Source of the DNA: ANME-2 cluster archaeon
Lineage (GTDB): Archaea > Halobacteriota > Methanosarcinia > Methanosarcinales > Methanocomedenaceae
Assembly (NCBI GenBank): GCA_019429385.1
Contig: JAHYIS010000025.1
Span: 1-41,918 of the forward strand
DNA length: 41,918 bases
Direction: 5' to 3'
The notes below the pieces were generated by a model. It worked only from the letters and a program-made list of their open reading frames with translations. It was not told the origin of the DNA and ran no database searches. Positions 1 through 41,918 of the stretch are shown in pieces (position 1 is the stretch's first letter; each line of letters begins with the position of its first letter). The position numbers and the translations under genes are program-made.

Positions 1-1
1 A

Positions 2-106
2 GCGACTGAAACAAAGCTGAAACTTGTTGCTCATGATATCAGAAGAATTGGCTACATTGAGATTTTAGATGGCAGAAGACCTCATTGGCAAAGGAAAGGG
101 GGTTAG
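2..106 (+). CDS. C-terminal end of an unidentified protein (partial)
   Basis: A reading frame open from the window edge runs 34 codons to a TAG at 104-106 and ends in a basic tail (RRPHWQRKGG). It overlaps the earliest possible TTG start of the ammonium transporter gene, so the two may be co-transcribed. The fragment is too short to assign to a family. It could also be a chance open frame, but nothing else explains this stretch upstream of amt. Confidence 0.35.
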   Translation, partial: ATETKLKLVAHDIRRIGYIEILDGRRPHWQRKGG

Positions 107-1341
107 GGGAATATTGTCCCAAGGCCGGAGGTAATAAAATTACGTCGAATAAAAAAATTCCAACGCTGGTAATTTCGGCAGCATTATTACTCTTATTGCT
201 GGTCATGCCTGCGATGGGCGCAACGCCTGATGAGAATGCCGACGCAATAGCAGCAGTTCAGCAAAGCCTTACATTTATCTGGTTGCTGCTTTGCGGAGGC
301 CTGGTGTTCTTTATGCATGCAGGTTTCTCACGTGTGGAAGCAGGTCTTACCCGCACCAAGAACACAGCGAACATATTAATGAAGAACATGATGACCATCT
401 GTATTGGTATCCTGGTATACTGGGCCGTAGGATGGGCTATCATGTACGGTGGTGATATTGCCGGGCTTTTCGGAGGAGATCAATTCTTCCTTTCAGGTGC
501 AGATAATGCCACCTGGAACGGTTGGTTCTTCCAGATGGTATTTGCAGCCACCGGGGCCACCATCGTATCTGGAGCCATGGCCGAGAGGACCAATTTCAAG
601 GCATATTTGATATTTACCGTCATAATGGTAGCCATAATTTACCCGGTATATGGACACTGGGTCTGGAGCGGTGCCGACTCTGCCCTTCTCACCGGAACAA
701 ATAGTTTCATTGTCAAAATAGCAGGTGCAGCCCACCATGACTTTGCCGGGTCCGGCGTAGTCCATAGTATCGGTGGATACGCAGCCCTGGCAGGCGTATT
801 GATTGTAGGACCAAGACTGGGTAAATTCAAGGACGGTGTGGCCCAGGCAATTCCCGGTCACAACCTGACCATGGCATTCCTGGGTACACTCATCCTGACA
901 TTGGGCTGGTTAGGTTTCAACGGCGGCAGTACCCTGGATGGAAATGACGCTTTCATGAACCTGGTTGTTGTCAATACATTCCTAGCCTCAGCAGCAGGTG
1001 CAATAACTGCAATGCTCATTACCTGGGTAAAGAACGGAAAGCCTGACCCTTCACTGACCGGCAACGGCGTACTGGCAGGCCTGGTATCAATTACCGCACC
1101 TGCAGGCTCTGTAGAGAACTGGGCGGCAATAGCTATAGGCATCATAGGCGGTGCCATAATGATTGCAGGCGTGTTCTTCAATGAGAACAGGTTGAAGGTT
1201 GACGACCCGGTAGGTGCCATAGCAGTACACGGCTACTGCGGTTCCTGGGGTCTGCTCTCAGTAGACATATTCAGGGTGGGTATCGGACGCGGTATCCTGG
1301 CCGATGCAGCTTATGCAGCAGAGACACCCGGATTGCTCTAA
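85..1341 (+). CDS. amt: Ammonium transporter Amt, interrupted by an in-frame TAA
   Basis: Amt/MEP/Rh-family ammonium channel of the cytoplasmic membrane. After a signal-like hydrophobic N-terminus (ending around PAMGATPDEN) there are repeated membrane helices and family hallmarks: AGFSRVEAGLTRTKN, the GAMAERTNF segment, HDFAGSGVVHSIGG with one pore histidine, and AVHGYCGSWG with the second. The frame starts at TTG 85, but a GGAGGT at 127-132 sits 6 nt before ATT 139, which would give a more typical N-terminus (TSNKKIPTLVIS). TAA 1339-1341 cuts the protein after GLL, where the family normally has a Tyr or Phe followed by GGG(L/V)SQ. The last membrane helix and cytoplasmic tail lie beyond it in the same frame. 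A single base change (TAC/TAT to TAA) explains this. Whether it is mutation, sequence error or read-through is open. Partner GlnK follows directly. Confidence 0.85.
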   Translation: MAKERGLGEYCPKAGGNKITSNKKIPTLVISAALLLLLLVMPAMGATPDENADAIAAVQQSLTFIWLLLCGGLVFFMHAGFSRVEAGLTRTKNTANILMKNMMTICIGILVYWAVGWAIMYGGDIAGLFGGDQFFLSGADNATWNGWFFQMVFAATGATIVSGAMAERTNFKAYLIFTVIMVAIIYPVYGHWVWSGADSALLTGTNSFIVKIAGAAHHDFAGSGVVHSIGGYAALAGVLIVGPRLGKFKDGVAQAIPGHNLTMAFLGTLILTLGWLGFNGGSTLDGNDAFMNLVVVNTFLASAAGAITAMLITWVKNGKPDPSLTGNGVLAGLVSITAPAGSVENWAAIAIGIIGGAIMIAGVFFNENRLKVDDPVGAIAVHGYCGSWGLLSVDIFRVGIGRGILADAAYAAETPGLL

Positions 1342-1551
1342 GGAGGAGTATCACAGTTCATTGCACAGGTAGCAGGTGTCATCCTGACATTTGTCTGGGC
1401 ATTCGGAGTATCTTTTATCGTATTCAAGATACTGGATGCCATTGTCGGACTTCGTGTATCTGAAAAGGATGAGGTCATGGGACTGGATATTGCAGAACAT
1501 GGTGTGAACGCATATCCGGAATATATAATCGATTGGAGGTGTAACATATGA
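1342..1551 (+). pseudogene. amt: In-frame continuation of amt after the TAA (last helix and C-terminal tail)
   Basis: Directly after the TAA the same frame stays open for 69 codons. It encodes GGVSQFIAQVAG, a hydrophobic helix (VILTFVWAFGVSFIVFK) and a tail with GLRVSEKDEV and GLDIAEHGVNAYPEY, the classical Amt C-terminal region that interacts with GlnK. It ends at TGA 1549-1551, which overlaps the glnK start in an ATGA arrangement. The conservation and the overlap show that the full gene reached to 1551. There is no good start codon for independent translation, so either the protein is truncated, the stop is read through, or the TAA is an error. Confidence 0.8.
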
Positions 1552-1886
1552 AGAAGATCGAAGCTATTATCTGTACCAATAAAGTGGATGATGTCAAGGA
1601 AGCCCTGGACGAAGCAGGATTTTCGAGCATGACCGTGACCGAGGTCAAAGGTCGTGGACGGCAGAAAGGTATTATGCAGCAATGGCGCGGCCGCGAGTAC
1701 TGCGTTGACCTGCTGCCAAAAGCCAGGATCGAGATCGTAATTCCTGACGATCAAGTGGACAAAGTGATGGAGGTCATTCAAAAATCAGCTTCCACCGATA
1801 ATATCGGTGATGGGAAGATTTTCGTGATACCCATCGAAAATGCCATGCGTATCAGGACGGGAGAGACCGGAGAGGGCGCGCTTTAG
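1548..1886 (+). CDS. glnK: Nitrogen regulatory protein P-II (GlnK)
   Basis: A 112-residue P-II signal protein that senses ATP/ADP and 2-oxoglutarate and gates the Amt channel. It shows the P-II start MKKIEAII, the T-loop GRGRQKGIMQQWRGREY with Tyr51, the B-loop region KARIEIVIPDDQV and the C-terminal GDGKIFVIPIENAMRIRTGE. The ribosome binding site GGAGGTG lies 6-7 nt before ATG 1548. The start overlaps the end of the full amt frame by 4 nt, the usual coupled amt-glnK order. Next to amt the GlnK assignment is safer than GlnB. Confidence 0.96.
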   Translation: MKKIEAIICTNKVDDVKEALDEAGFSSMTVTEVKGRGRQKGIMQQWRGREYCVDLLPKARIEIVIPDDQVDKVMEVIQKSASTDNIGDGKIFVIPIENAMRIRTGETGEGAL

Positions 1887-1912
1887 CGTCCCCTCCCTTT
1901 TTATTTTTTTTC
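1870..1912 (+). terminator. Stem-loop and T-tract after glnK
   Basis: GAGAGGGCGC (1870-1879) can pair with GCGTCCCCTC (1886-1895) across a 6-nt loop, with one A-C mismatch and one G-T wobble. A T-rich run (1898-1911) follows. The stem overlaps the glnK stop codon. It looks like a terminator of the amt-glnK operon. Confidence 0.65.
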
Positions 1913-1947
1913 ATCTGGTATCGACAATTGATGCGGGATTTCCAGCA

Positions 1948-2265
1948 CTATTTGCCTTTCAGGAACTCAATATGTTCTTTGACAGCCTGAAGTTCAAGTT
2001 CTAATTGTTGCTGGTATTCCCCTAATTGTTCTATTTTTTCCTGCTTTGTTTTAAGATGTCTGCTAAAGCCGCCATGGCATCCACACCCGCACTGTTCTTG
2101 ATGCATGTCCATACCACTATGTCCATGATGCATACTCATTCCACCTTGTCCATGATGCATGCCCATTCCACCTTGTCCATGATGCATGCCCATTCCACCT
2201 TGTCCATGGTGCATGCCCATTCCGCTATGTCCGGGATGCATTCTTATAGTATTATCTTGACACAT
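1948..2265 (-). CDS. His/Met-rich tandem-repeat protein with C-terminal coiled coil
   Basis: About 105 residues. After the short start MCQDNTIRM come five 9-residue repeats of the type GMGMHHGQG, rich in Met and His, then a CGCGCHGG cluster, and a charged coiled coil (KTKQEKIEQLGEYQQQLELELQAVKEHIEFL) like the tails of DUF5320-type small archaeal proteins. Met/His/Cys clusters of this kind bind Cu(I), Ni or Zn; metal storage or buffering is inference. The ATG at 2265 is preferred because GGAGATGAT lies just upstream; an ATG at 2280 is also in frame. There is no signal peptide. The gene is divergent from an HxlR regulator across a 60-nt region with a perfect palindrome. Confidence 0.75.
   Translation of the reverse strand: MCQDNTIRMHPGHSGMGMHHGQGGMGMHHGQGGMGMHHGQGGMSMHHGHSGMDMHQEQCGCGCHGGFSRHLKTKQEKIEQLGEYQQQLELELQAVKEHIEFLKGK
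2100..2234. repeat. Five 27-bp tandem repeats inside the His/Met-rich gene
   Basis: Units start at 2100, 2127, 2154, 2181 and 2208. The two central units are nearly identical and the outer ones are diverged. The 27-bp period equals 9 codons, so copy number can change without breaking the frame. Confidence 0.9.
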
Positions 2266-2308
2266 TATTATCATCTCCATTCTATAGTATAAAATCGAAA
2301 GTATTTAA

Positions 2309-2325
2309 ACTATAAAGTTTATAGT
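2309..2325. promoter_or_regulatory. Perfect 17-bp palindrome, probable HxlR operator
   Basis: ACTATAAA-G-TTTATAGT is a perfect inverted repeat between a TATA-like element (TATTTAAA, 2302-2309) and the ATG of the HxlR gene at 2338. A related sequence (CTATAGTATAAAA) lies at 2282-2294 beside the His/Met-rich gene. Location between two divergent genes and overlap with the presumed transcription start suggest an autoregulatory operator. The HxlR gene has no clear Shine-Dalgarno and its mRNA may be nearly leaderless. Confidence 0.65.
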
Positions 2326-2337
2326 AATATAGCTACT

Positions 2338-2805
2338 ATGCAAAAAGAGAGAAACCAACTTTGTCTGTGCCCACTGGAAGGTATTATAGATACTATTAGC
2401 AAGAAATGGGCTCTCCTTATTGTCAATGATATCGGAAATCATGATAAACTCAGGTTCAACCAGCTTATGGAGAACCTGAACGGGATAAGTCCCAAAGCGC
2501 TTTCTGATACTTTGAAAAAGCTGGAAAACGAGCGGCTGGTAACAAGGGAATCGTTTGCTGAGATCCCGCCCCGGGTTGAATATTCTTTGACAAATGACGG
2601 CATCGACCTCAGGAAAGCAATAGTGCCCCTGCTCAAATGGGCTTCACAAAGAAGCGATGTGGGCGATATTGACCGGGAAAAATGTCCATCGAACTTTAAA
2701 GGGATGGCGGCACATCGGGTAAAAGGTGATGGGATTATTAGTGTTGATTTAGTGGCAGGAAGGACTTGTCAGTCACAAAAGCAAGATAAGTACGGACAAC
2801 ATTGA
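2338..2805 (+). CDS. HxlR-family winged-helix transcriptional regulator
   Basis: Residues 9-95 match the HxlR/DUF24 family: CLCPLEGIIDTISKKWALLIV, then FNQLMENLNGISPKALSDTLKKLENERLVTRE as the winged HTH and VEYSLTNDGIDL as the wing. The family normally has one N-terminal Cys; here there is CxC (Cys9, Cys11), and two more Cys occur in the extended tail (EKCPSNF, GRTCQSQ), so redox or metal sensing is possible. At 155 residues it is longer than the usual 100-120. It is divergent from the metal-binding-like protein and followed after 23 nt by a nitroreductase, which it may control. Confidence 0.88.
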   Translation: MQKERNQLCLCPLEGIIDTISKKWALLIVNDIGNHDKLRFNQLMENLNGISPKALSDTLKKLENERLVTRESFAEIPPRVEYSLTNDGIDLRKAIVPLLKWASQRSDVGDIDREKCPSNFKGMAAHRVKGDGIISVDLVAGRTCQSQKQDKYGQH

Positions 2806-2828
2806 AACGATAAAGGAGTGTATATGGT

Positions 2829-3344
2829 ATGGATGTGCAAAAAGCGATACAATTAAGACGGAGCATACGGGCGTATGACCCTCGTGAGGTGGAGGAGGAT
2901 AAACTGATGAGAGTACTTGAATCTGGCAGACTTTCTCCTTCTGCTGGAAACCGCCAGGAACGCAGATTTATTGTCATAAAAAATGCAAATACGCGAAAAT
3001 TGCTTGGTGAAGCTGCAGGTAACCAGAGATTTGTAGCTGAAGCACCTGTGGTGATCGCAGCGTGCTCTGTTGAAAAAGAATATGTCATGTCATGCGGCCA
3101 GCTGGCGTATCCCATTGACACGGCGATTGCTGTGGATCATATGACCCTCCAGGCTGTTGAGGAAGGACTTGGCACGTGCTGGATCGGGGCATTCAATGAA
3201 AAAAAAGTCAAAGAAATATTACAGATACCTGATGATGTGCGAGTGGTTTCCCTCCTTCCTCTTGGATATCCATCGACTGTGCCGCAATCGAAACCACGAA
3301 AAAGGCTTGATGAGATCGTAATGTGGGAAACATGGAGAAGCTAG
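2829..3344 (+). CDS. Nitroreductase-family FMN oxidoreductase
   Basis: A 171-residue protein with the nitroreductase fold signature: an N-terminal MDVQKAIQLRRSIRAYDP FMN-phosphate binding motif, SPSAGNRQERRFIVI, then VDHMTLQAVEEGLGTCWIGAFN and the C-terminal LLPLGYP. These are cytoplasmic homodimeric flavoenzymes using NAD(P)H; the substrate cannot be read from sequence. AAGGAG lies upstream of ATG 2829. It sits 23 nt behind the HxlR regulator, so the two are probably one transcription unit, a common pairing. Confidence 0.9.
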   Translation: MDVQKAIQLRRSIRAYDPREVEEDKLMRVLESGRLSPSAGNRQERRFIVIKNANTRKLLGEAAGNQRFVAEAPVVIAACSVEKEYVMSCGQLAYPIDTAIAVDHMTLQAVEEGLGTCWIGAFNEKKVKEILQIPDDVRVVSLLPLGYPSTVPQSKPRKRLDEIVMWETWRS

Positions 3345-3377
3345 CACGTTGAGGTGAAGGTCAGGGTCCTGATACCC

Positions 3378-3824
3378 TCACAATCCAGTGGTCCTGAAAT
3401 CCAGTGCAGGTGAAAGCATAATAGCTATCACCGAAAATGCAAAAATAACAAGGTAATTCATCCGTTCCCTGGACATAGAAAGACTCCGCATGACATAATT
3501 AAGTCCCTCAAAATCCTCTTCAGTGAAAGGTTCACGCCTTTCTATCTTTTCAAGTAACTCCAGGTCTTTTATCACCCCAGACCTGCGTTTACCAATGTGA
3601 TACCGATGTGCAAAGAACCACAAATATCCTGAAACTCCCCGGTACCGCAACACTCGTGCATAGATATCCCCATAATGGTCGGCAATGATAACCAGTCTGA
3701 GCAGCAGTGCTGAGATAAGGCCCACCCAGAAATACCTTTTTATCACAGACATCCGGTACCCTTTAGGCATCTTCACTCTGGCCCGGTCAGATTCAAACTC
3801 TGTCATAAACCCACGTACTCCCAT
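3378..3824 (-). CDS. Small membrane protein of unknown function
   Basis: 148 residues, not recognised. A basic N-terminus is followed by one hydrophobic helix (YFWVGLISALLLRLVII, about residues 31-47), a charged middle region with FTEEDFEGLNYVMRSLS, and a second helix near the C-terminus (YLVIFAFSVIAIMLSP). GGGAG lies 6 nt before the ATG, supporting this start. It converges on the nitroreductase gene. Confidence 0.7.
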   Translation of the reverse strand: MGVRGFMTEFESDRARVKMPKGYRMSVIKRYFWVGLISALLLRLVIIADHYGDIYARVLRYRGVSGYLWFFAHRYHIGKRRSGVIKDLELLEKIERREPFTEEDFEGLNYVMRSLSMSRERMNYLVIFAFSVIAIMLSPALDFRTTGL

Positions 3825-3924
3825 TTTATACTCCCTGTCGGTAGGATGGAGCGACCAGATGCTGCTCCTCCTCCACCAAATCCCATCAGCAACAAGGGAT
3901 CGTTTGAATTATTTAGGTTTTTTT

Positions 3925-4092
3925 TCAATATGCATACAAATTCCCATACGGCCTGCTGCTTACCGCCTTTAGCTTGATAAAATCCCTTAACCGATCACGT
4001 ATGCAGTAAATTTCCGCTTCGTTGATATATGCCAATTTTTGAAGTCCCAGGATTTGTTTTGCATCTGCAATAGTAGCATTTTCAATCTTCAC
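3925..4092 (-). pseudogene. N-terminal remnant of a GNAT acetyltransferase
   Basis: A 55-codon frame from GTG 4090-4092 begins KIENATIADAKQILGLQKLAYINEAEIY, the typical start of a GNAT N-acetyltransferase. It then loses similarity and stops at 3925-3927. The acetyl-CoA binding core (R/Q-x-x-G-x-G/A) is missing, so it is a broken gene. It lies downstream of a broken VapC in the same orientation. Confidence 0.55.
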
Positions 4093-4161
4093 AATTCAAT
4101 ATTGATCTTAATCCAATTAATTCTTTATCGATATTCATATTTCGAAGAATTTGTCATGGAT

Positions 4162-4245
4162 TTATTCAACACAGGGCTCCTTGAATTCATGGGGTCTGCC
4201 TGCGGCATACATAAATATATTTGTGTCAATGAAATATTCATTCAT
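4162..4245 (-). pseudogene. Truncated VapC toxin (PIN domain start only)
   Basis: From ATG 4243-4245 the frame reads MNEYFIDTNIFMYAAGRPHE and stops after 27 residues. FIDTNIFMYA is the first strand of PIN-domain toxins with the first catalytic Asp. The rest of the domain is absent. It follows the AbrB-type antitoxin gene by 37 nt, the normal position of vapC. Confidence 0.65.
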
Positions 4246-4282
4246 TGACAGCACCTGATTCTATCTCCTGCTCCATGGTCTC

Positions 4283-4480
4283 TCAATCGTCGATGAGTAG
4301 GTTCATCTTAGAGATCTTCTTTGCAGCATCAGGAGTTTTGGTATGCATTGGGCGTATGATGAGTTCGTCGTCCCTGTCTTCTCTATATACTGCTGTGGAT
4401 TCTTTCAGGCAGAAGGCTTGCCTCATTTTGACAGGAATTGAAATTATGCCAAATGTATCTATTTTGGCAATTTTATGCAT
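4283..4480 (-). CDS. AbrB/MazE-like (SpoVT-AbrB) antitoxin, orphan
   Basis: 65 residues. The N-terminal half (IAKIDTFGIISIPVKMRQAFCLKEST and DDELIIRPMHT) is a swapped-hairpin AbrB DNA-binding domain. The tail (DAAKKISKMNLLIDD) would contact the toxin. The partner VapC downstream is truncated, so the antitoxin is an orphan. A group II intron remnant ends about 60 bp upstream and may have displaced the promoter. Confidence 0.75.
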   Translation of the reverse strand: MHKIAKIDTFGIISIPVKMRQAFCLKESTAVYREDRDDELIIRPMHTKTPDAAKKISKMNLLIDD

Positions 4481-4539
4481 AATGCCATAGTAGGGTTTAT
4501 TGGGTTTAGGGTGTTGAGTATGGGATTGGGTTGAGGATA

Positions 4540-5095
4540 GTAGAGTAAAGGAGTGGCTTTCACCACCGCCTCCTCATCAAACCGCACGTACGGATTTCCC
4601 GTATACGGCTTTCGTTTGGCATTGTCCCTTAGCAGGAGATGGATTCATCACTTGATGCTTCCACCGGTCTTTGGTCTTCAGCAGTTATTCCATCATCTTC
4701 ACATATTATCCAGATGGCGTTTTTCCTTACTTTATTTCAGGAGCTACCTTTCTGGCATTTTTTTTATCCGATTGATGTTATCATGCTAAATCCTCTGACT
4801 CTACCAAAGCTAGAACCCCTTCGCTAAGTTGGGTTTTACTTCGTACAGTCGCCCCCTGCATCCTGCGATGCAGGTTCTGTATGTCATTGGCCCAACCATT
4901 ATGGCTACTATGAGTTCATCCGACTTCTCATGCTGCATTGGTCTGGCTTTCCCATCAGGTTATACCTCGCCTACCTGTTCTCCTTCCTTTGAGTTCATTG
5001 AACCTGAAACGTGTAGGATGTAAACCAGCGTCAGGCAGGACAGCATAAGACCTCCCTCGAATAGAATTTGGAGGGCATCCTGGCGCGGGTGCATG
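4540..5095 (-). mobile_element. ORF-less group II intron remnant
   Basis: On the minus strand this block reads like a bacterial-type group II intron from which the reverse transcriptase gene is missing. It ends in a well-formed domain V (4579-4611), then a domain VI-like stem and a CTCTAC end near 4540. The middle (4830-5000) contains the stretch usually found in front of intron reverse transcriptases; one frame gives the words EKSDELIV and GKARP, interrupted by stops. No open frame longer than 80 codons makes sense here. The 5' end near 5095 is uncertain because no clean GUGYG was found. Splicing ability is unknown. Confidence 0.6.
4579..4611 (-). ncRNA. Group II intron domain V
   Basis: On the minus strand AAGCCGTA pairs with TGCGGTTT, then a 2-nt CG bulge on the 3' side, then TACGG pairs with CCGTA around a GAAA-type loop. 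This 33-nt shape, with AGC near the base and the two-base bulge, is the catalytic domain V of group II introns. Confidence 0.8.
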
Positions 5096-5196
5096 AGGAT
5101 TAGTATCGTTTATTCGCTGTATTGGATTTGCCAAAAAGGAGGGGCACGTAATCGGTATAAAGAGGGAGCAGATATAGGCTCAAGGATTCGTGGTTC

Positions 5197-5430
5197 TTAT
5201 TTTTTCATCATCTTCTTAAATTCATCCACAGATAATCCAGCATCAACCAATATACTTTTGACAACTTTTGGATGCAGGATTTTTCCGCTATGGTACACAA
5301 TTGTTACTCTTTTGCCTTCATCATTCTTGTATATTTTATGGCTACCTGATTGTCTTGAGAAACGGAAGCCCAATTTTTCAGCAATTTTGATTATTTCATT
5401 TGCAGTTACTCTTGGCAGCTTTTCGCTCAT
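5197..5430 (-). CDS. hicA: HicA-type toxin (mRNA interferase)
   Basis: 77 residues with the dsRBD-like HicA fold: LPRVTANEIIKIAEKLGFRFSRQSGSHKIYKN contains the conserved GSH with the catalytic His, followed by RVTIVYHSGKILHPKVVKSIL and a C-terminal helix. HicA toxins cleave mRNA when free of HicB. The start overlaps the hicB stop by 4 nt (ATGA), so translation is coupled. Order is antitoxin first, as in many archaeal hicBA pairs. Confidence 0.93.
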   Translation of the reverse strand: MSEKLPRVTANEIIKIAEKLGFRFSRQSGSHKIYKNDEGKRVTIVYHSGKILHPKVVKSILVDAGLSVDEFKKMMKK

Positions 5431-5651
5431 GCTGTCACTTCAAGGGCAACAAGGCTGAAAGAGTTGATCTTTTCAATTGCTTCTCCACTTGCGAGGATAT
5501 CTTCTATGTGTAGGCGAATAGCATCTCTTATATTATCAAGAGCTTCTTCATAAGTATCCCCCTGAGAGTAACAGCCCTGCAAAGCCGGACACATTGCAAA
5601 ATAGCCATCGTCGTCTTTTTCTATTACTACAGGGAGGGTATATTTTTCCAT
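5427..5651 (-). CDS. hicB: HicB-type antitoxin
   Basis: 74 residues of the HicB partial RNase H fold: YTLPVVIEKDDDGYFAMCPALQGCYSQGDTYEEALDNIRDAIRLHIED. No C-terminal DNA-binding domain is attached; it ends shortly after VALEVTA. AAAGGAG lies just upstream of the start, and an AT-rich TATA-like stretch near 5686-5697 is a plausible promoter. It neutralises the adjacent HicA. Confidence 0.93.
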   Translation of the reverse strand: MEKYTLPVVIEKDDDGYFAMCPALQGCYSQGDTYEEALDNIRDAIRLHIEDILASGEAIEKINSFSLVALEVTA

Positions 5652-5692
5652 CGATAGATTCTCCTTTCAAGTCTAATTGATTTGGAAAGTAT

Positions 5693-6265
5693 TTAATAAT
5701 TACATATCTCACTTCTGTTAGTTCCTTTTTTATCGACCAGCATTTCCATCAACATCATATTTACACCCATTTGAGGGTGTTTTAATTGCCTACTCTCTTT
5801 ATTATATGCATGTTCATGGCGTGATTTTATATCTCCAATAGTTAGCGAAGATAAAACATTATCATGCTTTTCAAGCAACATACGTCCCGATATCGGATCT
5901 TCAGGATCACCTGCCAATAAGTCCTTATTAGTGATATCCCATCCATCTGGACTTCTGTTTGAGCCTACAGGCATCTTTTTGCCCTTTTTTTCCATTTTTG
6001 CGCTTGGCATTTTTGCTTTTGCCAAATCGTTTTTTAAGTCCGAAATTTTTTTATAGAAACCCTCAGAAAAACATATCTTTGCCTGACACATGGTTCTGAT
6101 AACTTCATATGCTCCTAATGTCCAAAACCACATCAAAGTTGAAGCATGCCCTATTAGACCTGTATGATTATTTGTAAAACCTTTATCAAGATTTTCAATA
6201 ATTTCATCCGATACTGATAAAAGAATGTTATTCCGTTCAGATAAATAATATGAAAATGCAATCAA
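5693..6265 (-). CDS. Unknown protein in the accessory island
   Basis: 190 residues from TTG 6265, not recognised. It has a helical N-terminal half with LIGHASTLMWFWTLGAYEVIRTMCQA, a Lys-rich linker, and a hydrophilic C-terminal half ending NMMLMEMLVDKKGTNRSEICNY. Base composition is AT-rich like the neighbouring nuclease gene. The frame stays open upstream to about 6320 and reads plausibly (KICLVNPTEEERLSQEP) but without ATG, GTG or TTG, so the N-terminus is uncertain. It may be a mobile defence-associated gene; that is only from context. Confidence 0.6.
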   Translation of the reverse strand: MIAFSYYLSERNNILLSVSDEIIENLDKGFTNNHTGLIGHASTLMWFWTLGAYEVIRTMCQAKICFSEGFYKKISDLKNDLAKAKMPSAKMEKKGKKMPVGSNRSPDGWDITNKDLLAGDPEDPISGRMLLEKHDNVLSSLTIGDIKSRHEHAYNKESRQLKHPQMGVNMMLMEMLVDKKGTNRSEICNY

Positions 6266-6423
6266 GGGTTCTTGTGATAATCTCTCTTCTTCGGTGGGAT
6301 TTACTAAACAAATTTTTATCCTTCTGACTTTGTTGCAGTTTTATCCGTGCCCATTTTCTACGCCTTGATTTTTGCACTGGTTTAAGATATATTCTTAAGG
6401 ATGCACATATTCTTATCGCCTTC

Positions 6424-6471
6424 AGTCAACGACCTCGGACCAGAGGTCCGAAAGGCATCAGGAGGATGCTC
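6424..6471. repeat. 48-nt double-hairpin repeat, copy 1
   Basis: Identical to 41006-41053 except for one base in a loop. It holds two stem-loops: TCGGACC/GGTCCGA (7 bp, 3-nt loop), then GCATC/GATGC (5 bp, loop AGGAG). It lies in the 328-bp AT-rich gap (6266-6593) before the nuclease-EVE gene; I see no gene in the rest of that gap. Confidence 0.85.
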
Positions 6472-6593
6472 AGGCTTTTAATTTTGGAGGTTATATAATA
6501 ATATAATATGAATAATTTTATTGTATTATGCTTATATACATATTGTACTCAAATTCAAAAAAATATTAATCATGCCGATAAGAAGGTTAAAGT

Positions 6594-7586
6594 ATGTTAT
6601 TCAAACTGAACAAAGAACGATCCACTATCCAACGCGTTCAACGAAATCATTTGTCTGATTTTGAATGGAAAGAGGAAAACTTTCAGAGACTATTATTTAA
6701 TAATTTAGAAAAAATATTGCAAGATGAGGAATTGCTATTAATAATGCAATCCAGAAAATGGCAAGAAGAACCTGATTTGATGGCAATTGATAATAATGGT
6801 GATTTATATATTTTTGAGTTAAAAGCATGGGAATCTGAGGAATCTAATCTTCTTCAAGCATTACGATACGGACAGATATATGGACAGTACTCTTATGAAA
6901 AACTTGAGGAATTATTCCTAAAATTTTTTCCAGCTAGCAACAATTTATTAGACTCTTTAAACGATAAATTTGAAACTGATTTGAATTTAGAAAAAATTAA
7001 TACAAAACAGCATTTTATTACAATAACAAATGGTTTAGATTTTAAGACCCGTAATGCTGCTTTATATTGGTCGCAAAATGGGATTGATGTACGAACGTGG
7101 ATTTACCGTCTTTATAAATTAGGTGATAATGATATATTAATAGAGTTTGATACTTTTAGCGTGAAAGATGACCCATTTGAAGATATTGATGAAGGTTTTT
7201 ACATTTTGAATACTGATTATAAAGATGAACCATTGAATGATAAAGACATGATAGAAAACCAGAAAGCTGCAGCTTATTTTGAGCCTTGGAAAAGGAATAT
7301 CGAAAAGATCAAAAAAGGCGACAAAGTTTTCTTATATCGTTCAGGAGAAGGTATTATTGCGCTTGGGATAGGTTCAGGTAAATTAGAAAAGAAACCATAT
7401 CATGATGATGAAAAACACAAAAATGAAGAGTATTGTATGAAGTTAAATAAATTCAAGAAATTAAATCAACCTTTACCTGCATCAAATATCAAGAAAATTA
7501 CAGGTGTTAACTATAGGTTTATGTCTACAATGTTTGCCATTGATAAAGATTCAGGAAATAAACTATGGGAATATTTAGGAAAATAA
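6594..7586 (+). CDS. PD-(D/E)XK nuclease fused to an EVE/PUA-like domain
   Basis: 330 residues. The N-terminal part (about 1-180) has a PD-(D/E)XK core like NucS/DUF91 and related restriction nucleases: EEPDLMAIDNNGDLYIFELKA gives Asp61, Glu75 and Lys77, and Gln88 follows in a QALRYGQIYG helix. The C-terminal part (about 200-330) resembles EVE domains of the PUA superfamily, with YFEPWKRNIEKIKKGDKVFLYRSGEGIIALG and TMFAIDKDSGNKLWEYL. EVE domains bind modified bases in DNA or RNA, so a modification-dependent (type IV-like) restriction enzyme is a fair inference. The gene is AT-rich, stands alone, and is bordered by a repeat and an IS200 element. Domain assignments are from motif reading only. 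Confidence 0.72.
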   Translation: MLFKLNKERSTIQRVQRNHLSDFEWKEENFQRLLFNNLEKILQDEELLLIMQSRKWQEEPDLMAIDNNGDLYIFELKAWESEESNLLQALRYGQIYGQYSYEKLEELFLKFFPASNNLLDSLNDKFETDLNLEKINTKQHFITITNGLDFKTRNAALYWSQNGIDVRTWIYRLYKLGDNDILIEFDTFSVKDDPFEDIDEGFYILNTDYKDEPLNDKDMIENQKAAAYFEPWKRNIEKIKKGDKVFLYRSGEGIIALGIGSGKLEKKPYHDDEKHKNEEYCMKLNKFKKLNQPLPASNIKKITGVNYRFMSTMFAIDKDSGNKLWEYLGK

Positions 7587-7690
7587 CATTTAATAAAACC
7601 GAAAATACAGCAATAACGGTTAATAACTCTTAATAATTGTGCCTATTTTCAGTTTTGAAAAGAAAATGTTCAAGTTTTCTATCATCTCAC

Positions 7691-7753
7691 CGAGCATAAA
7701 TTCCCCCATCCCGAAGTCACTATACCCCGGACTTAAGTCACAGGGCCTGTATA
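7691..7753 (-). repeat. Presumed right end of the IS200-like element, copy 1
   Basis: Located just downstream of the transposase gene. It contains CGAGCATAA, then 23 nt (7716-7738) nearly identical to 41793-41815, with a small AAGTC/GACTT stem and the palindrome GACTTAAGTC, and a shared GGCCTGTA. Similar order and spacing at 41770-41829 mark it as a recurring element end. Confidence 0.55.
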
Positions 7754-7763
7754 CAGCGTTTTT

Positions 7764-8183
7764 TTAGGATTGTCTCCTGTTATGCTCATATGTATTGTGT
7801 GCTGAGATATACTTCTCAACAATTTCCCAGCCATTGCCCACAGAGCCGTGGTAACAACTCGGAGCCCAGAGATGGTCACCACACCATTCTTTTAAATGGG
7901 GAAATTCCTTCCTGAGCACTCTGCTACTTCTTCCTTTGATCATCTTTGATATATAACGTACGGAATATTTTGGCGGATATTTCAGAAATATATGCACATG
8001 ATCTGGATTAACCGCCATATCTATAATCTCGATATTTAACTCAACGCAGGTCTTCCAGATTATCGCTTCAGCCACCATAGCCACATCACCAACCAGTACT
8101 TTACCTCTATACTTTTGGCTGAACACCCTATGGTCAGTGAGCAGAGATACCGTATGCCTGTCATGCCTCAGTTCCTTAGACAT
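7764..8183 (-). CDS. tnpA: IS200/IS605-family Y1 transposase TnpA
   Basis: 139 residues from ATG 8183 (MSKELRHDRHTVSLLTDH); the frame is open 14 codons further up but homology starts here. The HUH motif is DHVHIF (His62, His64) and the catalytic Tyr125 lies in EIVEKYISAHN. The protein cuts and joins single-stranded DNA at subterminal hairpins. No tnpB is present. Length and catalytic residues are intact, so it may be active, although HRVFSQKYRGKVL differs slightly from the usual HVVFxPKYR. Confidence 0.93.
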   Translation of the reverse strand: MSKELRHDRHTVSLLTDHRVFSQKYRGKVLVGDVAMVAEAIIWKTCVELNIEIIDMAVNPDHVHIFLKYPPKYSVRYISKMIKGRSSRVLRKEFPHLKEWCGDHLWAPSCYHGSVGNGWEIVEKYISAHNTYEHNRRQS

Positions 8184-8285
8184 ATTGAATTGTGTATGGG
8201 ACAGCAATATAAGGATCAATGGCAAGAGTAAACTGAAAGTATTGATACCATCACATAAAATAAGCCGGATTAATCAAGCGATTAT

Positions 8286-9221
8286 CTATCTCCCAACAAT
8301 CACAGTCCCGCCCTTCCCCTCCAGCGCCTCGACCACACCTTCAGGCCTGCACACAACCGCCCGCTCTCCCCCCTGCTCCACAAACTCCACCGCAGCCTGT
8401 ATCTTTGGCCCCATGCTCCCGGGCGGGAACTGCCCCTCTGCCAGGTAGCGGCGCGCCTCCTCCACGGTCAGCCTGTCCAGTTCAACCTGCCCTGGCGTAT
8501 TATAATTCAGGCACACCTTATCCACCGTGGTCAGGAACATCACCACATCCGCCCCGAGCTCCCGTGCCAGCAAACCGGATGCCAGGTCCTTATCGATCAC
8601 CGCATCCACCCCTTTCAGGTCGCCATCCTCCTCGACCACAGGAATACCCCCGCCCCCGCAGGCCACCACGATAACACCGTCCCGGACGAGTTCCTTAATG
8701 ACCTCCAATTCAACGATACCCACGGGCATGGGTGAGGGTACCACCCTCCGCCATCCCCGCCCGCTGTCCTCCACCATAACATGGCCGAAGCGTTCAAGTT
8801 CCTCCACATGTGCCCGGTCATAGAACGGCCCCACAGGCTTGGTCGGATGCCCGAACGCAGGGTCACGGGGGTCCACCAGCACCTGCGTGACCACCGGGGC
8901 CACCCTCGTATTGAGGTGGTGGTCCTTCAACTGGTTCACCAGGCTCTGGGCGATCATGTATCCCATGCTCCCCTGGGACTGGGCTACGTCCACGTTCAGT
9001 GGCACATACGGCACCTTTCCGCGGGCCGCCTCCACCTGTATCATGATGAAACCCACCTGGGGCCCGTTCCCGTGTGTCAGCACGACCCGGTGGCCCGCCC
9101 GCACCAGATGAGCGATATAACCCATGGATTCGAACGTGTTGTCGAACTGCTCCCTTATCGTGCCTTTCTGCCCCGGCTTGATAATGGCATTACCACCAAG
9201 CGCGGCGACTATGAGACTCAC
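8286..9221 (-). CDS. arcC: Carbamate kinase
   Basis: 311 residues of the carbamate kinase/amino acid kinase fold: VAALGGNAI at the N-terminus, LTHGNGPQVG, VACGGGGIPVV, GVDAVIDKDLAS and FPPGSMGPKIQAA are all family signatures. It converts carbamoyl phosphate and ADP to ATP, carbamate and thence CO2 and ammonia, or the reverse. The GTG start at 9221 overlaps the TGA of the upstream CpgS-like gene (GTGA), so the two are translationally coupled. No arginine deiminase or transcarbamylase gene is nearby, so the source of carbamoyl phosphate is unclear. High GC compared with its surroundings. Confidence 0.95.
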   Translation of the reverse strand: MSLIVAALGGNAIIKPGQKGTIREQFDNTFESMGYIAHLVRAGHRVVLTHGNGPQVGFIMIQVEAARGKVPYVPLNVDVAQSQGSMGYMIAQSLVNQLKDHHLNTRVAPVVTQVLVDPRDPAFGHPTKPVGPFYDRAHVEELERFGHVMVEDSGRGWRRVVPSPMPVGIVELEVIKELVRDGVIVVACGGGGIPVVEEDGDLKGVDAVIDKDLASGLLARELGADVVMFLTTVDKVCLNYNTPGQVELDRLTVEEARRYLAEGQFPPGSMGPKIQAAVEFVEQGGERAVVCRPEGVVEALEGKGGTVIVGR

Positions 9222-10552
9222 GCGCCCACCTTTTCCAGGAACTCCCTGACTATCATTTCCAGCGTAATCTCGCCTATCTCTTTTATCTCGTAGCGCACCC
9301 TTGTCGCCGGTTTATTAATAGTGATGATCCGGCTCAGGTCAATAGGTGTCCCGATGACCACAGCATCGCAATCAACCCTGTTAATGGTCTCTTCCAGGTC
9401 GCTTACCTGCCTGGGACTGTAACCCATGGCAGGCAGCAGCGCCCCGGTTCCCGGGTATTTCCTGAAGGTCTCGGTAATGGTACCCACCGTATACGGCCTG
9501 GGATCAACTATCTCCCGGGCTCCCGCCTTTTTAGCACCAATGGTACCGGCACCGTATTTCATGCCACCATGGGTAAGGGTAGGCCCGTCCTCCACCACCA
9601 GCACCCGTTTTCCTTTGATCATCTCAGGATGTTCCACCGTGATGGGGGAGGCAGAATCAATGATCTTCGCATCTGGATTGACCTCCATAATGATGCGGCG
9701 CACCAGCTCGATATTTTCCAGCTCGGCAGTATCCTGTTTATTGATCACCACTACATCGGCCATCCGCAAATTTATCTCACCTGGATAATAGGTGAGTCCG
9801 TCCCCTGCCCTGTGGGGGTCCGCAACCACGATGCTCAGGTCAGGTTTGAAGAACGGGAAATCATTGTTACCTCCGTCCCATACCACGACATCCGCCTCTG
9901 CCTCTGCCCTGCGCAGTATCTTTTCATAATCCACACCTGCGAATACCGTACATCCCGCATCAATATGGGTTTCATATTCCTCCCGCTCCTCAATGGTAGT
10001 GTCCATTTCATCCAGGTCCCTGTACGATGAAAACCGCTGCACTGCCTGTTTTGCCAGGTCCCCGTAGGGCATGGGATGCCTGACCACCGATGATGTTTTG
10101 CCAAGCTTGCGCAGTATCTGGCATATTTTCTTGCTCACCGAGGTCTTGCCGCTACCTGTACGCACCGCGCATACCGATATCACAGGTTTGCGGCTCCCGA
10201 TCATAGTGTAATCGGGTCCCAGCATGATAAAATCCGCACCAGCAGCATTGACAATGGCACCCTTTGACATAACATATTGATATGGCACATCGCTATAAGC
10301 GAACACAACCAGGTCAATGGAATGTGAATGGATCAGGTCGGCAAGTTCAGTTTCCGGGTATATGGGGATACCATCAGGATACCGCTCACCCGCAAGGGCA
10401 GCCGGGTATGTCCTGCCCTCGATGTCCGGTATCTGCGTGGCAGTGAACGCTACTACATGGTAGGCAGTATTGTGCCTGAAATATACGTTGAAATTGTGGA
10501 AATCCCGACCCGCTGCTCCCATTATTAAAACTTTTATTGGATTCTTACTCAT
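9218..10552 (-). CDS. Cyclic 2,3-diphosphoglycerate synthetase-like P-loop protein
   Basis: 444 residues, matching the length of the CpgS family (about 450). A Rossmann-like N-terminal part (VLIMGAAGRDFHNFNVYFR) is followed by a P-loop VRTGSGKTSVSKK (about residues 130-142), AGVDYEKI, VVWDGGNNDFPF and VVINKQD, features of SIMIBI-type NTPases. The founding member makes cyclic 2,3-diphosphoglycerate in Methanothermus, but many homologues sit beside carbamate kinase in organisms without that compound, so the function here is probably different. Overlap with arcC supports a joint role in nitrogen or carbamoyl-phosphate metabolism. Confidence 0.85.
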   Translation of the reverse strand: MSKNPIKVLIMGAAGRDFHNFNVYFRHNTAYHVVAFTATQIPDIEGRTYPAALAGERYPDGIPIYPETELADLIHSHSIDLVVFAYSDVPYQYVMSKGAIVNAAGADFIMLGPDYTMIGSRKPVISVCAVRTGSGKTSVSKKICQILRKLGKTSSVVRHPMPYGDLAKQAVQRFSSYRDLDEMDTTIEEREEYETHIDAGCTVFAGVDYEKILRRAEAEADVVVWDGGNNDFPFFKPDLSIVVADPHRAGDGLTYYPGEINLRMADVVVINKQDTAELENIELVRRIIMEVNPDAKIIDSASPITVEHPEMIKGKRVLVVEDGPTLTHGGMKYGAGTIGAKKAGAREIVDPRPYTVGTITETFRKYPGTGALLPAMGYSPRQVSDLEETINRVDCDAVVIGTPIDLSRIITINKPATRVRYEIKEIGEITLEMIVREFLEKVGA

Positions 10553-10601
10553 ACAACTCTCCCCAATAGGTTCTTATTATTGTATTTTATCTGTTCAACT
10601 A

Positions 10602-11012
10602 TTATGGTATACTATTAAATCCCATTTTCCTGAAATCTTCGTCAAAGGTGAAAACATCATCAATACCCATGCTTTTCATCAATGCAAAACTGGTACAATC
10701 AGTAAAGCTCAATTGTTTGTCATGATATTTCTCAAATATGGCCAGTGCATCCTCATAGAGGGTTTTGTCAACTCTCATCAACTCGATAATGTTAGAACTA
10801 TGGATGTTCCGGCTCCAGCTGACAGCCTGTGTATGGCCTACCTTGAACCTGATTCGGGTCAAAGTCTCACCTATGATATAATCAGATGTGATCAATCTGG
10901 AAGGTCTCAATCTCCCTTTTTGCAAGTCCATCAGTAAACGCCGGGCTGCTTTGTAGTAGGTGTCCCTGTCATTCGCCAGTGCCAGAAATGCAGACGTGTC
11001 TATGAAAAGCAC
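10602..11012 (-). CDS. vapC: VapC-type PIN-domain toxin
   Basis: 136 residues with a complete PIN domain: FIDTSAFLAL (Asp5), IIGETLTRIR (Glu49), LSFTDCTSFALM (Asp105) and FTFDEDF (Asp124/126). These acidic residues bind Mg2+/Mn2+ for RNase activity. It follows its antitoxin after 3 nt and ends about 50 nt before the CpgS-like operon. Nothing suggests decay, unlike the two PIN fragments elsewhere in the window. Confidence 0.92.
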   Translation of the reverse strand: MLFIDTSAFLALANDRDTYYKAARRLLMDLQKGRLRPSRLITSDYIIGETLTRIRFKVGHTQAVSWSRNIHSSNIIELMRVDKTLYEDALAIFEKYHDKQLSFTDCTSFALMKSMGIDDVFTFDEDFRKMGFNSIP

Positions 11013-11015
11013 ATT

Positions 11016-11246
11016 TCATACCTCATATATCCGGTCATGGTTCTCTGACAGGTTCTCGTCAGTTGAGAACATCCCTGACGTTTTGAAGAACGGGTCATCT
11101 TTGTCAAGGTCTGACTTACTTCTTACCCAGAATAATATGGCCTCTCTGACAGCATCTTTTAATGAAAGATGTTTCTCATCAGCTAACATTTTAAGCCATG
11201 AATATTCGTAATCTTCCAGTTGTACCTGTACATGTTTGAACGACAT
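11016..11246 (-). CDS. vapB: VapB-like ribbon-helix-helix antitoxin
   Basis: 76 residues. The N-terminal part (FKHVQVQLEDYEYSWLKMLADEKHLSLKDAVREAILFWV) reads as a ribbon-helix-helix DNA-binding unit. The acidic C-terminal tail (DKDDPFFKTSGMFS) would fill the VapC active site. An inverted repeat directly upstream (11255-11275) is its likely operator. Next to vapC with a 3-nt gap. Confidence 0.85.
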   Translation of the reverse strand: MSFKHVQVQLEDYEYSWLKMLADEKHLSLKDAVREAILFWVRSKSDLDKDDPFFKTSGMFSTDENLSENHDRIYEV

Positions 11247-11254
11247 GATGCACC

Positions 11255-11275
11255 AACATGTAATATTAACATGTT
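11255..11275. promoter_or_regulatory. Inverted repeat upstream of vapBC, probable operator
   Basis: AACATGT-N7-ACATGTT is a perfect 7-bp inverted repeat just 8 nt upstream of the vapB start, in the 30-nt gap to the exporter gene. The arms also contain the self-complementary ACATGT. RHH antitoxins typically repress their own operon by binding such sites. Confidence 0.6.
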
Positions 11276-11276
11276 C

Positions 11277-13418
11277 TCATAAAATGTTATCGCTTGATGC
11301 TATCCTGTACTTCAAATGATTCGCCCCTGGCCTGTCGATCAATATCAACATGGCAGGCAGCATCGTCAACGTCAGGAAGAGTATCAGCAATATAGAAATG
11401 AACGCAATGATACCGAACCATTGCATAAGCGGGAATGGAGACAAAATCATGGCAGCAAACCCGCCTGATGTTGTCAGTCCCGAGGTCACGATGGCCTTGC
11501 CTATCCTTGAAATAGAGGTCTGGATGGCCTCATGGGGATTGACCCCGTTTTCCCTTTCCTCTTTGTAACGATGCATGATGTGGATGGAATAATCCACACC
11601 CAGGCCCAGGATGATACTGTTTGTGCTGATACTGAGGGTGGTCTGGGGAATACCCAGCAGCCACATCAGGGCACCGCTTATGGCGATCACCACAATGATA
11701 GGGACCATGGGGATAAGCGCCCGTACCACTGACCCGAATATCAATAACATGGCTAAAAACACGAACACAAAACTGATAAGTGTCATCCGCATCTGCCCGT
11801 CGGTCATAGTATGGCCTATCTTGTTGTTCAGTAACGGTTCTCCTGTTATGGTAATATCCATATCAGGTTGTATAAACCCGATAGACGAACGGATATTGTT
11901 CAGGGTATCGTCCAGCCGTTTTCCGTCCAGGTGTTCTACGGTCAGGTCGATGACCCCGAGGGTGGTGTACGGGTAATTGACCAGCCTTCGCCTCTGGGCA
12001 GGGTCCATTTCATCGACCATACGGGGGATATCATCATTCTCCGGCAGGCTTCCCCCGATTGCCAGAACCGAGGCAAGGCTGCCGGTTTGCTTTATGCTTG
12101 GTTCGTGAGCCTGTAGATATTCAGATAGAAACAGCATTTCCTGCAATGTTTTTCTTGAGGTGACGTCGTCGGACCTTACTACCAGGACGATCGTATCAGT
12201 ACCTCCGGTCAGTTCACGCATTTCTTCCATGAACCTGATAGCCTGTATATCCTGGGGAAAGTACTGGTAAAAATCGGTAAGGGTATCCACCTTTGGATAC
12301 GCGGCAGCACCGGTAAGGGTCACGCCGAGGATAAGCAGCAGGATGAGTACCGGATGTTTTACCGAGGTCCGGGCCGTGCGTTCAAGTGCCCGGTCCAGTA
12401 TCCCTGACTTTGGTTCTCTGTATCCGGAATCACCTTTGTCTACCAGTTTCAGGACCGCAGGGATGAACCAGACCGCAGTGATATACGACAGGATAAGCCC
12501 GATGGATACAGCCATGCCGAAATACTCAAGGTCAGGGATGTTGGCGAAATACATACTGCTAAAACCGATAAGAGTGGTGATGATCGCAAGTCCCACTGCC
12601 TTGCCCATGCGGGTAATGGAGACATCGATAGCCTCATCCACGCCCAGCCCTTTTGAGCGTTCCTCTTCGTACCTCGCCATGACCTGGATACCGTAATCTA
12701 TCCCCAGGCCTATCAATACACTGAGGAAACCTGTCAGTATCATGGACATGGGTATTTCCAGCACACCCATGAGGCCGAAAGCTATTGCCAGTGCCAGGGT
12801 GACCGCCAGGAGTGGGAGGAATAGTATGTACCTTCCCCGTACAACAGTCCTGAAAAAAATGAACAATATGAGTACCATCAGTACAAGAGCCACCGTGAAC
12901 ATCATGCCCATACTCATGCCCATGATCCTCCCGAGCTGGTAGTCAAGCATGGGCCCGCCCGAGGCTTCTACAGTCACCCCGGGGGGCCGTTCAACAAAAT
13001 CAATGGCATTTTGCATATCAACTGCAATGGCTCCCGGCTGTTCCAGTTCAGGAACTTCGACAATAATGAGGGCAGTGTCGCGTCTGGGCACCATTCCCTG
13101 CAGGCGACCATCATCATAGGCTGTCAGCAGCGATTTGTGGCTGGATGTTTCTTTTGTTGTAACCCTACCGGCAGCTGAATTTGTTGAGATGACATATTCC
13201 AGTCCCTGTAATTGTATCTCCAGTCGGGCAAGGTAATCAAAAACAGAGGGTTCAAGCACGTCCTCGCTCCTGACCATAACAAAGACCGTATCAGTGCCAA
13301 AGTCTTTCTGGTAGGCCTTGAAATTATTATATGCCGCACTAGTTTCCGGGAAGAATGTCTCAGAACTGGTGACCATCTGGACCTGGGATGCAAAAATAAG
13401 TGCAATTATCACAGCCAC
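11277..13418 (-). CDS. RND-superfamily (MMPL/HpnN-like) exporter
   Basis: About 713 residues with two related halves, each a large extracytoplasmic loop followed by five or six membrane helices. Repeat signatures include GFLSVLIGLGIDYGIQVMARYEEERSKGLGVDEAI in the first half and NSIILGLGVDYSIHIMHRYKEERENGVNPHEAI in the second, the hallmark of MMPL/SSD-type exporters of lipids or hydrophobic compounds. From GTG 13418 the first helix is cut in half; the open frame upstream supplies the missing part (NATRHPKTVISIIAV) up to about 13527 but has no ATG, GTG or TTG. The true start is therefore unclear. Substrate unknown. Confidence 0.9.
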   Translation of the reverse strand: MAVIIALIFASQVQMVTSSETFFPETSAAYNNFKAYQKDFGTDTVFVMVRSEDVLEPSVFDYLARLEIQLQGLEYVISTNSAAGRVTTKETSSHKSLLTAYDDGRLQGMVPRRDTALIIVEVPELEQPGAIAVDMQNAIDFVERPPGVTVEASGGPMLDYQLGRIMGMSMGMMFTVALVLMVLILFIFFRTVVRGRYILFLPLLAVTLALAIAFGLMGVLEIPMSMILTGFLSVLIGLGIDYGIQVMARYEEERSKGLGVDEAIDVSITRMGKAVGLAIITTLIGFSSMYFANIPDLEYFGMAVSIGLILSYITAVWFIPAVLKLVDKGDSGYREPKSGILDRALERTARTSVKHPVLILLLILGVTLTGAAAYPKVDTLTDFYQYFPQDIQAIRFMEEMRELTGGTDTIVLVVRSDDVTSRKTLQEMLFLSEYLQAHEPSIKQTGSLASVLAIGGSLPENDDIPRMVDEMDPAQRRRLVNYPYTTLGVIDLTVEHLDGKRLDDTLNNIRSSIGFIQPDMDITITGEPLLNNKIGHTMTDGQMRMTLISFVFVFLAMLLIFGSVVRALIPMVPIIVVIAISGALMWLLGIPQTTLSISTNSIILGLGVDYSIHIMHRYKEERENGVNPHEAIQTSISRIGKAIVTSGLTTSGGFAAMILSPFPLMQWFGIIAFISILLILFLTLTMLPAMLILIDRPGANHLKYRIASSDNIL

Positions 13419-13616
13419 GGCTATTATGCTAATTACAGTCTTCGGATGGCGTGTTGCATTTTTTGAAAGGCCGTGCAGGATGACGTGAATTAATCGGGAA
13501 ATAATAACGTACTCCGGTATATCGAAGTACTATATCATATTTAATTTTATCAACATGAATGCTCAAAAAAAAGAAAAGGGGAGGGGATGGAGGGAAAAGA
13601 TATGATTTTCAGTGAA

Positions 13617-13778
13617 TTACGTCATGCAACTCGTGCAGATGTATTTATGCAGTAACTGAATATCGGGAGTAACTTCTAACACTTTATGTCCGCACGACGT
13701 ACACACTTTCCTGTTCAGTTCAAGTTCGGGTTTGACTCGTGTTTCCATTTGAATCACCAGTCTATCATTATTGTTCAT
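13617..13778 (-). CDS. Small zinc-ribbon protein
   Basis: 53 residues from ATG 13778 (MNNNDRLVIQMETRVKPELE), chosen over an upstream in-frame ATG because similarity to small zinc-ribbon proteins starts about here. Two CxxC pairs (CTSCGHK and YICTSCM) 21-23 residues apart form a probable Zn ribbon. Function unknown; nucleic-acid or protein binding is possible. It stands alone between the exporter and sucC. Confidence 0.6.
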   Translation of the reverse strand: MNNNDRLVIQMETRVKPELELNRKVCTSCGHKVLEVTPDIQLLHKYICTSCMT

Positions 13779-13909
13779 GGGATATATACCTTTCGCATAT
13801 TTATAATGATTATACGTGACTATTGTATAGCTGAACATTCCCCATCCTCGCTACAATCATTATATGTCATAGGTCCATATAACTGCAATAACGAAGAGGC
13901 GGGACCAAT

Positions 13910-15031
13910 ATGAGACTTCACGAGTACCAGTCCAAGGAGATATTCAGGCAGTACGGCATACCCACACCCAGGGGAGTGGTATGCACCAGTGCAGACGAAG
14001 CGGTGCAGGCTGTGGACCAGTTCGGCAGCGCTGCCATCAAAGCCCAGGTGCTGGTGGGGGGCAGGGGCAAGGCTGGAGGTATCATCCTTGCCACACCAGA
14101 CAGCGCGGCTGCGACTGCATCACGAATTTTTGGGATGACCATCAAGGGTTTGCCTGTTACTAAAGTACTGGTGGAGGAGAGTGTGGATATTGTGCAGGAG
14201 TTTTATGTAGCCATCGCCCTTGACCGAAGTTCACGGCGGCCCCTGCTAATGGCCAGTGCCAGTGGTGGCGTGGATATCGAGGAAGTTGCCAGAACCTCGC
14301 CTGAACATATCATAAAAGAATCCATTGATCCCGGCCAGGGTGGCCCCCAACCCCACCAGTTGATACACATAGCTGAACAGCTGGGTTTGCAGGATTTTAC
14401 TGATTTTCCTGTGCTGGTCCGGAACCTCTATACCCTATATGATCAACTGGACTGCACCCTGTCAGAGATAAACCCGATGGTACTGACCAGGACCAGCCGG
14501 CTGGTGGCACTGGATGCCAAGCTGAACATTGACGATAATGCCCTGTTCCGCCAGGAAGCGATGGAACAGCTATACCAGCAGAATCTGGCCGACCTGGACC
14601 CGCTGGAAGTGCAGGCCAGGGAACTGGGTATGAGCTATGTGGCCTTAGATGGCAGTATCGGGTGCATCGTGAACGGTGCCGGACTTGCCCTCGCCACACT
14701 GGATATGATAACCAGGGCCGGGGGCAAACCTGCCAATTTCATGGATGTGCGCGGTGGTGCCGATGCCAGGCATGTTGGCCGGGCTGTGGAAATAACTACT
14801 TCCAATCCTGCTACCAAGGTACTGCTCATCAACATGTTCGGGGGGCTGACCCTGTGCGATGAGATCGCCGAAGGTATTAGGAACAATCTGGAGGAACTGG
14901 ATATACCGGTGGTCATCAGGTTGACTGGAACCAACCAGGAGCAGGGCTGGAAGATATTAGAGGGTGCAAAAGTAACAGTGGCGCACAGTACAGATGAGGC
15001 AGCCCGTATTGCAGTGGAGATGGTATCATGA
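13910..15031 (+). CDS. sucC: Succinyl-CoA synthetase, beta subunit
   Basis: 373 residues with an ATP-grasp domain ([22 protein letters not shown] at the start, [15 protein letters not shown]) and a C-terminal CoA-ligase domain ([47 protein letters not shown]). It binds nucleotide and, with SucD, interconverts succinyl-CoA and succinate with ATP formation, in a partial citric-acid pathway in methanogen-like archaea. The stop overlaps the sucD start (ATGA). Confidence 0.96.
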
Positions 15032-15894
15032 GCATACTGGTTGACAAGGACACCCGGCTGGTGGTGCAGGGTATCACCGGGCATGTAGGCACATTCGAGA
15101 CCAGGCTCATGCTACAGGCCGGTACCCGCGTGGTGGCAGGGGTGACCCCGGGCAAGGGCGGCCAGACAGTGGAGGGCCTGCCTGTCTTCAATACCATGCA
15201 GGAGGTTGTGGATACCACTGGTGCCAACACGTCCATCATTTTCGTACCCCCGGCACACGCGGCCAGTGCTATACAGGAGGCTGTGGGTTCGGGTGTTGGA
15301 CTGGTTGTGTGCATAACCGAGGGCATTCCGGTAAAGGACATGGTACAGGTATTCGGTAGCCTGGAAGGCACGGGTGTGAGATTGGTGGGACCCAACTGTC
15401 CCGGCATCACCACACCAGGCCAGGCACGGGTGGGCATCATGCCTGACTCGATATTTTTACCAGGCAGCGTGGGTGTAGTCTCCCGTAGCGGCACCCTGAC
15501 CTACGAGGTAGTGGATGCGCTGAGCAATCATGGTGTGGGTCAATCCACCTGCGTGGGTATCGGTGGTGACCCGCTCATCGGCACCACGTTCATAGATGCG
15601 CTTGAACTGTTCGAACAGGACCCCCAGACCAGGGCCATGGTGCTGATAGGTGAGATCGGGGGCACGGCCGAGCAGGAGGCAGCTGAATACATAAAGGAGC
15701 ATGTGACCAAGCCCGTGGTAGGGTATGTGGTGGGTGTGAGCGCGCCACCGGGCAAGACCATGGGCCATGCCGGGGCCATTATCAGCGGGGGCGGCGGGAC
15801 CGCTAAGGAGAAGATCCAGGCGCTGGAGGGTGCAGGAGTGGCGGTGGTGGATAGTCCTGGGAACGTAGCAGTGAAAATAAAGGAACTGATATGA
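15028..15894 (+). CDS. sucD: Succinyl-CoA synthetase, alpha subunit
   Basis: 288 residues. It has the CoA-binding Rossmann segment ([17 protein letters not shown]), [23 protein letters not shown] and [16 protein letters not shown], and the phospho-histidine His247 in [17 protein letters not shown]. It forms the catalytic complex with SucC, with which it is translationally coupled. Length is normal for the family. Confidence 0.96.
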
Positions 15895-16041
15895 AATGGT
15901 GAAATAGAGCAGTGCAATCCCGCCGCCGGTAATGAGTTGTGAGAACCGGGGATAGTCCTTCTTCCTGAATACTTCCCCCGCAACCAGGACGGCCAGCGAG
16001 AAAATGAGACCAAGGACAACACGTTCGAGAATCCCTATCCA
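15895..16041 (-). pseudogene. Fragment of a DUF2339-type membrane protein
   Basis: On the minus strand, in frame after the stop of the next gene, 49 codons read WIGILERVVLGLIFSLAVLVAGEVFRKKDYPRFSQ and [16 protein letters not shown]. This matches one segment of DUF2339 multi-helix proteins (normally 600-900 residues; consensus GRVALGLL..GE..RR.YPRFAQ.LTGGGIALLYL). There is no start codon and the match ends where sucD begins, so it is a remnant. Confidence 0.55.
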
Positions 16042-16641
16042 TCACTGGTAAACAATAGTAATACCCCTTCTTTCAATCCCATCGGTCCCATCATAATACA
16101 CTACCACCTTTTCTACCACCAGCGGCTGCCTGGTATCCGGTATGAACGGTTCCTCTGCACGTTCGGCCTCCACCTGCCCCAACATCTCCTCGACAGCCGC
16201 CATATCCGATTCCAATAACAGGTCCTCTCCTATACCGGTCCTGCCCCCGCACCTGTTCGCTATTTCCTCCAGCAGTTCGGACCTGTTTACCCAAAAACTG
16301 TTAGCAGGATATACCGTTGTCATCAAGCCCCTGGCCCTTGTGATACTACCGGGCCCGGCTCCGGAATCAGCAGACAGGTACCTTGCAGACATGTGTAGGG
16401 AAACCTCGGGTGATGATTTGAAATGATAATACCGGGCACCCTGCAGGGAACTACCTTCAACCCCTTCCATGAACGAAGCTATGGATGACAGGTCCGCATC
16501 CAACTCCCCTGCCACGTCCTGCAGAATGAACAGGGGCGGTACCTTAAAAGCAACCAGCAGCAGTATGGCACTGAACACCAGGAGTCCTGCCCTGGTGATG
16601 AGGTAATCGGCCCATGCTTTTTCATCGTCCTTTAATCCCAT
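16042..16641 (-). CDS. Membrane-anchored extracytoplasmic protein, unknown
   Basis: 199 residues, not recognised. A short charged N-terminus is followed by one hydrophobic helix (GLLVFSAILLLVAFKVPPLFIL, about 19-40) and then an exported-looking soluble domain. The end (KVVVYYDGTDGIERRGITIVYQ) looks like a beta-rich pilin-type tail. The partner gene upstream ends 15 nt before it and is of similar build, so both may be pilin-like or archaeal surface-assembly components. Confidence 0.65.
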   Translation of the reverse strand: MGLKDDEKAWADYLITRAGLLVFSAILLLVAFKVPPLFILQDVAGELDADLSSIASFMEGVEGSSLQGARYYHFKSSPEVSLHMSARYLSADSGAGPGSITRARGLMTTVYPANSFWVNRSELLEEIANRCGGRTGIGEDLLLESDMAAVEEMLGQVEAERAEEPFIPDTRQPLVVEKVVVYYDGTDGIERRGITIVYQ

Positions 16642-16656
16642 AGCTGTGTACCGTCC

Positions 16657-17178
16657 TCAATATAAGGTAATATACGTCCCATCGTTGTCTTTTACCAATT
16701 CCAGGGTCAGTTCATAGGAACCGGGCATCAGGACTATGGGTCCATCCAGTCGGGGCAGTGCGGCATACATCGCTTTTGACGGCCGGGTCCGGGAGGTACC
16801 CTGATAGGTTTTGTAGTAGATAATATTCTGCTCGTGGAGACTGGTACTGACAGGCAAACCCCCGGTCTGTGACGGCATGGCCCCGAAAACTACGTACTCG
16901 ACCCCATTGGGCACGGTCAAGGTAACAATCTCTTTGGTACCGGTATTATCACCAGGTTCCGATACATCCCTGGCTCCGCCCTGCTGGTAAATGACCGACG
17001 CCCTGGCCTCGAGCGCAGACAGTTCTCCCGAAAAATGTGATATGTTTGTATCCTTTGAAAAATCTGCCAGGGCCGTTGCCGATATTGCAATGATCATCCC
17101 CATCAGAATAGCTGCTGCTGCAAATCTCATGGGCAGCGCGTCAGAACCTTCATCATTACATAACACAGCATGCCACAT
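16657..17178 (-). CDS. Pilin-like membrane-anchored protein, unknown
   Basis: 173 residues. The N-terminus (CNDEGSDALPMRFAAAAILMGMIIAISATALADF) resembles an archaeal type-IV-pilin or DUF7266/7288-style leader with a single hydrophobic helix. The following domain ends in a beta-rich segment (VLMPGSYELTLELVKDNDGTYITLY). It is first of a two-gene unit. Processing by a prepilin peptidase cannot be shown, since the canonical site is not clear. Divergent from fbp. Confidence 0.62.
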   Translation of the reverse strand: MWHAVLCNDEGSDALPMRFAAAAILMGMIIAISATALADFSKDTNISHFSGELSALEARASVIYQQGGARDVSEPGDNTGTKEIVTLTVPNGVEYVVFGAMPSQTGGLPVSTSLHEQNIIYYKTYQGTSRTRPSKAMYAALPRLDGPIVLMPGSYELTLELVKDNDGTYITLY

Positions 17179-17367
17179 TTCATCAAAGTATATGATAATT
17201 TCGAAAGCGGTTTAATATATATTGTACATTATATATTTCGCCAATCAGGTTTCAAGGGGTGAACCGATAATGGTTATTTACCGAAATATCTATTATCTAT
17301 ACTGCCCTATAATCTACCAACCATTGAGTACAAAGTATGCAATACTGGAGTAGGGAGGATTAGATAA

Positions 17368-18261
17368 ATGAAACTGGAGGATTTTTTAACAATACAAGGA
17401 ACAGATGAGAACCTGGCGCAGCTGATCATGCTGTTTGGAAAACAGGCTATCAACATTAAAGCTGGTTTCCTGAGTGCACGGGGAGCAGCCGATACCCGGA
17501 ACGTGTATGGCGAGACCCAGATGGCCCTTGATAAGCGGGCTGATGAACTATTGATAACAGCCCTCACAAAATCAAAACTGGTCAGCTGGATTGCCACGGA
17601 AGAGCAGCCCGACATCATTGAAGTGGAAGGAGCTATCAACCCGTTCGGGGTGACCATTGACCCGCTGGACGGTTCATCCCTCATAGATGTGAACCTGGCC
17701 GTTGGCACCATTGTGGGCATCTATCCCGGCCATGTTCTGGAACCGGGGAATACCATGCTGGGCGCCCTGTATATCCTGTACGGACCCCTTACCACGCTGA
17801 CCTATACTACCACAGGCGGCGGTGTTCACGAGTTCGTCATGGGTGCGGATGGCACCTTCACCCTGATGCAGGAGAACCTTACCATCCCTGATGGCAAGAT
17901 ATATGCACCCGGTGCCCTGCGCAAGGACTACCTGCCTTATCATAAACAGTTCATCGAGCAACTGGAATCCGAAGGGTACAAACTGAGGTTCTCGGGTTCA
18001 TTTGTAGCAGACGTGCACCAGATACTCCACAAAGGCGGGGTGTTCACTTATCCTGCCTTTGAGGGCAAGGAAAACGGGAAGTTACGACTGCTCTTTGAAG
18101 GGACCCCCATGGGTAAAGTGGTGACAGAAGCCGGAGGAGCTGCTTCAAACGGAACAGTCAACCTGCTTGATGTTAAACCTGCTGCTGTTTCAGACCGCAC
18201 ACCCATATATATTGGCGGCCGTAAAGAGATAGCATTCATTGAATCCATAAAAAGGAGTTAA
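17368..18261 (+). CDS. fbp: Fructose-1,6-bisphosphatase, class I
   Basis: 297 residues of the class I FBPase family. Metal-binding signatures are ATEEQPD (about 76-82) and [13 protein letters not shown] (97-109). Substrate-binding stretches include [39 protein letters not shown] and EAGGAASNG. It removes the C1 phosphate of fructose 1,6-bisphosphate in gluconeogenesis; length is close to archaeal and plant-like forms. GGAGG lies 10 nt before ATG. A small unknown gene follows after 9 nt. Confidence 0.95.
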
Positions 18262-18270
18262 GTACCTACA

Positions 18271-18756
18271 ATGCAGCTATTAGCAGAAGATATCAACGAT
18301 GTCGGGCACATACTTGCCCGCCGGTTCTTTACGGAACAGGGCTGGAAATTCACTGACCTGGCACAATCTGGCAAAAAGATAGCAGAATCACTGGCAAACG
18401 TGAACGCTTCATATCGACAATATTCTGATATGAGCAAAGACTGGTATGTGGCAAATTCTGCTGAAAAGAACATTCACATGACCACCACCTGGAATAGATT
18501 AAGTGAATTGAACAACCTTTTAATGACATGGTCCGGGCAGTTCGATTTTCTGATTAAGACCAATACGAATGTATCCCTGTGCATGGTCAAGTCCATACGA
18601 TCAGATCTGGATATCATACAACAGCGTGCTATTGCCGATGCCAGGAAGGCAAAGTTCAATGTATATATTTTCAAGACAGATATTCCAATCGAGATGGATT
18701 TTGAACTGGCTGAGGTTGTGGGCGGCATTACGGGAGTAGGGAACTTCAATAAATAA
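18271..18756 (+). CDS. Unknown soluble protein downstream of fbp
   Basis: 161 residues, not recognised. Mostly helical, with QYSDMSKDWYVANSAEKNIHMTTTWNRLSELNNLLMTWSGQFDFLIKTN in the middle and a C-terminal strand-rich part (KFNVYIFKTDIPIEMDFELAEVVGGITGVGNF). No signal or membrane helix. It starts 9 nt after the fbp stop and is probably co-transcribed with it. Confidence 0.7.
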   Translation: MQLLAEDINDVGHILARRFFTEQGWKFTDLAQSGKKIAESLANVNASYRQYSDMSKDWYVANSAEKNIHMTTTWNRLSELNNLLMTWSGQFDFLIKTNTNVSLCMVKSIRSDLDIIQQRAIADARKAKFNVYIFKTDIPIEMDFELAEVVGGITGVGNFNK

Positions 18757-18840
18757 GGATGAATTGATATCAGAACTGCAAATCCGGCGCTCAATAAGAA
18801 TACTTTCACAAATTACGGTTATTCTTATAACACAAACGTA

Positions 18841-19506
18841 ATGACCATCCAGGGTACTGTGAACAAGACCCTTATCATCCTGCTATTCCTGATGCTGGGT
18901 GCATTATGGGTGTGGGATATGTTCTATACAAACAATCCGCTCTTCTACCCCATGATGATACTGGGACTCATCGGCGGACTGGTGGTGGCTATCGTAACCA
19001 TATTTAAAAAGGAATGGTCACCCTTTACCGCACCCGTATATGGACTGCTTGAAGGGCTGGTCCTGGGTGGTATATCTTCGGTATTTGAAGCCATGTATCC
19101 CGGAATCGTGATACAGGCAGTAGCACTGACCTTCGGCACACTTTTTGCCCTGTTATTTGCATACAAATCACGACTTATCAAGGCCACAGAGAACTTCAAA
19201 CTGGGTGTAGCGGCTGCCACGGGTGCTATATTCATGATCTACCTGGCAACCATTGTGCTGGGTATGTTCGGTGTGGGCATCCCGTTCATCCATGAAAGCG
19301 GGCTCATTGGGATCGGGTTCAGTTTGTTCGTAGTAACGATCGCGGCTTTGAACCTGGTGCTTGATTTTGACTTTATCGAGAGTGGGGCCCATTCGGGTGC
19401 TCCTAAATTCATGGAATGGTATGCGGCGTTCGGGCTTATGGTCACCCTTGTCTGGCTGTACATCGAGATACTGAGGTTACTGGCAAAACTCCGCAGCAGG
19501 GATTGA
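18841..19506 (+). CDS. YccA/Bax inhibitor-1-like membrane protein
   Basis: 221 residues from ATG 18841 with seven hydrophobic helices; the match is to the BaxI_1 type (TIQGTVNKTLIILLFLMLGA, VYGLLEGLVLGGISSVFEAMYPGIVIQAV, LNLVLDFDFIESGA). Upstream in the same frame the codons read IRTANPALNKNTFTNYGYSY, the normal N-terminus of this family (NPALxxKTF), so translation probably begins near 18769, where an ATC stands in the place of ATG with AAGGATG upstream. Family members are thought to be ion-leak or stress proteins. Confidence 0.9.
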   Translation: MTIQGTVNKTLIILLFLMLGALWVWDMFYTNNPLFYPMMILGLIGGLVVAIVTIFKKEWSPFTAPVYGLLEGLVLGGISSVFEAMYPGIVIQAVALTFGTLFALLFAYKSRLIKATENFKLGVAAATGAIFMIYLATIVLGMFGVGIPFIHESGLIGIGFSLFVVTIAALNLVLDFDFIESGAHSGAPKFMEWYAAFGLMVTLVWLYIEILRLLAKLRSRD

Positions 19507-19549
19507 AAGGACTGGATTACACATTACCGGATAGGGCACTCATGCAATA

Positions 19550-20329
19550 TCATTGCACCATAACATGATTGAGCAGCCTGTCCAGGTCATATCCCATTTG
19601 TTCAAAAAAAGTATGGTCAACGATCAGGTAATTGTTCGGGGAAATCGTATCAAGGTATCCATACCAGTAAACTACCATACCTGGTCCGAATAATTCTTCA
19701 TAGAATCCCAGTTGTTTTTTCTGGTATCTGTTATGTTCAGTCTCGTCTGCGAACACTGCTTTACTTTCGATCCAATTTACCGTACTACCATCTATATCAA
19801 TGGAATTCTTTAACAGAAAATCAGGTGTTTTTGCATTTAGTTCCTTGTTCAGGTCTGATTCGGTCAGAAAATCAAGATCATGATCTGTTAACCAGTTGTG
19901 AATCAATTCTTCACCCAGATCCCCCAAACGACTCTGCACCTCATGACCCTGTGGAGAAAAATCCATATCATGAACGATCGCCTGTATAACTTCCTCCTTC
20001 AGTCGTTTGTTACTCAGTATTGCAGGGTTCTTGATCACTGATTTGCTCTTGAGTCCCATCTCCTTTAATATAATTGATGCAATAAGGACCGGAGGAAACC
20101 GGTTTTGACGGGCAAGTTCCAGAATGGTTTTCCCTTTGTGCCATGACCTGACCATCAGGGGAGCCTTTTGTACGACCCGGCTATGATATTTCTTGACATT
20201 GCGCACGGTCTTCTGGTGGGATATACTGGAGATAGTACTGATACTCACCGAGTATTTTTTTGATACCGTACTGATATCATCATGGCTTTCCAATTCCTGG
20301 TAAATCCGCTGGTATGTTTTTACATTCAT
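19550..20329 (-). CDS. CDIN1/TPD-family nuclease-like protein
   Basis: 259 residues similar in layout to the archaeal and eukaryotic C15orf41 (CDIN1) family. The N-terminal part (residues 1-60) is an HTH-like region (DISTVSKKYSVSISTISSI). The C-terminal part is a PD-(D/E)XK-like core with GDLGEELIHNWL, KTPDFLLKN carrying the family TPD motif, and NWIESKAVFAD. The human homologue works with codanin-1; molecular role is unknown. It starts 9 nt after the aRF1 gene ends, so the two form one operon. Confidence 0.78.
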   Translation of the reverse strand: MNVKTYQRIYQELESHDDISTVSKKYSVSISTISSISHQKTVRNVKKYHSRVVQKAPLMVRSWHKGKTILELARQNRFPPVLIASIILKEMGLKSKSVIKNPAILSNKRLKEEVIQAIVHDMDFSPQGHEVQSRLGDLGEELIHNWLTDHDLDFLTESDLNKELNAKTPDFLLKNSIDIDGSTVNWIESKAVFADETEHNRYQKKQLGFYEELFGPGMVVYWYGYLDTISPNNYLIVDHTFFEQMGYDLDRLLNHVMVQ

Positions 20330-20338
20330 TTTTCCATG

Positions 20339-21589
20339 TTATTGAATTCCGGTCTTATATCTGAGTATTGCCGCAATCCCCCCAAAAGCATTCATCAACT
20401 GTGCACCTTCTTCAAAATCAGTAGAAATAAATTCTATCTGCGTACTCATCTGGTCTGCCAGTGAGGATAGTTCATCCACCACATCCACGGAACCGGTGAC
20501 CTTGACCGTTCCACCGCATTTTTTGCATGGGGCCAGTTCAGGTGATTCATCTCCAGGCTTTCGGGTCACGCTCTCCGCACCCACCTCATTGCACTGGTTA
20601 CACCGGGTATCAATCCGCTCTCTTCGCAGTTCCTCGGATATGAGCAACACTTCCACTGACCCCACCTGGAGGTTTTTCCTGACCTCTTCCTCGCCATAGG
20701 CAGCCAGGCCATTATCACTTACGAGTTCCTTAAAAAAGCGCTCTATGTAATTCTTTTCCTTAACGACATCCAGGTTGCTCAGGGCATCAGAAGCACTATC
20801 CACCAGTTCGGTAAGACCGCTCTCATCGGTATATGAGATGTCGAACAGGCCCAGTATTTTTTTTTGCAGTTCATGGTGCAGGAATTCCCCGTCCAGGAAC
20901 TCCTCCTTGGTAGGGGAAGGACCTCCTATGAGAATAGCTTCCAGGTTCTTGTGGTCAACAGTGAGGAATATCTTGCTTGCGGAATCCCCGATCCGTTTGT
21001 AAAAATCATGTATGGCGATGAGACGCAATTGCTGGAAACGATGGGCACTCTGACCGCCCTTGCGCTGCTTACCAGGTACGCTTGAGGTCATGTTGTCAAA
21101 GGCTTCAATATGTTTGCCTTTTAGCAGACCCACAGTGGCTTCGCGCCGGTCCAGTACCAGCAGGCCATAGGTCATCTTATCGGTCAGCATATCCTCGAGG
21201 GTCTCAAGGTAGAAGGCAGAATCACAATGGTATTTGTATGATATCAGGGGCTCGGGGGGTTCCACAGAATAACTTTGCAGGTCGGTCTTGTTACCTCCCA
21301 CATCTACTGAACCGGTAAACAGTACGATTCCGTGAGGGGGTGCTCTTGGGATGTACCTCAATCGGGACATCAGGCTCTCCAATGCACTTTGTACATTGGT
21401 CCTGGTAAGCTTTGATTTTATGTTGGCAGCCTGACCGTGTTCGTCCCTGAGCTGGGCTACTACATCTGATATCTGTTTATCATGAGGGATGTACAGGGAT
21501 ATGAGTTCTGTTCCCCTGCCCTTCTTTGATCGTAACTCTTCAAGCCGGCGTTTGAATTCATACCGTTTATGAGCATCTGATTCATTCAT
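20339..21589 (-). CDS. prf1: Peptide chain release factor aRF1
   Basis: 416 residues, the usual archaeal aRF1 length. Domain 1 contains NIKS (56-59) and YHCDSAF (120-126, the YxCxxxF motif), which read stop codons. Domain 2 has GGQ (178-180), which triggers peptidyl-tRNA hydrolysis. Domain 3 carries a CxxC...CxxC zinc-binding minidomain (RCNQCNE and PCKKCGG). All decoding motifs are standard, so normal recognition of all three stop codons is expected. Followed closely by the CDIN1-like gene. Confidence 0.97.
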   Translation of the reverse strand: MNESDAHKRYEFKRRLEELRSKKGRGTELISLYIPHDKQISDVVAQLRDEHGQAANIKSKLTRTNVQSALESLMSRLRYIPRAPPHGIVLFTGSVDVGGNKTDLQSYSVEPPEPLISYKYHCDSAFYLETLEDMLTDKMTYGLLVLDRREATVGLLKGKHIEAFDNMTSSVPGKQRKGGQSAHRFQQLRLIAIHDFYKRIGDSASKIFLTVDHKNLEAILIGGPSPTKEEFLDGEFLHHELQKKILGLFDISYTDESGLTELVDSASDALSNLDVVKEKNYIERFFKELVSDNGLAAYGEEEVRKNLQVGSVEVLLISEELRRERIDTRCNQCNEVGAESVTRKPGDESPELAPCKKCGGTVKVTGSVDVVDELSSLADQMSTQIEFISTDFEEGAQLMNAFGGIAAILRYKTGIQ

Positions 21590-21661
21590 GTGTATTAATA
21601 TCTCCAGATAAAAACAGTTGTAAATACATGCCTCCGGCTATATATGTTTTTTTAGCAATTG

Positions 21662-21964
21662 TTAATCAAATATCTGTTTCATGTTACCCAGATGGTCTTG
21701 TATGGTTTTTTCTATCTTTGGGTCCCATTCGTTTGCAGTATCCCAGAAAAACCTGATGCGACTGTCTTTTTCTTTTAAATGATTGGGAGCCACTTTGTCC
21801 AGGCTTTCTCCCACAGTCTTTACATATTGTGCTCCAATCTCCCTTTTTGTATTGTAAAAAAGGTTTAAAAGATTCCTGCGAATTTCCATTTCATTTTTTT
21901 TTGAGTATTGCAGCCACAATTGTTCCACATCAAGGTCAACCGGATTATTTTCCCCTTTGTTCAT
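21662..21964 (-). CDS. Small unknown protein
   Basis: About 100 residues, not recognised. Helical and charged, with NPVDLDVEQLWLQYSKKNEMEIRRNLLNLFYNTKREIGAQYVK. No signal, membrane helix or metal motif. ATG 21964 is preferred to TTG 21973 because GGGA precedes it. Upstream of the aRF1 operon in the same direction, separated by about 70 nt. Confidence 0.6.
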   Translation of the reverse strand: MNKGENNPVDLDVEQLWLQYSKKNEMEIRRNLLNLFYNTKREIGAQYVKTVGESLDKVAPNHLKEKDSRIRFFWDTANEWDPKIEKTIQDHLGNMKQIFD

Positions 21965-22086
21965 AATTCCCAATATTAATGTTGCAGTACTATTAGATAT
22001 ATATTATGGTATATGTTTAGCTCGAGTGCTTCCTTACTGGTTACCTCGGGTTTTAGGGTAAGAACGGATTTGGGGGAACTTGAAAT

Positions 22087-22272
22087 GTGGATTTTGTACA
22101 TGAGGCTACTTGTTTACAGGAGGGTGCAGTTCTCATATCGAATGATAAACAATTTACCGGGCTTAATGATGCAGGAATTATCAACGTATGGACAATGACA
22201 AAGGTGATTGAAATATTTGGAAAAGATACTATCGCTCAAAAGATATTTACGCATTGTTATCTTAACATGTAG
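22087..22272 (+). pseudogene. C-terminal fragment of a PIN-domain (VapC-like) toxin
   Basis: The frame reads DFVHEATCLQEGAVLISNDKQFTGLNDAG and then IINVWTMTKVIEIFG. This is the last third of a PIN domain, with the acidic SNDKQF motif. The N-terminal catalytic Asp and Glu are missing and the stretch upstream (21974-22086) holds no matching sequence. A truncated toxin remnant. Confidence 0.55.
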
Positions 22273-22304
22273 TGTTATTAAAATCGAATTTGATAATCGG
22301 ATGA

Positions 22305-23123
22305 GTGGTTCATATTATCAATAGTACTTTAAAGGATGAGATTCTTGAAAAATGTGCTGTTTTCGACATCCCCTTACTGGGTGTGGCACCTGTGGAGCGG
22401 TGGAACACACCTCTATTCGAACCGTGGATACCCGAACCGTTCCATCCCCGGCATATTTTCCCTCAAGCTCGCTCTGTCATTGTCCTGGGTCTGCCTGTGA
22501 GCCTGCCCGTCATCGAGACCACACCCTCAATCTATTATCATGAACTCTACCGAACCATTAACAGTCTGCTGGACCAGTACGGGTACCGGTTGTCCAATTT
22601 CCTGAACCGGAAAGGGCATCCTTCGGTATTTGTTCCCAGGGACGGGTATGGGGATATTGATGTGCTGATCGACAACCCGAAGGCATTTTTCTCCCACAAA
22701 CACGCGGCTTTCCTGGCTGGACTGGGCAGTTTCGGGGTGAACAATACGCTGCTGACAAAGGAATACGGACCCAGGGTGAGGTTCACGTCCATCTTTACCG
22801 CAGCCGAATTACCGCCTGACCCGTTGCTGGAGGAGAAGCTATGCATCCGGTGCATGGACTGCGTGCACAAGTGTCCTGTAGGTGCCATTGATGAGGGGGA
22901 TTATCCCGACGGGCTTATCCGCAAAGACCTGTGCGCCAGGTACAGCAAGAAACTGCGCGACCGGTATATTTCACCGTGCGGGGTGTGCATCAAGGTGTGC
23001 CCGGTGGGGGAGGACAGGGTACTTTATGGGAGGGAGGATGTTTCGGTATATGGGGATGAGGGGGAAGGTTCTGGGCTGCGGGATGGGTGGGAGCATGTTC
23101 GGAGGTATGGGGGGAGAAAGTGA
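22305..23123 (+). CDS. QueG-like 4Fe-4S oxidoreductase
   Basis: 272 residues, related to epoxyqueuosine reductase and other corrinoid/FeS reductases. Two 4Fe-4S motifs are present: CIRCMDCVHKCPVGAI and CGVCIKVCPVGED, with further Cys between (DLCARYSKK). The N-terminal half contains KHAAFLAGLGSFGVNNTLLTKEYGPRVRFTSIFT, typical of the QueG catalytic domain. True QueG is about 350 residues and has a C-terminal HEAT part that is missing here, so the substrate may differ. The start is uncertain (GTG 22305). Confidence 0.83.
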   Translation: MVHIINSTLKDEILEKCAVFDIPLLGVAPVERWNTPLFEPWIPEPFHPRHIFPQARSVIVLGLPVSLPVIETTPSIYYHELYRTINSLLDQYGYRLSNFLNRKGHPSVFVPRDGYGDIDVLIDNPKAFFSHKHAAFLAGLGSFGVNNTLLTKEYGPRVRFTSIFTAAELPPDPLLEEKLCIRCMDCVHKCPVGAIDEGDYPDGLIRKDLCARYSKKLRDRYISPCGVCIKVCPVGEDRVLYGREDVSVYGDEGEGSGLRDGWEHVRRYGGRK

Positions 23124-23202
23124 CCTTGGAGAAGGTACATCCGGACTATCTTTGGCAACCTATTAATCTATTAAATTACCATTAAGAAGTGAGTGAACAA
23201 CC

Positions 23203-25797
23203 ATGCGATTTGATAGATTTACCATAAAGGCACAGGATGTATTTGCTGATGCACAGGACATCACGCAAAATAACAAACAGCAGCAGCTCGATGTGGAACA
23301 TCTCCTGCTGGCGCTTATAAACCAGAAGGAAGGGCTTACCCTCCAGATACTTCAACGGTTGGGCGCCAATGTACCCGGAATAATCTCTCGCCTGGATGAC
23401 GAAATTGGCAAGCTCCCAAAAGTAGCAGGTGCAGGCCAGCTTTATATGTCCCAGCGTGTCAATAATGTGGTTGATGCGGCCTTTGAAGAGATGAAAATGC
23501 TTAAGGATGAATACCTGAGCACCGAACATTTACTGCTGGCCATTGCTGACGAGAAAGGAGGGGTGTCGTCACGGATATTGAAAGAGAACGGTGCATCTAA
23601 GGATGATCTCTTCAATGCCCTCAGAGAAGTAAGAGGTTCATCCAGGGTTACGGACCAGACTCCGGAAGATAAATACCAGGCTCTGGAAAAATATGGCCGC
23701 GACCTCACTGAACAGGCAGCCCGCGGCAAGCTCGACCCTGTAATAGGGCGGGATAATGAGATACGCAGGGTAATACAGGTACTCTCGAGGCGGACAAAGA
23801 ACAACCCTGTACTCATAGGCGAGCCCGGTGTCGGAAAAACCGCTATTGCAGAAGGACTGGCCCTGCGTATATTTGGCGGGGATGTGCCTGAGACCATCAA
23901 GGACAAGAAAGTCGTAGCGCTTGACATGGGTGCCCTTGTTGCAGGTACCAAGTTCAGGGGTGAGTTCGAGGAGCGCCTGAAGGCAGTTATCAAAGAGGTA
24001 CAGGATTCAGAAGGCAAAGTAATTCTTTTTATCGATGAACTGCACACCCTGGTGGGGGCGGGAGCGTCCGAAGGGTCCATGGATGCATCAAATCTCCTGA
24101 AACCTGCACTGGCCAGGGGAGAACTGCGGGCCATTGGTGCTACTACCCTCAACGAGTACAGGAAGTACATCGAAAAGGATGCAGCACTTGAGCGCAGGTT
24201 CCAGCTTGTACTGGTTGATGAACCCACGGTGGATGAGACCATATCCATCCTGCGGGGGCTCATCGAGAAATATGAAGTGCATCACGGTGTCAGGATACAG
24301 GACTCTGCCCTTGTGGCGGCAGCCGTACTGTCCCACCGCTATATCACGGACCGGTTCTTGCCTGATAAAGCCATCGACCTTATCGATGAAGCTGCATCAA
24401 AGCTCAGGATAGAGATTGACAGCATGCCTGCGGAACTGGATGATGCCGAGCGCAAGATACGGCAGCTTGAGATCGAGCGCCAGGCAGTGAAGAAGGAAAA
24501 GGATGACTATTCAAAGGAACGCCTGGAGAAGATCGATAAGGAACTATCCGACCTGAAGGAGCAGAGCAGCCAGATGAAAGCCCACTGGCAGCTTGAAAAG
24601 GAAACCATCCAGACCATCAGGAAAATAAAAGGAGACATCGAGAAAACGCGGATGGATTCCGAGAAAGCAGAACATGAAGGCAACCTGGAGAGAGCGTCCG
24701 AACTCAGGTACGGCAAACTACCTGAACTGCAAAAGCGGCTTGAAAGTGAAAATTCTAAACTGATCGAGCTCCAGAAGGACCAGAAGATGCTCAAGGAAGA
24801 GGTGGATGAGGAGGACATAGCAGATGTGGTATCCAACTGGACCCATATCCCGGTGAGCAAGATGCTGGAAGGCGAGATGCAAAAACTGGTGCATATGGAA
24901 GAGCGCATCAGGCAGCGTTTGGTTGGACAGGAAGAGGCCGTTACCGCCGTGGCAAATGCAGTCCGAAGGGGCAGGGCCGGCATATCCGATACCAACCGGC
25001 CAACAGGTTCGTTCATGTTCCTGGGTCCCACTGGCGTAGGCAAGACAGAGCTGGGCCGGGCACTCGCAGAATTCCTGTTCGATGATGAGGGCGCCATGGT
25101 CAGGCTGGATATGAGCGAGTACATGGAAAAGCATACGGTGGCACGGCTCATCGGTGCGCCTCCCGGGTATATTGGGTATGAGGAAGGGGGGCAGCTTACT
25201 GAAGCTGTAAGGCGTCGGCCGTATTCGGTAATATTGCTGGATGAGATTGAAAAGGCTCATCCGGACGTGTTCAACCTGATGCTCCAGGTACTGGATGATG
25301 GCAGGCTCACGGATGGGCACGGGCGTACCGTGGATTTCAAGAACACGGTGATAATCATGACATCCAATATCGGTAGTCAATGGATAGTCGAACATGGCGA
25401 TGATGAAGTCGAGATGCAGAAACGGGTGATGGAGGCAGTACGGGCTCAATTCAGGCCCGAGTTCCTGAACCGGCTTGATGATGTTATCATTTTCCACCAG
25501 TTAAAGCTGCCCGAGATTATGAAGATCGTGGATATCCAGGTTAACCAACTGAGTAAACGCTTGAAAGAGAGGAAAATTAACATTGTGCTGAGCGAAAAAG
25601 CCAGGGATTATGTTGCCCGGACAGGATTTGACCCAATGTTCGGTGCCCGGCCACTGAAACGTACTATCCAGCATAAGATACTGGACCCACTGGCAATGAA
25701 GATATTGAACAGGGAGTTCGGTGAAGGAGACTCCATTGAAGTGGATGTGGATAATGGTGAGATCGTGTTCAAGAAACAGGAAAATAATGGGGATTAG
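23203..25797 (+). CDS. clpB: ATP-dependent disaggregase ClpB
   Basis: 864 residues, full ClpB architecture: Clp_N repeats (1-145), first AAA+ domain with Walker A GEPGVGKT (206-213), coiled-coil M domain (about 410-535; e.g. [29 protein letters not shown]), second AAA+ domain with GPTGVGKT (608-615) and the C-terminal D2-small domain. It threads aggregated proteins together with DnaK/DnaJ. No IGF/IGL ClpP-binding loop lies between TSNIGSQW and [11 protein letters not shown], so it should not dock ClpP. A perfect terminator hairpin follows, shared with convergent hsp20. Confidence 0.98.
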
Positions 25798-25827
25798 ATA
25801 CTGTGGATAACATCCACAGTATCTTTT
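25797..25827. terminator. Bidirectional terminator between clpB and hsp20
   Basis: A perfect 12-bp stem, GATACTGTGGAT with ATCCACAGTATC, encloses a 3-nt loop (25797-25823) and is followed by TTTT. It sits between the convergent clpB and hsp20 genes and overlaps the last base of the clpB stop. Confidence 0.8.
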
Positions 25828-25833
25828 AAACGG

Positions 25834-26280
25834 TTACTCGATCGTAAGTGATTTTTTCTTTTTGACCTCTGACTTGGGCATCTTTATTTCAAGTACTCCG
25901 TCCTTATATGATGCTTTGGCATTATCGGGGTCGATAGTTGAGGGGAGCGTAACGGCGCGGTAGTATTTTCCGCTGTGTCTCTCCCGATAGATGTAACCTT
26001 CTTCTTCCTTTTTCTCTTCTTTCTTTGTCTCTGCCGATATCTCAAGTCTGTCAGAGGTCAGGTTGATGCTGATATCCTCTTTCTCAAGACCTGGTATTTC
26101 GGCGGTCGCTATCAGTTCCTTATCGCTATCGATTATATCTATGAATGGCTGCTTCGCTTGAGCTGGCAACATATATTCTCTCTCGCCAGATGTCAATAAC
26201 CTTCTGGAAGGTCTTCCCCATAAATCTTCATACATGCGGTTCATCATTTCTTCGAATCGTCTGAAATCATCTAATACCAT
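25834..26280 (-). CDS. Small heat shock protein Hsp20
   Basis: 148 residues, alpha-crystallin domain protein: AKQPFIDIIDSDKELIATAEIPGLEKEDISINLTSDRLEISA, then GKYYRAVTLPSTIDPDNAKASYKDGVLEIKMPK and a Lys-rich tail. The N-terminal part (MVLDDFRRFEEMMNRMYEDLWG) is typical of archaeal sHsp. It holds unfolding proteins for ClpB, its convergent neighbour. GGAGGTTATG lies before ATG, and a TATA-like ATTATATATTAA sits near 26312-26325. Confidence 0.96.
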   Translation of the reverse strand: MVLDDFRRFEEMMNRMYEDLWGRPSRRLLTSGEREYMLPAQAKQPFIDIIDSDKELIATAEIPGLEKEDISINLTSDRLEISAETKKEEKKEEEGYIYRERHSGKYYRAVTLPSTIDPDNAKASYKDGVLEIKMPKSEVKKKKSLTIE

Positions 26281-26496
26281 AACATAACCTCCAATTGTAA
26301 GTATTTGTCAAATTAATATATAATCTTTTTTGTGTAGTGCATATTTCATCTCAAGCTGGGGGGAATCTTATTCAATCTGGTAATCCATTCCAACCTTTAT
26401 GTACATTGATAGACCAGACCCAAACAATATCTAATTACAAAGGATAGTTTCTTAATGTAAAAACAAAAATAACATTATTAAGTACATAATTGATAT

Positions 26497-26543
26497 AAGG
26501 AGATATATTAATGAGGTAAATCCGAAAATTCCACCCGGAATTT
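26497..26543 (+). promoter_or_regulatory. clpP leader: two-codon ORF with strong SD, and a hairpin
   Basis: AAGGAG (26497-26502) precedes ATG-AGG-TAA (26511-26519), a minimal ORF of two codons. Directly after it AAATTCC (26526-26532) pairs with GGAATTT (26537-26543) around loop ACCC, 33 nt before the clpP start. Such a leader could modulate clpP translation; this is inference. The rest of the 295-nt gap (26281-26575) is AT-rich and holds promoters of the divergent hsp20 and clpP. Confidence 0.4.
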
Positions 26544-26575
26544 CACTGGATGAATGAAGAGTAGGGGGGAACAAG

Positions 26576-27178
26576 ATGGTTAAGACGATTTACGTATCCG
26601 AACAAACACCTCATGGCGAACATTTGGTAGACATTTATTCCCGCCTGCTGGATCACAATCTAATATTCCTCACAGGCGAGATAGATGATGAAATGGCTGA
26701 AAATGTTATCGCTCAGCTTCTGTACCTGGAATCACTGGATACTAAAGACGACATCCGCATGCTAATAAACAGTCCGGGGGGCCTGGTGACAGCTGGTTTA
26801 GCTATCTATGATGCCATGCAGTGCATCTCATGTACTATTTCAACTATCTGCATTGGACAGGCCGCTTCTATGGCTGCGGTCTTACTGGCTGCAGGAACTG
26901 TCGGCAAAAGGCTGGCATTTCCTGATGCACGGATGATGATACATCAACCCCTGGGCGGTGCGGAAGGGCAGGCTTCGGACGTGGAGATAAGGGCAAAGGA
27001 AATAGGCAGGGTCAAGAGGCACCTTAACCAGATAATGGTCAATCATACAGGCCAGTCCATGGAGGTCATTGAAAGGGATACGGACCGGGACTTCTTCTTA
27101 AACGCAGAAGAATCGGTAAAATATGGATTGATAGACAGGATCATGAAGCCAGGAGAAGGACTGGTCAACTGGAAATAA
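26576..27178 (+). CDS. clpP: ClpP-family serine protease
   Basis: 200 residues of bacterial-type ClpP. The triad is complete and falls at the same numbers as mature E. coli ClpP: Ser98 in GQAASMA, His123 in MMIHQPLGG, Asp172 in RDTDRDFF. The INSPGGLVTAGLAIYDAMQ stretch and the handle helix VEIRAKEIGRVKRHLNQIM are present. ClpP rings degrade proteins fed by ClpX/ClpA-type ATPases; none is in this window. ClpP is unusual in archaea, most of which rely on the proteasome, so this is probably a gene gained from bacteria. GGGGGGAAC lies just upstream of ATG. Confidence 0.94.
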   Translation: MVKTIYVSEQTPHGEHLVDIYSRLLDHNLIFLTGEIDDEMAENVIAQLLYLESLDTKDDIRMLINSPGGLVTAGLAIYDAMQCISCTISTICIGQAASMAAVLLAAGTVGKRLAFPDARMMIHQPLGGAEGQASDVEIRAKEIGRVKRHLNQIMVNHTGQSMEVIERDTDRDFFLNAEESVKYGLIDRIMKPGEGLVNWK

Positions 27179-27238
27179 CGGGATTATTGTTGACACTATT
27201 GTTTTTGTGTGTAATTCCAGCCTTTCCCTCAGCCATCA

Positions 27239-28111
27239 TTACCGTCTCTTACTCTTCCTGAACGCATTTTGCATTATTTCCTGACTGTACCCCGCTGGTA
27301 TTGAACCGGTGTCTGCGTAGACATATAATGCAGTATTGAATACCGCGTTGGCCACATTGAATACAAGCATTACCAGTATTATATATAATACAATTATCCC
27401 TACCATACCTAACATTGCATACATCCCCAGGCTTTGTGCAGCAAAAAATAATAGGATACCGCCAAATATTCCCAGTATGAGTAAAATGGCCTGGATGAAT
27501 CCTAATCCATAATACCTCACCAAACTCTCACCCCAGGTTTTCTTTAACGTTTCTACTGATTTCCTGATAGCATCTATAGGTTTAAGTTCATGATAAACCA
27601 TAGCAGGAACCACAAATATCGTGATAATACTCCACATAAGTCCCAGTAACATTGTAAGGATGCCCAATATGAATTGACCTGCAGGGCCTGCTTTTTCTGC
27701 CATGCTATCAATAATTCTTAAGATCAATCCCACCGTTGCAGAGATAAGACTCCAATAGAAGATCAGACCTATCTTGGATAGAGCAAATTTCAGACTTTCC
27801 ATGAACGTGGCATTTCCGCCCTCAAACCTTATTTTCACGGTATATACAACACAAACATTGAAAAAAGTGGCAATGAATGCCAACCCGAGATATGTCAAAA
27901 ATAGAACCGCATATTGCACAATACCATACGCTTCAGGTCCTACACCTTCTTCTATAAAAGAAGTGATTATTGAAGGGACCAGCATCGCTACCAGGAATAA
28001 AATTGAAAATAGACTTGCGAAAAAGGGAAATAATAACAACTCTTTATCTTTTTTGATCACATCAAAACTCATTTTTGTAATTTCCCAGCTTCTTGATAGC
28101 ACATCAAACAT
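27239..28111 (-). CDS. DUF6159-like multi-helix membrane protein
   Basis: About 290 residues from ATG 28111 (MFDVLSRSWEITKMSFDVIKKDKELLLFP), the start supported by GGTGAT upstream; ATG-like GTG 28123 is also in frame. Six or so hydrophobic helices follow, with VVPAMVYHELKPIDAIRKSVETLKKTWGESLVRYYGLG between helices and a polar C-terminus ending FRKSKRR. The layout matches archaeal DUF6159 proteins of unknown function. The promoter region carries a direct repeat. Confidence 0.8.
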   Translation of the reverse strand: MFDVLSRSWEITKMSFDVIKKDKELLLFPFFASLFSILFLVAMLVPSIITSFIEEGVGPEAYGIVQYAVLFLTYLGLAFIATFFNVCVVYTVKIRFEGGNATFMESLKFALSKIGLIFYWSLISATVGLILRIIDSMAEKAGPAGQFILGILTMLLGLMWSIITIFVVPAMVYHELKPIDAIRKSVETLKKTWGESLVRYYGLGFIQAILLILGIFGGILLFFAAQSLGMYAMLGMVGIIVLYIILVMLVFNVANAVFNTALYVYADTGSIPAGYSQEIMQNAFRKSKRR

Positions 28112-28149
28112 AATTATCACCAATTTTACAGATTTTATGGATAATCAAA

Positions 28150-28180
28150 TATATATCGTAAATATATTATATATCGTAAA
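28150..28180. promoter_or_regulatory. Direct repeat in the DUF6159 promoter region
   Basis: TATATATCGTAAA occurs at 28150-28162 and again, perfectly, at 28168-28180 (period 18 bp), 40-70 nt upstream of the DUF6159 start. AT-richness makes it a TATA-region candidate as well. It could bind a regulator on one face of the helix. Confidence 0.4.
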
Positions 28181-28262
28181 ATTAAAATCAATATTATTTA
28201 AAGTTTTTCCAACAGAACTTGGGAGAACAATAATTTTCGCTGCCGACAGTCCAATGGGTCCA

Positions 28263-29774
28263 TTACAATTCGTGTGACTTGTCAGCAGGCATCGGCAACC
28301 TATTCTGGAGTACAATATAAAACTCGCACAGACTATCCCCCTGACCAATCGTCTGCTTTGGCCGGATAGCAGCTTCACCTTTAAAAACATAATTAACCGC
28401 CCCCTTTAACAAACCATGGGTAAGATTACATAAATGTTTATTGAACTTCCCCTGCCGGTGCACGATCTGGCAGCTGCTGACCACATAGTGCATCACATTA
28501 GGGTCTATCAACTCAAGCATTGACTCCCTGCCAAGTTTCCTGTCAATGTTAGAAAACGCTTCCTTGAAAGATTCCATATCCCAGTCCAAGATATTGAACT
28601 GCCTGCCATATTCCTTTAATATCTGTTCCCCCATCCGAACCCCCAGTATTTCCACAGTAGAATAAATTTCGGTCTTATCCGTGATGCCATCAAGTAACAT
28701 CAAAAACGTAAGCAACTCGTGATTAAATCCGCCTTTGGCCTTGAGCAGGTTATTCACCAGTTCTGTTATCCGGCCTTCTATCTCGGTTTTATGCTGCAGG
28801 ATTATGATGCTCGAAACATGGATTGCTTCAAAGTGATAACCATTCAACTCTAAAATAGTAAGTATCGTACCGGTTATGTTCTCAATGGCTTCTGGAGCCG
28901 TATATGAATGGAATATCCGCAATATGTCCCTGTCCACCTCTATCTTGTCCACTATCCGTGATGTTTCAAAAATAGATCTTATCAATGGCAATAGTCGCTG
29001 GAGATTTATATTACTGCATGGAAGTCCGGTGTACACAGAAAAAATATTGCTGTTGACTTCCACTCTTGCTGATAACAGGCGTTCATAATCCTTCCGGTGT
29101 ATGGTCACCATATGATAATTAGTATTTATATGAGCCGCAATAAGCGAATTCCAAAAATCAGTGGAGTGTGCAACCTCCTTTAAAGACCGGTCCATGAAAC
29201 CAAGATATTTTACGCAGTCCTCATAAGCATGATCCTCAGAACTCCTGCTGGCAACATCAATATTGGTCAAAGAATAGGTATTGGAGATGCTTTCGATACC
29301 GATAAAATGTTTCACCAGATCTAAACAGATTATTTTTGAGATAAGTTCCCGCTGATTCTCGCTACCGCCTGATAGAGTGTATGTCGTCGGGGGCTTGAAT
29401 ATAACCTTAGTCTTCCATCCAAGCCTGATGCACAGGTCATTGACCTGCCCGGCAAGCCAGATATGATCCGTATCATCCCCCGGTTCAATAAGACTGGCCA
29501 TCACCTCCTTGGCCGGTAGCACACCATGGCTGGTCTCAAGCAGCCACTGCCACAACAACTGGTCTACTAAAACCCGCTGGTTTTCTATCTTCTCAACAGA
29601 CAACGAATCACGTATGGTATTCTCAAGGCTGCCGTGATTTTTTATCATCAGGTCTGTAAAGTCTATTATCTCCCTGATGCATGCACTGATATTACCCCCG
29701 TGTTTCTCAAGGAGGGGAGAGATGATATCAAGATGCTTTTTCTCCAGCGTGATATTTCTTCGTTCCATTCCCAT
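28263..29774 (-). CDS. Ribbon-helix-helix protein with a possible V4R-like C-terminal domain
   Basis: About 503 residues from ATG 29774 (MGMERRNITLEKKHLDII), chosen because GGAG lies 7 nt upstream. Residues 1-40 read as a CopG/RHH DNA-binding unit (ERRNITLEKKHLDIISPLLEKHGGNISACIREIIDF). The long helical middle is not recognised. The end (LTHGLLKGAVNYVFKGEAAIRPKQTIGQGDSLCEFYIVL) recalls V4R sensor domains, with the Cys near the end; this part is a weak match. It is divergent from an unknown gene across a region with a palindrome, which it may control. Confidence 0.65.
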   Translation of the reverse strand: MGMERRNITLEKKHLDIISPLLEKHGGNISACIREIIDFTDLMIKNHGSLENTIRDSLSVEKIENQRVLVDQLLWQWLLETSHGVLPAKEVMASLIEPGDDTDHIWLAGQVNDLCIRLGWKTKVIFKPPTTYTLSGGSENQRELISKIICLDLVKHFIGIESISNTYSLTNIDVASRSSEDHAYEDCVKYLGFMDRSLKEVAHSTDFWNSLIAAHINTNYHMVTIHRKDYERLLSARVEVNSNIFSVYTGLPCSNINLQRLLPLIRSIFETSRIVDKIEVDRDILRIFHSYTAPEAIENITGTILTILELNGYHFEAIHVSSIIILQHKTEIEGRITELVNNLLKAKGGFNHELLTFLMLLDGITDKTEIYSTVEILGVRMGEQILKEYGRQFNILDWDMESFKEAFSNIDRKLGRESMLELIDPNVMHYVVSSCQIVHRQGKFNKHLCNLTHGLLKGAVNYVFKGEAAIRPKQTIGQGDSLCEFYIVLQNRLPMPADKSHEL

Positions 29775-29821
29775 GTAATAACTCCGAAGCATCAATTAAA
29801 TAGATATCGATGCCATGATAA

Positions 29822-29837
29822 TAAACATGAATGTTTA
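29822..29837. promoter_or_regulatory. 16-bp palindrome between divergent genes
   Basis: TAAACAT-GA-ATGTTTA is a perfect inverted repeat in the divergent region between the RHH protein gene (start 29774) and the gene at 29885. RHH proteins bind palindromes of this size, so it is a candidate operator for both. Confidence 0.5.
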
Positions 29838-29884
29838 CTATAGTATATTATGATGATACGTGCTATGAAATCAAAGGGATTAAT

Positions 29885-30838
29885 ATGAGTGAAATCAGTG
29901 TTAGTAGTGTGGCAATGTCAAACAGTACAAATGATCAGAACAATGCACCGGTAGAATCATCAGGACTGGTAGACCTGAGTTCAGACAATGCACCGGATTA
30001 CCTGAGCGGAAACGTCCGGCGGGTAGAAGCTGAAAAAACCCGCCAGGAAAAGAAAAAGCAACAATTAGAAGAAGAAGATAGATTTTACAGTGACCTTATA
30101 AACAATATCCTGATACCGAAAGGGTTAGTTACCGAAAAAGAGAGAAATTTCATCCTGATAAAAGATAATACAGCCAGGTCAAAGCATTTCTGGGAAATAT
30201 GGATCAAGCAATATGGGCTTTACACCAAACTTCATGAAAGTAAAATTCTGCGATCATATGAACAGAATGAATTCCATGAGCAACTTTCAATCTCGCTGAA
30301 AGGAAAAATGGGTTCGCTCCCTGATGACATTTTTAATACAGACTATTACCTGGAAAAGATAGCCCGATTCACAGCCGATTTCCAGACCGAATGGAAAACC
30401 CCGCACTTTTTTATGAGAAAGAACGCTGCCGGAGCCACCATCCTGGAAGAAGAAAGCAATACCCAGCGAAACCAGGACGCTGAACTCATCGTTCACCAGA
30501 TATGGGACCTGATGGATGAACTTGTAACGGTCAGTGAAACCATAATTGATTACTATAATGCAGTCAAAAGTGAACTATCAGATAGGGCCACTACTCCGTT
30601 AGACACCGGTCAGATATACACACATATCTTTATCACTCCAAGAGTGGCCGTAGAGTTTGAACAAAAGAGATTCCAGTTCCTGAAAGACTATGCCAGGGTG
30701 TTGTTTGCGGTAAAAGGTAACTGGGAAAAGCGTCTGGACAGGACATACGACGGCTTTACCAGCTTAACTGATGTGGAAAATACTATCGACAACTTCCTGG
30801 AAAAAAGATTGGCTCTGGTTGAATCGATGTTCGACTGA
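29885..30838 (+). CDS. Unknown soluble protein divergent from the RHH regulator
   Basis: About 317 residues from ATG 29885 (MSEISVSSVAMSNSTNDQ), preferred to an upstream ATG at 29831 that overlaps the palindrome. A Ser/Asn-rich N-terminus is followed by a charged coiled-coil stretch (EAEKTRQEKKKQQLEEEDRFY) and a helical body with HFWEIWIKQYGLYTKLHESK and VEFEQKRFQFLKDYARVLFAVKG. No known domain or signal. Probably regulated by the neighbouring RHH protein. Confidence 0.68.
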   Translation: MSEISVSSVAMSNSTNDQNNAPVESSGLVDLSSDNAPDYLSGNVRRVEAEKTRQEKKKQQLEEEDRFYSDLINNILIPKGLVTEKERNFILIKDNTARSKHFWEIWIKQYGLYTKLHESKILRSYEQNEFHEQLSISLKGKMGSLPDDIFNTDYYLEKIARFTADFQTEWKTPHFFMRKNAAGATILEEESNTQRNQDAELIVHQIWDLMDELVTVSETIIDYYNAVKSELSDRATTPLDTGQIYTHIFITPRVAVEFEQKRFQFLKDYARVLFAVKGNWEKRLDRTYDGFTSLTDVENTIDNFLEKRLALVESMFD

Positions 30839-30870
30839 AAGTCAGGCGCATTTTTAGGGTTTTGTCCGGG

Positions 30871-31005
30871 TTATTGCAGGTCATCGGGGATAAATAATCC
30901 GCATGCGTGTTCGTACGGGTCTATCCAGTAATGTATCTCGCACATGTCTTCAGCAGGATCGTACCTGAAGCATTCCAGACACCGGTAATCTTCTTTGTCA
31001 CTCAT
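30871..31005 (-). CDS. 44-residue Cys-rich protein
   Basis: From ATG 31003-31005 a 45-codon frame (with stop) reads MSDKEDYRCLECFRYDP, then AEDMCEIHYWIDPYEHACG and LFIPDDLQ. Cys at 9, 12, 22 and 35 (CxxC-x9-C-x12-C) suggest a metal or Fe-S site. AGGTGAT lies 5 nt before ATG. Small proteins of this type are common and mostly undescribed. It is convergent with the gene ending at 30838. Confidence 0.6.
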   Translation of the reverse strand: MSDKEDYRCLECFRYDPAEDMCEIHYWIDPYEHACGLFIPDDLQ

Positions 31006-31095
31006 GATTTATCACCTATGCAGGAATTATAATGATTGATACTTATAGTATATCAATTTTTCGAAATATCATTATTGCATCCTATCTTCCAGCCT

Positions 31096-31398
31096 TTAAA
31101 ACGGTATGCGCCTATGATACCCGCATTCCAAACAAGTAGTAACGACCCTGGCGTCCTTCACCCTTACCCTGCAACTCGCGCCAGGGACCAGATAGGCACC
31201 GCATCCCTTGCATATCCTGCGTTTCAGGTGGGATGGCATCCTGACCCTGTGCCGCATGCCAATCCTGCGAGCCAGAAACACATATCGTCTACTGAGATCA
31301 GGGTCATCACCAAAAGACTCATCTGCCAGGTCGAACAGTCGTACCATTCTTTGGGCAGCCATATCCCTTATCCATACTTTCTTGTCTTTGCGCCGCAT
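31096..31398 (-). CDS. rnp4: RNase P protein component 4 (Rpp21)
   Basis: 100 residues with the Rpp21/Rnp4 signature: RRYVFLARRIGMRHRVRMPSHLKRRICKGCGAYLVPGASCRVRVKDARVVTTCLECG, containing a four-Cys zinc ribbon (CKGC...C...CLEC). It joins Rnp1-3 and the RNA to process pre-tRNA 5' ends. It stands alone ahead of the ABC-exporter block. Confidence 0.95.
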   Translation of the reverse strand: MRRKDKKVWIRDMAAQRMVRLFDLADESFGDDPDLSRRYVFLARRIGMRHRVRMPSHLKRRICKGCGAYLVPGASCRVRVKDARVVTTCLECGYHRRIPF

Positions 31399-31448
31399 CT
31401 GACACTCAATTATATACAGACCTGATAAAAACTTGGGTGAATTGCCTT

Positions 31449-32144
31449 TTATGCAGGATTTTTAGAGTTTCCTGCAATACGACCATCCACGAGCCTGATG
31501 ATACGGTCGGTCTTCTCAGCCATGCGCTCGTCATGGGTCACCAGTATGAAGGTCTGGTTGTGCTCGCGGTTGAGCTTTCGCAGGAGTTCATAGATGCTCT
31601 CGCTGGCTTTTGAATCAAGATTGCCTGTAGGCTCGTCACCAATAACGATACTGGGATTGTTCACCAGCGCCCGCGCAATTGCGACCCGCTGGTTCTGGCC
31701 CCCTGACAGCTGGTTAGGCCTGTGGTCCATCCTGTCACCAAGCCCTACTTCATGAAGCATCTTGCTGGCGACCTCCCGGGCCTTGGAAGATCTAACTCCA
31801 CTGATCAACAACGGCATCATCGCATTCTCAAGAGCATTGAAATCGGGCAGAAGGTGATGATACTGGAATATGAAACCCAATTGCTTATTCCTGGTCATTG
31901 AGCGCTGTTTATCAGACATTTTCGTGACATCGACCCCGTCCAGCAGGATAGTGCCGCTGGTAGGTGTATCAAGAATACCGATCTGGTTGAGCAGGGTACT
32001 TTTACCTGAACCGGAAGGACCGACAATAGCCAGGAACTCACCCCTTTCAATATTGAGGTCCACGCCGTCAATGGCCTTTATCTCCACACCATCACCGAAT
32101 ATCTTGGTCAGGTTCTTTATCTGGATTATATACTTATCAGACAC
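31449..32144 (-). CDS. ABC transporter ATPase (LolD/MacB type)
   Basis: 231 residues: Walker A GPSGSGKS (42-49), signature LSGGQNQR (146-153), Walker [13 protein letters not shown] (167-178) and the H-loop LVTHDERMA. This is the LolCDE/FtsEX/MacB class of ATPase that powers mechanotransmission exporters. It overlaps the permease upstream by 8 nt and is last in a four-gene operon. Confidence 0.96.
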
Positions 32145-33318
32145 TGTAGATCGCCTCCACGGGATTCATTTTTGACGCACGCCTGGCAGGGAAGACACCG
32201 GCAATGATATTGATGACCATGGCAAAGATCCCGGCTGTGATAAAGTTCTTAAGTTCTATTTCTACGGGCAGGTGGTCCATCTCGAAATACATCTCGGGAG
32301 GTACCGGTATCGTGATGGATGCAATTGCCAGTGAAGCGACATATCCCAGTACACAACCGATTATAACCCCGGTCATACCCAAAATCCCTGCCTCCAGTAA
32401 AAATATCAGCATTATGCTCCGCCGGGTAGTGCCCATTGCCATTAACATGCCAATCTCACCAACCTTTTCCATGACTATCATTATCAGGATATTGGCGATA
32501 CCAAAACCCGATATGCTAAAGATGACAATGTAAAAGAAATAAATCATGCCTTCCGAGGTCGCCAGCAGGTCAAGTATTTCTTTATTCTGTTCGATCCAGC
32601 TTACGGCGTCATAGCCGGTCTCCCGGTCGATCCCATTCGCCATCTCTTCGGCAGCATAAGCATCATACATCCTTATCCCCATCCCGGTTACCACATCACC
32701 TGACCCATAAAAATCCTGCAGACGTTTAAGATTTACAAATGCCATGGTTTCATCAGCTGGCGTTCCGGTCTGGAATATGCCGGTAATGGTAAAATCTGTC
32801 GGCCCTGCCCCGGGAATCTGGGCAGTGACAGTATCACCCATCTCCACATCAAGGTTCTGTGCCAGTTTAAAACCAAGGACAATGCGGCTGCCAGGATTTG
32901 CAATGGATGCGAACTCCCCCGCAAACATATCCTTTTCCCTGTTAACGACCCGGTTCTCGGCTTCAGGATTGATACCATACAGCAATACTCCTTCTGCGTT
33001 GTGCTTGTACTGCAGGGCAGCTTCACCCTGGAAATATGACGAAACTGCCTCTACACCTTCCTGATCATTGATATGGTTCTCAAGTCCGTGGTACAGGTGT
33101 ATGTAATCCTCGTTCTCCTTGGGATGTACAGTGATATGTGCCTGGTTCTCAATTGTCGAATCTATCCAGATGCTCTTGTAACCGCTCATCATTGACATGC
33201 TAACTATAATTATTCCAACTGCCAGTGCTACTGCAATGATGGAAAATAACGTCTGCCTGCGGCGTGACCTGATATGTCTTGAGGCAACACTCAACTCAAA
33301 CATGCCAATCCCCCTCAC
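32137..33318 (-). CDS. ABC transporter permease (MacB/FtsX-like), second copy
   Basis: 393 residues. One N-terminal helix after SVASRHIRSRRRQTLFSIIAVALAVGIIIVSM, a large periplasmic-like domain with QNLDVEMGDTVTAQIPGAGPTDFTITGIFQTGTPADE, and three C-terminal helices forming the FtsX domain. Closely related to the next permease (both begin with RRRQT and end with PARRASKMNPVEAI or PASRASKLKPVEAI), so they arose by duplication and probably act as a heterodimer, as in LolCE. Overlaps its neighbours. Confidence 0.93.
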   Translation of the reverse strand: MRGIGMFELSVASRHIRSRRRQTLFSIIAVALAVGIIIVSMSMMSGYKSIWIDSTIENQAHITVHPKENEDYIHLYHGLENHINDQEGVEAVSSYFQGEAALQYKHNAEGVLLYGINPEAENRVVNREKDMFAGEFASIANPGSRIVLGFKLAQNLDVEMGDTVTAQIPGAGPTDFTITGIFQTGTPADETMAFVNLKRLQDFYGSGDVVTGMGIRMYDAYAAEEMANGIDRETGYDAVSWIEQNKEILDLLATSEGMIYFFYIVIFSISGFGIANILIMIVMEKVGEIGMLMAMGTTRRSIMLIFLLEAGILGMTGVIIGCVLGYVASLAIASITIPVPPEMYFEMDHLPVEIELKNFITAGIFAMVINIIAGVFPARRASKMNPVEAIYSV

Positions 33319-34472
33319 TCACGGCCGATCGCCTCCACTGGCTTAAGTTTTGAAGCACGGCTGGCAGGGTATATCCCGGCGATGAGATTGAGCAGGAATG
33401 TGAACAACACAATAATGACCGCATCCTGTATCCGCACAACATACGGAATTGATGAGATGCCAGCCATAACTTCAAACCCATAGTCATATGACCCCATATA
33501 GAGGGAAAACGCCGCACCCAGGACCACGCCAATTACAGCGCCCAGCAGTCCCAGGATACCGCTTTCCAATATAAATATCATCATAATGCTTCTTCTGTTC
33601 ACTCCCATTGCCATCAGCATGCCTATCTCTTTAGTCTTCTCCATGACTGCCATAAAGAGAGTACTGACAATCCCGAAGGATGCAATAATTATAATTAAAA
33701 CCATCATTATGTTATTGCTCGTCCCTTCCAGTTTCAGTGTCTGTATTATCTCAGGATTTGTCTCTTTCCAACCTGAAGCAGGATACCCGAAAGTATCTAT
33801 CTTATCTGATATGGCCTCCGCACGCTCCCGGTCATCCACACGGACTAAAATGCTGTTCACTACATTGGACACATCAAGAAAGTCCTGGGCTGTGGACATT
33901 GAAGTAAATCCCAGTGTTTCATCCATTGGTGTACCGCTGTCATAGATGCCTACCACTTTCAGGGCTGCAGGGTTGGCTTCAGGAAAGGATGCATCGATTG
34001 TATCGCCTATTTCCACATCCAGTTTTTTAGCAAGGTCATCACCAACCACAACAGTGTTGGGCGAAACATCCAGGTCCCTGAAACTACCCTCGATAATGTC
34101 ATCATTGATAAAAAGCACGGAATCGTGAGCTTCAGCCTGGATACCCTGTATGACCACATTCTTGTTCTTGCCTTTGTTTTCAAAGGTTGCCGGCCCGGTA
34201 AGCACCGGTGATACGGCCACCACTCCATCGATACTATCAATGTCTTCGACAAGTTTACGGTACAGATGGATGTAGTCTTCACCATCCTTCGGTTCAACGG
34301 TCACATGGGCCATCCGGTCCACAGTCTTTTCATACATCTCATTGGTAAAACCCACCATAAGCGCCTGGGTCCACATGAGCATAAAAACTGCCATCCCGAC
34401 CGCAAGTATAGAAAAGATGGTCTGCCTGCGGCGCGAGGTCAGATGCCTGATGGCTATGAACAGTTCATACAC
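33315..34472 (-). CDS. ABC transporter permease (MacB/FtsX-like), first copy
   Basis: 385 residues with the same layout as its paralogue: FIAIRHLTSRRRQTIFSILAVGMAVFMLMW, an extracytoplasmic domain and FtsX helices. MAMGVNRRSIMMIFILESGILG recurs in both. It overlaps the second permease by 4 nt and starts 6 nt after the anchored protein gene. Substrate may be a lipid or surface-protein ligand handed on by the upstream exported protein. Confidence 0.93.
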   Translation of the reverse strand: MYELFIAIRHLTSRRRQTIFSILAVGMAVFMLMWTQALMVGFTNEMYEKTVDRMAHVTVEPKDGEDYIHLYRKLVEDIDSIDGVVAVSPVLTGPATFENKGKNKNVVIQGIQAEAHDSVLFINDDIIEGSFRDLDVSPNTVVVGDDLAKKLDVEIGDTIDASFPEANPAALKVVGIYDSGTPMDETLGFTSMSTAQDFLDVSNVVNSILVRVDDRERAEAISDKIDTFGYPASGWKETNPEIIQTLKLEGTSNNIMMVLIIIIASFGIVSTLFMAVMEKTKEIGMLMAMGVNRRSIMMIFILESGILGLLGAVIGVVLGAAFSLYMGSYDYGFEVMAGISSIPYVVRIQDAVIIVLFTFLLNLIAGIYPASRASKLKPVEAIGRE

Positions 34473-34478
34473 CCGGTA

Positions 34479-35579
34479 TCACCTGTTGCGGCGGTCAGTC
34501 CACCTGGATAAGAGAACCAATGCTACGAATGTGGATATTGCCGGATATATACCAAACCCGGACGTCTGTGTAGGTGTGGGTACAGGTGTTGCATCAGCAG
34601 AATTATTATAATCTGACTCGATGACAGTATCCCACCGGTCCAGTACATTGCCATCGTTCCCCATCACTTTTACGGACAACCCGTATATACCCGCTGCAAG
34701 TTTGCGGCTCCATATAACCTCGATGGTCTCATCATCGCCAGTGGTCAATAGGGGAGATTTTTCCCTTACTTCTTCAACGACCGCGTCGTCCTTTGTGACG
34801 GTAAACACAATATGTCCATTAAATGGTACCTGCGAATTGCCAAGCACTGTTGCGCTTGCCCCGGTTTCATCCCGATACAGTTCGGTAATACGTGCATCAT
34901 CAGTGGCCGTGAAATGCTGAGACTGGGCAATCACTGCTTCCCTCGGTGATGATATCCTGGCCTTTACCCGGGTTGAATAATTATGGTTATTTTCGAGCAG
35001 TACGTTCCAGTCCTTTGTGAGGGGTGTGGCCTGGACTACCGTTATCCGGTTATCCATTGTGCGATAAATAACGGTATCGCCGTCCACAAGCATGAATTCT
35101 ACGTCAGCAAGTACAGGTTTTGGACCGGTCAGTGTAGAATATGGTGCCAGAATGACGCTGATCCCGCTGGAATCAGGCACGATGTCAGTGATAGAAATTC
35201 CGGGAAGAGCCTGCCAACCGTATGAGAAATTGAAGTATTGTGTCTCAAGCAGGGAACCATCTATAGACAGGGTCATCCTGGTTCGGTAGAAGCCTTCTTT
35301 TGGGTTTGCTATGTCCCATGAAATTACTTTGGTAATATCGGAGTCAGCTTCAACGCTTGGTATGGAGAATTGCCTGGTGGCGATCACTTTTTTATCAAAG
35401 ATCAGTTCTGCATCGATGGTGATATCCGTATACTGCCCCCCTGAATGAAGAGTGATGTCAGCCGAATCTATATCAGAATATACATCAATGATAGCAATAT
35501 CTTCAGCCATAGTTGGCGGGAGAAAGATACATGCAAGGATTATCAAAGACAATAATATGAATGGTTTATAGGTACTCAA
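34479..35579 (-). CDS. Exported, C-terminally anchored protein of the ABC exporter operon
   Basis: 366 residues. A signal peptide (FILLSLIILACIFLPPTMA) is followed by beta-sandwich-like repeats rich in Thr and Asp, a Thr/Pro linker (ADATPVPTPTQ), and a C-terminal SGFG-helix-RWTDRRNR anchor like PGF-CTERM-type signals in archaea (here SGF rather than PGF). It would be displayed outside the membrane. First gene of the operon, so a substrate-binding or accessory role for the exporter is plausible. Confidence 0.72.
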   Translation of the reverse strand: MSTYKPFILLSLIILACIFLPPTMAEDIAIIDVYSDIDSADITLHSGGQYTDITIDAELIFDKKVIATRQFSIPSVEADSDITKVISWDIANPKEGFYRTRMTLSIDGSLLETQYFNFSYGWQALPGISITDIVPDSSGISVILAPYSTLTGPKPVLADVEFMLVDGDTVIYRTMDNRITVVQATPLTKDWNVLLENNHNYSTRVKARISSPREAVIAQSQHFTATDDARITELYRDETGASATVLGNSQVPFNGHIVFTVTKDDAVVEEVREKSPLLTTGDDETIEVIWSRKLAAGIYGLSVKVMGNDGNVLDRWDTVIESDYNNSADATPVPTPTQTSGFGIYPAISTFVALVLLSRWTDRRNR

Positions 35580-35716
35580 TTAATTATCCCCCGTAAAGTA
35601 ATGAATGGGCTGGAATATTTCAATAATTATATTTAAGGTCAAACTATTTAGGTGATACGGATTACAGGCAATTTTACCTAGAATCAATACTTATCCAATT
35701 GAAAAATGATGGTACC

Positions 35717-36310
35717 ATGAGAATCGCAGTTGTAGCAATCCAGGGAAATGTTGAAGAACATATATCAGCAGCAAAAGGAGCCCTGAAAGAGATGAGAGTG
35801 CCGGGGGAAGTGCTCCCGGTGCGGCACAGTGGTACCATTCCCACCTGTGACGCCATCATCATTCCCGGAGGTGAAAGCACTACACTGGGCCGGCTCATGG
35901 CCCGCGAGGGCATCGATAGAGAGATTAAAGAAGCTGCCGCTGCAGGTAAACCCATAATGGGCACGTGTGCCGGCCTGGTCCTGCTGGCAAAGGACGGCGG
36001 TGACCAGGCCAGGCGTACCGGGCAGCATCTTCTGGGAATAATGGACATGAGCGTGGACCGTAACGCTTTCGGAGGTCAGCGGGAATCTTTCGAAGTCCCG
36101 CTGGAGGTATCAATACTGGAAACGCCATACAATGCAATATTCATCCGTGCTCCGGTAATTACCAATGTTAAATCCGGTGTCGAAGTACTGGCCACTTTTG
36201 ATGACTATATTGTCGCAGCAAAACAGGGTAACGTTATTGCCCTTGCATTTCATCCGGAGCTGACCGGGGATTTCAGGATACACCGGTACTTTTTCGGACT
36301 CGGGAAATAA
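35717..36310 (+). CDS. pdxT: Pyridoxal 5'-phosphate synthase glutaminase subunit PdxT
   Basis: 197 residues from ATG 35717 (MRIAVVAIQGNVEEHI); TTG 35699 is an in-frame alternative with no support. Class I glutaminase: IIPGGESTT, nucleophile Cys84 in GTCAGLVLL, and the His179-x-Glu181 pair in AFHPELTGDFRIH. It releases ammonia from glutamine for PdxS, which is not in this window. The downstream region holds the two small RNA loci. Confidence 0.95.
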   Translation: MRIAVVAIQGNVEEHISAAKGALKEMRVPGEVLPVRHSGTIPTCDAIIIPGGESTTLGRLMAREGIDREIKEAAAAGKPIMGTCAGLVLLAKDGGDQARRTGQHLLGIMDMSVDRNAFGGQRESFEVPLEVSILETPYNAIFIRAPVITNVKSGVEVLATFDDYIVAAKQGNVIALAFHPELTGDFRIHRYFFGLGK

Positions 36311-36370
36311 AACGTCGGGTCCAATCCCAAAATCACGATAACGAATAAAAAATTGTCTATGAATAAATGT

Positions 36371-36459
36371 AAAGAAGCAAACACAATCTAAAGGGTGGGA
36401 GTATAGAGTGAAAAAAAATTTTCGAGTGCCTGCTTCTTTTAGTTCGTTCGAGAACGAAC
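36371..36459 (-). ncRNA. Putative small structured RNA, copy A
   Basis: On the minus strand the presumed transcript begins with hairpin GTTCGTT-CTCG-AACGAAC (36459-36442), then, after 2 nt, a stem of 9 bp (AAAGAAGCA 36371-36379 with TGCTTCTTT 36431-36439) enclosing a 51-nt region that contains TATACTCCC and ACCC. The T-rich run at 36345-36360 on the minus strand may terminate it. A TATA box (TATTTAAAT at 36482-36490) is centred 27 nt before the hairpin. No ORF is present. Copy B has the same plan. Confidence 0.6.
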
Positions 36460-36481
36460 GTAGACACAATGTGGCATTTCG

Positions 36482-36540
36482 TATTTAAATGTTGTCATAG
36501 TAAATAAATTTTCGATGAGTTAACGCAGTTAACCCGTTCA
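36482..36540 (-). promoter_or_regulatory. Promoter region of small RNA copy A
   Basis: On the minus strand AACTCAT is followed about 25 nt later by TGACAACATTTAAATA. The same blocks occur in the same order before copy B, so promoter and putative upstream element are duplicated with the RNA. GTTAACT occurs twice (around 36518-36533), a possible regulator site specific to copy A. Confidence 0.55.
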
Positions 36541-36601
36541 TTTCATCAAATGTAATCCATGTATATTTGATAATATGGAGCCCATGTCCCCTGTTTTTGT
36601 A

Positions 36602-36702
36602 CAAGAGTTGTTATACAGGGGCTTTATGGGGTGGGAGTGGGGAGTATAGTGTTAAAAAAGACCCCTGTATAACTTCAACTCTTGGTTCGTCTGAGGACGA
36701 AC
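36602..36702 (-). ncRNA. Putative small structured RNA, copy B
   Basis: Minus strand: hairpin GTTCGTC-CTCA-GACGAAC (36702-36685) directly abuts a long stem, CAAGAGTTG (36676-36684) and TTATACAGGGG (36662-36672) pairing with CCCCTGTATAA and CAACTCTTG (36602-36621), with a 3-nt AAG bulge. The 40-nt loop (36622-36661) contains a T-run, TATACTCCC and C-rich ACCCC. TATA box TATTTATAT (36726-36734) is centred 28 nt upstream. CCCCTGT at 36588-36594 allows an alternative hairpin. Confidence 0.62.
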
Positions 36703-36725
36703 AATAATTATATATTCTCACATAC

Positions 36726-36775
36726 TATTTATATATTGTCAGTGAAAATAAAATTCCCATGAGTTCACAGCGTAA
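36726..36775 (-). promoter_or_regulatory. Promoter region of small RNA copy B
   Basis: On the minus strand AACTCATGGGAATTTTA lies upstream of TGACAATATATAAATA, matching the copy A promoter in order and spacing. It lies between the stop of the DNA ligase gene (36797) and the presumed RNA start at 36702. Confidence 0.55.
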
Positions 36776-36796
36776 ATATAATATTGAAAACCAGTA

Positions 36797-38500
36797 TTAT
36801 GGAGTATGATAACCCCGCCCTTTCTGGTTGAGATTCAGTTGTTCGATACGTTCAAGAGTGTCTGCTTCATCGGCACTCTTATCATCCCGCACCCTGACCA
36901 GCCTTGGGAACCGCAGTGCAAATCCGGAATCATAGGTTGGGCTCTTCTGGATCTCTTCGAATGCCACTTCAAATACTACCTGTGGCACAAATTCAAGTTC
37001 CTTACCACTCTCAACCACAATTAGTTCCTTGAACCGGGACGTGAGTTCGTCCAGCATTTCATCGGTGATACCGGTCCCCACCCTCCCTATAGACAGAAAT
37101 TCACCGGTATCGGATTCAATGCATGCCAGATGGTACGAACCGATGAAATTAGCACGCCGGCCCTCGCCCCATTCACCGCCCACAACGGCCAGGTCCAGGG
37201 TCTCCATCAGGGGTTTGACCTTTAACCAGTGTTTACCTCGTTTGCCAGGTGAATAAAGAGATTCCGGATTTTTCAGCATCACCCCTTCATGACCTGCATC
37301 CAGTGCCTGTTTGTATATGCCTTCAATTGTATTGATATCTGATGTTACAATCTGTTCTGCCACCGACATGGTACCAGATGAAATCACACACTCAACCAGC
37401 CGCTTCCGCCTCTGTACCAATGTCCTGTCGAACAAGCTCTCTCCATTAAGGTATACGACATCAAAGAGGAATAACTGGAGAGGTATCTCACCCTTCATGT
37501 TGTCCACATCATATTTCCGCCTGAATCGTTTGAGTATCTGCTGGAAAGCCCCCGGTTTTCCATCCTGGCCCAGCACTACGGCTTCCCCATCAAGCACGGC
37601 ACTCCTGGCATTTACCCCTGTCCTGACCATATCCACGATATCAGGCAGCGAGGCGGTAACATCTTCCAGGCGCCGCGAAAAAAGAGACACATTGTCCCCG
37701 TTCTTGTGTATCTGGACCCTGGCTCCATCGAATTTCCATTCCACTGCCACCGTGCCCATTTCACCGGCTACGGCCGTAATTCCCTGGGATACCTGTGCGA
37801 GCATCATTTTTATGGGACGACCCAGCTTGATATCCAGTCCTGTCACTCCATCCGTACCTGAGAGTTTTGCTTCCCTGGCGACAAGGCCGAGGTCATTGGT
37901 CATCATATACGCCCGTTCAACAGCCTCCTTTAGCACATTGAAAGCCACAGCGATGGCATCCCTGACAATTCCCTCACCCACCCCTATCCTCAGTTCCTCT
38001 ATGGCGAGCCTGGCCAGGTAGATGGCTTCAGAGGATGTGACCACACTGAACAGGAACTGCAAATGCCTGACCCTGGCGGCCTGGGAACCCTTACCCGATG
38101 AATTTGCGATATCAGTAAGCCTGCTATAGACATCCTGTACTGAGAGGCCGGGCTTATCCTGATTGAAGGCTGCAAAGGTAGACTGTGCCTTCTTTGCTGC
38201 TGTCAGTGCATCCCTGGCTGCCAGTCCGACATCCCCGGTCTCACGGACCAGGTTGATGACTTCTTTCACCGGCAGGCCCGAAGCTTTTGAAACAGCAGTG
38301 TACAGGAGGCTGGGACCGATGCCCATCTGAAGGGGACTCCAGACCGGAAATACCAGGCCCATTATGAACCTGGCTACGATCTCAAGTTCATCATCGTCAA
38401 CCTTCTGGAAAAATTCAGCCACCATCTGTGTCATATCCAGTGAACTGGACGTGTCCTCGATACGCTGGCAAATAGTTGCAAAATCCTGGAAACTGGTCAT
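36797..38500 (-). CDS. lig: ATP-dependent DNA ligase
   Basis: 567 residues, the usual archaeal replicative ligase length. N-terminal DNA-binding domain (1-215), then the nucleotidyltransferase domain with motif I EWKFDGARVQIHK (catalytic Lys256), FSRRLEDVT, VLDGEAVV, LFDVVYLNG, EGVMLKN and WLKVKP, and a C-terminal OB domain (LAVVGGEWGEGRRANFIGSYHLAC...). It seals nicks in replication and repair using ATP. Divergent from the RqcH-like gene. Confidence 0.97.
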   Translation of the reverse strand: MTSFQDFATICQRIEDTSSSLDMTQMVAEFFQKVDDDELEIVARFIMGLVFPVWSPLQMGIGPSLLYTAVSKASGLPVKEVINLVRETGDVGLAARDALTAAKKAQSTFAAFNQDKPGLSVQDVYSRLTDIANSSGKGSQAARVRHLQFLFSVVTSSEAIYLARLAIEELRIGVGEGIVRDAIAVAFNVLKEAVERAYMMTNDLGLVAREAKLSGTDGVTGLDIKLGRPIKMMLAQVSQGITAVAGEMGTVAVEWKFDGARVQIHKNGDNVSLFSRRLEDVTASLPDIVDMVRTGVNARSAVLDGEAVVLGQDGKPGAFQQILKRFRRKYDVDNMKGEIPLQLFLFDVVYLNGESLFDRTLVQRRKRLVECVISSGTMSVAEQIVTSDINTIEGIYKQALDAGHEGVMLKNPESLYSPGKRGKHWLKVKPLMETLDLAVVGGEWGEGRRANFIGSYHLACIESDTGEFLSIGRVGTGITDEMLDELTSRFKELIVVESGKELEFVPQVVFEVAFEEIQKSPTYDSGFALRFPRLVRVRDDKSADEADTLERIEQLNLNQKGRGYHTP

Positions 38501-38586
38501 CCAGTCTTTAACGGGAATATGAAGTAAAAACAGTTTCTATATGTTTGCATAAGGTTTTAGGGTCTGGGGTCCATAATAACAGCTTC

Positions 38587-40554
38587 ATGAAAGAGGAAAT
38601 GACCAGTGTGGATGTGGCTGCCATTGTGTCCGAGTTCAATACAGGTGAACTCAGCCTGGTGGATGCCAAGATCGGGAAGATCTACCAGACCAATTATGAT
38701 GAAATGCGGATGACCTTGAACATTTACGGACAGGGCAGGCATAACCTGGTGATACAGGCGGGTAAGAGGGTACACCTCACCCAGCATCCACGTGCTGCAC
38801 CTCAACTGCCACAGGGATTTCCCATGCTGCTTCGCAAGCATGTCATGGCAGGCAGGATAAAGAAAATTTCACAACATGACTTTGACCGCATCATAGAATT
38901 TGAAATAATTCGTGCAGACGTCACTACAAAGCTTATTGCCGAGTTGTTCGCAAGGGGCAATATCATCCTGACCGATGACGAAGGGCGTATCATTCAGCCC
39001 ATGAAACCGGTAAGTTTCAAGGACAGGACGTTGCGCAGGGGCGAGATATATGAACTGCCACCGGCACAGCTCAGACCGCTTGATATGACCTCTGAAAAAC
39101 TTGCCGATATATTTTCGGAATCTGATAGTGATATCGTCAGGACACTGGCCACAAGGCTGAATATGGGCGGCCTGCTGGCAGAGGAAGTGTGCCTGCGGGC
39201 CGGTATTGACAAGCATGTTGTGGCAGGGGAGGTGTCTGACTTTGATAGGGTATTGGAGGCATTGAAATCAGTTTTTCGTCCGATCGAGGATGGGAAACTT
39301 GAGCCGCATATCGTGGTAAAGGATGGTAAGAACGTAGATGTGGTGGCGTTCGGGCTTGAACGATACAGCGGGTTCGAGACCCTGAAGTTTAATAGTTTTA
39401 ACATGGCGCTGGATGAATATTTCAGCGCAGGAATAGAGGTCGTAACCCCTGCACAGGTAAAAGAGGTGAAAAAGGAGAGTGTGCTTGATAGGCGACTTTT
39501 GCAGCAGCAGCAGGCGATCGAGAAGTTCGCCAAACAGGCGGATCAGTTGAAGCAGACCGGGGATCTGATTTATGCCCATTACCAGACCATTGAAGAGACG
39601 GTAAAGGCCATCAGTGAGGCCAGGGAACGGCTGGGCTGGGATGAGATACAGGCCCGCCTGAAGGGTGCAGATACACCGCAGGCTAAACTCATCAGGTCCA
39701 TAGACCCGAGTAAAGGAACGCTGACGCTGGAACTGGATGGGCAAAAAGTACTGGTCGACATTAAATTGACCATACCCCAGAATGCCCAGCTGTTTTACGA
39801 TAAGGCAAAGAAGATATCGGGCAAGAGGTTAGGGGCCGAGCGGGCCATTCTCCAGACCGAGAAGTTGATGGCCAGGAAGGCTGAACCGGATAAGCAAAGG
39901 AAAGGCGGTAAGATAAAGGTGAAGCCCCGCTGGTATGACAGGTTCAGGTGGTTCGAGTCGTCTGATGGCTTTTTAGTGGTGGGCGGCAGGGATGCCGGCA
40001 CCAATGAGGATGTGGTAAAGAAGTACATGGAGAAGCGGGATATCTTCTTCCATACCGAAGCTCCGGGCTCGCCTGCTGTTGTCATCAAGACCGAAGGCAG
40101 GGAAGTGCCGAAAACGACGCTTGAAGAGGCTGCCAGGTTCGTGGTCTCCAATTCAAGTGTATGGAAGTCGGGGCGAGTGGATGGTGACTGCTACTGGGTG
40201 ACATCAGAACAGGTGTCCAAGACCCCGGAGTCGGGCGAGTACGTGCCCCGGGGTTCGTTCATTATCAGGGGCAAGCGCAATTATATGAGTGCTATCGTGG
40301 GGGCTGCGATTGGCATACGGATCGAAGGCGGGATTAAGTTCTTTGGCGGGCCGCCTGAAGCGGTGAGAGGGCGGGCGCAGTATATAGTCGAAGTCGAGCC
40401 CGGGGAGTTCAGCCAGAATGATATTGCCAAGAAGGTCTACAAGATGCTGGTGGATATGATCGGGGACCGGGCGCTGGTGAAGTCTATCGCTTCGGCTGAT
40501 AAGATTGCTATGATGCTGCCGCCGGGGGAGTCAAGGGTAGTGAAGAAGGGGTGA
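38587..40554 (+). CDS. NFACT-family ribosome quality-control protein (RqcH/Rqc2-like)
   Basis: About 655 residues from ATG 38587 (MKEEMTSVDVAAIVSEFN); TTG 38545 is in frame without support. NFACT-N domain (1-200; PQLPQGFPMLLRKHVMAGRIKKISQHDFDRIIEFEI), HhH region (LATRLNMGGLLAEEVCLRAGI), long coiled coil (300-430; DRRLLQQQQAIEKFAKQADQLKQTGDLI), and NFACT-R (YDRFRWFESSDGFLVVGGRDAGTNEDVVKKYM). It binds 60S/50S subunits blocked by peptidyl-tRNA and can recruit alanyl-tRNA for tailing. Small antitoxin-like gene follows after 4 nt. Confidence 0.94.
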   Translation: MKEEMTSVDVAAIVSEFNTGELSLVDAKIGKIYQTNYDEMRMTLNIYGQGRHNLVIQAGKRVHLTQHPRAAPQLPQGFPMLLRKHVMAGRIKKISQHDFDRIIEFEIIRADVTTKLIAELFARGNIILTDDEGRIIQPMKPVSFKDRTLRRGEIYELPPAQLRPLDMTSEKLADIFSESDSDIVRTLATRLNMGGLLAEEVCLRAGIDKHVVAGEVSDFDRVLEALKSVFRPIEDGKLEPHIVVKDGKNVDVVAFGLERYSGFETLKFNSFNMALDEYFSAGIEVVTPAQVKEVKKESVLDRRLLQQQQAIEKFAKQADQLKQTGDLIYAHYQTIEETVKAISEARERLGWDEIQARLKGADTPQAKLIRSIDPSKGTLTLELDGQKVLVDIKLTIPQNAQLFYDKAKKISGKRLGAERAILQTEKLMARKAEPDKQRKGGKIKVKPRWYDRFRWFESSDGFLVVGGRDAGTNEDVVKKYMEKRDIFFHTEAPGSPAVVIKTEGREVPKTTLEEAARFVVSNSSVWKSGRVDGDCYWVTSEQVSKTPESGEYVPRGSFIIRGKRNYMSAIVGAAIGIRIEGGIKFFGGPPEAVRGRAQYIVEVEPGEFSQNDIAKKVYKMLVDMIGDRALVKSIASADKIAMMLPPGESRVVKKG

Positions 40555-40558
40555 GTTC

Positions 40559-40675
40559 ATGGATTCTACTCATGAGATTATGTCAGACCCGGAACTTTTG
40601 CAGCAGATTAAAGAGAGCAGGAAAGATTTCAAGGCCGGAAGATACAAAGAAATTCGTGAACTAATTGAAAAATAG
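40559..40675 (+). CDS. Orphan RelB-like antitoxin
   Basis: 38 residues: MDSTHEIMSDPELLQQIKESRKDFKAGRYKEIRELIEK. The MSDPELLxQIxES pattern is typical of short archaeal/cyanobacterial antitoxins that precede RelE-type toxins. No relE follows; the next 300 nt contain repeats and no ORF. It starts 4 nt after the RqcH-like gene, so it could be read on the same mRNA. Confidence 0.55.
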   Translation: MDSTHEIMSDPELLQQIKESRKDFKAGRYKEIRELIEK

Positions 40676-40913
40676 AAACAGCACTTATTTCATTTAATGG
40701 ATGCTGGAAAAAACATTAAACCGAAGAAATCAAAGTACGGTGCTCCTGGCACAAAATCCAGGAGTGTCCAGGATTTCATGACCTGATGTTTTTAAGTGTC
40801 TTGATTTTGAAAATCGTGTTTTTACCTCTAAGGGCTATGCGACGAATATTTTTAATTGTAATTCATCCACTCCGTTCTCTCTTAAAGTATAAATTGTGCA
40901 AATGATTCGGAAC

Positions 40914-40947
40914 ACGGATGACACGGATTAAACGGATGTACACGGAT
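40914..40947. repeat. Four ACGGAT motifs at about 9-bp period
   Basis: ACGGAT occurs at 40914, 40923, 40932 and 40942. It lies in the gap 40676-41073, which otherwise holds only the small ORF and the double-hairpin repeat. Similar ACACGGAT-rich strings recur in many genomes next to mobile or orphan genes; function unknown. Confidence 0.5.
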
Positions 40948-40992
40948 ACGATTGATTAGTTTTTCATGTTCAATCAAAAAGGAGAATATACA

Positions 40993-41091
40993 ATGCTTCA
41001 CGCCGAGTCAACGACCTCGGACCGGAGGTCCGAAAGGCATCAGGAGGATGCTCGAAGGATGTCTATGAGATTTTTATTTTTTATTATATAG
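40993..41091 (+). CDS. Possible 32-residue ORF containing the double-hairpin repeat
   Basis: ATG 40993 has a strong AAGGAG (40979-40984) 8 nt upstream. The frame reads MLHAESTTSDRRSERHQEDA, then RRMSMRFLFFII, across the 48-nt repeat. The equivalent frame in copy 1 is open too but has no such start. The repeat is more likely selected as structure than as peptide. It overlaps the end of the convergent nuclease-like gene. Confidence 0.3.
   Translation: MLHAESTTSDRRSERHQEDARRMSMRFLFFII
41006..41053. repeat. 48-nt double-hairpin repeat, copy 2
   Basis: 47 of 48 nt identical to 6424-6471, the difference being A/G in the first hairpin loop. The stems TCGGACC/GGTCCGA and GCATC/GATGC are intact. It lies 20 nt before the end of the convergent AT-rich nuclease-like gene. 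Confidence 0.85.
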
Positions 41092-41640
41092 CCTTTTTAA
41101 TAGATTAATGAGACTATCTAGGTCTTGATAATTATAGAAATGTGCAGGAAGCTTAACATATTTGCTTGTATCTCTATAGTTTAAAGGAATTCTTAAAGTA
41201 ATTCTATCTTCTCGTTTGTTTTCAAAGTTTGGTATTTTAAATTCATTAAACGGAATCTCGACAAATCTTGGTGTATCAAGAGCAAACATTATGAAAATTG
41301 TAACATTTTTTCCAGCATTAGATAAAATCAAAAATTTTTCTAATTGCAGCTTAGTGAAATAAATTCTAGGTTCATCAATATTTGGCCCGTATTTACTTTT
41401 TATTTCACTGATAATAATTTCATTATTTTCCCATCTAATCAAATCAATATTATACAAATTATTTTTTTCAACTTGTTTATCAATATTATTTAAAATAACG
41501 TCATATTTTTCATCATAATTTTCACGACTGAATTTATATGAATATACAATAATACCGCTCTCGAAAAAAGTTCTGGCCAATAGGTTTTCCATAAAAAAAC
41601 CAAATGGTTGCCGTAATTGTTGTTTAGGAGTTTGGTTCAT
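41074..41640 (-). CDS. PD-(D/E)XK-like nuclease, unknown role
   Basis: 188 residues, AT-rich. YNIDLIRWENNEIIISEIKSKYG contains Asp66, Glu79 and Lys81 in the D-x12-ExK arrangement of PD-(D/E)XK nucleases; an upstream Glu19 in FFMENLLARTFFE could complete the site. The remainder (FIMFALDTPRFVEIPFNEFKIP, KYVKLPAHFYNYQDLDSLINLLKRLYN) is not recognised. It could be a restriction-like or mobile-element protein. The start at 41640 is followed upstream by GAGG (about 8 nt), supporting it. Confidence 0.62.
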   Translation of the reverse strand: MNQTPKQQLRQPFGFFMENLLARTFFESGIIVYSYKFSRENYDEKYDVILNNIDKQVEKNNLYNIDLIRWENNEIIISEIKSKYGPNIDEPRIYFTKLQLEKFLILSNAGKNVTIFIMFALDTPRFVEIPFNEFKIPNFENKREDRITLRIPLNYRDTSKYVKLPAHFYNYQDLDSLINLLKRLYNKK

Positions 41641-41769
41641 TTTTATTCACCTCTTCAAGCCTCCAGTTTGTTCAGTTTTTGGGAGGTATTATATAGATTA
41701 TTTTGTTGGGAAATATATTTTACCAGAGTGGAGTGAAAGTAATATATCAGTCCTTGAATTTTAAAAAAA

Positions 41770-41829
41770 CGAGCATAATCCACCATCTTGCAGTCACTAT
41801 ACCTCGGACTTAAGTACCGTAGGCCTGTA
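41770..41829 (-). repeat. IS200-like end, copy 2
   Basis: Shares with 7691-7753 the order CGAGCATAA, then 23 nt nearly identical (41793-41815, one mismatch), then GGCCTGTA. No transposase is visible between here and the window end. It may be the end of a second element, or a solo end. Confidence 0.5.
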
Positions 41830-41918
41830 ATAGCTCTCTTCATTACAGTTTTTCATCTTATCCGGCATTTTCTCTCCCATATATTTTCCATCCATTTCTT
41901 CAGTCAACTGGCTATAAT
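41797..41918 (-). CDS. Partial open frame at the window edge
   Basis: From the window edge a minus-strand frame runs 39 codons (YSQLTEEMDGKYMGEKMPDK, then MKNCNEESYYRPTVLKSEV) to TAG at 41797-41799. The stop lies inside the IS200-like end. Not recognised; it may be the tail of a longer protein or a chance frame. Confidence 0.3.
   Translation of the reverse strand, partial: YSQLTEEMDGKYMGEKMPDKMKNCNEESYYRPTVLKSEV

Follow-up and report, generated by a model that had tools for sequence, protein, structure and literature searches.

What are the two related units that lie on the minus strand between the convergent genes pdxT and lig of an ANME-2 archaeon? The window, i.e. the whole stretch of DNA that was analyzed (41,918 nucleotides, contig JAHYIS010000025.1), contains unit A and, closer to lig, unit B. 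A preliminary description had taken them for a pair of paralogous small-RNA genes, each under a promoter of its own. All the sequence features it listed are present at the locus, the two units have indeed no ORF in common, and their features, fold and conservation support the existence of two such genes. Each unit contains an AACTCAT, a BRE/TATA-like TGACAA..TAAATA, a palindrome about 27-28 nt past the centre of the TATA box, and a long stem that encloses a U-run and a C-rich loop. The palindromes are GTTCGTTCTCGAACGAAC in A and GTTCGTCCTCAGACGAAC in B, which makes the top pair T-A in the former and C-G in the latter. The second stem differs in sequence between A and B, and in both it encloses the U-run and the C-rich loop. 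The elements are distributed as follows:

35699-36310, plus strand: pdxT (Pfam SNO).
36371-36439, minus strand: main sRNA stem-loop of unit A, stem AAAGAAGCAGGCAC / GUGUUUGCUUCUUU, with U-run and C-rich loop (fold and conservation).
36393-36406, minus strand: C-rich loop of unit A, CUAUACUCCCACCC, presumed seed (invariant in 6 of 6 A copies).
36443-36458, no strand: palindrome of unit A, TTCGTTCTCGAACGAA, predicted operator of MsvR, located around +2 to +18 (genome pattern search; matches TTCGN7-9CGAA as given in PMC3729527).
36482-36497, minus strand: BRE/TATA of unit A, TGACAACATTTAAATA (sequence; kept in sister genomes).
36515-36521, minus strand: upstream element AACTCAT of unit A (sequence; kept in the sister alignment).
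36602-36684, minus strand: main sRNA stem-loop of unit B, CAAGAGUUG..UUAUACAGGGGUCU / AGCCCCUGUAUAACAACUCUUG (fold and 14 homologues).
36628-36649, minus strand: C-rich loop of unit B, CUAUACUCCCCACUCCCACCCC, presumed seed (best-conserved part of the loop among relatives).
36686-36701, no strand: palindrome of unit B, TTCGTCCTCAGACGAA, predicted MsvR operator (pattern search; same box in msvR promoters).
36726-36741, minus strand: BRE/TATA of unit B, TGACAATATATAAATA (sequence; conserved).
36759-36765, minus strand: upstream element AACTCAT of unit B (sequence).
36797-38500, minus strand: lig, ATP-dependent DNA ligase gene.

The folds were compared to those of dinucleotide-shuffled sequences: unit A reaches -27.9 kcal/mol (z -6.0) and unit B -38.5 kcal/mol (z -7.3), and none of 200 shuffles was as good in either case. 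The tandem pair is also found between pdxT and lig in five sister genomes (G001, G002, G004, G005 and G006). Sister genome G003 contains unit B only, and G007, from the same genus, has neither unit at its lig gene. Related genera have single B-type copies, adjoining lig in g4 and g2 and beside pdxT in g3. Across 14 B-type copies, 95.9% of the cells pair, compared to 36-49% with slid partners, and seven pairs exhibit changes on both sides. Unit A is less informative, its six close copies (from six genomes of the genus) providing one two-sided compensatory pair. The preliminary description made its reading depend on stems being maintained in homologues: among sister ANME-2 genomes the second stem is preserved and shows compensatory changes, and it is this stem, with its U-run and C-rich loop, that constitutes the true RNA fold. 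Upstream of the promoter of the lig-adjacent RNA of genus g4 (L008-L013) we also observed direct repeats of about 22 bases, TTCATCCTGTA..TCATTGACAATTTATT, which are possibly the sites of another factor.

The case of the first palindrome is different. Its T-A/C-G change had been read as RNA covariation; this reading is weakened by the fact that the dyad symmetry of an operator predicts the same change, which is better explained by a palindromic site for MsvR. MsvR is a V4R-domain redox regulator of methanogens, described in PMC3729527 as binding TTCGTAN4TACGAA, or in a broader form TTCGN7-9CGAA, at positions that overlap the start site or the BRE/TATA. The GTTCGT-N4-ACGAAC of units A and B matches this published box. 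The genome to which the window belongs encodes an MsvR of 248 aa (NCBIfam equivalog NF053755, 276.6 bits for a cut-off of 220) with V4R and ArsR-type HTH domains, with a box just upstream of its gene. The pattern TTCGYN6RCGAA has five sites in these 2.4 Mb: units A and B, the msvR promoter, and two sites near genes of unknown function. Against a reversed-pattern control, the site count is 5 versus 3 in this genome and often below the control elsewhere; since the raw count is not clearly above the control, the operator case rests on the positions of the sites. Of 24 msvR loci examined in the own family and Methanoperedens, 21 have a TTCG-N8-CGAAC box directly before the TATA box. Among the RNA genes, 24 of 111 distinct copies have a box 17-28 nt before the stem, compared to 0.86% of 81-nt background tiles. 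The TTCG/CGAA core hardly varies, changes being confined to the inner bases, whereas the second stem varies compensatorily. Two features expected of an MsvR-controlled gene are present at the two units: a site over the core promoter or start site, and an MsvR in the genome whose own promoter carries the box. MsvR is encoded in most genomes of the order; families f2 and f3 are without MsvR and contain the core RNA family, and no RNA copy of the MsvR-box type was found in them. Judged from sequence, the first palindrome, though it would also be transcribed here, is better explained as a predicted DNA operator of MsvR.

Besides the boxes of units A and B and of msvR, exact MsvR consensus boxes reading TTCGTAACCATACGAA and TTCGTATGATTACGAA were observed in the own genome, at C26:20342-20357 (L080:1501-1516), before an ORF starting MNNYRVPDNFVFIDCNGNTLRIGSPVRY, and at C45:1959-1974 (L081:1501-1516), before a 186-aa ORF (L081:962-1519, minus strand) for which no Pfam or NCBIfam match was found. 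In four Methanoperedens copies (L063, L069, L315 and L330) the MsvR box is closely preceded by another, partial one, GTTCGYCAAYRTACGYATGTTCGT, which suggests tandem sites for this regulator.

The extent of the family was analyzed with the three covariance models that define it, R1 (built from unit B), R2 and R3. Such a search had been proposed in the preliminary description, and it yielded many further copies with compensatory changes. R1 matches almost every genome of the own family and of Methanoperedens, and the copies it finds share one layout: GTTCGT-N4-ACGAAC, then GAUAAGCGGG..CCCGCUUAUC around UUUUUU..ACGAUACCACCCACUCCCC. As in the window, such a copy lies directly downstream of lig in the Methanoperedens genomes G033, G076 and G069; in most other Methanoperedens genomes it has another location. 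In Methanosarcinaceae the stem-loop is present without the palindrome (R2 and R3); R3 matches 174 of the 185 genomes of the order, and Methanothrix has the family stem-loop as well, as seen by DNA pattern search. In the family core, five of ten pairs are changed on both sides and none on one side only, over 18 sequences, some of which trained R3 and which represent a small fraction of the matched genomes; the covariation score of this core was never reached by shuffles. An R1 match in G124 (L052) looked like chance, DNA-pattern matches in the high-GC genomes of Glycomyces, Komagataeibacter and Sphingosinicella were taken as chance, and locus L059 was left out of the RNA loci used.

Units A and B both exhibit the long stem, with compensatory changes, that closes a U-run and a C-rich loop. 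The canonical stem of the family, UGUGAGCGGG / CCCGCUCACA, is absent from both, as their stems differ. In the own genome R3 matches unit B weakly (E 7.7e-4) and gives no match for unit A, so the link to the family is made through the lig-adjacent copies of Methanoperedens (L063, L069 and L443). The two units are divergent family members carrying the MsvR box. The own genome contains four more family copies (C9:63696-63750, C2:65934-65986, C50:1136-1184 and C63:1218-1267). In the C9, C2 and C50 copies, read directly, the stems are of canonical type and the upstream sequence lacks an MsvR-type box; in the pattern search over the whole genome, all four copies were without one. The C9 copy has as neighbours a glutamate-synthase-like and a CoA-disulfide-reductase-like gene. 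Rfam 15 gave no relevant match for the window, for the locus at permissive thresholds or for the canonical copies, no family reaching its gathering score for these RNAs; a sequence search of the literature at hand found no description of this RNA. Elsewhere in the window, positions 4540-4613 (minus strand) correspond to a Group II intron domain (RF00029, 49.5 bits). A second, Methanoperedens-type subclass (L154-L157, L075) is characterized by a GUGGGCAG stem and a TTCGTATATATACGAA abutting the TATA box, and is often found in tandem, about 135-190 bases apart.

We propose that units A and B are trans-acting sRNA genes of a Methanosarcinales-wide family, each with its own archaeal promoter and, where transcription is predicted to start, a palindromic operator for the MsvR of this genome. 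In reduced cells MsvR would occupy the operator and block transcription; upon oxidation it would leave the DNA, RNAs of roughly 90-110 nt would be made, and their exposed C-rich loop would pair with the G-rich ribosome-binding regions of their target mRNAs, lowering the translation of these. The direction of regulation is taken by analogy from M. acetivorans MsvR, which according to PMC3729527 binds DNA in its reduced state only and is considered a repressor. According to the same paper, several oxidative-stress promoters are not bound by M. acetivorans MsvR, hence an MsvR regulon that is poorly known. The step from loop to target is built on analogy with M. mazei sRNA41, reported to mask, within polycistronic mRNAs, several ribosome-binding sites (Buddeweg et al. 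2018, as related in PMC5867862). An anti-Shine-Dalgarno role of the loop, which would resemble this mode, is plausible. In a duplex scan of 380 start regions from 400 kb of the own genome, the mean energy was no better than that of a reversed-loop control; in this sample, start regions give slightly better pairing than gene interiors, with the loops and with reversed loops alike. The exact loop-complement pattern GGGAGTGGG showed no excess over the reversed control in three genomes. Among the best candidates for unit B are the neighbouring fpoH-like and fpoI-like start regions (L403), at a non-significant level. Taken as a whole, this reading of MsvR-repressed, oxidation-released sRNAs whose C-rich loop acts on ribosome-binding regions is in our judgement probable.

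Other explanations of the locus have to be weighed against it. Two stems located between convergent genes could be terminators or insulators of pdxT and lig rather than RNA genes, but the units have promoters of their own, their loop sequence is conserved, the same units stand beside unrelated genes (thrB-like, hypA/lysA-like) in related genomes, and four more family copies lie elsewhere in the own genome, all of which makes this explanation very improbable. The RNAs could instead be a protein sponge, for example for an Lsm/Sm-like protein through the U-run or for a C-tract-binding factor, and not pair with mRNAs at all. That the conserved unpaired parts are precisely the U-run and the C-rich loop, and that the sampled part of the genome gave no target enrichment, would fit such a role; on the other hand the loops vary between copies, which suits target pairing, and the intergenic sRNAs studied in M. 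mazei (sRNA41, sRNA154 and sRNA162) are described as masking ribosome-binding sites. We consider a sponge unlikely.

The first palindrome, for its part, could be a functional 5' hairpin of the RNA, involved in stability or protein binding and unrelated to MsvR, the RNAs being constitutive or otherwise regulated. It would indeed occupy transcript positions of about +2 to +18, and it folds; in unit A copies G001A and G002A the DNA core is broken yet RNA pairing is kept through G-U; and in genus g3 (G009 and G011), where no MsvR was detected, it is kept as TTCG-N7-CGAA, which fits either an RNA hairpin role or a recent loss of MsvR. Another observation against the operator is that in G008 (genus g2) MsvR is present while the palindrome of the RNA has lost its core (TTCTTAAAAAAAGAA). 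What argues against a hairpin is the exact match both to the published operator and to the box in msvR's own promoter in the same genomes, together with a core kept by sequence and not by compensation. Moreover, canonical family copies manage without the palindrome, and in one Methanoperedens class (L075, L154-L157) it abuts the TATA box and would therefore precede the start site. A 5' hairpin of this kind seems quite unlikely to us.

Among known systems, M. mazei sRNA41 may be the characterized relative, to which the Methanosarcina copies of the family may correspond. Methanosarcina-type genomes hold 2-3 copies of the present family, with doubled CCCCCACUCCCC loops, and no MsvR box precedes those Methanosarcina family copies that were read; the control reported for sRNA41 is by nitrogen, whereas the window pair has a redox operator and different stems. 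sRNA154 and sRNA162 of M. mazei are likewise structured intergenic archaeal sRNAs pairing with mRNA start regions. By their descriptions, sRNA162 has three stem-loops and a single-stranded linker of 39 nt, its reported homologues being confined to Methanosarcina, and sRNA154, induced when nitrogen is limiting, has two loops. Neither corresponds to units A and B with their single long stem and C-rich loop. The MsvR regulon of Methanothermobacter and M. acetivorans shares with the present case the same operator, an autoregulated msvR and a box over the start or the BRE/TATA; the targets named in the available part of PMC3729527 are protein-coding (msvR, fpaA), and sRNA genes are not mentioned there.

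A more distant parallel is offered by bacteria. The redox and iron sRNAs OxyS and RyhB are each controlled by a stress-sensing transcription factor and repress many mRNAs, and the C-rich loops of Staphylococcus sRNAs face G-rich ribosome-binding sites. There is no homology between these RNAs and units A and B, which belong to another domain of life and have another regulator and another fold. Tentatively, and with slightly less than even confidence, we suggest that ANME-2 and Ca. Methanoperedens possess a counterpart of OxyS/RyhB in MsvR-derepressed sRNAs that act through a C-rich loop to repress translation of a group of mRNAs, the wider family providing further copies under other regulators and thus being one scaffold placed under several stress regulators. 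To our knowledge, few archaeal sRNAs have a known regulator, and few targets of MsvR are known. Three points appear to be new: a predicted MsvR operator on sRNA genes of ANME-2 and Methanoperedens, a tandem pair of divergent members, and the breadth of the family. The sequence link between sRNAs and MsvR makes the oxidant response of strict anaerobes testable in organisms that control methane emission, and suggests that these archaea adjust translation by sRNAs upon meeting oxidants. This order-wide family without Rfam entry also has copies in cultivable relatives, Methanolobus, Methanosarcina and Methanohalophilus. In the Methanolobus-type copies L141, L142, L147 and L148, the sRNA promoter is preceded by a conserved element resembling a palindrome, CCTCATNATAATGATGAGG, and between TATA and stem lie short stretches that are self-complementary and differ in sequence.
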